From assembly GCA_020630975.1 (NCBI GenBank), contig JAHDID010000049.1, positions 1 to 45,485 of the forward strand: a DNA stretch of 45,485 bases, in the 5' to 3' direction. The notes below the pieces were generated by a model. The model saw only the letters and a program-made list of their open reading frames with translations. It was not told where the DNA came from and made no database searches. Source of the stretch: Verrucomicrobiota bacterium. GTDB taxonomy: Bacteria; Verrucomicrobiota; Verrucomicrobiia; Verrucomicrobiales; DEV007. The translations under genes were made by a program, and so were the position numbers. How positions within the stretch are numbered: the first letter of the stretch is position 1; each line of letters starts with the position of its first letter. Positions 1-45,485 of this stretch are shown one piece after another.

Positions 1-25
1 AAAAAAGTAGACACTGGTGGGCAGA

Positions 26-2455
<2,430 letters not shown>

Positions 2456-2462
2456 CCGAGCG

Positions 2463-2500
2463 ATTGTACCCTATTGAATAAAAATTGTACCCTATTGAAT
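2463..2500 (+). repeat. Two copies of a dispersed 17-bp motif, 21-bp period
   Basis: Two identical copies of ATTGTACCCTATTGAAT lie at 2463-2479 and 2484-2500, separated by AAAA, so the period is 21 bp. They fill most of the 54-bp gap between the DUF1592 stop and the DUF1552 ATG at 2510. The same motif with the same period occurs at 26153-26211 and, inverted, at 42149-42207. The last copy is followed by TTCG both here and at 26212. It is not a CRISPR (spacers of only 4 bp) and I do not recognise it as a named repeat. Confidence 0.93.
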
Positions 2501-2509
2501 TTCGATTCT

Positions 2510-3862
2510 ATGAACTATTTAGATCAATCCTGGCTCATCGACCGCCGACATGTACTGCGCGGTCTGGGCAGCTTTATCGCTCTGCCTATGCTCGACTGCA
2601 TGCGCCCACTGCGAGCTGCTGCCCCTAGCATGCCTAAGCGAAGTGTGTTTATCTATATACCCAATGGCGTCAACACACTCGACTACCAGATCACCACACC
2701 GGGAGCGGACTACACCCTATCACGCTCGCTGACTCCACTGGAAAAACACCGCAGCATCATCACCCCGATCAGCGGACTACACCACCCAGGCGGTCTCGGA
2801 CATCATCACAACTGCCAAAAGATCTGGCTCACCGGAGGGCGGGTCGGACCATCGGATCGCAATACCATATCGGTGGACCAGCGCATGGCCGAGGTGACAG
2901 CGCCGCACACCCGCTTTCACTCGCTGGAAATCGCCAACAAAGGCGAATCCCTCGCCTGGACCGCAGATGGCATCCGCCTACCGGGCATGAGCCGATGCCG
3001 CGAGATCTTTGCCCACCTCTTCGAAGAACCAAAGGCGGGCACCGCTGCTCAGCGACGCGCCTTTCGCCGCAAAGGCAGCGTACTCGATGCCAATCTCGCC
3101 GAGGTCCGCGCGATGGAGCGCAAGATGGGCAGCGAGGACAAAGGTCGCATGGAGCAATACCTGACCTCCGTGCGCGAGACCGAGATCCGCACCCAGCGTG
3201 CCGATGCCTGGCTCGATATACCTCGCCCCGAGATAGCCGATGCCGATCGCAAGCGCACCGACAAGGAAGTGCCACAGACCGAGGCCGGTGCCTACTACCG
3301 CACCATCTACGATCTGATCGTGCTCGCTTTTCAGACCGATGCCACAAGGGTCGCCACCTTTAGTAGCGGCCTCGAGGGCCAGGGACTACCGATACCCGAG
3401 CTCAATATCACCCAGAGTCGCCATGCGCTGAGCCACCACAATGGCGACCCCGGCCATATGGAAAAGCTGACCCAGAGCGATACCTTCGCCGTGGAGCAGT
3501 TTAGCTACTTCCTCTCGCGCCTATCCGAGACAAAGGATCTCGATGGCAAACCTCTGATCGATACGACGATGTCGCTATTCGGCAGCGGCATGGCCTACGG
3601 CCACAGCCACGGCAATGCCAATCTACCTCTCGTCCTAGCAGGTGGCAGCGGGTGTGGACTGCAGCATGGCCAGCATCTAGATCTAAACCAAGGCCACTTC
3701 GATGGCTATACCCTGGACAACCCAGGCGCACACTATAGGCTCTGCAGCCGACCGGCGAATACCGATGCGCATATGAGCAATCTACTGCTAATGATGGCAC
3801 GGAAGATGGGAGTCGAGGTAGATCGCTTTGGTGATAGCAATGGTGAATTGGTATTGGGATGA
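2510..3862 (+). CDS. DUF1552 family Tat-exported protein
   Basis: A 450-aa DUF1552 protein, the usual genetic partner of DUF1592-type cytochromes. The reading frame is open upstream to a TTG at 2474, but that extension only translates the 21-bp repeat (NCTLLNF). ATG 2510 is therefore preferred; no strong ribosome binding site is visible for either. Residues 11-16 (DRRHVL) with a hydrophobic stretch to about residue 30 form a twin-arginine signal, so a folded protein is probably exported by Tat. Typical family blocks are visible: [12 protein letters not shown] near 45-56, [15 protein letters not shown] near 90-105 and [23 protein letters not shown] near the C-terminus. The fold is related to the DUF1501/sulfatase-like group, but no catalytic activity is proven. 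It is probably cotranscribed with the preceding gene. Confidence 0.92.
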
Positions 3863-3880
3863 TAGTAATGAGCAGAGAAA

Positions 3881-3982
3881 TCAAGGAGGGGCGACGTCTC
3901 GTCGCCCGGCTTCCCTCTTCCCTCTATCTTTGCAATGGCATTGGCCAAGCCTGCCGGGCGACGAGACGTCGCCCCTCCTTGA
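3881..3982. repeat. REP/BIME-like inverted repeat, 30-bp perfect arms
   Basis: The left arm 3881-3910 and right arm 3953-3982 are exact reverse complements over 30 bp, with a 42-bp spacer. Each arm contains its own hairpin: GGGCGACG, then TCT, then CGTCGCCC in the left arm. Two inverted hairpin units side by side are the hallmark of REP/BIME elements mobilised by RAYT-type (TnpA-REP) transposases; no such transposase is in this window. It lies in the 128-bp gap between the DUF1552 stop (3862) and ATG 3991. A related pair occurs at 30049-30125. Confidence 0.88.
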
Positions 3983-3990
3983 GCTTGTGC

Positions 3991-5103
3991 ATGGCTATAC
4001 TAGCATTTTTCTCTATCTACCCATTGCTCGCCGAAGACACCCCCTACCGTCCCACACCCGGTACCTTCGCCGATCCCGCCCACGCCACGCCCTACTGGGG
4101 CGAGCTAGTCTTCGTCGATCACGTCAATCGCAGAGGCACACTGCGCCTACACATCGACGGCTACTACCGAGAGGATCGCTTACATCACTTTGCCATGCTG
4201 CCCTATGGCGAGATCTACTACCGGGGTGCTCCAGCCGAACTGCGCGACATCCCCATCGGCACGAATCTCTATGGCCAGTTTTACCTACCTCCAGATCCAG
4301 AGACCTCTGTGGTGCCGGTGGTAAAGAATGCCACACCTGGTAGACCTACCGAAAACCACGCGATTCTACTAGAGGACGCACCAAGCCGCCACCTGCGCCA
4401 GAGCAAAACCTGGCAACTCAAAGAACTCACTAAAGACAAACTCATCGCCACACTAGCAGACGACCCGGAAACACAGGAATTCACCATCGATGCATCGACC
4501 CGATTTTGGCGAGGGCGCGAGTCTCTGACACTCGCCGATGTATCGCCAGATCCAGGCACACCTCTCTACCTTTGCCTCGGCTGGCACGAGCGCTATCTCT
4601 ACCAGCAGTTTCACGTAGCGGATGTCTTTCTCGACCAGGCAGCGCTCGATGTCGCTAGCGAGCAGCAGCGCCAGACTCACATCCGCCATATCCGCCACCG
4701 CTGGCTACCTGCGCGCATCGACTCGTGCGAGCACGGCAAATTCGGCAAAGCCAGCATAGTGGCCACTCTCTTCGGCGGTATGGACGAGAGCCTCTATGCA
4801 GCCTTTCAGCCAGGCGAACGCGCCAAGATGGCCGTGGCCGAAGCGACGCTACGCACCTGGTGGCAAAACCACGATGGCATGGATGGCAAGATCGCCGAAG
4901 TCACCCGATCCGAGGGTAAACCTCAGGTAGGTGATAGCGGTATCCAGATCACCTTTGAAATGCCGCTGATCCTCGAAGGTTTTCGCCCCGGCATGACGGT
5001 GCGCATCCGCCACAGTAGCTGGGTAAATGCCAAGCCCCCACTCGAAGAGCAGGTCAAAGGCTTTGACGATCGCTGGCCTAGTAGAGAGATGTTTACCAAA
5101 TAG
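3991..5103 (+). CDS. Secreted protein of unknown function in the PSCyt1 cluster
   Basis: A 370-aa exported protein that I do not recognise as a named family. The frame is open to 3859, but the first 44 codons read through the BIME-like repeat. ATG 3991 begins a plausible short signal sequence ([16 protein letters not shown]); a TTG at 3979 would add four residues. The mature protein is rich in aromatic residues and beta-prone: [20 protein letters not shown] and [20 protein letters not shown] near the N-terminus suggest an OB-like or beta-barrel domain, and the pattern recurs loosely in the second half. No metal or haem motif is seen. The stop is followed immediately by the ATG of the PSCyt1/DUF1549 gene, so the two are certainly cotranscribed and probably translationally coupled. 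It joins the two PSCyt1-type gene pairs physically. Confidence 0.8.
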
Positions 5104-8100
5104 ATGAAACCTCTACATCTAATCGCCCTATCCATAACCTTGCTCTCGATTAGTTCTGCGACTGCGACAGAAGCGCTGCAGTTTTTCGAGACTAAGATCC
5201 GACCACTACTCGCGTCCGAATGCTACGAGTGCCATGGCGCCGACAAACAAAAAGGTGGCCTAAGGCTCGACCATATCGAGCATATCAAAAACGGTGGCGA
5301 CTCGGGCCCTGCCATCGTCGCTGGTCAGCCTACTGAATCGCTACTCGTCGAGTCGATCCATCATCTCGATCCCGACTTTGCCATGCCTCCTAAGAAAAAG
5401 CTATCTGACACCCAGATCGCTCACCTAGAGAATTGGATCCAGCTCGGAGCCCCCTGGCCGGAGAGTAGCAGCGGTAGGGAGGTGGCAAGCAAAGATGAGC
5501 GAGGCTTCACTGAGGCCGACTACCAGTGGTGGGCAGTACAGCCGGTTCGCGATGTGACGCCACCTGAGTCCACTCTGGCACACCCTATCGATAGCTTTAT
5601 CTCAGAGCGGCTATCGGCTGATGGGCTAGCCCCAGCACCGCCCGCCGATCGCTACGAGCTAGTGCGCCGTGCCTACTACGATCTCCATGGCCTACCACCC
5701 ACACCTAAGCAGATCGATCGCTATGTGAATGACGACTCCGCCGACGCCTGGCCCCGCCTGCTTGATGAGCTACTAGCCTCTCCCCGCTATGGTGAACGCT
5801 GGGGACAGCACTGGCTAGATGTGGTGCGCTACTCTGAAAGCGATGGCTACCGCGCCGATGATTACCGTCCGAATACCTGGCCCTACCGAGACTATGTGAT
5901 TGCCGCCTTTAATGACGATAAACCCTATAATGAATTCATACGCGAACAGCTGGCCGCCGATGAGTTTGCCCCTGACGATCCTGATCGCCTGATCGGCACC
6001 GCCTTTCTACGGCTCGGTATCTATGAGTGGAACCAGCGCAACGCGCGCATGCAGTGGGACCTGATCATGACCGAAATGACCAACGCCACCGCGGAGGTCT
6101 TTCTCGGTATCGGCATCGGCTGCGCGCAGTGTCACGATCACAAGTTTGATCCCATCCTACAGAAAGATCACTACGCTCTGCGCGCCTTCCTAGGCAATAC
6201 CTGGTGGCCAGAGAAGCACCCGATCGCTACTAGTACAGAGAAAAATACCTACCAAGAAAAGCAACAGGCATGGCAGGCTGCAGCTAACGAAACCATAGCA
6301 AAACTGGACGAGCTCAAAGAGCCTACAATACAGGGCAAGATCAAGTGGGTAGTCAAACAATTCCCCGACGATATCCAGGCCCTCTACCGCAAACCAAAGA
6401 CTGAGCGCGACGCCTACGAAGAACAGCTCGCCCAACTCGTGCAGCGCCAAGTGGACCGCGAGGTGCGAAAGATCAAATGGGAAAAGACCTTTGCCAAGCA
6501 AGCTGAGAAACTGGAGACATACCAAAACCTGACTACAGCGTTAAAGGAATTCGACCATCTCAAGCCAACCGCCCTCCCACATGGGTTCATCGCTACCGAC
6601 ATCGATCCAGCTGCAGCCGCTACCTACCTGACCAAGCGCAATGACAAGCAGATCGTCGAGCCTGCCTTTCTCTCACTACTCGGTCAGCCGCTACCCAATA
6701 TCGCGCCTCGATCTGCTACCACCGGCAGACGCACCGCACTGGCTGATTGGATCGCAGATGCCGATAACCCGTTGTCTACTCGAGTCATCACCAATCGCAT
6801 CTGGCAGCATCACTTTGCTAAAGGACTGGCGCCCTCACCGAATGACTTTGGCCAGCTCGGTGGCGAGCCAACGCATCCCGAGCTACTCGATTGGCTGACT
6901 ACCGAGTTTATCCAAGGTGGCTGGAGCATCAAAAAGCTCCATCGCCTGATCATGACGAGCGCTACGTATCAACAAACAGCGCGTCGGGAACCCAGCGAAA
7001 TAGAGAAAAAGGTCGATCCTACCAATACCCTCCTCTGGCGCTATCCCCCGCACAGGCTCAGCGCTGAGCAGGTACGCGACAGCATGCTAGCGGTCTCTGG
7101 CGAGCTCGACTCCACCCTCGGAGGTGCAGCGCAGTCCGCCGCCTCGAAACGTCGCTCGGTCTATACTCAAAAACGCCGCAACCGACCCGATCCATTGTTA
7201 GCCGGATTCGACGCCCCCGCAGGCTTCGCCTCGGCCCCGGATCGCACCAGCACAACCACGCCCAACCAATCGCTAATGCTAATCAATGGCTCGTGGCCGA
7301 TCGATCGTGCGCGAGCGATGGCCAATCGCCTGCTAGGCGGCCAAAGAACGGTCTCCGAGAGCGTCATCCAAAACGCCTACCTGAGCACCTACGGGCGCAG
7401 GGCGAATACCGACGAGGTCTCTGCAGCGATAGTTTTCATCACCGCCATGTCTGGCCTTGATGTGACGCCAGACTCTCCCCCTGATAAATTCCCCAATGAA
7501 ACCGGTCTGCGCGATAGCCAGCAGCATTTCCGCGGTATCGACGGAGTCGGTAGCCGAGCGCTGTGGCTACAGCCAGGTAGCCGATTTGAGCAGCTCGATA
7601 TATCGGCACTCAGCCTACCTAGCGATGCCTTCACCATAGAAGTGATCGGCAGACTGGAGGCGATATATAAAGATGCATCGGTAAATACGCTGGTCTCCAA
7701 GTGGAATGGAAGCACCAAGCACAGTGGCTGGGCACTAGGAGTGACTAGTGAAAAGTCTCGCTACCAACCCCGCAATTTCATCATGCAGCTGGTCGGTAAA
7801 GATTTCCAAGGCAATCAAGTGTACCAAGTGGTACCGTCGGATCTGCGCGCGGATCTGAATCGCCAGCTCTACCTAGCAGCTGTGATATCGGCTAAAGCCA
7901 GCCCGGATGATCCTACTGCTACCAGTGTGACATTCTACATGAAAGACCTCGGCGATCCATATGCCCAACTGATGAAGTCGGTCGTCTCTCACTCGATCGT
8001 AGGCGGTCTACACCCTGCGGAACAGGTGAAAAGCTTTATCGGCGGTCGCAGCGGTCCCGGGCATCTCTGGGATGGGCAGGTCGCTAGAGTACGCATCACC

Positions 8101-8322
8101 GACGGTCTTTTAGAGGAGGAGCAATTATTGATCCACTCCCCAACAGCAGAGAAGCTGATCGCCGATTGGGACTTTTCCCAAACACTCGATGGCGAGCAGC
8201 CTGCGGCTGGCACGAGCTGGCATAGAAAAGCTCCCACCTCGGGCCCATCGCCTCTGCTCAGTGCGATGACGGATTTCTGTCATGCGCTGATCAATTCCAA
8301 CGAATTTCTCTACCTACACTGA
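5104..8322 (+). CDS. PSCyt1-DUF1549-DUF1553 protein with C-terminal LamG-like domain
   Basis: A 1072-aa exported protein. After the signal peptide (residues 1-22) comes a Planctomycete cytochrome c domain with CYECH at 40-44 and KQKGGLRLD. DUF1549 follows (about 165-370: RWGQHWLDVVRYSESDGY, then CAQCHDHKFDP with a second haem-type motif at 340-344). A lysine/glutamate-rich, probably helical stretch (about 380-480) precedes DUF1553 (about 555-800: RVITNRIWQHHFAKGLAPSPNDFG and HRLSAEQVRDSMLAVSG). Residues about 830-1040 resemble a LamG/concanavalin-like jelly roll (SDAFTIEVIGRLEAI, VARVRITDGLL), inserted before the final DFCHALINSNEFLYLH motif that normally ends DUF1553. The LamG insert suggests polysaccharide binding, which is an inference. 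It pairs with the downstream DUF1501 gene, overlapping it by one base (TGATG). Confidence 0.93.
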   Translation: MKPLHLIALSITLLSISSATATEALQFFETKIRPLLASECYECHGADKQKGGLRLDHIEHIKNGGDSGPAIVAGQPTESLLVESIHHLDPDFAMPPKKKLSDTQIAHLENWIQLGAPWPESSSGREVASKDERGFTEADYQWWAVQPVRDVTPPESTLAHPIDSFISERLSADGLAPAPPADRYELVRRAYYDLHGLPPTPKQIDRYVNDDSADAWPRLLDELLASPRYGERWGQHWLDVVRYSESDGYRADDYRPNTWPYRDYVIAAFNDDKPYNEFIREQLAADEFAPDDPDRLIGTAFLRLGIYEWNQRNARMQWDLIMTEMTNATAEVFLGIGIGCAQCHDHKFDPILQKDHYALRAFLGNTWWPEKHPIATSTEKNTYQEKQQAWQAAANETIAKLDELKEPTIQGKIKWVVKQFPDDIQALYRKPKTERDAYEEQLAQLVQRQVDREVRKIKWEKTFAKQAEKLETYQNLTTALKEFDHLKPTALPHGFIATDIDPAAAATYLTKRNDKQIVEPAFLSLLGQPLPNIAPRSATTGRRTALADWIADADNPLSTRVITNRIWQHHFAKGLAPSPNDFGQLGGEPTHPELLDWLTTEFIQGGWSIKKLHRLIMTSATYQQTARREPSEIEKKVDPTNTLLWRYPPHRLSAEQVRDSMLAVSGELDSTLGGAAQSAASKRRSVYTQKRRNRPDPLLAGFDAPAGFASAPDRTSTTTPNQSLMLINGSWPIDRARAMANRLLGGQRTVSESVIQNAYLSTYGRRANTDEVSAAIVFITAMSGLDVTPDSPPDKFPNETGLRDSQQHFRGIDGVGSRALWLQPGSRFEQLDISALSLPSDAFTIEVIGRLEAIYKDASVNTLVSKWNGSTKHSGWALGVTSEKSRYQPRNFIMQLVGKDFQGNQVYQVVPSDLRADLNRQLYLAAVISAKASPDDPTATSVTFYMKDLGDPYAQLMKSVVSHSIVGGLHPAEQVKSFIGGRSGPGHLWDGQVARVRITDGLLEEEQLLIHSPTAEKLIADWDFSQTLDGEQPAAGTSWHRKAPTSGPSPLLSAMTDFCHALINSNEFLYLH

Positions 8323-9752
8323 TGCCCTGCCACCGATACGATCCTCTCGATACTCGCCGCGACTTTCTAGCCCGTGCAGGGTCAGGATTCGGAGCGGTGG
8401 CTCTGTCTGCCCTATCTGGGAAAAACCTACTCGCCCATAATAGGCCGCCCAACCCGGTAGCAGCCAAGATCCCGCACCGTCTCGGCAAAGCCAAAAATGT
8501 GATCTGGCTATTCATGGAGGGTGGCCCCAGCCATCTAGATCTATTCGACCGCAAACCTTTACTCAATCAACTCGCAGGCCAGCCATTACCTGATAGCTTC
8601 GCCCGACCAGTGACAGCTATGGGCGAGGCCAACTCGCCCCTGCTCGAGAGCAAACGCCAGTGGCAACAGCATGGCGACAGTGGTCTATGGATATCCGACT
8701 GGCTACCCAACCACTCAAAGATAGCCGATGACCTATGTGTGATCCGTAGCTGTGTGTCCGATGGCATCAATCATGCCGGCGGGGTGTGTCAGATGAATAC
8801 TGGAGCCGTCTTTGGCGGGCGCCCATCGCTAGGCTCGTGGATCTCCTATGGCCTAGGCACGGAGAACCAAAATCTACCTGGATTTGTGGTCATCAAAGAT
8901 AGTAATTCCATGATCGTAAATGGCACGCGCTGCTGGGGATCGGGCTTCATCCCCGCAGTGCATCAGGGAGTACTCCTAGAGGGCGGCAGCCAGCCTATCG
9001 CCAATCTCAATCGCCCCAAAGGGATCAGCGACGAACGCCAGCGGCAGAAACTCGACTTTCTCAAAACGCTCAACCAGAAGCACCTCCTAGGTAGAGAATC
9101 GAATACCGATCTCGACGCCCGCATCCGCAGCTATGAGCTCGCCTTTCGCATGCAGACGGCCGCACCGGAGGCGATCGACCTCGATAGCGAGCCCGAGCAC
9201 ATCAAATCTCTATATGGCCTAGACCACAAAGACACTCAGATCTATGGACACCAATGCCTGATGGCTCGCCGTCTAGTCGAGCGAGGCGTCCGCTTTATCC
9301 AGCTCTATCACGGAGCTGGTAGTAAATGGGATAGCCACAGCAAGATGGAGAGCAATCATGCTCGCCTATGCGGAAATGTCGATACCCCTATCGTAGGCCT
9401 ACTCACCGATCTCAAGCAGCGTGGGCTACTCGATGAGACGCTAGTGATCTGGGGCGGCGAATTTGGCCGCACGCCGATGAGTGAGAAAGGCGACGGCCGC
9501 GACCACAATCCCACAGGCTTCACCATGTGGATGGCGGGCGGCGGAGTCAAAGGCGGCCAGACCATAGGTGCCACAGATGAGCTAGGCCTCTACGCCACCG
9601 AGGACAAACTGCACGTCCACGACATTCACTCCACCATCATGGCCCTACTCGGCCTCGACCACACCCAGGTCGTCTACATGCACAAAGGCCGACCCGAGCG
9701 AGTCGACCTAAACGAAGGCCACGTGCATGGCGGTATTGTATCGGGTGTGTAG
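8322..9752 (+). CDS. DUF1501 family Tat-exported protein
   Basis: A 476-aa DUF1501 protein, the standard partner of PSCyt1/DUF1549/DUF1553 genes. ATG 8322 shares a base with the previous stop codon, so translational coupling is expected. The twin-arginine signal is TRRDFLARAG at residues 11-20, with a hydrophobic stretch to about 35. Family blocks: IWLFMEGGPSHLDLFDRKP, VRSCVSDGINHAGGVCQMNTG, GVRFIQLYHGAGSKWDSH, VIWGGEFGRTPMSEKGDGRD and DIHSTIMALLGLDHTQVVY. These match the alkaline phosphatase/sulfatase-like fold of the family; substrate and activity are unknown. It is the last gene of the left-hand cluster, and no intrinsic terminator was seen after it. Confidence 0.93.
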   Translation: MPCHRYDPLDTRRDFLARAGSGFGAVALSALSGKNLLAHNRPPNPVAAKIPHRLGKAKNVIWLFMEGGPSHLDLFDRKPLLNQLAGQPLPDSFARPVTAMGEANSPLLESKRQWQQHGDSGLWISDWLPNHSKIADDLCVIRSCVSDGINHAGGVCQMNTGAVFGGRPSLGSWISYGLGTENQNLPGFVVIKDSNSMIVNGTRCWGSGFIPAVHQGVLLEGGSQPIANLNRPKGISDERQRQKLDFLKTLNQKHLLGRESNTDLDARIRSYELAFRMQTAAPEAIDLDSEPEHIKSLYGLDHKDTQIYGHQCLMARRLVERGVRFIQLYHGAGSKWDSHSKMESNHARLCGNVDTPIVGLLTDLKQRGLLDETLVIWGGEFGRTPMSEKGDGRDHNPTGFTMWMAGGGVKGGQTIGATDELGLYATEDKLHVHDIHSTIMALLGLDHTQVVYMHKGRPERVDLNEGHVHGGIVSGV

Positions 9753-10248
9753 TGCGAGCGGATTGCCCCTCCATCAAAGAAAACTGAAGGCTCGAAAGCT
9801 ATTGTACTACAGTATCAGCCTCCAACTATAGCATGATCGTGCTCGAAGATGAAAGCCAGAACAAATAATCCAATTTGAATAGTAGCGTTCACTGCCAAAT
9901 CGCGAAGTAATCTCCAGTTACGTGATAAAAGAGAAATGACGATAACGACAAGCGAACAGAGTAAAATTAAAAATACCGTTAAGAAAAGAAAGGTCAAAAT
10001 CACCCACCAAAAATCCATAAATTCGTTTGCCGAACTTGTAGGAAATATCAGAGCCCTGACTAACCCTATGGCTGAAAAAATCAGTGCAGGGAGCAGAAGA
10101 AGGAAATGTGCCGAAATCTTAATCTGGTAAAAAGTAAAGCTGAGGAACCGAACAATTATTCGATCCTAGGAACTAAATTCATTCTACTTCTGGCCTTCCC
10201 TAATCCTCAGTTTCAATCCAAAAATTTTGAGAATGCTCGCAATCATTT
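9753..10248. other. AT-rich intergenic region between convergent genes
   Basis: The 496-bp stretch between the DUF1501 stop and the sugar isomerase stop is visibly more AT-rich than its surroundings. It holds one credible small membrane-protein frame on the minus strand (9815-10018, possibly extending to about 10165). No tRNA, insertion sequence or terminator was recognised. Confidence 0.6.
9815..10018 (-). CDS. Candidate small membrane protein, start uncertain
   Basis: A 67-codon frame from ATG 10018 encodes an almost wholly hydrophobic protein: MDFWWVILTFLFLTVFLILL, a second segment VVIVISLL, then a third, IQIGLFVLAFIF, near the C-terminus. The same frame stays open upstream to a stop at 10166-10168. 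That extension reads KISAHFLLLLPALIFSAIGLV just before the ATG, another convincing membrane helix, but no ATG, GTG or TTG is available for it. It is either the remnant of a longer gene whose start was lost, or it starts at a rare codon (ATT at about 10123). I do not recognise the family. Low GC suggests recent acquisition or decay. Confidence 0.4.
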   Translation of the reverse strand: MDFWWVILTFLFLTVFLILLCSLVVIVISLLSRNWRLLRDLAVNATIQIGLFVLAFIFEHDHAIVGG

Positions 10249-11202
10249 CTACTCCAAACCCGCTGCTGCTACAGCCGCTTTCATTTTCTCTAGACCTACC
10301 TTGGCGCACTCTGCGGCGGGCATTTTCCAGTACTCCTCGTTGAAAAGCTCGAGAGATAGGGTCGGACGGGCACCGACTTTATCGAAGTTCTGCAGGATCT
10401 GGGTGAGCGGAGCGATACCGTCGCCGGGGAAGACACGATCTTTGTCTTTGATCGATTCGCGCGGGGGATCAGCGGGGTAGTCGTTCATGTGAAAGCTCTG
10501 CAATGCCGATGGGCCGAGCATGAGAAACGCATCGAATGAGGAGCCACCTTTGTAAGTGTGATAGACATCGCCGAGGAAACAGGCTTGCGGATGGCCTGCC
10601 GCTACGGCGATGTAGATGGCTTTCTCGACGGTGCCAATGACAGGGTGCCCACCCCACATCTCGATCTGCGGTACCACGCCCATCTCTGCTCCCAGCTCTA
10701 GTAGCTCGCGATAGCGGACAGCGGCATCGTCTAGGGTGACCATATCTTTCGAGCCGGAGCCCGCTGGCGGCGCAGCGATGCGGGTACCTCCTAGCTGGGC
10801 GAGGGTGTCCATATCGCGGCGTGCTTGCTCCATGCCCTCGCGGCGCTTGTCGGGATCGTTGACGATCCAGCGGGCAAAACCTATCGCGCTATCCACAGTC
10901 AGCCCATGATCGTCGATGCGCTTTTTTAGATCCTTCAGCGATCCACCATCGGCCACATACTGGTCGATGGTGCGAAACCATGGCTCGATCGCATCGTAGC
11001 CAGCTTTGCCGATCAGCTCGATCTCTGCAGCAGCATCGAGTCCCTGCCCCCTGATAGTCGAGGTATTCAGACCATAGCGAAATCGCTGCGGCTTAGCGGC
11101 AGGCTCTGCAGCGGCATGACTCTGGCTAGCTGTGCCTACTGATAAAACAGCTGCGCCTGCAGATGCACTGGCTGCGAGTAAGTGGCGTCGAGAGGTATCC
11201 AT
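10249..11202 (-). CDS. Tat-exported sugar phosphate isomerase/epimerase-like protein
   Basis: A 317-aa TIM-barrel protein of the xylose isomerase-like/AP endonuclease 2 superfamily. ATG 11202 gives MDTSRRHLLAASASAGAAVL, a twin-arginine signal; the frame is open 12 codons further but that adds nothing recognisable. Barrel features: GLNTSTIRGQ (strand 1), EIELIGKAGYDAIEPWF (strand 2 with the Glu), RIAAPPAGS, VVPQIEMWGGHP (metal-binding Glu region), ACFLGDVYHTYKGGSSFD (Asp/His pair), SFHMNDYPADPPRE and PTLSLELFNEEYW near the C-terminus. Periplasmic members of this superfamily are abundant in Verrucomicrobia and Planctomycetes; substrates are mostly unknown. It is the last gene of the minus-strand run, 54 bp after the FKBP gene. 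Confidence 0.88.
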   Translation of the reverse strand: MDTSRRHLLAASASAGAAVLSVGTASQSHAAAEPAAKPQRFRYGLNTSTIRGQGLDAAAEIELIGKAGYDAIEPWFRTIDQYVADGGSLKDLKKRIDDHGLTVDSAIGFARWIVNDPDKRREGMEQARRDMDTLAQLGGTRIAAPPAGSGSKDMVTLDDAAVRYRELLELGAEMGVVPQIEMWGGHPVIGTVEKAIYIAVAAGHPQACFLGDVYHTYKGGSSFDAFLMLGPSALQSFHMNDYPADPPRESIKDKDRVFPGDGIAPLTQILQNFDKVGARPTLSLELFNEEYWKMPAAECAKVGLEKMKAAVAAAGLE

Positions 11203-11256
11203 GCAACACGATATACACAGGATCGACTGCTGGGACACGCACTTTCTACTAGCCGA

Positions 11257-11964
11257 TTAGCGCTTCCCGCCAAACAGACCTGGCTTGCTCTCAAAGATAT
11301 CGATCAACTCGACTTCAAAGATCAACGCACTGTAGGGCTTGATCTTCGGTCCCTGAGCCATATCGCGATAGGCCATGTGATAGGGAACAAACAAGCGATA
11401 CTTGGCCCCAGGTGACATCAGCTGCAGTCCCTCTGTCCACCCGGGAATGACGCGATCCAAAGCAAAATCTATCGGCTCTCCCCGCTCGATCGAGCTATCA
11501 AACACCGTGCCATCGATCAGTGTACCCTGATAGTGCACACGCACCTTATCAGTGATCTGCGGCTTGGTACCTTTGCCCTCTTTCAGCACCAAATACTGCA
11601 GGCCACGAGAGGTGGTCTGCACGCCTTCCTTCTTCGCATTCTCCGCGAGGAAGGCTTTACCAGCGTCGAGATTCTTTCTGTCGTCGCCCTTAGCATTTTG
11701 CTCGTCGATGCGGAATTGATTTTGATCGAAAGCCAGATTGATCTCATCTGGATCCATCATTAGCTCCTGATCATCCATCACAGCTGAAAAGGCCTTGGTA
11801 AATTGCTTGATATCGATGGGCAACCCACGATTCTTCAGGTCACTAGCGACAACCACTCCATAGGCATAGCTGATTCGCTCGTCGAGCGTCTGAGGTTTGT
11901 CATCTTGAGCATGCAGAGCAAATGCGACCAGGGAAAGGGCGACGGTGTAACAAAAACTTTTCAT
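11257..11964 (-). CDS. FKBP-type peptidyl-prolyl cis-trans isomerase
   Basis: A 235-aa exported prolyl isomerase that catalyses cis-trans isomerisation of proline peptide bonds during protein folding. ATG 11964 gives the signal peptide MKSFCYTVALSLVAFALHAQ; the frame is open to 12036 but lacks a reason for an earlier start. Residues about 25-115 form the helical FKBP-N dimerisation domain (ERISYAYGVVVASDL, AKGDDRKNLDAGKAFLAENA). The catalytic FKBP-C domain follows (VRVHYQGTLIDGTVFDSS, then VIPGWTEGLQLMSPGAKYRL and IFEVELIDI). The architecture matches Mip/FkpA. It lies between the methyltransferase and sugar isomerase genes on the same strand; a joint operon is likely. Confidence 0.94.
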   Translation of the reverse strand: MKSFCYTVALSLVAFALHAQDDKPQTLDERISYAYGVVVASDLKNRGLPIDIKQFTKAFSAVMDDQELMMDPDEINLAFDQNQFRIDEQNAKGDDRKNLDAGKAFLAENAKKEGVQTTSRGLQYLVLKEGKGTKPQITDKVRVHYQGTLIDGTVFDSSIERGEPIDFALDRVIPGWTEGLQLMSPGAKYRLFVPYHMAYRDMAQGPKIKPYSALIFEVELIDIFESKPGLFGGKR

Positions 11965-12032
11965 ATCGAGAGGTGGATGCGTGTCGGGCAATGACGAACG
12001 GAACAGAGCTATATGCAAAAAATAAACCAAAA

Positions 12033-12878
12033 TCAAAAAATCGAATGCATCGACCCTGCGCTCTGAGTGATCAGCGCCACATGCCGATCGACCGATTTAC
12101 CGGGGTAAGTCAGCTCTCGCGAATCAGGATTTCGCTCAGAGAATAGCACCTGACCGCCTAGCTTTTTCAGTAGTGCCAGTGCCTGGACATGCTCTTTATC
12201 AAAGTAGGAGGTGATGATCAGCGTCCCCTGCTCAGGCTCGATCCGCGTGAGCGCAAACTCATAGATCTTGCGCCAGACCTCAGCATCGTGCCAGAGATTT
12301 TGATGGCGGATAAAGATCACATCAAAGGTGCTCGGTATCTGGCCATAGCCGACCAGATGAGTCGCATCGTCGGCGAGAAACTCGATCGAATTAGCCTGAT
12401 CTAGAGACTGGATACCGGGGATGCCCGCCTTGCGAAAGATCTGCTCGGTCCCAGCGTAGCGACGCTTGCCTTTCTCCACCTCTCGATCGCGCAGGTCCAT
12501 CGCGTAGCCACTGACGCGGTGATCGCCACGGCTGAAAAAAGCCGATAGTATAGCGCCCTCCTCGCAAGGCCCGCAGGCGAGATTGAGCATATCGATACGC
12601 CCAGTGGAGTTCCCTGCGTGAGTGCCTGGTAAGCGTCCAGAGCCAGTGATCGCCTTGTCCAGCATCAGCCAGAGCTTCTGCATATCATCGCCGAAATATT
12701 TCGACTTAGCGATCTCTTCGCGGATCTGGCTGACCAGCTCTGGATCGAGATCGGACAGCGCAGCCTGCCCATCGGAAAAGTGGTGCAGCAGCGCCGCCAC
12801 GAGATCCACCGTCTCCCCTCCTGCCAGCTGGGCTTGGGGTAGTATGAGCGGTACTGAGCTTTCCTGACCTTCTGTCAT
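12033..12878 (-). CDS. Class I SAM-dependent methyltransferase
   Basis: A 281-aa protein with a Rossmann-type methyltransferase core. Motif I is LNLACGPCEEGAI at about 98-110; the acidic loop after strand 2 is YAMDLRDREVEKG; motif IV is FDVIFIRHQNLWHD, followed by TLIITSYFDKEH. The first 95 residues are helical and unassigned. The last residues (KSVDRHVALITQ) form the final strand. Substrate cannot be told from the sequence. The IRHQNLW segment is reminiscent of CheR-type methyltransferases, but the N-terminal CheR domain and chemotaxis neighbours are absent. It starts 9 bp after the trkH stop, so the two are probably cotranscribed. Confidence 0.8.
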   Translation of the reverse strand: MTEGQESSVPLILPQAQLAGGETVDLVAALLHHFSDGQAALSDLDPELVSQIREEIAKSKYFGDDMQKLWLMLDKAITGSGRLPGTHAGNSTGRIDMLNLACGPCEEGAILSAFFSRGDHRVSGYAMDLRDREVEKGKRRYAGTEQIFRKAGIPGIQSLDQANSIEFLADDATHLVGYGQIPSTFDVIFIRHQNLWHDAEVWRKIYEFALTRIEPEQGTLIITSYFDKEHVQALALLKKLGGQVLFSERNPDSRELTYPGKSVDRHVALITQSAGSMHSIF

Positions 12879-12887
12879 TTCACGTGA

Positions 12888-14396
12888 TTAATACTTCTGC
12901 CAAAGCGCGGGCACAAATAGCACCAACACCGCAAAAAACTCTAACCGGCCCATAGCCATCAGTATCGACAAGAAAAACATCGTGCCATCATTGAGGAAAC
13001 CATAGTTATCCGTCGGCCCCACCATACCGAATCCTGGTCCAATATTGAATAGAGACCCCATCACAGCCCCGACTACCGATTCAAAATCGAGATCCGGCTC
13101 GATCAATCCCACGACCACGATTGATATACCAAAAAGCATCGCCGATATCGCCACAAACATCGACGTCTGCATGAGAACTTTCTGATCTGGCGCCACTCCA
13201 TTTAGTTTGATCTTAAAGACCTGATGCGGGCGGAATGATTGCACCAGTTCTTTGTAGGCAAGCCGCTTAAACAAGATGACTCGATTCATCTTCAGCCCTC
13301 CGGCAGTCGACCCCGCGCAGCCACCTATGACCATGAGCGACCAGAGAATAATCTTGGATGCGACCGGCCATTGATCATAGTCGCTCGTGCCAAATCCCGT
13401 GGTCGAGCTGATCGCTACGACCATGAAAAAACACTCCCGCAGACTAGCCCAAAAGCCGATCTGCTCGGTATACATGATATTCAGCGAGATCACCACCATC
13501 GCAGCGAATAGGATGATCAGATAGTCCCGCCCCTCTTCCTCACTGCGTATCCGCCGCCAATCACGGTCATCTTTCTTACGTTTCACCAGCAGTAGGTAAA
13601 ACATGAACGAGACACTACCCAACAGCATAAACAGTGCGATCCATATCTCGATCCCCAAACTCTGGTAATGACCGATACTGGCATTCTTCGGACTAAATCC
13701 CGCTGTCGATATGGCTGTGAAGGTATGACAAACGGCATCAAATGCCGGCATACCCAGCGCAAGCAGGCCTAGAAAACAAATCACCGATAGCACCAAATAC
13801 ACCTTCAACAGGTTAAAGGCAGTCTCGCCGATCTTGGTAGCTCGCGACTCTGATATATTCAGACTCGACTCCTGCGCCATCATACTGCGACCTCCCACAC
13901 CGAGGAAAGAAAGCACCGATACGAAAAGCACTAGGATACCGATACCGCCCAGATACTGGGTGAAAGCCCGCCACAACAAGATAGACCGAGGGTAAGCCTC
14001 GATATCGGTCATGATCGTCGCCCCAGTGGTCGTCAGTCCTGACATCGACTCAAAGAATGACTTGGCGATACCCAGCTGATTCTCCGGATCGGCTGAGTAG
14101 AAATAGTAGGGCAACGCCGCAAAGCCTGCAGACAAAAACCAACTGAGCCCGACCGTGACCAACGCCTCTCGACGCAGAAACTCGGTAGCAACATTCTTGC
14201 CCACTAGGAAGAGTCCGATACCTGCCACCAGAGTGATCCCCGCTCCAGATAGAAGAGCCTGGCTAGCAGACTGATTCTTTTCACTAGGGTCGAGCAGGTA
14301 GCCATCGATATAGGCATAGATCGACACCAGCAGCATGAAGCCACCGAGCAAGATCACTAGTCCTCCTAGGACTTTGGCTAATCGACGAACGTCCAT
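12888..14396 (-). CDS. trkH: TrkH-family potassium uptake membrane protein
   Basis: A 502-aa inner-membrane protein, close to the usual TrkH/KtrB length, that forms the K+ (or Na+-coupled K+) translocation pore. The four filter loops of the superfamily are visible: TTTGAT (122-127), STAGFS (230-235), SSTTGFG (330-336) and NIGPGFG (451-457), each with the key glycine. Alternating hydrophobic helices run the whole length, with a charged cytoplasmic loop VKRKKDDRDWRRIRSEEE at 271-288. The cytoplasmic NAD/ATP-binding TrkA/KtrA partner is not in the window, so its gene must lie elsewhere if the channel is gated in the usual way. It lies 18 bp downstream of the TolC-like gene. Confidence 0.95.
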   Translation of the reverse strand: MDVRRLAKVLGGLVILLGGFMLLVSIYAYIDGYLLDPSEKNQSASQALLSGAGITLVAGIGLFLVGKNVATEFLRREALVTVGLSWFLSAGFAALPYYFYSADPENQLGIAKSFFESMSGLTTTGATIMTDIEAYPRSILLWRAFTQYLGGIGILVLFVSVLSFLGVGGRSMMAQESSLNISESRATKIGETAFNLLKVYLVLSVICFLGLLALGMPAFDAVCHTFTAISTAGFSPKNASIGHYQSLGIEIWIALFMLLGSVSFMFYLLLVKRKKDDRDWRRIRSEEEGRDYLIILFAAMVVISLNIMYTEQIGFWASLRECFFMVVAISSTTGFGTSDYDQWPVASKIILWSLMVIGGCAGSTAGGLKMNRVILFKRLAYKELVQSFRPHQVFKIKLNGVAPDQKVLMQTSMFVAISAMLFGISIVVVGLIEPDLDFESVVGAVMGSLFNIGPGFGMVGPTDNYGFLNDGTMFFLSILMAMGRLEFFAVLVLFVPALWQKY

Positions 14397-14414
14397 TGTG
14401 GTAGAAAGGAGACT

Positions 14415-15884
14415 TTATCGGGTTTTACTGGTCTGGGACCGACTTTTTTTACCTTTTAGCAGCTTTTTTCCCCAGTTGCGCAATGCCCCTCGCCCCTCCT
14501 CTGCAACCACTGGCATCGCCTGGATAGCCCTGGCTACGGGTTTCTCTTCCAGCACAGGCGGCGCCCACGGTGCCTGAGCTGGTGGAGCGATTGCGACAGC
14601 TGCAGAGTCATACCGGCTCTGCAGCGGATGACTACCCATGGCGTGCTGCAGTCGAGACAGAGCCAGTGCTTTCTGCAGCTGAGCCTCGGTGAGCTGGCGT
14701 TTGATCTTGGCCTGCTGCTGCTGGAGCAGGATGATACGACTGAAATCGACCAAGCCCTGGTTGTAGGCATCGAGAGTCTGCTGCTCGCGCTTGGCCAGCT
14801 CTGGCAGTACCTCCTGGCGAAGGATCTTCACCGAGGCATCCGCATTGCGCACGGCGACACGCTGCACACCGATATCGCCCAGCGTCTCGGCTCGCAGTGC
14901 CTCCAGCTGATGCCCCGCCTGCTCCGAGCGAGCCTTGGCCACAGCCACACGGCTCTCACCCTGCTTGCGCACCGGTATCGGCACGCGCATACCGAGACTG
15001 AGGATACGATCGCGCTCGGCACCGACAGGCTCATCGTGACTTCGGGTCGCCTCGTAGCCGAGAGATAGCTCCCAGTCCTCCAGCACCTCCGACTGAGCCA
15101 ACTGATGATCGACCGCCGCTCGGCGCTGACGCAGCTGAGCCGCCGTGATATCGGCACGGTCCACCCCTTCAGCACTAGCATCTCCGACCGTCGGCTGGAT
15201 CGCCGCGATCACTTGCTCGAGAGAATCACTCACCTCGACAGAACCCTCCGCCAAATGCAGCAGCGGTCGGAGCCTGGCTATAGCCTGCCGATAATCCCCC
15301 TCTGCGCGACTCCGATCCTGAGCGACTAGCAGCCTCTCCGTCTTAGCCGCAGAGACATCCAGCTCGGAGCCGATGGCTGCCGCCACACTGGACTTGGCCA
15401 GTTGCACCGATTTCTCCAGCTCGCGCTCTATCTGGCGGAGCTCTGCAGCCAGCTCGCGCGCACCGACAGCATCGATATAGGCGCGCTGCACCTCCGCGAT
15501 GATCCGCCGCTCCACCTCGAGTATCTCGGCAGAGGCGAGATGGACATCGGCTTTACCCAGATCACGCTGCAGCAATAGCTTGCCAGTGACGGGAAATTTC
15601 TGGTGATAGCCGACAAAAATCGAACCCTCGCGATCGGAGCCATCTTTGGCCTGACTGCCCACAGCGAATTCCAGCTCAGGATTGTCCAGCCGGCCAGCCT
15701 CGATCAACCGCCCCTGAGCGACCGCTATATCGCTGCGCGCGACAGCCAGCTGCGGGTGGTGCTCCAGAGCATGCCTCACAGCCTGCTCCATCGATAGCTG
15801 CCCATAGACCAGACCAGTGCCAGCCCAGGCAAACACTACTGGGAGCACCAAAATCCGCCAGTTATCGGGAATGAACCACATCAA
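14415..15884 (-). CDS. TolC-family outer membrane efflux protein
   Basis: A 489-aa outer membrane factor. The signal peptide ends near residue 29 (GTGLVYGQ). The mature N-terminus LSMEQAVRHALEHHPQLAVARSD is the family signature, and NPELEFAVG follows. Two OEP repeats of long coiled helices with beta strands are seen (EVERRIIAEVQRAYIDAVG, LSLGMRVPIPVRKQGESRVA, VDFSRIILLQQQQAKIKRQ). The C-terminal tail is unusual: an alanine/proline-rich linker and a strongly basic end (KKLLKGKKSRSQTSKTR). No membrane-fusion or RND pump gene is adjacent, whereas CusC-type proteins usually sit with them. The 44-bp gap to the upstream gene suggests one operon. Confidence 0.9.
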   Translation of the reverse strand: MMWFIPDNWRILVLPVVFAWAGTGLVYGQLSMEQAVRHALEHHPQLAVARSDIAVAQGRLIEAGRLDNPELEFAVGSQAKDGSDREGSIFVGYHQKFPVTGKLLLQRDLGKADVHLASAEILEVERRIIAEVQRAYIDAVGARELAAELRQIERELEKSVQLAKSSVAAAIGSELDVSAAKTERLLVAQDRSRAEGDYRQAIARLRPLLHLAEGSVEVSDSLEQVIAAIQPTVGDASAEGVDRADITAAQLRQRRAAVDHQLAQSEVLEDWELSLGYEATRSHDEPVGAERDRILSLGMRVPIPVRKQGESRVAVAKARSEQAGHQLEALRAETLGDIGVQRVAVRNADASVKILRQEVLPELAKREQQTLDAYNQGLVDFSRIILLQQQQAKIKRQLTEAQLQKALALSRLQHAMGSHPLQSRYDSAAVAIAPPAQAPWAPPVLEEKPVARAIQAMPVVAEEGRGALRNWGKKLLKGKKSRSQTSKTR

Positions 15885-15928
15885 ACCGACGATTAGTTAG
15901 GAAAGCTGAATAGTCAACAGTCCCTGAT

Positions 15929-16912
15929 TTAATCGATTTTGAACTCACAGATCACAATACGATGATCGGTGTCTGGAGACTCCATAGTGGTGGTACGGAT
16001 CAACTGAGCATCCGGCGAGATCCAGACTTGGTCGAGCCTCAGAAATGGCCGCTCACTCGGGTAGGTGTGCCCAGTCCCCAGCCCCGATGTGGCAAAGGCA
16101 TCGCGAAGCCCCGCCTGCTTCAACGGGCGAAAAATATCGTCTCCCGGCGGTGTCGAAAAATCCCCCGCGATGATACGTACCGGCTGATGTTCATTGACCG
16201 GATACTCACCGATATACCGGCGCAGTGCCCTGCGATTGGCGATACGAGTGTCTCGGAGTTGCTCCCGCACCGCTTTGTTCCAGATCTGCCACTCCGGGAT
16301 GGAGCAGTGCAGCGCGACATTCGACACATCCATCAGAGCCCCTGATTCATGCCGGAAGCGGGCATGGATAGCGATCGGAGCCTCGTCCTCCTCAGCAGAG
16401 GTAAGAAACCGCCCCCGCCCTAGGATAGCGACGCTCCCATCGATGACAAAACTCCCACCATCCCCATACAACTGCTGGCACAGACTGGCGATAGGCTCGC
16501 GCCCTGGCGCCTCCTGCAGCAGTAAGAGATCGGGCTTTAGCTCCAGTGCGGTAGCCGCTGCGCTCACGCTGCCGTCCTGGCAATTTATCGAGACGAGCCG
16601 CAGAGCGCCCTCTGTAGCATCTCCTGCCTCTGGCTCTACGATCTGACGAAACACCCCTCTGGCCTCCAGAGATATCGCCAAGCCCGTGACCAACCACAAG
16701 ATCAGCACGGCCACACACAGCCGACTGCGCATAAAAGTCATGGTAATCGCCGAGGCCAGAGTGCCTAGCAGAGCCCACATCCAGAAAGGGATGATGGTGA
16801 TATAGGTCAGCGAGTCCCATTGATTGAATTTGCAAAACCACAAGCCGAGGTAGCAGAGCAAAATGAAGAATGGGAAGAAATAAAAGGCGGTAGATTTGGT
16901 TCGGCGCCACAC
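15929..16912 (-). CDS. Membrane-anchored endonuclease/exonuclease/phosphatase-fold protein
   Basis: A 327-aa protein with two or three N-terminal membrane helices (about 9-27, 37-60, 66-84) and a C-terminal EEP domain. Catalytic-type residues: N110 in SINCQDG, E134 in LLLQEAP, AGDFSTPPGDD, RLDQVWISP and the terminal DTDHRIVICEF with the Asp-His pair. The usual GDFN motif reads GDFS here, so the Asn that assists phosphate binding is replaced; activity may be altered. Members hydrolyse phosphodiester bonds in nucleic acids, lipids or inositol phosphates; the substrate is unknown here. The start is GTG 16912, facing araD across a 65-bp divergent promoter region. It is the first gene of the six-gene minus-strand run. 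Confidence 0.85.
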   Translation of the reverse strand: MWRRTKSTAFYFFPFFILLCYLGLWFCKFNQWDSLTYITIIPFWMWALLGTLASAITMTFMRSRLCVAVLILWLVTGLAISLEARGVFRQIVEPEAGDATEGALRLVSINCQDGSVSAAATALELKPDLLLLQEAPGREPIASLCQQLYGDGGSFVIDGSVAILGRGRFLTSAEEDEAPIAIHARFRHESGALMDVSNVALHCSIPEWQIWNKAVREQLRDTRIANRRALRRYIGEYPVNEHQPVRIIAGDFSTPPGDDIFRPLKQAGLRDAFATSGLGTGHTYPSERPFLRLDQVWISPDAQLIRTTTMESPDTDHRIVICEFKID

Positions 16913-16977
16913 GACTCTTTATCTTATCAGACGATCGATCCGCTTGCAAAACCCGCCCAACCGTCTTTCGGTGCCTG

Positions 16978-17676
16978 ATGAAGCTAAAAGATCTCCGCGA
17001 CGAAGTGCTGCACGCCAATTTAATGCTAGAAAGCGAAGGCCTAGTCCGACTGACATGGGGCAATGTATCTGGGATCGACCGAGACTCCGGCCTCTTTGTC
17101 ATCAAGCCCAGCGGAGTCCCCTACAGCCAGCTCACGGCGGAAAATCTGGTGATCGTCGATCTCGAAGGCGAAGTGGTCGAAGGCCAGCTCAACCCATCGT
17201 CCGACACTCCGACCCATCGAGTCCTGTACAATGAATTCCCCGAAATCGGCGGCATCACTCACACGCACTCTGTGTATGCCACCATGTTTTCCCAGGCCGG
17301 AGTCGAGCTCCCCTGCCAGGGCACTACCCATGCCGATCATTTTTATGGCAGCGTCCCAGTCGTGCGCGAGCTCAATCCTGAGGAAGTCGAGGCCGACTAC
17401 GAGGGCAATACCGGCACCGCCATCGCCGAGTGCTTTCGCGAGCGGGGTATCAACCCCATGGAGATGCCCGCCTGCTTTCAGAAATACCACGCGCCATTCA
17501 CCTGGGGGAAAAACGCCCTCGACTCGGTGAAAAACTCGGTCGCTCTCGAGGTGTGCGCCCAGATGGGTATCGGCACTTGGCAACTCAATAGCGATGTGGC
17601 CGATCTGCCACAACACATTCTCAACAAACACTACCTCCGCAAGCACGGCCCAGGTGCCTACTACGGACAAAAGTAG
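16978..17676 (+). CDS. araD: L-ribulose-5-phosphate 4-epimerase
   Basis: A 232-aa class II aldolase-fold epimerase interconverting L-ribulose 5-phosphate and D-xylulose 5-phosphate. Length and key residues match E. coli AraD by number: D76, zinc ligands H95, H97 and H171, and catalytic D120 and Y229. Other family blocks are GNVSGIDRDSGLFVIKPSGVPY, THTHSVYATMFSQAG and KYHAPFTWGKNALDSVKNS. No araA, araB or transporter gene is adjacent, so the pathway (arabinose, ascorbate or other pentose) cannot be decided from context. ATG 16978 lies 65 bp from the divergent GTG of the EEP gene. It is followed 25 bp later by the kinase-like gene. Confidence 0.96.
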   Translation: MKLKDLRDEVLHANLMLESEGLVRLTWGNVSGIDRDSGLFVIKPSGVPYSQLTAENLVIVDLEGEVVEGQLNPSSDTPTHRVLYNEFPEIGGITHTHSVYATMFSQAGVELPCQGTTHADHFYGSVPVVRELNPEEVEADYEGNTGTAIAECFRERGINPMEMPACFQKYHAPFTWGKNALDSVKNSVALEVCAQMGIGTWQLNSDVADLPQHILNKHYLRKHGPGAYYGQK

Positions 17677-17701
17677 TGATCCCTCTACCCCATCGATCGA
17701 T

Positions 17702-18736
17702 ATGGAGTTCAAACTTAAGAAGAAAGAGTTCTACCCCGTCAGCGAGGGGCTGTGGTCCTATCTGGAGGAGTATGGCCGCAGCTTTGATTTCCCCTCGATC
17801 TACGAGGAGCTGCACCGTTTCTCTGAGCTTTTCCCGATTTTCGATAAGGAAGGCAATGACACGCTGTGGAAAAGCTGCCGCTACGAGGCTGACTTTCTCG
17901 CCGATATAAAGACCAAGCTGACCAACATCTACTCCATCCTGAAAACGGGTGACTCCAGGGTCGCCGATCACCTCGATCTGCAGCGGGTGGACTACTGCGA
18001 GTTTGGCAATAGCCGTCCTTTCCGGATCAGGATCGTCAATCTATTCAACGACAACTACGACAGCTTTTACGTGAAGGTAGCCGACGCCTCTCGCATCTAC
18101 GGGCTGGAGCTAGAGCACGTCCTCTCGCCAAATCGAATCAACTACCTAGCCAACGGTAGCACCCTCATCGAGGAGCACATCGCCGGGGTGCCCGGAGACA
18201 ACTTCATCCGAGACTACTTCGACCGAGAGGAGACCAACCGCGTCCGGATCGCCAAGGAGTTTGTGAAATTCAATGAGCGCAGCTTCATCCGCCTGCTCGG
18301 CGATATGCGCAGCTACAACTACGTGGTCGACATCACCCCCGACTTCGAGGAGGAGCAGTACCGCGTGCGGGCGATCGACTTCGATCAGCAGAGCTACGAG
18401 GGCCAAAAAGAGATCTACCTGCCCCATTGTTTCGAGGAGAACAAGCCCGTAGTCGGCCTGTGCACCTCGCTGCTGAACTACCAGACGATGAACCAATACA
18501 AAGACGAGGAGCGCGCCCTGGTAGCCCGGCGTATGCAGGCCTCGCACCGGCGTCTGAATGCCTGCTGGGATGCGATGATCCCCGAGCGCATCTCCACCGA
18601 TGAGAAAGTGCTGCAGCTGCGAGACGACCTGAACCAATTCCACTCCACCAAGATCTTCTCCGACTGCGAGACGATGGGAGCACTGGTGAAAACCAACGTC
18701 GAACACTGCATCTCCCAATCTGCCAGCGAACGCTAA
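17702..18736 (+). CDS. Protein with a probable kinase-like fold, function unknown
   Basis: A 344-aa cytoplasmic protein. ATG 17702 is preferred because the upstream extension to 17594 overlaps araD. I do not recognise a named family, but the order of motifs resembles aminoglycoside phosphotransferase/protein-kinase-like folds. SFYVKVADA (121-129) holds a candidate ATP-binding K125; LIEEHIAGVPGDNFI (155-169) looks like a hinge with conserved Gly; LLGDMRSYNYVVD (198-210) resembles the HGDxxxxN catalytic loop; AIDFDQQ (224-230) resembles the metal-binding DFG/DFD. An N-terminal helical region of about 90 residues precedes it. This is inference from motif order, not homology. It sits between araD and folA with gaps of 25 and 6 bp, so it is probably cotranscribed with both. 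Confidence 0.75.
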   Translation: MEFKLKKKEFYPVSEGLWSYLEEYGRSFDFPSIYEELHRFSELFPIFDKEGNDTLWKSCRYEADFLADIKTKLTNIYSILKTGDSRVADHLDLQRVDYCEFGNSRPFRIRIVNLFNDNYDSFYVKVADASRIYGLELEHVLSPNRINYLANGSTLIEEHIAGVPGDNFIRDYFDREETNRVRIAKEFVKFNERSFIRLLGDMRSYNYVVDITPDFEEEQYRVRAIDFDQQSYEGQKEIYLPHCFEENKPVVGLCTSLLNYQTMNQYKDEERALVARRMQASHRRLNACWDAMIPERISTDEKVLQLRDDLNQFHSTKIFSDCETMGALVKTNVEHCISQSASER

Positions 18737-18742
18737 GCTCCG

Positions 18743-19264
18743 GTGAAAGTGATCGCCATAGCAGCTGTCTCCGACGATGGCTTCATAGCAGGCCCCGATG
18801 GAGGCATCCCATGGAGGCTGCCTCGCGACACCGCTCATTTCCGACAGTTCACCGAGGACCAATGCCTGCTGCTGGGGCGAAAGACTTATAGCGAGATGAT
18901 CGGCTGGTTCCGCCCAGGGCACCGGGCCATCGTAGTGACCCGTGCCGGCAGTCTGCCAGCCGATCCCAGCATCACCCCAGAGCTAGCCACCAGCGTGCAG
19001 AGTGCCATCGAAAAGGCAGAGAGATCCGGCATAGAGCGACTGATCGTGTGCGGCGGAGCCCAGATCTACCGGGCCTCGCTCGAGCTAGTGGACGAGCTCG
19101 TCATCACCCACGTACACACCCAGATCGGTGCGGGGCTGGCCTTTCCGAGCATCTCGGAGTCCGACTGGTATCCTGCAGAAACTGAGCCCTGGCCGATGGA
19201 CGCAGACAACTCGATAGCTATGACTCTCACCCATTATCGACGGGTTAATCGTAAATTTGCGTGA
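18743..19264 (+). CDS. folA: Dihydrofolate reductase
   Basis: A 173-aa cytosolic enzyme that reduces dihydrofolate to tetrahydrofolate with NADPH. It begins at GTG 18743, six bases after the previous stop. Family motifs: VIAIAAVSDDGFIAGPDGGIPWRLPRD (written in parts: N-terminal strand, then GGIPWRLP), catalytic acidic residue D29 in LPRDTAHF, LLLGRKTYSEM, and LIVCGGAQIYRASL in the NADPH-binding segment, followed by VDELVITHVHTQIGAG. Length is normal for bacterial FolA. No thyA is adjacent in this window. Confidence 0.93.
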   Translation: MKVIAIAAVSDDGFIAGPDGGIPWRLPRDTAHFRQFTEDQCLLLGRKTYSEMIGWFRPGHRAIVVTRAGSLPADPSITPELATSVQSAIEKAERSGIERLIVCGGAQIYRASLELVDELVITHVHTQIGAGLAFPSISESDWYPAETEPWPMDADNSIAMTLTHYRRVNRKFA

Positions 19265-19282
19265 TTCGCTACGAAAACAGAG

Positions 19283-20581
19283 TTGAGCGAGACCGATTCT
19301 GGCTTAGGAGTTTTTTGGACTCTACCTGCTAAAATCTTGAACTGGTTATCTCTAGCTTTCCGCAATCTCACTCGAAACGCCCGCCGGTCGATCACCACTA
19401 TCGCTGCTGTAGCGCTAGGATTTGCGGCAGTTAACATCTTCGGCGGCTTCGCGGCCTACATGTTCGCCAGCATCCAGGATGCGCACATCTACGAGCAGAT
19501 CAATGGTCACATCCAAGTCTGGCAGAAGAATGGTCGCAACTACGCCGGACACGATCTAGAAAAACACCTGATCACCCGCGCCGAGATCGACGAGATCGAG
19601 GCATTTGCCGCTGCCGACGATCGAGTCGAGATGGCGGTGCGCACACTCGAGGTGAGCGGCAAGATCGACTACGATGGCAATAGCGGCAACTTCATGACCA
19701 ATGCCATGGTCCCATCGGAGAAGGAGACCATCCACAAGCGCTCCACCGCCCTGCGCAGCAAAGACGGCAGCTTTTTCCAGGGCGAGCCGATCACCGACGA
19801 GGATGCCTACGCACTGGCCATACCTCCAGGCATGAAAGATCGCATGAAGCTCGAAGTGGGCGACGAGGTGATCCTGATCACCCAGTCTCTCGACGGCCAG
19901 ATGAATGCCGGCGACGCGATCGTCTACCAAGTGCTCGATGTGGTCTCTCAGGCTCTCGACAATCTCTACGTCTACATGCCGTTGAGCATGGCTCAGGGTC
20001 TTTACGACACCGATAGTGTCAGCAGTGTGCGCCTGCTCCTGCACAACGATGATGACACCGATGCTGTTTTAGCCGATTTCCGGAAGCAGTTTGATGATAA
20101 GGAATGGGACATCTACCCGTGGTATGATGTATCGAAGCTCTACAAAAAGACCAAGACCATGTTCAATATCATCTTCGGTTTGGTCTTTGCCATCATCGCC
20201 ATCATCGTCACGATGTCGGTCATCAATACCATCGGCATGGCTGTGGTCGAGCGCACTCGCGAGATCGGCACCCTGCGTGCTATGGGGCTGAAAAAGCCTG
20301 GTGTGGTCAATCTATTCGGTGTGGAGAGCGCGCTCCTAGGCGTGATCGGTGCGATCATCGGTCTGCTGATCACCTACGGATTTGCGATGATCGTCCACAT
20401 CATCGCTCCGACATGGAATCCTCCTGTCGCCGCTCGCGAGGTAGTCTGGGAGATCCGTCTGGTGCCTTGGTACCTCACCATCACTTCCTTTCTCCTCATT
20501 CTGTTTACCACCATCGCCGCCATCGGCCCTGCTAGACGCGCTGCCTCCCGCAGTATCGTCGATTCGCTAGGCCATGTGTAA
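19283..20581 (+). CDS. ABC transporter permease, FtsX/LolE/MacB type
   Basis: A 432-aa inner-membrane permease. It has one N-terminal membrane helix (about 37-60: ITTIAAVALGFAAVNIFGGF), a large periplasmic MacB-PCD-like domain (about 65-285), and a C-terminal FtsX domain with three helices (about 290-315, 340-370 and 395-420) and the motif RTREIGTLRAMGLKKPGVVNLF at the cytoplasmic turn. Such permeases release lipoproteins or extract substrates from the inner membrane in LolCDE or MacAB-like systems. The ATPase is not encoded here. The next gene is a LolA-like protein, a pairing that supports a lipoprotein- or lipid-trafficking role. The start is TTG 19283, preceded by an AGAG purine stretch. 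It is 18 bp after folA. Confidence 0.9.
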   Translation: MSETDSGLGVFWTLPAKILNWLSLAFRNLTRNARRSITTIAAVALGFAAVNIFGGFAAYMFASIQDAHIYEQINGHIQVWQKNGRNYAGHDLEKHLITRAEIDEIEAFAAADDRVEMAVRTLEVSGKIDYDGNSGNFMTNAMVPSEKETIHKRSTALRSKDGSFFQGEPITDEDAYALAIPPGMKDRMKLEVGDEVILITQSLDGQMNAGDAIVYQVLDVVSQALDNLYVYMPLSMAQGLYDTDSVSSVRLLLHNDDDTDAVLADFRKQFDDKEWDIYPWYDVSKLYKKTKTMFNIIFGLVFAIIAIIVTMSVINTIGMAVVERTREIGTLRAMGLKKPGVVNLFGVESALLGVIGAIIGLLITYGFAMIVHIIAPTWNPPVAAREVVWEIRLVPWYLTITSFLLILFTTIAAIGPARRAASRSIVDSLGHV

Positions 20582-20681
20582 AATCTGCCAAACTTCTGAC
20601 TTCTCTTCCTCTCCTCAAAGCCTCATCATCCATCAAAGTATTAGCACAACAGTCCATCCTTTAATTCTTTCTTACCGACCT

Positions 20682-21470
20682 ATGAAATTCGTTTTTTCCG
20701 TCCTGACCACCCTAGCCCTAGCAGGCACCTGCGCCCTCGGTCAGCAAGCTTCTCAAGACAAAGTGCTACTCGATGCCGAGCGCCAACGAGGTGTGATGAC
20801 TGGCGACCAGGGTATCCAGTGGCGAGTCGATGTGGAAAGCACAGGCGGCGGATCGACTCCTAAGGCCGCTTTCTACGCGGTCTCCCAGGGCAATCGCATC
20901 TACGCCGACGTCGTAGCACCCGAGTCTGCAAAAGGCAGAAAGTACCTAGCCACTTCAGACGGCCAGATGTGGTTTTGGAAGCCTAGCCTGAGCCGCCCAG
21001 TCTCCGTCTACCGCAACCAGCGTCTCAAAGGCGATGCCGCGATCGGCGATATCGCTTCGACCAGCTTCGTCGATGGCTACAATGTCGTCTCCGTAGAGCC
21101 CGACACTCTGGATGGTGAGAATGCCATGGTCTACACACTCAAGTATGGCACCGGCCTACAGCTACTTAACAACACCTCCGGCTACGACAAGATCAAATAC
21201 TGGGTGGTGACAGACAGTCGCCTAGGCAAAAAAGCTGAGTTTTACTCCCGTAGTGGCAATCTGATGCGCACCTCCACCATGGAGTATGAAAACGAGCTCG
21301 ATGGCGGTCCATTCCTCTCAAAAATGGTCGTCGTCGACTCTGGCCGCACCGTGACACTGAGCTACTCCGAGCTGAAAAAAGGCCAATACTCTCCAGCCCT
21401 TTTCGACAAAGATTCACTAGGAGGCGCCATCCCCAGCAAGCCTAAAAAGCCGGCTTTCCTACGCAAGTAG
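20682..21470 (+). CDS. Outer membrane lipoprotein-sorting protein, LolA-like
   Basis: A 262-aa periplasmic protein. ATG 20682 gives the signal peptide MKFVFSVLTTLALAGTCALG; the frame is open to 20574 but overlaps the permease end. The mature part resembles the LolA-like family (PF17131 type): GIQWRVDVESTGG, YLATSDGQMWFWKPSLSRPV, QRLKGDAAIGDIASTSFVDG, KIKYWVVTDSRLGKKAEFYS and TVTLSYSELKKGQYSPALFD. This family makes an open beta barrel that shuttles acylated proteins or lipids across the periplasm. It follows its likely partner permease by 100 bp. The C-terminus is lysine/proline-rich (IPSKPKKPAFLRK). Confidence 0.88.
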   Translation: MKFVFSVLTTLALAGTCALGQQASQDKVLLDAERQRGVMTGDQGIQWRVDVESTGGGSTPKAAFYAVSQGNRIYADVVAPESAKGRKYLATSDGQMWFWKPSLSRPVSVYRNQRLKGDAAIGDIASTSFVDGYNVVSVEPDTLDGENAMVYTLKYGTGLQLLNNTSGYDKIKYWVVTDSRLGKKAEFYSRSGNLMRTSTMEYENELDGGPFLSKMVVVDSGRTVTLSYSELKKGQYSPALFDKDSLGGAIPSKPKKPAFLRK

Positions 21471-21494
21471 TAAGGCCGACGCACAGACTGCGGG

Positions 21495-22877
21495 ATGAAC
21501 GACGAGACTAACATCTGCCAAGCCACAGACGAAGAACTTCAAAAGGCTAAGGAGCTACTCCAAAGCCTGATCCAGATCGATACCTCGAATCCTCCGGGAA
21601 ACGAGTCGGCTGTGTTTGAGAAGCTCCAGTGGGAGCTACAGATGGGGGGCATCACTCCCGAGACCGTCGGCGACTCTGCCGACCACCCCAATATGGTGGC
21701 ACGGCTCTCTGCTAAACCGGAGAACCGTACCCACCCACCACTCGTGCTCAGCTGCCACGTCGATACCGTGCCAGTGCCAGATGCCATCGAGTGGCAGCAC
21801 CCACCTTTCTCCGGAGCAGAGGCAGATGGCTGCATCTGGGGGCGGGGCGCCATCGATATGAAAGGCTTCGCCGTGATGGCACTCACCGCCATCCTCACGC
21901 TCGCTCGCCGCCGAGTGCCCATCAATCGCGACGTCATCTTTGTCGCTGTCTCAGATGAAGAAGCTGGCTGTGATCTCGGCTCCAAGTGGCTGGTCGAAAA
22001 TCGCCCCGATCTGCTTGGCAATCCCGAGTACGTCCTCAACGAAGTCGGCGGCTTCACCGTGCATCGCAGTGGCAGGCGCTTTTACCCCGTGCAAGTCGCG
22101 GAGAAAGGCGTGGCCTGGCTACGCATCACCGCGCGCAAGCCGCCCGGCCACAGCTCGATGCCGGCACCTGACTCCAGCCTATCGCAGATAGCAGACGTCA
22201 TCGCCAAACTTTCTCGAGCGACCCTGCCTTGGCACGTCACCAACGAGGCCGTCACCTTCATCGAAGGCTTCAGCCAATTCGAGTCCAAAGGCGCCCAGAA
22301 AGTATCCAAACTACTGACCAGCCAGATGGTCGGCTCCTCGATCGTAAAGCTGATCCCTGATCCTGCACAGCGCGCATCCGTAGAAGCCATTCTGCGAAAT
22401 ACCGCCACTCCGACCCGGGTCCAGTCTGGCGAGTCGATCAACATGCTCCCCTATCGTACATCCGTGGATGTCGATGGTCGCCTAGTCCCAGGCCAGACCG
22501 CCGAGACCCTGATGAAGGAGATCCGCAAAGTGATCGGCGACAAGAAGAGCAAAAAATTTTCCATCGAGGTCCTCCGCGAGTCTCCAGGAGCGGTTTTCTC
22601 AGCCGATACCGATCTCTTCCGAGCCATCGAAAAGACCATGGGACAGGCCGACCCCGACGGCATCGTCGTGCCTTCGATGATTCCCGGCTTCACGGACAGC
22701 CAACACTACGCTCGTCTCGGTGCCACCTGCTACGGCTTCTACCCACTCAAGCTAGAAAAGGACCTGAACTTCCAGGCCATGTTCCACGGCCCCAACGAGC
22801 GCATCCCAGTCGATGGCTTCTACTGGGGTATCCAGACCCTACTCGCCCTGCTTGGCGACTTTTTGGTGGGAGAGTAG
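21495..22877 (+). CDS. M20 family metallopeptidase (ArgE/DapE/CPG2-like)
   Basis: A 460-aa zinc-dependent amidohydrolase, probably cytosolic as no signal peptide is seen. Catalytic positions follow the family: LSCHVDTVP with H88 and D90, WGRGAIDMKGFAVM with bridging D121, VAVSDEEAGCD with E155/E156, and C-terminal PGFTDSQHYARLGATCYGFYP with the last His ligand. A dimerisation (lid) domain of about 120-150 residues is inserted, with VDVDGRLVPGQTAETLM. Family members cleave N-acyl amino acids or dipeptides. The position after the NEVGG segment, where an acidic ligand is common, reads Asn, so exact substrate class is uncertain. The gene ends by overlapping the convergent membrane gene by 39 bp. 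Confidence 0.92.
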   Translation: MNDETNICQATDEELQKAKELLQSLIQIDTSNPPGNESAVFEKLQWELQMGGITPETVGDSADHPNMVARLSAKPENRTHPPLVLSCHVDTVPVPDAIEWQHPPFSGAEADGCIWGRGAIDMKGFAVMALTAILTLARRRVPINRDVIFVAVSDEEAGCDLGSKWLVENRPDLLGNPEYVLNEVGGFTVHRSGRRFYPVQVAEKGVAWLRITARKPPGHSSMPAPDSSLSQIADVIAKLSRATLPWHVTNEAVTFIEGFSQFESKGAQKVSKLLTSQMVGSSIVKLIPDPAQRASVEAILRNTATPTRVQSGESINMLPYRTSVDVDGRLVPGQTAETLMKEIRKVIGDKKSKKFSIEVLRESPGAVFSADTDLFRAIEKTMGQADPDGIVVPSMIPGFTDSQHYARLGATCYGFYPLKLEKDLNFQAMFHGPNERIPVDGFYWGIQTLLALLGDFLVGE

Positions 22878-23312
22878 CGCCGCCCAAAGCAACGGCAGAC
22901 CAACAGCGCACAGCAACCAGATCGGTAGCACGCAGATATTTCGTGTGCGAAGCCGACTGCTGAAATCAAGGTTACCACGCAGGACATCCGACAGACGAGG
23001 CGGAGTTGGCTCAGAGAAAGGATCGTCCCCCCAATAGCGCTCGAAATCGCAAATCCATTCAACTAAACCAGCACTTTTCAGATCGCTCACGCCAAATGAG
23101 ATAGAACCTGGATCAAGCCCCAAAAACAAAGTCCCAATCGAGGTGGATAAACCGAAAGTAACGAGATACTTGGCCGAAAGCAGCCAGATAATCAGCACAC
23201 TCAAAAACGCTGCAGTGATACCAAAACCCGCTGATAAACGCAAACCCGACATAAAACCTAATTGAACACCCTTGATAACTTTCTGAAACTCAATACTCTT
23301 GAACGAGCCCAA
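22839..23312 (-). CDS. Small predicted membrane protein, unknown function
   Basis: A 157-aa protein from TTG 23312; an ATG at 23252, preceded by a weak AGG, is an alternative start. It has a short charged N-terminus, then a glycine/alanine-rich first helix (GFGITAAFLSVLIIWLLSA), a second hydrophobic stretch (VTFGLSTSIGTLFLGL), a soluble proline-rich middle (FERYWGDDPFSEPTPPRLSD), and a C-terminal helix ICVLPIWLLCAVGLPLLWAALL with a cytoplasmic tail. I do not recognise the family. It is convergent with the M20 peptidase gene and overlaps its 3 prime end by 39 bp. Base composition becomes more AT-rich away from that overlap. Confidence 0.55.
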   Translation of the reverse strand: MGSFKSIEFQKVIKGVQLGFMSGLRLSAGFGITAAFLSVLIIWLLSAKYLVTFGLSTSIGTLFLGLDPGSISFGVSDLKSAGLVEWICDFERYWGDDPFSEPTPPRLSDVLRGNLDFSSRLRTRNICVLPIWLLCAVGLPLLWAALLSHQKVAKQGE

Positions 23313-23654
23313 AGGTTACTGCATTGTAAAATCGTTGAAGACAACCGAGACAGAAATCACAGCAGGAATCCAGTCCTATCCAATTGATACCTTCTACCAC
23401 AGATTACGAGACATTTGTGAAGAAGACAGTTGCCGATTTGGAAGTGACAGGTCCACTTGCTCAAAAGAGCAAACCAAGCGAGCTGTTACGGTCGCTTGTG
23501 ATTTGGCAATCCAACTCTAGACTGAAGGCGACAGATTAGCGAAACGATAGCCGTTTTGTTTCGCTCACTCACCCTCAACCTTTCCCTCTGATAATTTGCG
23601 AGTTCCACCATAGCAGGCAGACGTAAATATGAACTATCGGTCTTACTCTTCACC
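23313..23654. other. AT-rich intergenic region without a convincing gene
   Basis: This 342-bp region contains one weak frame from TTG 23299 to 23520 (73 codons, cysteine-containing, no recognised family) and an inverted repeat at 23538-23565. It is probably the promoter region for the flanking divergent small genes. No RNA gene was recognised. Confidence 0.5.
23538..23565. repeat. Inverted repeat with 8-bp arms
   Basis: AGCGAAAC at 23538-23545 pairs with GTTTCGCT at 23558-23565 across a 12-bp loop. There is no U-tract, so it is not a standard intrinsic terminator; it could be an operator or a structured leader upstream of the 119-aa membrane gene. Confidence 0.4.
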
Positions 23655-24014
23655 ATGAAGTGGGTTTTAAGTTTTTTTGCATTAGCGAATGTGCTTTTAA
23701 TCTTTGTCAGGTTCGATGTAATGGCAGCCTTATACCCGTTAAAGGTATATATAAATTCTCGTGGCTGGGATATTTCATTTCTAATTATTTGGTATGATGG
23801 GAATGTTAGCTTGGGGAATAATTATTCTAATTTCACTTCTGATTTTAGTATCCAAGCATTTAAATGGGAAACCATCGTGAGTTCGTTGTTATTCAACACT
23901 AATAAGACTATTGGTATTAGCAGAGAGTTATTTATCCATATACCTGGACTGCTTCTAATGAGCTTATCGGTTATTTGTTTTATTGGTTTGCATAGAGGGA
24001 AGAAATCAACCTGA
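23655..24014 (+). CDS. Small predicted membrane protein, AT-rich
   Basis: A 119-aa protein from ATG 23655. The first 25 residues are a signal sequence or membrane helix (WVLSFFALANVLLIFV). The middle, rich in Asn, Tyr and Ser (SLGNNYSNFTSDFS), is predicted extracytoplasmic. The C-terminal helix is IPGLLLMSLSVICFIGL, followed by a basic tail HRGKKST, giving an N-in/C-in hairpin topology. Codon use is strongly AT-biased compared with the rest of the window, which suggests transfer or relaxed selection. I do not recognise the family. Confidence 0.5.
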   Translation: MKWVLSFFALANVLLIFVRFDVMAALYPLKVYINSRGWDISFLIIWYDGNVSLGNNYSNFTSDFSIQAFKWETIVSSLLFNTNKTIGISRELFIHIPGLLLMSLSVICFIGLHRGKKST

Positions 24015-24264
24015 AGGGTGGCTTCTTGTCATATGTCATATTCACAAAGTGTCCTTGAGGGTACGATTAGAGCTCACTTCCACCTTGAAACTTGGAATCC
24101 ATAAATTGTGCACTTTGAGCTTAAACGTTTAACACCACTGCACAGAGAGGCGAGAGCTGCCAAGGGTGTGTCCTTTGGCAATGATCGATACCTACTGTTT
24201 CTTCCTTCTCGATCCGCCAGATCCTGGCCCTCGTAGTTCTTTCCTCTCAGCCACCCCACTCCAC
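24015..24264. other. Intergenic region, no recognised content
   Basis: The 250 bp between the small membrane gene and the VWA gene stop contain a 64-codon minus-strand frame (24074-24268) with no domain signature that would overlap the VWA stop. It looks like degenerate sequence rather than a gene. No terminator or repeat with confident pairing was seen. Confidence 0.45.
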
Positions 24265-26139
24265 TCAATACACCGCCATCCGGTGAAACAGAAAACTCTC
24301 GACCACGAGGATGACGACTACTGCTATCAATAACCAGCGTGTCAGGCTACCCCAGCCAGCTCGGCCTACTTCACTCTGACCAGCGCCTTCTTGCTCAGCC
24401 TCGGCCACTACGGGTAGATCGGACTCGGCGACTGATAACAAATGCGAGGTGCCTACCTGTCCATCGGATGTCTGCCAGATCCCAGGCTGAGTCAGCTCGA
24501 TGGTCTGCGCCTCTAGTGGTGATGTGATCCGCCTGAGCTGGGTACCATCCCAGCGGGTCCAGGTGATGGTATCGCCAGAGACAGGGACTAACTCTCCGGT
24601 AGCAAAATCGCGCACGCGGCTCTGCACCGCATCCGACGGCTCGGAGGCCCAGAGGAGTGAATTGCCTAGCAGTAATGGAAACGATGCGGTGAGCGGCAGT
24701 CGCTCAGATTGCTGAGGCGAAAAGGCCATCACCACGATACGCTGCCCCTTCACCTCGCCAGCCAGCAGCACTGGCTCTTTGCCAGCGAACCAGAGTGGCT
24801 CAAACGAGCCCGCTGGCTCCAAAAGAGCGGTCTGCGATATGGCCACGCGCGAGCTGCTCACTCGGAATAACACGGGATGATTACCATTGCCCACTCTCAC
24901 CGCATCGTAGGGCACGGGGAGCGACAGGCGCTGACTACGAATCGGAGCATCGGTATTGGGCGGATTGATCACGACTACCGGCACATCCTCCGGCCACTGC
25001 TCGGGCAACCAGCCATCGAATATCACCGCATCTACCGGGTGCTCCAGAGGCCAGCTATCTGGCGCACCTGCCAGCAGCTCGAGCGTGCCAGACTCCTGTA
25101 TCGCTCTGAGAGCCAGACCGGTGTAGGCATCCTGCGAGCTAGGATCGCGAATCCAGACGGCCACCACCGGGCGCGGCTCAGGCAGAGGAGCGATGACGGT
25201 ATCGTCGAGAGGAAAGTGATCACCCTCGGCAGAGAGATTCATCCGCAGCACCTGGCCTCCCGCTCCACGCACCCGAAACTCGAAGGTCTCTTTCTCCCCC
25301 GGCTCTAGTTCAAAATCCCGTACCTGCGAGGGCACACCTCCCACATACCACTCGAGATGCACCGGCACAGCAGCTGCCGCGCCCGAGTTTAGCGCGACCT
25401 GCGCATACACATCGTAGGTATCCCGCTCCAACGGAGTGGGTCGCACCTGAAAAGCTGTGATCCCCACGTTGCTCACCTCCGCCAGACTGAGATCGACTGT
25501 CTCCAGCGTCACCCCATCTGGCAGCGCTACCTCTTCTCCACTCTGCACTTGGTCGCTGGCATGCAGGATCAGGGCTGGCGTCTCTAGGCCAGCCAGCCTT
25601 TCTGCCGTATCCATAGCATCCTGCCGATCGCCAGCTATCGGTCGGACCTGTAGCTGATCGAGCTGGGCCAGTAGATCTCGCCGGATCAAGGTACGCGGCT
25701 GCACGACCTCGGCACGAGTGTCATAGGCGACCAGCGCCACCCCAGCCTCCTCCGGGATCGACTGCAGTCGCTCTTTGAGCAAAGATTTGGCACGAGCCAA
25801 AAGATCGCCACTACCGGCACCCTGTGCGTCGATCCCCATAGAGGCAGATCGGTCCACCAGCATGATATAGGTGCGATAATCGCCATCTGCCCCCGCCCGC
25901 GGCACCAGTCTCGCCAGCGCAAAGATACTAGCGATCAGCACTGCCACGGTGAGGGCAAAAGATAACCACTTCTTTAGCTTCCTCAGCCAGGCACTCTCTT
26001 GGTGCTCTTTGGCTAGGGTTTTAAAGAAGATAAGAGTGCTCACATCTACCTGCTTCGCGCGTCGGCGCAGCAGGTAGAGCAATACCGGCAACAGCAAGGC
26101 TAAGAGTAACCAGAGAAACTTCGGGTGCAGAAACTCCAT
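24265..26139 (-). CDS. BatA-type membrane protein with von Willebrand factor A domain
   Basis: A 624-aa inner-membrane protein. The N-terminal BatA signature is MEFLHPKFLWLLLALLLPVL followed by LLRRRAKQVDVSTLIFFK. A second helix (about 58-78) precedes a VWA domain starting near residue 90; its MIDAS metal site is DRSAS at 96-100. A long beta-rich periplasmic region follows, then a C-terminal helix (LTRWLLIAVVVILVVESFLF). In many Verrucomicrobia and Planctomycetes such proteins belong to a MoxR ATPase/DUF58/Bat cluster; here no MoxR or DUF58 gene is adjacent. Ligand and role are unknown. Transcription would run from glgC through the 21-bp repeats (26153-26211) into this gene. Confidence 0.88.
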   Translation of the reverse strand: MEFLHPKFLWLLLALLLPVLLYLLRRRAKQVDVSTLIFFKTLAKEHQESAWLRKLKKWLSFALTVAVLIASIFALARLVPRAGADGDYRTYIMLVDRSASMGIDAQGAGSGDLLARAKSLLKERLQSIPEEAGVALVAYDTRAEVVQPRTLIRRDLLAQLDQLQVRPIAGDRQDAMDTAERLAGLETPALILHASDQVQSGEEVALPDGVTLETVDLSLAEVSNVGITAFQVRPTPLERDTYDVYAQVALNSGAAAAVPVHLEWYVGGVPSQVRDFELEPGEKETFEFRVRGAGGQVLRMNLSAEGDHFPLDDTVIAPLPEPRPVVAVWIRDPSSQDAYTGLALRAIQESGTLELLAGAPDSWPLEHPVDAVIFDGWLPEQWPEDVPVVVINPPNTDAPIRSQRLSLPVPYDAVRVGNGNHPVLFRVSSSRVAISQTALLEPAGSFEPLWFAGKEPVLLAGEVKGQRIVVMAFSPQQSERLPLTASFPLLLGNSLLWASEPSDAVQSRVRDFATGELVPVSGDTITWTRWDGTQLRRITSPLEAQTIELTQPGIWQTSDGQVGTSHLLSVAESDLPVVAEAEQEGAGQSEVGRAGWGSLTRWLLIAVVVILVVESFLFHRMAVY

Positions 26140-26152
26140 GTCGGAAAAATGG

Positions 26153-26211
26153 ATTGTACCCTATTGAGTCTAAATTGTACCCTATTCAGTCCAGACTGTA
26201 CCCTATTGAAT
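26153..26211 (+). repeat. Three copies of the dispersed 17-bp motif, 21-bp period
   Basis: Copies at 26153-26169, 26174-26190 and 26195-26211 carry the core TGTACCCTATT with endings GAGT, CAGT and GAAT. Start-to-start spacing is exactly 21 bp. The 4-bp spacer CCAG before the third copy is shared with the inverted cluster in uvrA, and TTCG after the third copy is shared with the cluster at 2463-2500. It occupies the 81-bp gap between the glgC stop and the VWA start codon. Overlapping frames reading CTLL or YPIE are translations of the repeat, not genes. Confidence 0.93.
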
Positions 26212-26220
26212 TTCGGCCTT

Positions 26221-27525
26221 TTAGCAGATGGTACCATCTGGGATCACCATACCTTTTGGCACGACGAATACCCCATCGCGGATACAACCATAGTCCGTAT
26301 CCTGATCGGCACGGGTGCCAGGATCGATCACCACATTATTCCCGATCAGCGCATTTTTATCGACGATCGTGCGGTGAATCCGTGAATTCGAACCAATCCT
26401 CAGAGGCACCTCAGTCTCGAGATCGCGGTCATCCACCATCTGTTTATTGTAGTAGTCGGAGCCCATGATCACCGAGTCGGTGATGTAGCAGCCGGTCTCG
26501 ATGACCGAGCGCACCCCGATAAGCGCACGCTGGATGGTCGCATTACTGATGATGCAGCCATCGGAGATCAGAGCCTCCTGGATGTGAGCGTTATTAATCT
26601 TACTGGCGGGCAGAAATCTAGCGCGCGTGAAGATCGGATTGTGCGAATCGAAGAAATTGTAACTCGGCACCACTTTGGTCAGCTCGAGATTTGCTTCGAA
26701 GAACGATTTAATCGTCCCGATATCCTCCCAGTAGCCCTGGAAGACGTGGGATATCACGTTCTGCTCTTTGATCACACCGGGGATGATGTCCTTACCAAAA
26801 TCCTCCATATCATTGTCCAGCGCCTGGATCAGCGTCTGGCGATTGAAGAGGTAAATACCCATCGATGCCTGGAACCGCTCCTCGGACTCTGGCACCGCGA
26901 ATTTTTTCAACATCTGTGGCGACATCTTCAGCTCGTCGAGCAGCTTGTCATTCGAGCCGGGCTTTTCGACAAAACGAGTGATCTTCATCTCCTCGTCGGT
27001 CTCCATCAGACCAAAGGCACGAGCAGGCTCACGAGGGACTGGAGTGGTAGCGATGGTCAGGTCGGCATCGTTCTCGATGTGATCGGCGAGCATCTTGCGG
27101 AAATCCATGCGGTAGAGCTGGTCACCACTGAGGATCAGGAAATACTTCGCGTTGCCCTCTAGAAAGTAGCTCAAATTCTGGCGCACCGCGTCGGCTGTGC
27201 CCTGGTACCACGAGTCTCCGTCCGGAGTCTGCTGGGCAGCGAGGATGTGGACGAAGTTTTCGCCAAAGTGATCAAACTTGTAAGCGCCGGTGATATGGCG
27301 GTTCAGAGACTCACTGTTGAACTGCGTGAGCACGAACATTTTCCGGATCTCGGAGTTCAGACAGTTACTGATCGGGATGTCTACGAGGCGATACTTTCCT
27401 GCCAGCGGCACCGCCGGCTTGGAGCGCATGTCGGTGAGAGGAAACAAACGACTGCCTCGTCCCCCACCCATAATGATGCCTAATGTATGTTTGGAGGCCT
27501 CTGTGACACTTATTTTTTGTGGCAT
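26221..27525 (-). CDS. glgC: Glucose-1-phosphate adenylyltransferase
   Basis: A 434-aa enzyme that makes ADP-glucose from ATP and glucose 1-phosphate, the committed step of glycogen synthesis. The nucleotide-binding N-terminus is GGGRGSRLFPLT, followed by KPAVPLAGKYRLVDIPISNC and LNSEIRKMFVLTQFNS, which resemble cyanobacterial and plant enzymes more than E. coli. Further motifs: YQGTADAVRQNL, LILSGDQLYRMDF (catalytic Asp), ATTPVPREPARAFGLM, FVEKPGS and YWEDIGTIKSFFEANL. The C-terminal left-handed beta-helix carries hexapeptide-like repeats (SDGCIISNATIQRALIGV). The usual allosteric Lys/Arg sites cannot be judged by eye. It is divergent from glmS across 119 bp. Confidence 0.96.
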   Translation of the reverse strand: MPQKISVTEASKHTLGIIMGGGRGSRLFPLTDMRSKPAVPLAGKYRLVDIPISNCLNSEIRKMFVLTQFNSESLNRHITGAYKFDHFGENFVHILAAQQTPDGDSWYQGTADAVRQNLSYFLEGNAKYFLILSGDQLYRMDFRKMLADHIENDADLTIATTPVPREPARAFGLMETDEEMKITRFVEKPGSNDKLLDELKMSPQMLKKFAVPESEERFQASMGIYLFNRQTLIQALDNDMEDFGKDIIPGVIKEQNVISHVFQGYWEDIGTIKSFFEANLELTKVVPSYNFFDSHNPIFTRARFLPASKINNAHIQEALISDGCIISNATIQRALIGVRSVIETGCYITDSVIMGSDYYNKQMVDDRDLETEVPLRIGSNSRIHRTIVDKNALIGNNVVIDPGTRADQDTDYGCIRDGVFVVPKGMVIPDGTIC

Positions 27526-27644
27526 AGCGTTATTTTGAAATTACAGTTCGGGTTTTCACGTATTTGTGACCAATCGTCTGTGCAGACTCTCAAATCAAGC
27601 AGGCTCTGTCCACCTTTTTAACCTTACTAAAATAACTCAACGAA

Positions 27645-29501
27645 ATGTGCGGAATTATCGGCTATGTCGGGCGCAACGATGCGACCCCTATCCTGCTAGA
27701 AGGACTCAGACGACTGGAGTACCGGGGCTACGACTCATCAGGCATCGCCGTGATGAATGGCTCGCAGACGATCCAAGTGCGGAAAAAGAGCGGACGCTTG
27801 CAAAACCTACGAGACCACGTGGCAGACAGCCCAGCAGAGGGCGACTGCGGCATCAGCCACACACGCTGGGCGACACACGGTGAGGCGACTGATGAAAATG
27901 CGCACCCTCACACCGACCGCAGCGGCAATCTAGCCATCGTGCACAATGGAGTGATCGAGAACTATCAGACTCTCCGCGAGGGACTCGAAGCTGAAGGCCA
28001 TGAGTTCAAATCCCAGACCGATACCGAGGTACTAGCCCACCTGATTGGTAAAATTTACGACGAAAATAGCGATGAAAGCGATCCACAGAAGCGCTTGGTT
28101 TCTGCTGTGCGCGAAGCCGTGAAGCAAGTCGCAGGTACCTACGGCATCGCTGCTATGCACACCGACGCTCCGAAATTTCTCGTCGGCGCACGTCTCGGTA
28201 GCCCACTCATCATCGGAGTCGGAAACGACGAGAACTTTCTCGCATCCGATGTATCGGCCGTGGTCTCGCACACCTCCAATGCAGTGTACCTGAATGACCG
28301 CGACATCGTCTACATCACCGAAGATGAGTTCCGCGTCGAGACCATCGATGGCACCGCATCGAGCTACGAGGTGAGTGAGGTCGACTTCACCCCAGAGCAG
28401 GCTGAGATGGGAGATTTCCCTCACTACATGCTCAAGGAAATCTACGAGCAGCCCGAGTCGATCCAAAACTGCTTCCGCGGTCGCCTGATCGATGAGGAGG
28501 CATCTGCCATCCTCGGTGGTCTGAATATGTCGCCAAACGAGCTGCGCGACGTCGAGCGTATCGTGCTCTGCGGCTGTGGCACCGCTTCACACGCAGCCAT
28601 GGCTGGCGAGTACATCATCGAGCACCTCGCCCGTATCCCGACCGAGGTCGAGATCGCCAGTGAGTTTCGCTACCGCAACCCGCCTTTGAACAAAAACACG
28701 CTGGTCTTCGTGATCAGCCAGAGTGGTGAGACACTCGACACCCTCGCCGCTATGCGAGAAGGCCAGCGCAAAGGCCACAAGGTGCTGGGTATCGTGAACT
28801 CTGTGGGCTCCACTATCGCTCGCGAGTCCGATGGTGGTAGCTACCTCTACTCCGGTCCAGAGATCGGCGTGGCGGCGACGAAGTCTTTCACCTCGCAGGT
28901 CACCATGTTTGCCCTGCTCGGCCTACTACTCGGCCGTATGCGCCACCTGTCTGTGGACTATGGCAATAAACTACTGGAAGAGATCCGCACTCTGCCGGCA
29001 AAGGTCGAGCAGATCCTACAGCAGGACGAAAAGATCAAAGAAATCGCGCTCAAATACATCGATGCTGAGGGCATGCTCTTCCTCGGCCGCCAGTTCAACT
29101 ACCCGACAGCTATGGAGGCAGCGCTGAAGATGAAGGAGATCTCCTACATCTTCGCCAGCGGCCACGCCAGCGCCGAGCTGAAGCACGGTGTCATCGCTCT
29201 CGTCAGCGAGACACTACCTAGTGTCTTCATCATGCCAAAGGACTCGGTCTACGACAAAAACGTCAGCAGCCTCGAGGAAGTGAAAGCTCGCAAGGGCCCA
29301 TGCATCGCCGTGACCACAGAGGGCAATACCGAACTGGAAAAGACTGCCGACGATGTGATCTACATCCCAGAAGTAGCCGAGTGTCTCGCGCCGATCCTAG
29401 CCGTCATCCCGATGCAGCTGCTCAGCTACCACTTCGCTGTAGCACGCGGATGCGATGTCGATAAGCCACGAAATCTCGCCAAGAGTGTGACCGTAGAATA
29501 G
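27645..29501 (+). CDS. glmS: Glutamine--fructose-6-phosphate aminotransferase (isomerising)
   Basis: A 618-aa cytosolic enzyme that makes glucosamine 6-phosphate, the entry to UDP-GlcNAc, peptidoglycan and LPS. The nucleophile Cys is residue 2 (MCGIIGYVGR), exposed after Met removal. Glutaminase motifs: YRGYDSSGIAV, GISHTRWATHGEATDENAHP and VHNGVIENY. Two SIS domains follow: CGCGTASHAAMAGEY and SQSGETLDTLAAMR in the first, and LGRQFNYPTAMEAALKMKEI and ASAELKHGVIAL in the second. The C-terminus is the conserved DVDKPRNLAKSVTVE. No glmS ribozyme core was recognised in the 119-bp leader. Confidence 0.98.
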   Translation: MCGIIGYVGRNDATPILLEGLRRLEYRGYDSSGIAVMNGSQTIQVRKKSGRLQNLRDHVADSPAEGDCGISHTRWATHGEATDENAHPHTDRSGNLAIVHNGVIENYQTLREGLEAEGHEFKSQTDTEVLAHLIGKIYDENSDESDPQKRLVSAVREAVKQVAGTYGIAAMHTDAPKFLVGARLGSPLIIGVGNDENFLASDVSAVVSHTSNAVYLNDRDIVYITEDEFRVETIDGTASSYEVSEVDFTPEQAEMGDFPHYMLKEIYEQPESIQNCFRGRLIDEEASAILGGLNMSPNELRDVERIVLCGCGTASHAAMAGEYIIEHLARIPTEVEIASEFRYRNPPLNKNTLVFVISQSGETLDTLAAMREGQRKGHKVLGIVNSVGSTIARESDGGSYLYSGPEIGVAATKSFTSQVTMFALLGLLLGRMRHLSVDYGNKLLEEIRTLPAKVEQILQQDEKIKEIALKYIDAEGMLFLGRQFNYPTAMEAALKMKEISYIFASGHASAELKHGVIALVSETLPSVFIMPKDSVYDKNVSSLEEVKARKGPCIAVTTEGNTELEKTADDVIYIPEVAECLAPILAVIPMQLLSYHFAVARGCDVDKPRNLAKSVTVE

Positions 29502-29565
29502 GCCACTCAGCGAGCATTTCGCACTTGAAGGGGAACTTTCGAGAAGTTAAGTTTCCATAACTATT

Positions 29566-30042
29566 ATGGACTCTGACTCCAACGAGATCACCCCCACAGC
29601 CACAGACGAAAGTTCCGCAGTCAGGCAGTTGACTGTCTTTCTAGATAATCGGATCGGCGCTCTTCTATCGATCGTCGATCTGCTCAAGGCCAACCACTTC
29701 GAAGTGCTCGGCCTGAGCGTGCAGGATGCCGTCGACTCCACTGTGGTGCGATTGATCGTGAGCGATCCAGATTCTGTAGGGACTCTCTTTATCGAAAAGG
29801 GCATCCCCTACAACACCACTGAACTGATCGTAGCCGAGCTAAAAGAGGGTGCTAGCCAGATGGGCGACTGTCTGCGCGAGATCCTCAATGCAGAGACCAA
29901 CATCCATTTCATCTACCCGATCCTGACCCGCCCCAATGGCAGATCTGCGATCGCTCTGTGCGTAGAGGATAACGACTTCGGCCTGAAAGTGCTCAACCAA
30001 GCAGGCTACAAGACCCTGTCTCAGGAAGAGCTGAGTCGATAG
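29566..30042 (+). CDS. ACT domain-containing protein
   Basis: A 158-aa cytosolic protein made of one clear ACT domain and probably a second, degenerate one. After an acidic 17-residue leader, RQLTVFLDNRIGALLSIVDL starts the first ACT fold (about 20-88), with FEVLGLSVQDAVDSTVVRLIV as the following strands. The second half (about 95-150) reads NIHFIYPILTRPNGRSAIAL and GLKVLNQAGYKTL. ACT domains bind small ligands, often amino acids, and regulate enzymes; stand-alone members are common in Verrucomicrobia. It starts 64 bp after glmS, and its 3 prime end faces argJ with a BIME-like repeat between. Confidence 0.85.
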   Translation: MDSDSNEITPTATDESSAVRQLTVFLDNRIGALLSIVDLLKANHFEVLGLSVQDAVDSTVVRLIVSDPDSVGTLFIEKGIPYNTTELIVAELKEGASQMGDCLREILNAETNIHFIYPILTRPNGRSAIALCVEDNDFGLKVLNQAGYKTLSQEELSR

Positions 30043-30048
30043 CCATCT

Positions 30049-30125
30049 GGGAATAGCCGACTTCCCCGTCGGCTTTCCTCAGTGAAGCAAATACGAAGTA
30101 AGCCGACGAGGACGTCGGCGGTCCC
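30049..30125. repeat. REP/BIME-like inverted hairpin pair
   Basis: The first hairpin is AGCCGAC at 30055-30061 with GTCGGCT at 30068-30074; the second is GCCGAC at 30102-30107 with GTCGGC at 30114-30119. The two units are in inverted orientation: GGGAATAGCCGAC at the left resembles the complement of GTCGGCGGTCCC at the right. They fill the 89-bp gap between the convergent stops of the ACT gene (30042) and argJ (30132), the classic BIME location. The architecture matches 3881-3982, although the sequence (GCCGAC instead of GGCGACG) differs. Confidence 0.8.
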
Positions 30126-30131
30126 AGTGCT

Positions 30132-31349
30132 CTACAGCTTGCGCCTAGTGAGAGCGTACTCCTCGCGATTGAAGTCGACATACTCCGGCGATAGATCCGC
30201 TGTATACAGGGTAAAGCTTTCGCTCCCCACATTCAGATCGATATCCACCGAGAAGGTCTTCTTCTTCACCACTGAGGCCAACTTCGCTAGAGGTGTATCT
30301 GCAGTCAGCCCACCCACACAGGCTGGCAGCCCGCTGAACCCGATATCGATTTTATCCTCTTTGATCTTCGCCCCCGCATAGCCTATCGCGTGGATGATCC
30401 GCCCCCAGTTGGGGTCTTCACCATTCCACGAGCATTTCACCAGCTTCGAATTTCCCACCGCGCGAGCGACTATCTCCGCATCGGCTTGGCTGGCAGCGCC
30501 AGCCACCTTTACCTCGACCAGCTTGGTCACCCGCTCACCATCGCTGACCATTTTTTTAGCCAGTACCAACATCACTTCATTGAGCGCTTCCTGAAATAGT
30601 GTCTTACCACTGTCCTTACGATTTCCAGCTAGGCCATTAGCCATCACGATCACCGTATCATTCGTGCTCATATCGCCATCGACCGATATACAATTGAACG
30701 ACTGGTTCACAGCCGTTTGCGTCGCTTCATTGATGTAGGCTTCGGAAGCGGCGTAGTCCGTGGTCACAAAACACAACATCGTCGCCATGTTCGGATTGAT
30801 CATGCCTGCTCCCTTAGCGATAGCCCCGACACGCACGGTTATGCCAGCGGAGTCTTGATACTCCACCGCATGAGACTTGGGCTTGGTATCACTAGTCATG
30901 ATCGCCTTTGCCACCGCAGCGTCAGTCGTCTTCATTCGAGTCGCAGCCTCCTCGATACCCGGCAGGATGCGCTCGATCGGCATCGGCAGTCCGATGATAC
31001 CTGTGGAACAGACCTGCACCTCGTCTTTGCCCAAACTCAAGGCAGTCGCCGCAGCCTGCTGCATCGCCTTGGCGTGCTCCATACCCACCTCACCAGTGCA
31101 GGCATTGGCATTACCACTATTGGCCACGATCGCACGTGGAGCCGTTTTCTTGATCGACTTGGACGATAGCTGCACCGGCGCAGCCTTTACCTTATTCTTA
31201 GTAAAAACTGCAGCGCCCACTGTTGGCACATCCGAGCAGATCAGAGCCAAATCCAAACGATCCGCCCCCTTTTCTTTGATACCACAACTCGCTGCCGCCG
31301 ATTGAAATCCCTGAGGAGCACACACTCCGCCTTTTATTTTTGTTATCAT
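30132..31349 (-). CDS. argJ: Bifunctional glutamate N-acetyltransferase / amino-acid acetyltransferase
   Basis: A 405-aa enzyme of arginine biosynthesis that transfers acetyl from N-acetylornithine to glutamate (and, in bifunctional forms, uses acetyl-CoA). It is made as one chain and autocleaves before the nucleophile Thr in KGAGMINPNMATML, which is intact here. Other motifs: ICSDVPTVGAAVFTKNKVKAAPVQ, AIVANSGNANACTG, TGIIGLPMPIERI, MTSDTKPK, NCISVDGDMSTNDTVIVMANG and CSWNGEDPNWGRI. ATG 31349 is preferred to the adjacent TTG 31352. argC lies upstream on the same strand but is separated from argJ by an opposite vapBC pair. Confidence 0.97.
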   Translation of the reverse strand: MITKIKGGVCAPQGFQSAAASCGIKEKGADRLDLALICSDVPTVGAAVFTKNKVKAAPVQLSSKSIKKTAPRAIVANSGNANACTGEVGMEHAKAMQQAAATALSLGKDEVQVCSTGIIGLPMPIERILPGIEEAATRMKTTDAAVAKAIMTSDTKPKSHAVEYQDSAGITVRVGAIAKGAGMINPNMATMLCFVTTDYAASEAYINEATQTAVNQSFNCISVDGDMSTNDTVIVMANGLAGNRKDSGKTLFQEALNEVMLVLAKKMVSDGERVTKLVEVKVAGAASQADAEIVARAVGNSKLVKCSWNGEDPNWGRIIHAIGYAGAKIKEDKIDIGFSGLPACVGGLTADTPLAKLASVVKKKTFSVDIDLNVGSESFTLYTADLSPEYVDFNREEYALTRRKL

Positions 31350-31398
31350 CAAATTTTACTTTTCGGAACCATATCACCACTTCGTCGATCTTTGAAAC

Positions 31399-31409
31399 TT
31401 CTTGAAGAA
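31399..31409. promoter_or_regulatory. Possible operator of the toxin-antitoxin pair
   Basis: TTCTT-G-AAGAA is an 11-bp imperfect palindrome 30 bp upstream of the antitoxin ATG, in the 89-bp region divergent from argJ. RHH antitoxins typically bind such inverted repeats to autoregulate. The short length means it could be chance. Confidence 0.25.
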
Positions 31410-31438
31410 AATCCAAAACGGCACCAGATTGGTTGCTG

Positions 31439-31675
31439 ATGAATATCACGATCAAAGATGTCCCTGAGCATCTCCATGCTCACTTAAAGGAAGCGGCTGA
31501 CCGAGATGGGAGAAGCATCAATAAACAGATCATCTACACCCTAGAAAGAGCCATCCTATCACGAAAAGTTGATCGCACCGAGACGATCGAAAAAATCCGC
31601 TCTCTAAGGGAACAGATAGCAGACGAAGTCGACGTCTCTGACATGGAACAGATCATCAACCAAGACAGACCATGA
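31439..31675 (+). CDS. FitA-like ribbon-helix-helix antitoxin
   Basis: A 78-aa antitoxin of the Arc/FitA ribbon-helix-helix type. ATG 31439 is preferred to TTG 31433. The N-terminal strand MNITIKDVPEHLHAHLKEAA and the helix pair DGRSINKQIIYTLERAI form the DNA-binding fold. The acidic tail (REQIADEVDVSDMEQII) probably blocks the toxin active site. It overlaps the toxin ATG by four bases (ATGA), the usual arrangement for coupled toxin-antitoxin genes. It should autorepress the operon together with the toxin. It sits between argC and argJ on the opposite strand. Confidence 0.9.
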   Translation: MNITIKDVPEHLHAHLKEAADRDGRSINKQIIYTLERAILSRKVDRTETIEKIRSLREQIADEVDVSDMEQIINQDRP

Positions 31676-32061
31676 TCGTCGTCGACACCAATATTCTCGC
31701 CTACTTGGTGATCCCTTGTAAACACACTCAAGCTGTCGAACGCCTTTGGAAAAAAGCCCCCGAATGGATCGCCCCCAGATTATGGTTGGATGAGTTTACC
31801 AACATCCTGACTACCTATGAGAGAAATGGTATTTTTGACTCAGCACACGCCGATAAACTGCTAACCCAAGCAGAAAAATTGATGGCGGAATCTACCTTCG
31901 AAGTCCCAGCAAATAGGACACTGGCCGTCGCTAGACGGACGGGATGCACAGCATATGACAGCCAGTTTATCGCCCTCGCAGAAGAGATATCGTGCCCGCT
32001 TTACACATTCGACGCAAAGATCGTCGCGAACTGCCCGACTTTAGCGTTTACGCCGAAATAA
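31672..32061 (+). CDS. VapC/FitB-type PIN domain ribonuclease toxin
   Basis: A 129-aa PIN-domain toxin. The four acidic metal ligands are present: D5 (VVDTNILAYL), E41 (WLDEFTNIL), D96 (TAYDSQFIALA) and D114 (TFDAKIV). Length is normal, so the toxin looks intact. VapC toxins cleave tRNA or rRNA when freed from the antitoxin; the target here is unknown. The gene shares four bases with the antitoxin gene, and its stop lies 3 bp from the convergent argC stop. Confidence 0.92.
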   Translation: MIVVDTNILAYLVIPCKHTQAVERLWKKAPEWIAPRLWLDEFTNILTTYERNGIFDSAHADKLLTQAEKLMAESTFEVPANRTLAVARRTGCTAYDSQFIALAEEISCPLYTFDAKIVANCPTLAFTPK

Positions 32062-32064
32062 CTT

Positions 32065-33123
32065 CTAAAAATTCAACAGCCCTGCTGTCTCAGGCAAACC
32101 ATGCATCACATTGAAACTTTGAATCGCCTGACTCCCTGCTCCTTTACCGAGATTGTCTTCGGCACTAGATAGGATTAATCGATCCGTACGAGCATCGATG
32201 ACCCAACCGATGTCGACGAAGTTCGTCCGCACCACATGCTTGGTATCAGCAAACTGCCCCTCACCTATGATGCGGATGAATGGGCACTCGGCATACGCCC
32301 CATCCAGCGCTTCGGCGATCAATTGCGACGCCTTGGCCGCATCCACTGCGAGATCTGCAAAGATCGTCGACGCGATACCCGCATTGATCGGCATCAGATG
32401 TGGGACGAAAGAAATCTTTACGTCTCGGTCCGCAGCCAGACTGAGCTCCTGCTCGATCTCGCTCAGGTGCCGATGTCTCGGCGCGCCATAGGCACGGATA
32501 CTTTCATTCACCTCGCAGAATAAAAAGGGGACCTTAGCACTCTTGCCCGCGCCACTCGTACCACTCAGACTCGATACCACGATCGAGCTGGCATCGATCA
32601 AGCCACCTCTCACCAGTGGTAGTAGCGGTGTCAGTATACTAGTCGGATAGCACCCAGGCGATGCCACCAGGTCAGCACTAGTGATCTCCTCGCGACGCGA
32701 CTCGACTAGGCCATAGACCGCCTGCTCCAGCAGATCGGGTGCGGGATGCGGGTGATCGTAAAACTCCTCATACACATCAGGACAATTCAAACGGAAGTCT
32801 GCCGATAGATCGACTACTCGAAATCCTCGCTCCAACAGTGGCACCGCAAACTCGGAAGCCACACCATGAGGCAAAGCCAGAAAAGCAAACTCAGCGCCCG
32901 TCGCCTCCAGCGCATCCATATCCGGCTCGATAAAGGTCAGCCCATCTATCGATGGCGCGGCGGCGAATCGTGGGAAAACCTCGCCTATCCCACGGCCAGC
33001 TTCCGCCCGAGAAGTCACCGCTACCAGCTCCACGTATGGGTGCATGATGAGTAGGCGGAGCAGCTCCTGCCCCGTGTATCCACTCGCCCCTACCACAGCT
33101 ACTTTGATCTTCGATTCACTCAT
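32065..33123 (-). CDS. argC: N-acetyl-gamma-glutamyl-phosphate reductase
   Basis: A 352-aa NADPH-dependent enzyme for the third step of arginine synthesis. ATG 33123 is chosen (MSESKIKVAVVGASGYTGQE); the frame is open 12 codons further upstream but without a better start. The nucleotide-binding motif GASGYTG is at 12-18, catalytic Cys is C158 in ASPGCYPTSILTPLLPL, and the catalytic His region is SFVPHLMPINAGIAST. VDLSADFRL and YGLVE are also typical. It would normally precede argJ in one operon; the vapBC pair interrupts that arrangement. Confidence 0.97.
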   Translation of the reverse strand: MSESKIKVAVVGASGYTGQELLRLLIMHPYVELVAVTSRAEAGRGIGEVFPRFAAAPSIDGLTFIEPDMDALEATGAEFAFLALPHGVASEFAVPLLERGFRVVDLSADFRLNCPDVYEEFYDHPHPAPDLLEQAVYGLVESRREEITSADLVASPGCYPTSILTPLLPLVRGGLIDASSIVVSSLSGTSGAGKSAKVPFLFCEVNESIRAYGAPRHRHLSEIEQELSLAADRDVKISFVPHLMPINAGIASTIFADLAVDAAKASQLIAEALDGAYAECPFIRIIGEGQFADTKHVVRTNFVDIGWVIDARTDRLILSSAEDNLGKGAGSQAIQSFNVMHGLPETAGLLNF

Positions 33124-33304
33124 GAGAAATGCAGCCGCCAAAATGCCACACATGCTCACGAAGGCAATTCTGATCGGTTTTCACTACGAATCCCCCTGTT
33201 TTTCATACAGAATCGGCTAGAAAGCCCATTTCATGGCGGTTTTACGTTGACCACCTGCGCCTTTCAGCGGAACCTGCGCGCTCACTAAAATAGAAGCACT
33301 TCTA

Positions 33305-34336
33305 ATGCCAGCAAAAATCTACACAGATAAGGACGCAGATCTCGGCGAGCTCAAGGATAAGACTCTCGCAGTTATCGGTTTCGGTTCTCAGGGCCACGCA
33401 CACGCGATGAACCTCAAGGACAGTGGAGCCAACGTCATCATTGGTCTCACCCCCAAGAGTAAGTCACGCGCAGTCGCAGAGGACTACGGTTTCAAAGTAT
33501 ACGACACCGAAGAGGCCGCAGCCAAAGGCGACGTCATCATGATGGCTGTCCCCGACACCAAGTGCGGCGCGATCTACGAGAAGAGCATCAAGGACAATCT
33601 GAACAAGGGCGACACCCTGCTCTTCAGCCACGGTTTCCCGATCCACTACGGCACCGTCACTCCTCCAGAGGAGGTGAATGTCGTGATGGTCGCTCCTAAA
33701 GGTCCAGGTCACACAGTCCGCACTCAGTTCCTCGAGGGCAAAGGTGTGCCGACTCTCATCGCGATCCACCAGGACCCAGGTCGTAAGAATGCTAAGCGCA
33801 TCGCTCTAGCATGGGCCAAGGGCATCGGAGGTACTCGCGCAGGTGTTTTCCAGACCACTTTCCCAGAGGAGACCGAGACAGATCTCTTCGGTGAGCAGGC
33901 CGTTCTTTGTGGCGGTGTTTCCGCTCTTATCACTGCAGGTTTCGAGGTCCTCGTAGAGGCCGGTTACCAGCCAGAAATGGCTTACTTCGAGTGTCTCCAC
34001 GAGATGAAGCTGATCGTCGACATGATCAACGAGTCAGGTATATCCGGTATGCGTTTCTCCATCTCCGAGACTGCTGAGTATGGCGACGTGACTGTCGGAC
34101 CTAAGATCATCGATGCTTCTACCAAGAAGCGCATGCAGAAAGTCCTCGAGCGCATCCAGAATGGTAAATTCGCCAAAGAGTGGATCAAAGAGGATGCCGA
34201 AGGCCAGCCTAACTTCAAGCAGATGCGTAAGGACGGCGAGACTCACCAGATCGAAAAGGTCGGTAAGCGTCTCCGCGGCACTATGCCTTGGCTGAAGAAG
34301 CACGATCTCAAAGGCGCACAAGCTGCTTATCATTGA
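33305..34336 (+). CDS. ilvC: Ketol-acid reductoisomerase (class I)
   Basis: A 343-aa NADPH enzyme of valine and isoleucine synthesis that converts 2-acetolactate to 2,3-dihydroxyisovalerate. The Rossmann motif is [15 protein letters not shown]; the phosphate-binding loop is [17 protein letters not shown]. Metal and substrate residues lie in [29 protein letters not shown] and [15 protein letters not shown]. Length is that of the short class I enzymes. The codons are strongly biased, as in highly expressed genes. It is monocistronic in this window: argC is divergent (181 bp) and a good terminator follows. No acetolactate synthase gene is adjacent. Confidence 0.97.
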
Positions 34337-34364
34337 TCAGCTGCTTTTAGCTAAACGAATTTAG

Positions 34365-34399
34365 AAAGCTGAGATCGGGCAACCGGCCTCAGCTTTTTT
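34365..34399 (+). terminator. Rho-independent terminator of ilvC
   Basis: AAAGCTGAG at 34365-34373 pairs with CTCAGCTTT at 34388-34396, followed by a run of T up to 34399. It lies 28 bp after the ilvC stop. It is the clearest intrinsic terminator in the window. Confidence 0.85.
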
Positions 34400-34482
34400 G
34401 TGCCCTCAGGCCTACGTCCTATAGCAGCTCAGATACACTTTCGCGTGATTTCCCTTATCCGATATCTCAGCGATCATGGGTC

Positions 34483-36003
34483 ATGAAACGGACCCTCCCT
34501 ACCCTGTGCATCACCGCTGTTCTCGCACTCATTCCGGCCCAAAGCCATGCGGAGACGATCGAGATCACCCAAGCCGCATCAAATAAAACGATCCAAGTAA
34601 ACATCGTCAACATCCAGGCTGGGATGCTCGAATTCAAAACAGCTACCGGTGCTGGCCCCTACAAGATAAAAATCACCGACCTCACACCAGAGAGTGTCAA
34701 TCGCCTGCGCGAGTATTGGGCCAACCGCGACACCTCTGCGCCAGCCTCTACACCCGCAGGCGCACCTGCCTCTCCAAGCTCGACCGCAGCACTATCGCCC
34801 GAGCTAATCGCCAAGGCCAAAGCACTCAACGAAGTCATCGGCCAGCCACTGTTTGGTGACAGCGGCTCCCTATGGCAGGATACCGGCGCCACCATAGCCG
34901 AGCGACTAGGCTGGCGCCAAGAGAGCCTGAAGAAGACCTCTAGCAGCTACCGAAAGTACACCAAGGAGGATTACCTCTTTCTCGGTACCCGCCCCTACTG
35001 CGCAACCCTGTATGGTGGCATAGGAGACCAACCTGAACGCTTATCGCTAGTCTATGCCAATAAAGGTGACTACGGCAGCACAGTCGGCATGGGCGAAGAT
35101 CACTTCAAAAAGACTCACCCCGAGAAAGAACTGCCCACCAGTCTAGAGGAAGCTATCGACCTCGATGCCGAGATCATCGCCGAGACTCTCACCTCCGGCC
35201 TCGGCGAGGCCGAGACGCAATACTATGGAGAAAAGGAGGACAAGCGCAAAGTCCAACGCTGGAACATCGGTGATCACGCCTTCATCCTATCCTCCCTCGA
35301 GGAAGAATACACTCACCTACTGATCGTCCCCAAAGTCGATGCCGACGCCCAAGGAAAAGTGAAATTTATTTCTGACTCCCAGTTCAAAAAAATCCAAATC
35401 CAGAATGTCGTGACTGAGGATAACGGCGATGTCTGGATCGACAATATCCCGATGGTCGATCAGGGCCCCAAAGGCTACTGTGCACCCGCCACTTTCGAGA
35501 GAGCTATGCGCTACATGAATGTCCCCGCCGACATGTACCTCCTAGCCACTGCAGCTACTGCACCAGGCGGCGGCACCAATACCACTAAGCTCGCAGAAGA
35601 CTCCAAGAGAATCATACGCAGCAAAGCCAGACGCATCAAAGATCTCGACCTCACGGAGGATTTCGAAATCAAAGAAATCCGAAAGTTCATCGACAAAGGC
35701 GTCCCTATCCTGTGGCAGATGTGCAGCCTCTCAGACTATAATAAAATCGCTAACGAACGGACCGAAGAGAGAGAATCGGTCACCGACTTTGCCGCATGGG
35801 CAGAGACTATCAAATCAGACACCAGCCGTGGTAATCTAGGCATCAAAGATAATCACCACATCTGCATGGTCATCGGCTACAACGAAGCCACCAATGAGGT
35901 AGCAGTGAGCGACTCGTGGGGACCCCGCTACGAGCTGCGCTGGGTGCACATCGATGTCGCCCGGGCAGTGACATCATACGGAGGTTTCGCGATTGATTTC
36001 TAA
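34483..36003 (+). CDS. Secreted protein with C39-like papain-fold peptidase domain
   Basis: A 506-aa exported protein with signal peptide MKRTLPTLCITAVLALIPA. Residues about 25-85 form a beta-rich module (IEITQAASNKTIQVNIVNIQ, YKIKITDLTPESVNRLREY) like the SHD1-type N-terminal domains common in Verrucomicrobia. A Pro/Ala/Ser linker (about 88-105) and an unassigned region follow. The C-terminal part (about 315-506) looks like a C39-family peptidase: C333 in KGYCAPATFERAMRYM, H458/H459 in DNHHICMVIGYN and D477 in VSDSWG make a plausible Cys-His-Asp triad. Substrate is unknown, and no bacteriocin exporter is adjacent, so it is more likely a free secreted protease-like enzyme. Confidence 0.8.
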   Translation: MKRTLPTLCITAVLALIPAQSHAETIEITQAASNKTIQVNIVNIQAGMLEFKTATGAGPYKIKITDLTPESVNRLREYWANRDTSAPASTPAGAPASPSSTAALSPELIAKAKALNEVIGQPLFGDSGSLWQDTGATIAERLGWRQESLKKTSSSYRKYTKEDYLFLGTRPYCATLYGGIGDQPERLSLVYANKGDYGSTVGMGEDHFKKTHPEKELPTSLEEAIDLDAEIIAETLTSGLGEAETQYYGEKEDKRKVQRWNIGDHAFILSSLEEEYTHLLIVPKVDADAQGKVKFISDSQFKKIQIQNVVTEDNGDVWIDNIPMVDQGPKGYCAPATFERAMRYMNVPADMYLLATAATAPGGGTNTTKLAEDSKRIIRSKARRIKDLDLTEDFEIKEIRKFIDKGVPILWQMCSLSDYNKIANERTEERESVTDFAAWAETIKSDTSRGNLGIKDNHHICMVIGYNEATNEVAVSDSWGPRYELRWVHIDVARAVTSYGGFAIDF

Positions 36004-36008
36004 ACCAC

Positions 36009-36719
36009 CTACAGATCCATCAGCCTCTGCCAGCGAGGATTCCTCACGATGTAGTGGCGTGCGATCGTCAAACCCGCCATCACCACTATCAAACAGATCA
36101 CCACTGGCATCGACCAACCAAATCCTTTCTCCGGACTCCCCTGCACCAAGAGATCCAGCAGCACACAGAACACACCGATCGGAGCCATCGCCGTGATCGC
36201 TACCAGACTGCGCGGCAGACGCAGGCGTAGCACGAGGTACAGCCAACCGCCAAAGCATGCCGTGAAGACTCCCCAGATGGGTAGCGCCACCTCTGTCGAC
36301 CATGTCAGTGGCGGCGTCACATTATCCAGACCTACCGTCAATAGCGCTACCACCAGCATCAGCCCGCCAAATAGCACTAGCGGTCGCCCCCACAGGTAAA
36401 ACCATATCGCCAACATCCCGATGGCTCCCAGCACACCCAGATGCACGTAACTCGCCCAAGACTGACTGGAGTTCTGCACCATATTCACCACGCCACAGAT
36501 CATCATAGCGATCACGCCCAGCAGAGACACCGCCAGCATACTCCAGGCTCGCTTCACACCATAGCTCACTGGCAGCTCCACCTCCTGATCCGGGATGTCT
36601 CGCGGATACTCCCCAGATACCTCAGGCATCTCAGCCTGTAGATCATCATCGCACAGCGGGCAGAATTTCAGTCGAGATTCCACTTCCACAGCACAGCTCG
36701 GACAATAGCTCTTACTCAT
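36009..36719 (-). CDS. Membrane protein with zinc ribbon, DUF6320-like
   Basis: A 236-aa protein. The N-terminus is a zinc ribbon with C6, C9, C20 and C23 (SYCPSCAVEVESRLKFCPLC). After a 40-residue acidic linker come six or seven hydrophobic helices, from AWSMLAVSLLGVIAMMICGV to VVICLIVVMAGLTIARHYIV. This matches my memory of the DUF6320 family, whose genes often lie next to an alcohol acetyltransferase-like gene, exactly as here. Its start overlaps the end of that upstream gene by 8 bp. Function is unknown; a role in membrane-linked ester or lipid modification is inferred. Confidence 0.72.
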   Translation of the reverse strand: MSKSYCPSCAVEVESRLKFCPLCDDDLQAEMPEVSGEYPRDIPDQEVELPVSYGVKRAWSMLAVSLLGVIAMMICGVVNMVQNSSQSWASYVHLGVLGAIGMLAIWFYLWGRPLVLFGGLMLVVALLTVGLDNVTPPLTWSTEVALPIWGVFTACFGGWLYLVLRLRLPRSLVAITAMAPIGVFCVLLDLLVQGSPEKGFGWSMPVVICLIVVMAGLTIARHYIVRNPRWQRLMDL

Positions 36720-37998
36720 TACTTTCTACCTTTATCTTCAGTCCCATGTGCGACAGCGTCCGAAAGAAATGCCGCTCCACAGTCGGCTCTTTCAGTATCC
36801 GATTAAAACAAATATTCAGCCGATCACCGTAGCTGACCAATCCACAGCTAACCCCTCGCGTAGACGGATGCGTCGGCACAAAGTCGAACCTCTCCACTCG
36901 ATCTGCTATACACTCAGGCAGAGTCACTCGGCCGAGATTGGAGAAGCCACTGGTCGCTTGTGTCAGATTCCAGCGCGTGTAGATCTCTGGGAGGATTAGA
37001 TTTTTCAAAAACAGCGGCACCGCTCGCAGTAGCGGGTTCTGCTCCGCCCCGACATTCCGCCCGATCATCTGCAAAAAGTATTTCTCCTGCAGCACCCCTT
37101 TCATGAAGTGATGCACAGTCTGGGCGACTTCGTCGAACTCATAACTGCCCAGACGAGGGTCGATCTCCGGATAAGTCGGCAGGAAAAAATTTCGCATCGT
37201 CTTCGACGGCAGATGAGTCCGCAGATTCACCGGCACATCCAGCCGAATAGGCCGCTTCCCACCCCGATCAGTATAGGCACTCTGCACATCCTGTAGCGCA
37301 CAGAGATAGCTCGCTATCAGAAACTCTCCCAGCGTGCAGCCGCGCTCTTTGGCCAGCTTGATCACGGCCTTTGTCTCCAAGATCCCAGTGGTGATATGTC
37401 TCACCCCCCGGGGCTCTCGAGTCCCCTCGATCTGAAACGCACGCTCCATCCGCGACATCGGCGGTAAGCCTGGCCGATGGTAGCGACGAAACGCATCCTC
37501 TAGCTCCTCCTCATGAGGTAGCTGCCCTGCCGAAAATATATCCGCAGGCAGCTCAGTCTCATCTCCAGCCCCCAGATAGTCCGCCAGTATCGAGCGCAGC
37601 AGCGTGATCGCCCCCGTGCCATCCGTCAGCACATGAGCCATCTCCAGCGCGATCCGCCGATGATACACCCGTATCCGAAACGGCACTCCTTCGCCATGTC
37701 TGTAGCTGAGCCGATTGCACGGGTAGCGAGAGTCGCGCTGCACCTCAGGCACCCCATCACTAGGCTCGAAGAAACACCAAAACATCCCCTGCCGGAGGTG
37801 GACATTGAAGTAAGGGAACCGCCCCATCACTCGCTCGACACTCGTCTGTAGCCGCGCCAGAGACACTGGCTCGTCCAGACTCGCAGACAATCGAAATACC
37901 GAAGTGATCTGCCACCGGTACAGAGACGCAAAGATCCGCCCCGCATTGTCAGTGCGATACCACTCAGATGTGGCATGGGTAGATCGGCGTATAGGCAT
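36712..37998 (-). CDS. Condensation/acyltransferase-fold protein (alcohol acetyltransferase-like)
   Basis: A 428-aa cytosolic protein of the BAHD/condensation-domain superfamily. The catalytic HxxxDG motif is H122-VLT-D126-G127 (EMAHVLTDGTGAI). FPYFNVHLRQGMFW near 61-74 and PIRLDVPVNLRTHLPSKTMRNF near the middle are typical of the alcohol acetyltransferase-like branch (PapA/AtfA relatives). A C-terminal bridging region (SCGLVSYGDRLNICFNRI) ends it. It may transfer an acyl group from CoA to an alcohol or sugar. The overlapping DUF6320-like gene is its probable membrane partner. It is divergent from the ricin-fold gene across 100 bp. Confidence 0.78.
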   Translation of the reverse strand: MPIRRSTHATSEWYRTDNAGRIFASLYRWQITSVFRLSASLDEPVSLARLQTSVERVMGRFPYFNVHLRQGMFWCFFEPSDGVPEVQRDSRYPCNRLSYRHGEGVPFRIRVYHRRIALEMAHVLTDGTGAITLLRSILADYLGAGDETELPADIFSAGQLPHEEELEDAFRRYHRPGLPPMSRMERAFQIEGTREPRGVRHITTGILETKAVIKLAKERGCTLGEFLIASYLCALQDVQSAYTDRGGKRPIRLDVPVNLRTHLPSKTMRNFFLPTYPEIDPRLGSYEFDEVAQTVHHFMKGVLQEKYFLQMIGRNVGAEQNPLLRAVPLFLKNLILPEIYTRWNLTQATSGFSNLGRVTLPECIADRVERFDFVPTHPSTRGVSCGLVSYGDRLNICFNRILKEPTVERHFFRTLSHMGLKIKVESNE

Positions 37999-38098
37999 GT
38001 GGATACGAGAAAAAGCAAATCAATGTCCGGCATCAGCATTACAAAAGCCAACTGAAAATCACCTAGCCGAGAGAGCCTACGATGTGCTATCACATAGC

Positions 38099-39025
38099 AT
38101 GCGAAAAACGATTCTCCCTCTCGCCATGGTCTCCGCAGTCATTATCTCGACTACCCTTCACGCCGAAGAGATCCTCGCGAAAACAAAACACAAGCAGCGA
38201 GTCACACCAGTCCACTACTACTCGCTCAAATGCAAAGCTTCCGGCTATAGCGCCTGCATCAGCAATGGTCAGCAGAAAAACGATGCTGTAGTAATCGAGT
38301 GGACCGACATCCAGGGACCCGAGCAACTCTGGCGCATCGAGCCTGTTGATGGCCCCTGGTGCCAATTCATCGTCAAACACTCTGGCAAAGCAATGAAACA
38401 GGTCGAAGGCTCCGACAATCCCGTCCGCCAAGGCATCCCCCAGCCGGGTAACCACAACTTTCACTGGAAGTTCACCTCCGACGCCGATGGCTACCAGCGC
38501 ATCCAGCACCGCAAGAGCAAACTATACCTGACCAGTAAACTCCTCAACGGTGCCCATGGAGACGGCTTCGACCTAGTCGAAAAGAAAGACAGCGACACCC
38601 AAAAGTGGCAAGTCCAACTAGCCCAGGTCGAGTATGTCCGTGAGGACCTACAAAAGATGCTATCTCTCCCTGCAGCCGAGCTCATCGGGCGTCCCCACCC
38701 ATCCTCAACAGAAGATCTTACCAGCTTTCTCCACGGCACTACCTGGAGCATCCGCTACGGCTCTACCAGCGGCCACGAGGAGTATCGCATGACCTTCGAC
38801 ACCGAGAAGAACACCCTCACTCTCAACACCGGCAGAGTCTCCACCCTCCACATCCTCGGCCCCAAAACCATCAAGATCTGGAACCACGACCACGGTATTT
38901 TCTCCAGCCAGTTCAGCTACTTCAGTAGTGTCGATGCCGCAGACAAACCTTACTTCGGGGTACTGCTGCCCATGGAGCAGATAAAGGCTCTAGATGTCCC
39001 TGAAGAAGTGACCAGCGCCGAGTAA
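38099..39025 (+). CDS. Secreted protein with ricin-type beta-trefoil domain
   Basis: A 308-aa exported protein. ATG 38099 gives the signal peptide MRKTILPLAMVSAVIISTTLHA; the frame is open to 37904 but overlaps the divergent gene. Residues about 38-175 look like a ricin-type trefoil with three QxW-like repeats: QLW (76-78), FHW (121-123) and QKW (168-170). The remaining 130 residues are beta-rich (WSIRYGSTSGHEEYRMTFD, TLHILGPKTIKIWNHDHG) and unassigned. Carbohydrate binding is suggested by the trefoil but not proven. The gene is monocistronic by layout. Confidence 0.75.
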   Translation: MRKTILPLAMVSAVIISTTLHAEEILAKTKHKQRVTPVHYYSLKCKASGYSACISNGQQKNDAVVIEWTDIQGPEQLWRIEPVDGPWCQFIVKHSGKAMKQVEGSDNPVRQGIPQPGNHNFHWKFTSDADGYQRIQHRKSKLYLTSKLLNGAHGDGFDLVEKKDSDTQKWQVQLAQVEYVREDLQKMLSLPAAELIGRPHPSSTEDLTSFLHGTTWSIRYGSTSGHEEYRMTFDTEKNTLTLNTGRVSTLHILGPKTIKIWNHDHGIFSSQFSYFSSVDAADKPYFGVLLPMEQIKALDVPEEVTSAE

Positions 39026-39176
39026 CCATTTACACATCGCTTTAAGCTAAATTCACCAAAGACTCTACATGCCCATGCCTCGCTGAAATGAGCGAATAAG
39101 GCCACTTTTATCCCTTCCATTTCCCCGCCTCCACTCGTAACCTCCGAGTCCTGCATCAAGCACACGACTCACACAC

Positions 39177-42100
39177 ATGACGGCGGCGAAATCGACCTCG
39201 AAGAAAAAGCGTAGCTCGGCGAAAAAATCGACCTCAAAGGCAGCGAAGAAAACCGCCTCCATCGAGGCGATCCGTGTGCGCGGAGCGGCGCAGAATAACC
39301 TGAAGGGTATCGATGTCGACATCCCGCTGGGCAAGCTGACCGTGGTGACTGGAGCCTCTGGCTCGGGCAAGTCCTCGCTGGCTTTTCAGACCTTGTACGC
39401 CGAGGGCCAGCGGCGCTATGTGGAGACCTTTTCGCCGTACACGCGGCAGTTTTTCGACCGCATGGACAAGCCGGTGGTCGATGCCATCGAGGGCATCCCA
39501 CCGGCGATCGCCATCGAGCAGCAGAATGCGGTCAAGTCGACACGCTCGACAGTGGGCACGATCACCGAGATCAATGACTATCTGAAGCTGCTTTTTCCCC
39601 GCATCTGCCGTGGCTACGACCCACAGACTGGCGAAGAAATCGAGCCGGAGACTCCCGAGTCGATCTACCAAAAGTCGAAGGTGCGCTTCGGCAAAGACGG
39701 CGGCGTGCTGATCTGCTTTTCTATCCGTTGCCCCGAGGGCGCTACCAAAGAGGAGCTCTTCGACTTTCTCCAGCAGCAGGGCTACCTACGGGTCGTCCTG
39801 TTTGGCGAAGTCTATCGCACCGACGAGCCAGAGAGCTACCAGCGCAAGACCATACCCGCCGCCGTCGAGGTGGTGCAGGATCGACTAAAACTCAATCGCA
39901 AAGCACGCGTACTCGAGGCGCTGGAGCGGGCGCTCGACTTTGGCAAAGGCCAGATCGTGATCGCCGATCCCGACATGACCGATCGCATGTCGATCGCCGC
40001 TGGCTGGTGCAATCCCGAGACCGGCACCGAGCTACCCGAGCCGACGCCTAGCCTCTTCTCCTTCAACCACCCTCGCGGAGCCTGTGGCGAGTGCCGAGGC
40101 TTTGGCCGGGTGATCGGTATCGATATCGACAAAGCCCTGCCCGATAAGTCACTCTCCATCGCCGAGGGTGTGGTGCGGCCATTCCAGAGCGAGAGCAACT
40201 ACGAGTGCCAGGATGAGCTGGAGCGCGCCGCCCGCCGCCAGGGCATCAGCCTAGTCACCCCATTCGACGAGCTGCCGAAAAAGGAGCAGGACTGGATCGT
40301 AAATGGCGAGACCGACGACGAGGAAGAGGCCTTCATGCAAGGTCTGTGGTACGGTGTGCGCGGATTCTTCCGCTGGATGGAGAGCCGCAGCTACAAGATG
40401 CACGTACGCATCCTGCTCAGCCGATTTCGCAGCTACACCGCGTGTGAGGTCTGCGGCGGCAGCCGATTGGTCCCGGAGGCCCAGTATTTCAAAGTCGAAG
40501 GTAAAACGCTACATGAACTCTGGCACATGCCTATCGATGAGTTGCTCGAATTCTTTCAGAAAAAAGTGAAGCTACCCAAAGGCGATCGTGCGGCTCAGAC
40601 GATATATGATGATGTCTGCAATCGCCTGCACTACCTCACCGAGGTAGGCCTGAGCTACCTGAATCTCGACCGCCCTACCAAAACCCTATCTGGCGGCGAG
40701 ATCGAGCGGGTCAATCTGACTACCTGCCTAGGGGCCAATCTCACAGGCACCCTATTCGTACTCGACGAGCCAACCGTAGGCCTGCACCCGCGCGATGTAC
40801 ACAAGCTGATCGGAGTGATGCACCGCCTACGTGATCTGGGTAATACCCTAGTCGTAGTCGAGCACGAGGAGTCGGTGATCCGCGCCGCCGATCGCCTGAT
40901 CGACATAGGCCCCGGTCGAGGCGAGACCGGCGGAGATCTGGTATACGACGGCACCGGCTGTGCCGATGGTGCCACGGCCCTCCGAGCGCTTAAGAAATTC
41001 CCCAAATCGCTCACCCTAGAATATCTATCAGGTAAAAAGACCATAGAGATACCCGACCGCGAGCGCACACCTAGCGACTGGATCGAGGTAAAACGTGCCA
41101 CCCAGCACAATCTAAAGAAACTCGATGTAAAGATACCACTAGGTGTCTTCTGCGTGGTCAGCGGTGTATCCGGCTCGGGCAAATCGACCCTAGTCCACTC
41201 CGTACTCTACGAAAACACCGCCCGCCTACTCGGCCAGGGTGGCGAGGAGCAGCCCGGTGCGTGCAAAAAGATAACCGGGGCCTCAAAACTCAGCCAGGTG
41301 GTGATGGTCGACCAATCGCCTTTGTCGAAAACCCCACGCTCCACACCCGCTGTGTATACAGGCGTCTTCGAGCAGATCCGCAAGCTATTTGCCGAATCTC
41401 TAGATGGCAGCAGTCGGGGCGTGACACCCGGCTATTTCTCATTCAACTCCGGCCACGGTCGCTGCGAGCGCTGCCTAGGTACTGGTTTTGAGAAAGTAGA
41501 GATGCAATTTCTCTCCGACCTCTTCGTGACCTGCCCGGAGTGCGAGGGTAAGCGCTTCACCCCCGAGGCACTAGAGATACAGCTAGAGGGCAAAAATATA
41601 CACGACGTGCTCAGCCTCACCGTAGCCAGTGCGATCGAGTTTTTCCAAAAGATAGACAATCGCAAGGCCGCCAAAGTAGTCGAGGGACTCGAGCTACTCG
41701 CAGATGTCGGCTTAGGCTACCTACGCCTCGGCCAGCCACTGACCACCCTGAGCGGGGGAGAGAGCCAGCGCCTGAAGCTAGTCGGTCACCTACTAGAGAA
41801 TCGACCTGCCAAAACCAAGCGAGCGAGTAAACAAAAGAAAAAGCCCAGCCTGCTCATCTTTGACGAGCCGACCACGGGCCTCCACTTCGACGATGTACAG
41901 ATGCTGCTGCGGGTATTCGACCAGCTAGTCGAGGCGGGCGATAGCGTACTAGTGATCGAGCACAATCTCGATGTGATCAAATCCGCCGACCACGTCATCG
42001 AACTAGGGCCCGGCGCAGGCATACACGGCGGCACCGTATGCTTCACCGGCACGCCCCAACAGCTAGCCAAACAAAAGAAATCGGAAACCGGCAAGTACCT

Positions 42101-44855
42101 AGCCCCATATTTCGACTACAGCACCGCCATCGTCGAGGAAGCACCCGACTTGAATAGGGTACACAAAAATTTGAATAGGGTACAATCTGGAGTGAATAGG
42201 GTACAATCGCCAGAAAACGCCATCGTTCTCTCTGGTGCTCGCGAGAACAACCTCAAAAACGTCGACCTCACCATACCACGAGATCAATTCGTGGTGGTAA
42301 CTGGCCTCTCCGGCTCAGGCAAATCAACACTCGCCTTTGATATACTTTTTGCCGAGGGGCAGCGTCGCTTTCTCGATAGTATGTCTACCTACGCACGGCA
42401 ATTCGTCGAGCAGATGGAGCGGCCAGATGTCGACCAGGTAGCCGGTCTACCACCCACCGTAGCGATCGAGCAACGCATCTCTCGTGGCGGTGGTAAATCC
42501 ACGGTCGCCACCGTCACCGAGGTCTGGCATTTCCTGCGCCTTTTGTATAGCAAAGTCGGCATCCAATACTCGCCCGACACGGGGAACCTGGTGCAGAAAC
42601 AAAGCATAACCGCCGTCGTCAGTCAGGTGCGCGACGCTGCCAAAAAATCTAAGAAACCCATCTGCCTACTAGCACCAATCATCAAAGGCCGCAAAGGCTA
42701 CCACACCGAGGTAGCCGAGTGGGCAGGCAGACAGGGCTACACTCGCCTATTCGTAGATGGCCAGTTTCAAGACGTAGAGGGCTTCCAACGACTAGCGCGA
42801 TTTAAAGAGCACTTCATCGATGTGGTAATCGAGGAGATCGATGCCAAGGCTAAAGTAGACGACATCCGCGAAGCTGTGGAAGCCGCTGTAAAGATAGGCA
42901 GAGGTACCGCCCGCTACCTAGATGGCAAAAACAAACTACAAGTCGTCTCCACCGAGCGCTGCGATCCCGAGACCGGCCGCTCCTTTGAGGAGCTCGACCC
43001 ACGCCTATTCTCCTACAACTCCCCACACGGCTTTTGCCCCACCTGCCGCGGCTACGGCACTGTAGAAAAACACCCCACCTATGCCGACGATAAACACGCC
43101 GAAAGCCAGCTCGATGCCGAGCTGCGCGAGGAGTATCGCCGTAGTAAAGAAAAGGGCGAAACCGTGCCCTGTACTGACTGCCACGGCGGTAGGCTAAACG
43201 AAGTCGCCCGCTGGGTACGGGTAGGCGATCTCGGTATCCACGAGGTAGCGGCCATGTCCGTCAGCGAAGCCAAAGACTTCATCGGTAAACTCAAGTTCAC
43301 TGGTAGCGATGCAGTGATCACCCGCGACATGCTGCCCGAGATCGTACAGCGACTCCACTTCATGGAAGAGGTAGGCCTAGGCTACCTACAGCTAGACCGT
43401 AGCGCCACTACCCTGAGCGGCGGCGAGAGCCAGCGCATACGCCTAGCCGCTCAGCTAGGGTCGAATCTACGTGGCGTGCTCTATGTATTAGACGAGCCGA
43501 CTATCGGCCTACACCCGCGCGACAATGCCAAGCTACTCGACACCCTGCGCAGCCTACAGGAAAAGGGTAACAGCCTAGTCGTAGTCGAGCACGACGACGA
43601 GACCATCGAGCGCAGCGACTACCTGATCGACTTAGGTCCCGGTGCTGGCGAGCTAGGCGGCGAGGTCGTCTGGCAGGGCCAGCCCACGGGGCTCTCGAAA
43701 GTAACGAAAGAAACCGCCGAGCGCTCGCCCACTGCCCGCGCCATCGGCCAAAAGCTTTCGCACCCACTCAATGGCACCCGCCGCAAGCTACCAGCTGCCA
43801 ACAAGGCCGAAGGCTGGATCAAGATAACCGGCGCCCACGCCAATAACCTAAAGAATATCAACGTCCGCATCCCGGTAGGCCGACTCACCGTGATCGCCGG
43901 TATCTCCGGCAGCGGCAAGAGCAGTTTCATGCGCGGGGTATTGAAACCCGCCGTCGAAAGCGAGCTCAAGAAAAAGCGCAAAGACTACAAAGCCCCCGAG
44001 AAACTCTGGAAATCTATACAAGGAGCCGACCAGATCGAGGCCCTATACGAAGTCGACCAAAGCCCAATAGGCAAAACCAGCCGATCCACTCCGGCGACCT
44101 ATGTAAAAGTGTTCGACGAAATACGCAAAGTCTTTGCCCAGCTCCCTGAGTCCCGCGCCCGTGGCTATACCGCCAGCCGCTTCTCTTTCAATACCGAAGG
44201 CGGCCGCTGCGAGCCGTGCAAAGGCAACGGCTCCATCAAGCTAGAGATGAACTTTCTCCCCACCAGCTACGTCGAGTGCGAGGAGTGCCGAGGCCGCCGC
44301 TACAACAGCGCCACTCAAGAAGTGCTCTACGATGGCAAATCCATCGCCGACGTCATGGATATGTCGATCGCCGAGGCCGCCGAGTTTTTCCAAAGCCACA
44401 GCAAAATCCACCGCACTCTCAGTCTACTCGCCGACACCGGACTAGGGTACCTACGCCTGGGCCAAGCCAGCCCCACCGTGAGCGGCGGCGAAGCCCAGCG
44501 GATTAAGCTAGTCACCGAACTCACCAAAGGCATCGGCCGCGCCAACAACGCCCGCCTCCGCCAAAACCGCGCACCCAAGAGCAATCTCTACCTCATCGAA
44601 GAGCCCAGCATCGGCCTCCACGCCGAGGACGTCATCCGCCTGATCCACATCATGCACCGCCTAGTCGACGACGGCCACACAGTAGTCGTGATCGAGCACA
44701 ACCTAGAGATCATGGCCGAGGCCGACTACCTAGTCGAGATCGGTCCCGAGGCTGGAGATATGGGCGGCAAGGTCGTAGGAGCTGGCAAGCCAGAAAAAGT
44801 GATCCAAGCGAAGGAAAGCCGGACAGGAGAATTTTTAGGCCGGTTGATCGGGTAG
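39177..44855 (+). CDS. uvrA: Double-length excinuclease ABC subunit A
   Basis: A 1892-aa fusion of two UvrA-like halves, about twice the usual 940 aa; similar giant UvrA is known in Chlamydia. UvrA recognises DNA lesions for nucleotide excision repair. Four Walker A motifs are seen: GASGSGKSS (59), GVSGSGKST (663), GLSGSGKST (1043) and GISGSGKSS (about 1575). Four signatures: LSGGEIERV (Gln replaced by Glu), LSGGESQRL, LSGGESQRI and VSGGEAQRI, each with a DEP or EEP Walker B. Zinc-finger CxxC pairs occur in all four parts (CGECRGFG, CERCLGTG, CPTCRGYG, CEPCKGNG). The N-terminus is Lys/Ser-rich (res 4-25). The linker between halves carries three in-frame heptads, NRV-containing, at 992-1012, encoded by the 21-bp repeat. 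Confidence 0.97.
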   Translation: MTAAKSTSKKKRSSAKKSTSKAAKKTASIEAIRVRGAAQNNLKGIDVDIPLGKLTVVTGASGSGKSSLAFQTLYAEGQRRYVETFSPYTRQFFDRMDKPVVDAIEGIPPAIAIEQQNAVKSTRSTVGTITEINDYLKLLFPRICRGYDPQTGEEIEPETPESIYQKSKVRFGKDGGVLICFSIRCPEGATKEELFDFLQQQGYLRVVLFGEVYRTDEPESYQRKTIPAAVEVVQDRLKLNRKARVLEALERALDFGKGQIVIADPDMTDRMSIAAGWCNPETGTELPEPTPSLFSFNHPRGACGECRGFGRVIGIDIDKALPDKSLSIAEGVVRPFQSESNYECQDELERAARRQGISLVTPFDELPKKEQDWIVNGETDDEEEAFMQGLWYGVRGFFRWMESRSYKMHVRILLSRFRSYTACEVCGGSRLVPEAQYFKVEGKTLHELWHMPIDELLEFFQKKVKLPKGDRAAQTIYDDVCNRLHYLTEVGLSYLNLDRPTKTLSGGEIERVNLTTCLGANLTGTLFVLDEPTVGLHPRDVHKLIGVMHRLRDLGNTLVVVEHEESVIRAADRLIDIGPGRGETGGDLVYDGTGCADGATALRALKKFPKSLTLEYLSGKKTIEIPDRERTPSDWIEVKRATQHNLKKLDVKIPLGVFCVVSGVSGSGKSTLVHSVLYENTARLLGQGGEEQPGACKKITGASKLSQVVMVDQSPLSKTPRSTPAVYTGVFEQIRKLFAESLDGSSRGVTPGYFSFNSGHGRCERCLGTGFEKVEMQFLSDLFVTCPECEGKRFTPEALEIQLEGKNIHDVLSLTVASAIEFFQKIDNRKAAKVVEGLELLADVGLGYLRLGQPLTTLSGGESQRLKLVGHLLENRPAKTKRASKQKKKPSLLIFDEPTTGLHFDDVQMLLRVFDQLVEAGDSVLVIEHNLDVIKSADHVIELGPGAGIHGGTVCFTGTPQQLAKQKKSETGKYLAPYFDYSTAIVEEAPDLNRVHKNLNRVQSGVNRVQSPENAIVLSGARENNLKNVDLTIPRDQFVVVTGLSGSGKSTLAFDILFAEGQRRFLDSMSTYARQFVEQMERPDVDQVAGLPPTVAIEQRISRGGGKSTVATVTEVWHFLRLLYSKVGIQYSPDTGNLVQKQSITAVVSQVRDAAKKSKKPICLLAPIIKGRKGYHTEVAEWAGRQGYTRLFVDGQFQDVEGFQRLARFKEHFIDVVIEEIDAKAKVDDIREAVEAAVKIGRGTARYLDGKNKLQVVSTERCDPETGRSFEELDPRLFSYNSPHGFCPTCRGYGTVEKHPTYADDKHAESQLDAELREEYRRSKEKGETVPCTDCHGGRLNEVARWVRVGDLGIHEVAAMSVSEAKDFIGKLKFTGSDAVITRDMLPEIVQRLHFMEEVGLGYLQLDRSATTLSGGESQRIRLAAQLGSNLRGVLYVLDEPTIGLHPRDNAKLLDTLRSLQEKGNSLVVVEHDDETIERSDYLIDLGPGAGELGGEVVWQGQPTGLSKVTKETAERSPTARAIGQKLSHPLNGTRRKLPAANKAEGWIKITGAHANNLKNINVRIPVGRLTVIAGISGSGKSSFMRGVLKPAVESELKKKRKDYKAPEKLWKSIQGADQIEALYEVDQSPIGKTSRSTPATYVKVFDEIRKVFAQLPESRARGYTASRFSFNTEGGRCEPCKGNGSIKLEMNFLPTSYVECEECRGRRYNSATQEVLYDGKSIADVMDMSIAEAAEFFQSHSKIHRTLSLLADTGLGYLRLGQASPTVSGGEAQRIKLVTELTKGIGRANNARLRQNRAPKSNLYLIEEPSIGLHAEDVIRLIHIMHRLVDDGHTVVVIEHNLEIMAEADYLVEIGPEAGDMGGKVVGAGKPEKVIQAKESRTGEFLGRLIG
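42149..42207 (-). repeat. Three copies of the dispersed 17-bp motif inside uvrA
   Basis: The motif is inverted relative to the other clusters: core AATAGGGTACA at 42149-42165, 42170-42186 and 42191-42207, period 21 bp. Because 21 is divisible by three, the reading frame is kept and the protein gains LNRVHKN, LNRVQSG and VNRVQSP (residues 992-1012). Reading the minus strand, the spacer after the first copy is CCAG, as at 26191-26194. It lies exactly in the linker between the two UvrA halves. Confidence 0.93.
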
Positions 44856-44869
44856 ATCCAAGAGGCTGG

Positions 44870-44941
44870 CATTCTTCCCATTCCTCCCATTCCTCCCATT
44901 CTTCCCATCACATGGGAGGAATGAGAATAATGGGAATAATG
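44870..44941. repeat. Palindromic array of 9-bp units
   Basis: Four tandem 9-mers of form CATTCYTCC run from 44870 to 44905. After CAT and a short centre, the complementary form resumes as ATGGGAGGAATG, then AGAATAATG and GGAATAATG to 44941. The two halves can pair imperfectly over about 30 bp around a 3-bp loop. It lies between the uvrA stop and the four-helix-bundle gene. It may act as terminator or regulatory hairpin, but has no U-tract. Confidence 0.85.
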
Positions 44942-44981
44942 TCTGGACATCTGCTAAAAAACTGTTCAAAATACCCCTATC

Positions 44982-45446
44982 ATGAAACACACTCCCAGAG
45001 TTGCTCCGCCACGGGGTGACTACAGCACGCTGCTATCTTTTCAAAAGGCCGAGGTGGTCTACGACCTGACTTTTCGCTTCGCGAAAAAATATCTGCAGCC
45101 AGGTGACCGCACTATCGATCAGATGATACAGGCGGCCCGCTCTGGTAAGAAGAACTTGCTGGAGGGGAGCAAGTTCGGTACTACCTCCAAAAAACTAGAA
45201 CTCAATCTAACCAATGTCGCGAGAGGCAGCCTAGAGGAGTTACTAGATGACTACCGCTACTACCTAAGAGTCCGCGACCATGATATCTGGACAAAAGACT
45301 CAAAACAGGCTCTCTACGTGAGAAAACTCGGCCGCCAGCCTGGACTCAGCTATGCCACCCACCTCAAACCCTTTTTCGAAACACGCCCACCAGAGACCAT
45401 AGCCAATATAGCCATTTGCTTAACCCACCAAACTAAGACCATTTAA
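44982..45446 (+). CDS. Four helix bundle suffix domain protein (S23/IVP-like)
   Basis: A 154-aa helical protein. The stretch LLSFQKAEVVYDLTFRFAKK followed by DRTIDQMIQAARSGKKNLLE and TSKKLELNLTNVARGSLEEL is the signature of four-helix-bundle proteins related to the 23S rRNA intervening-sequence protein S23 and to Avd, and in particular the 'four helix bundle suffix' group (TIGR04258 as I recall). The C-terminal 60 residues (YLRVRDHDIWTKDSKQALY and the rest) are the suffix-type extension. Such proteins are small, basic and probably nucleic-acid binding; function is unknown. No 23S rRNA or diversity-generating retroelement is near. It is preceded by the palindromic 9-bp repeat array 40 bp upstream. 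Confidence 0.88.
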   Translation: MKHTPRVAPPRGDYSTLLSFQKAEVVYDLTFRFAKKYLQPGDRTIDQMIQAARSGKKNLLEGSKFGTTSKKLELNLTNVARGSLEELLDDYRYYLRVRDHDIWTKDSKQALYVRKLGRQPGLSYATHLKPFFETRPPETIANIAICLTHQTKTI

Positions 45447-45485
45447 ATAATAAAAACGGTATAATTTTTGGATTTCTGTAGTATG
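45447..45485. other. AT-rich window end
   Basis: After the four-helix-bundle stop the last 39 bp are very AT-rich and include TATAAT at 45460-45465, a perfect -10 hexamer, but no good -35 was found at the right distance. A downstream gene may begin beyond the window. Confidence 0.25.

Follow-up and report, generated by a model that had tools for sequence, protein, structure and literature searches.

A palindromic array of nine-base repeats standing ahead of a gene for a small helical protein raises the question of whether the two form a single system and, if so, what kind of system this might be. The window analyzed here, that is, the whole stretch of DNA, is a contig of 45,485 bases (C55) from a 7.1-Mb genome. 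We put at roughly two in three the probability that array and gene together make up all or the left part of a minimal mobile element, whose sole protein would have the S23/Avd fold and whose repeat unit would depend in length on the protein subfamily.

The window locus

The first-pass annotation had described four CATTCYTCC nonamers that turn into their complement, followed 40 bp later by the start of a helical, S23/Avd-like reading frame, and both descriptions hold: the inverted half runs to 44941 and the ATG lies 40 bases beyond it (Table 1). A scan of the whole window at periods 5-15 returned a sole run scoring at least 12, at 44870-44908 (period 9, score 25), as compared to a best score of 9.5 in 30 dinucleotide shuffles. 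Folded as single-stranded DNA, the array reaches -20.7 kcal/mol (z -6.3, with none of 200 shuffles equally good) in stems broken at roughly 9-base intervals; nine stretches were folded in all, that from L016 being misplaced and hence uninformative.

Table 1. Features at the array-gene locus of the window.
Feature	Positions	Strand	Basis
UvrA-type ATPase, 1892 aa, upstream neighbor	39177..44855	+	ORF translation, profile match
Forward arm of four CATTCYTCC nonamers, TCCCAT core every 9 bp, units in order CATTCTTCC CATTCCTCC CATTCCTCC CATTCTTCC	44870..44905	+	sequence, run scan
Turn between the arms, CATCACATG	44906..44914	.	sequence, folding
Inverted arm GGAGGAATG AGAATAATG GGAATAATG, pairing back onto the forward arm	44915..44941	+	sequence, folding
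S23-fold four-helix-bundle gene, 154 aa, suffix domain cut off	44982..45446	+	weak profile match, model of a relative
One end of a multi-copy sequence, breaking into the gene and closing the contig	45431..45485	.	copies on C141, C116, C97

The array begins 14 bp past the stop of the UvrA-type gene, so that this copy sits behind a protein gene and outside 23S rRNA. In the UvrA-type protein, two stretches belong to the UvrA interaction domain and six to ABC; it is apparently a tandem fusion.

The window protein can be aligned to about residue 150, its full relatives having about 185 residues, and its profile scores stay under the respective cut-offs for TIGR02436 (22.4 bits, cut-off 24) and PF05635 (21.5 bits, cut-off 33.8). 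The suffix domain TIGR04258, for which more than 40 bits are required, reaches 17 bits over positions 1-16 of 49 in this truncated gene. In the earlier designation of a four-helix-bundle suffix gene, then, the four-helix fold stands, on a weak match and the model of a relative, but merely 16 of the 49 suffix positions remain. The suffix domain is cut because the multi-copy sequence begins at about 45431; this sequence recurs at C141:21962-22016, C116:3-55 and C97:30178-30233, and since all four copies reach or nearly reach contig ends, the element to which it belongs is itself unassembled. With its gene truncated, the window copy is probably either dead or dependent on its paralogues.

The fold was assigned through a full-length relative (L048) that is 61% identical to the window protein and whose AlphaFold2 model has a pLDDT of 93.2. 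This model resembles 2gsc_B (Z 16.4) and the S23 protein 2rld_B (Z 14.0), thereby suggesting an S23 fold for the window protein; its similarity to Avd in the complex of a diversity-generating retroelement (8ub7_E, Z 12.0) lies within the background of unrelated helical bundles. Profile searches of the window protein and its relatives found no catalytic domain such as characterizes known transposases, and the window protein and its paralogues gave no match to the Y1 family, their matches being to IVP/four-helix families and, in one case, to a topoisomerase zinc ribbon.

Arrays beside suffix-family genes

Among 387 genomes from the phylum, 207 have a match to TIGR04258. A scan of genome contigs provided suffix loci, taken as the best 80 of 570 confirmed stretches, which by record title belong to Verrucomicrobia, Planctomycetes, Bacteroidetes, Nitrospirae, Desulfuromonadales, Chlorobi and others; as the majority come from metagenome assemblies, single organism names may be wrong. 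The first-pass annotation had named a lack of array enrichment beside homologues as counting against its suggestion, an outcome that did not occur: of the 80 suffix genes, 31 have a period-9 run scoring at least 12 in the gene or within 500 bp of it, versus 2 of 225 distant blocks (Fisher p 2e-18, the near region including the gene itself), and other periods appear near the genes at most twice, save for 22 cases of the harmonic 18. Counted over just the 400-bp flanks, pairs of 5-mers at spacing 9 amount to 13.6 per kb near the genes as opposed to 3.0 far from them, with no comparable excess at other spacings bar the harmonic 18. The commonest pair, ATGGG/CCCAT, occurs near 20 of 76 loci and ATAGG/CCTAT near 19, each being found once in far sequence that is 7.5 times longer. 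In-frame stops had removed four of the 80 loci (L051, L075, L077, L094) from flank and alignment work, and 59 of the remaining 76 make up an alignment (A2). In an enlarged set of 154 suffix loci, 98 have a flank run scoring at least 8 within 400 bp and 56 have none.

The association can also be seen at the level of whole genomes, where a pattern of three CCBAT boxes at 9-bp spacing matches at least 8 times in 47 of the 207 genomes with TIGR04258 versus 11 of the 180 without (p 3e-6), the threshold of 8 having been picked after the counts were seen and the tally made by hand. The pattern is impure, in that it catches simple minisatellites, gives high reversed-control counts in G167, G212, G246 and G033, and probably also picks up GroEL-tail coding sequence. 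Ten of the 11 genomes without TIGR04258 among the 58 with at least 8 matches, including G017 (84 matches) and the complete genome G088, give no match to the family alignment; their arrays may be relics, may have been moved by other proteins, or may be something different. In G088, 46 three-box matches are accompanied by no match to TIGR04258, TIGR02436 or the family alignment.

Two genera were of interest for the dispersal of arrays. Genus g2 was left unused for work on mobility, the pattern matches in three of its genomes being mostly simple minisatellites. In genus g72 (L247, L297), intergenes are packed with several period-9 families, including CACAAAGGA, and two species of this genus whose gene blocks are mostly 90-96% identical differ in their arrays. 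Between G154 and G017 one array differs by exactly 9 bp, i.e., one unit; other places in this synteny comparison differ wholesale, and no clean insertion was found there.

Arrays beside plain four-helix genes

The plain four-helix genes, which served as a control and are recognized by TIGR02436 in 301 of the 387 sampled genomes, carry arrays of another unit length. Our set comprises 113 plain loci after the removal of five suffix-type loci, 25 of them from eight genomes picked for arrays or paralogues and 88 from high-scoring matches. Within 400 bp and in flanks only, runs scoring at least 12 have period 7 in 57 of the 113 loci versus 15 of 232 distant 800-bp blocks and period 8 in 10 versus 1, and period 9 was found at none of the 113 loci versus 4 distant blocks. 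As many as 231 of the 232 far blocks derive from 60 longer loci, for which alone the period-7 counts are 28 of 60 near versus 15 of 231 far (p 3e-12); the period-7 arrays of the far blocks would fit dispersed copies. At a score of 8, and with 14 cyanobacterial plasmid loci included, the best period is 7 in 95 of 127 plain loci, 8 in 14 and 9 in 5, with no array in 13. Unit length thus follows the protein subfamily, and the suggestion in the first-pass annotation that similar arrays lie beside such genes in other bacteria, borne out by the enrichment at period 9, proved too narrow in that plain genes carry periods 7 and 8.

The arrangement of the arrays is characteristic as well. The downstream array is an inverted copy of the upstream one in 61 of 65 plain loci (three are direct and one is a tie), and an inverted partner within the same flank is found in 59 of 96 array-bearing suffix flanks versus 15 of 142 plain ones. 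The median array length, suffix and plain loci compared, is 4.3 and 4.6 units. Plain genes between inverted period-7 or period-8 arrays can be inspected in L333-L450 and L451-L464. A scan of the plain loci for four short motifs of 23S rRNA, which is a weak test of rRNA context, gave a single motif in each of L371 and L443 and none in the other loci, and one plain protein searched against 50,697 phage records gave no match.

Matching of arrays and proteins

The arrays of a locus resemble one another more than arrays drawn from different loci. For suffix loci, the cosine similarity within a locus is 0.511 between upstream and downstream arrays as compared to 0.138 after shuffling (n=33), 0.391 versus 0.127 between upstream and in-gene arrays (n=15), and 0.297 versus 0.128 between in-gene and downstream arrays (n=11); the corresponding upstream-downstream similarity in plain loci is 0.577 versus 0.052. 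Array similarity also climbs with protein identity (Mantel r 0.405, p 0.0005, for n=88 suffix loci), the 154 suffix loci having been reduced to 146 by taking out near-identical proteins and to 88 by requiring a flank array and enough length. A partial Mantel test on flank composition gave r 0.410 (p 0.0005, n=88), and plain loci show the same tendency (r 0.322, p 0.0005, n=114). Repeat and protein therefore covary, and this covariation, together with the enrichment beside homologues, supports the earlier suggestion of a linked repeat-plus-protein system, with the proviso that the loci compared lack phylogenetic independence.

Arrays also occur inside suffix genes. In the 119 of 154 proteins that could be counted, the other 35 having no landmarks, 20 period-9 runs lie in a single loop region between the W and AN landmarks (9.9 kb), the N part (39 kb) having 2 and the part behind the loop region (20 kb) 11, and six other periods taken as a control give no runs apart from 3 of period 12. 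The W-AN region holds a loop at 118-124 between two short helices in the model of the full-length relative, and the nine-base units preserve the reading frame.

Paralogues and solo arrays

The genome of the window contains three paralogues with three different nonamers, plus solo arrays. Both full-length paralogues of the window protein, on C87 (62% identity) and C110 (49%), are bordered on either side by a nonamer palindrome of their own, of the TATAGGTC and GATCGGTC types, respectively. The full paralogues L011 and L010 exceed the TIGR02436 cut-off with 28.9 and 31.5 bits and score 67.6 and 78.7 bits for TIGR04258, L011 remaining below the PF05635 cut-off at 27.4 bits. The C-terminus of the C110 protein is a topoisomerase-type zinc ribbon (PF01396, 40.5 bits); at L011:1483-2196, the product is a suffix-family protein with a fused C4 zinc ribbon of the topoisomerase I type, possibly a nucleic-acid-binding tail.

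The window nonamer is also present without a gene on C17, C122 and C144. The three-box pattern matches 14 times in this genome and not at all in the reversed control, compact solo elements such as GCTATAGGTCCTATTCGGCCTATACGACCTATAGC being among the matches, so that palindromic repeats here both flank genes and are dispersed, as REPs are. With ORFs chosen, crudely, as the longest nearby, 7 of 11 array loci lie -4 to 31 bp from the 3' end of a neighboring ORF; of the remaining four, one is 77 bp past a 3' end and 23 bp ahead of a 5' end, two are ahead of 5' ends and one is inside an ORF of 966 aa.

Filled and empty sites

One plain protein matches 37 plasmid records, 31 of them cyanobacterial by name, and we examined 14 cyanobacterial records near the top of this list. 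The 14 genes stand between unrelated neighbors, often within operons (nrdB/nrdA, cas6/cas4 twice, cas10/cmr3, transporter, tra), and a period-7 run scoring at least 10 occurs in at least one 200-bp flank at 13 of the 14 loci, the 14th having period 8. The four-helix elements between CRISPR-associated genes (cas6/cas4, cas10/cmr3) of cyanobacterial plasmids are L452, L454 and L456.

In six comparisons of filled and empty sites, all from the plain branch, relatives have the same site without gene and arrays together. The clearest case is plasmid C of Trichormus variabilis (L459), whose element of 423 bp is missing from Microchaete plasmid01 (L465): the flanks are 98.9 and 97.5% identical and overlap in the empty site by exactly five bases, GTAAT, a clean 5-bp target duplication. 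The comparison of Nostoc ATCC 53789 pNsp_a (L464) with Nostoc C057 (L472) yields TTCTA with one adjacent base different, probably a target duplication too. Relative to their empty partners, L451, L455, L461 and L462 have bases replaced or lost and no clean duplication. In another plasmid, L470, the Trichormus site is a gap of 132 bp that holds a heptamer array but carries no gene annotation. With regard to the traits of insertion sequences, most plain loci have inverted ends, and the six comparisons gave one clean and one probable duplication; the array-gene units appear to be mobile. All of this evidence concerns the plain, period-7 branch, no empty site having been obtained for nonamer elements; the nonamer branch would be mobile by analogy.

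Alternative explanations

The most serious alternative is that the protein is a resident RNA-binding regulator, which binds the hairpins of its own and of solo arrays in transcripts and controls their stability or processing without being mobile. The closeness of 7 of the 11 own-genome array loci to ORF 3' ends, on the crude choice of ORFs, would suit such a role, as would the fold relative Avd, which to judge by the title of 8ub7 is part of an RNA-protein complex. The RNA of a period-7 element points in the same direction, given that the arms of the L459 element (433 nt with its duplications) pair around the ORF with z -3.5, none of 100 shuffles being as good. Such a regulator would not, however, account for near-identical plasmids that lack gene and arrays together, nor for the same kind of unit in unrelated operons, and we consider it improbable; a mobile element that acts on RNA as well would be compatible with these observations.

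Alternatively, a Y1/HUH transposase (RAYT) might move the arrays, which would be ordinary REP-type elements, and the four-helix gene would be a bystander. The arrays are indeed palindromic, dispersed, extragenic and gene-flanking like REPs, as described in PMC3116915, and the genome of the window has 16 Y1_Tnp matches. Nevertheless, among whole-genome loci 35 of 73 suffix genes have a period-9 array nearby, as compared to 2 of 30 Y1_Tnp genes; 4 of 16 genomes searched (G361, G266, G017 and G154) have no Y1_Tnp match despite 150, 91, 84 and 30 pattern matches; and the arrays covary with the four-helix protein, all of which makes this explanation very unlikely.

Replication slippage, by which the arrays would be minisatellites tied only indirectly to four-helix genes, fits the change by one whole 9-bp unit between G154 and G017 and the length of some arrays (run score 141), yet it leaves unexplained the contrast between near and far sequence, the subfamily-specific period, the inversion of plain arrays and the covariation, so that we find it barely credible. 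An accessory defense or toxin-antitoxin module carried on plasmids deserves equally little credence, for although 3 of the 14 plasmid copies lie between CRISPR-associated genes, three proteins gave no match to PADLOC families at E up to 0.1 and the other neighbors are nrd, tra, transporter, transposase and integrase genes.

Proposed mechanism

In the mobile-element reading, the ends of the element would be arrays of a short unit whose length follows the protein subfamily: suffix proteins would have 9-bp units, often with a palindrome inside a single end, and plain proteins 7- or 8-bp units, in an array on one side of the gene and an inverted array on the other. The protein may bind its own array as an oligomer, each subunit occupying one of the consecutive units, the array most likely being bound as a folded single strand of RNA or DNA, and the bound oligomer could thereby keep both ends of the element together. 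We propose a ring reading the array unit by unit because 2gsc has five chains and its family, as we assume, forms pentamers. An activity that could not be recognized in the element, and that might be a host nuclease, a reverse transcriptase or an unrecognized site of the protein, would then bring the unit into intergenic sites, either by copying it or by cutting and pasting; in the one clean case the target would have a 5-bp stagger. Gene-less copies would persist as solo hairpins, often behind the 3' ends of genes.

Relation to known systems and significance

By family, the system is nearest to the intervening sequences (IVSs) of 23S rRNA, which are stem-loops with an ORF. It shares with those that encode an IVP/S23 ORF (PF05635, TIGR02436) the protein family and fold, and here too the ORF is enclosed by paired inverted arms. 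Unlike IVSs, the window copy lies outside rRNA, the arms are tandem arrays of 7-, 8- or 9-bp units, cognate solo arrays exist elsewhere, and empty sites lie between protein genes. Short tandemly repeated repetitive (STRR) sequences are heptanucleotide arrays of heterocystous cyanobacteria that are not known to be tied to any protein. They resemble the heptamer arrays on Nostoc, Calothrix and Anabaena plasmids, a likeness that concerns relatives of the window locus; in contrast to STRRs, the pair of arrays here encloses a four-helix gene. The heptamer branch probably includes the cyanobacterial STRRs. Avd of diversity-generating retroelements has a related fold, but two plain proteins score 28.5 and 29.8 bits against its model (NF033474), below the cut-off of 80, and neither three suffix proteins (E up to 0.1) nor the window protein (E up to 1) match it.

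The closest functional parallel is REP/RAYT (TnpA-REP), in which palindromic extragenic repeats flank one gene, are dispersed without it and co-evolve with the protein (PMC8266576, PMC3116915), a protein thus having cognate dispersed palindromes (PMC3116915, PMC8266576, PMC3733652). These features are shared by the present system, which is nonetheless no member, since the partner is an S23-fold bundle instead of an HUH enzyme and the ends are tandem arrays whose unit length goes with the subfamily. Palindromic elements of Rickettsia, which as cited in PMC3733652 lie in frame inside ORFs, have a parallel in the own-genome nonamer array within the 966-aa ORF, except that the preferred in-gene place is here the loop of the partner gene itself. 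Searches of the open-licence literature, which were not aimed at heptamers, STRRs or cyanobacteria, found no link between four-helix genes and arrays, which does not establish that the system is absent from print; its parts are known.

A broader proposition, to which we give somewhat less than even odds, is that S23/IVP-fold proteins and their cognate 7-, 8- or 9-bp arrays make up a single class of minimal mobile elements that is very widespread and would spread as protein-bound hairpin RNA or single-stranded DNA by borrowed catalysis, a ring of protein reading one unit per subunit. Its descendants would be the STRR heptamers, the ORF-bearing IVSs of 23S rRNA and many of the anonymous repeats between genes in Verrucomicrobia, Bacteroidota and others. 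The mobile-element reading, if true, would provide a function for a very common bacterial protein family (TIGR02436), explain where a large class of short tandem repeats came from, and introduce mobile elements of a new kind, made of one small, non-enzymatic-looking protein and ends of short repeat units. With unit lengths of 7, 8 or 9 as the readout of the subfamily, the recognition of nucleic acid by protein could be tested by swapping partners. At L415, the octamer TGGGACTA beside a plain gene is one base short of the TATGGGACT-kind nonamer of suffix genes and might thus connect one unit length with another.
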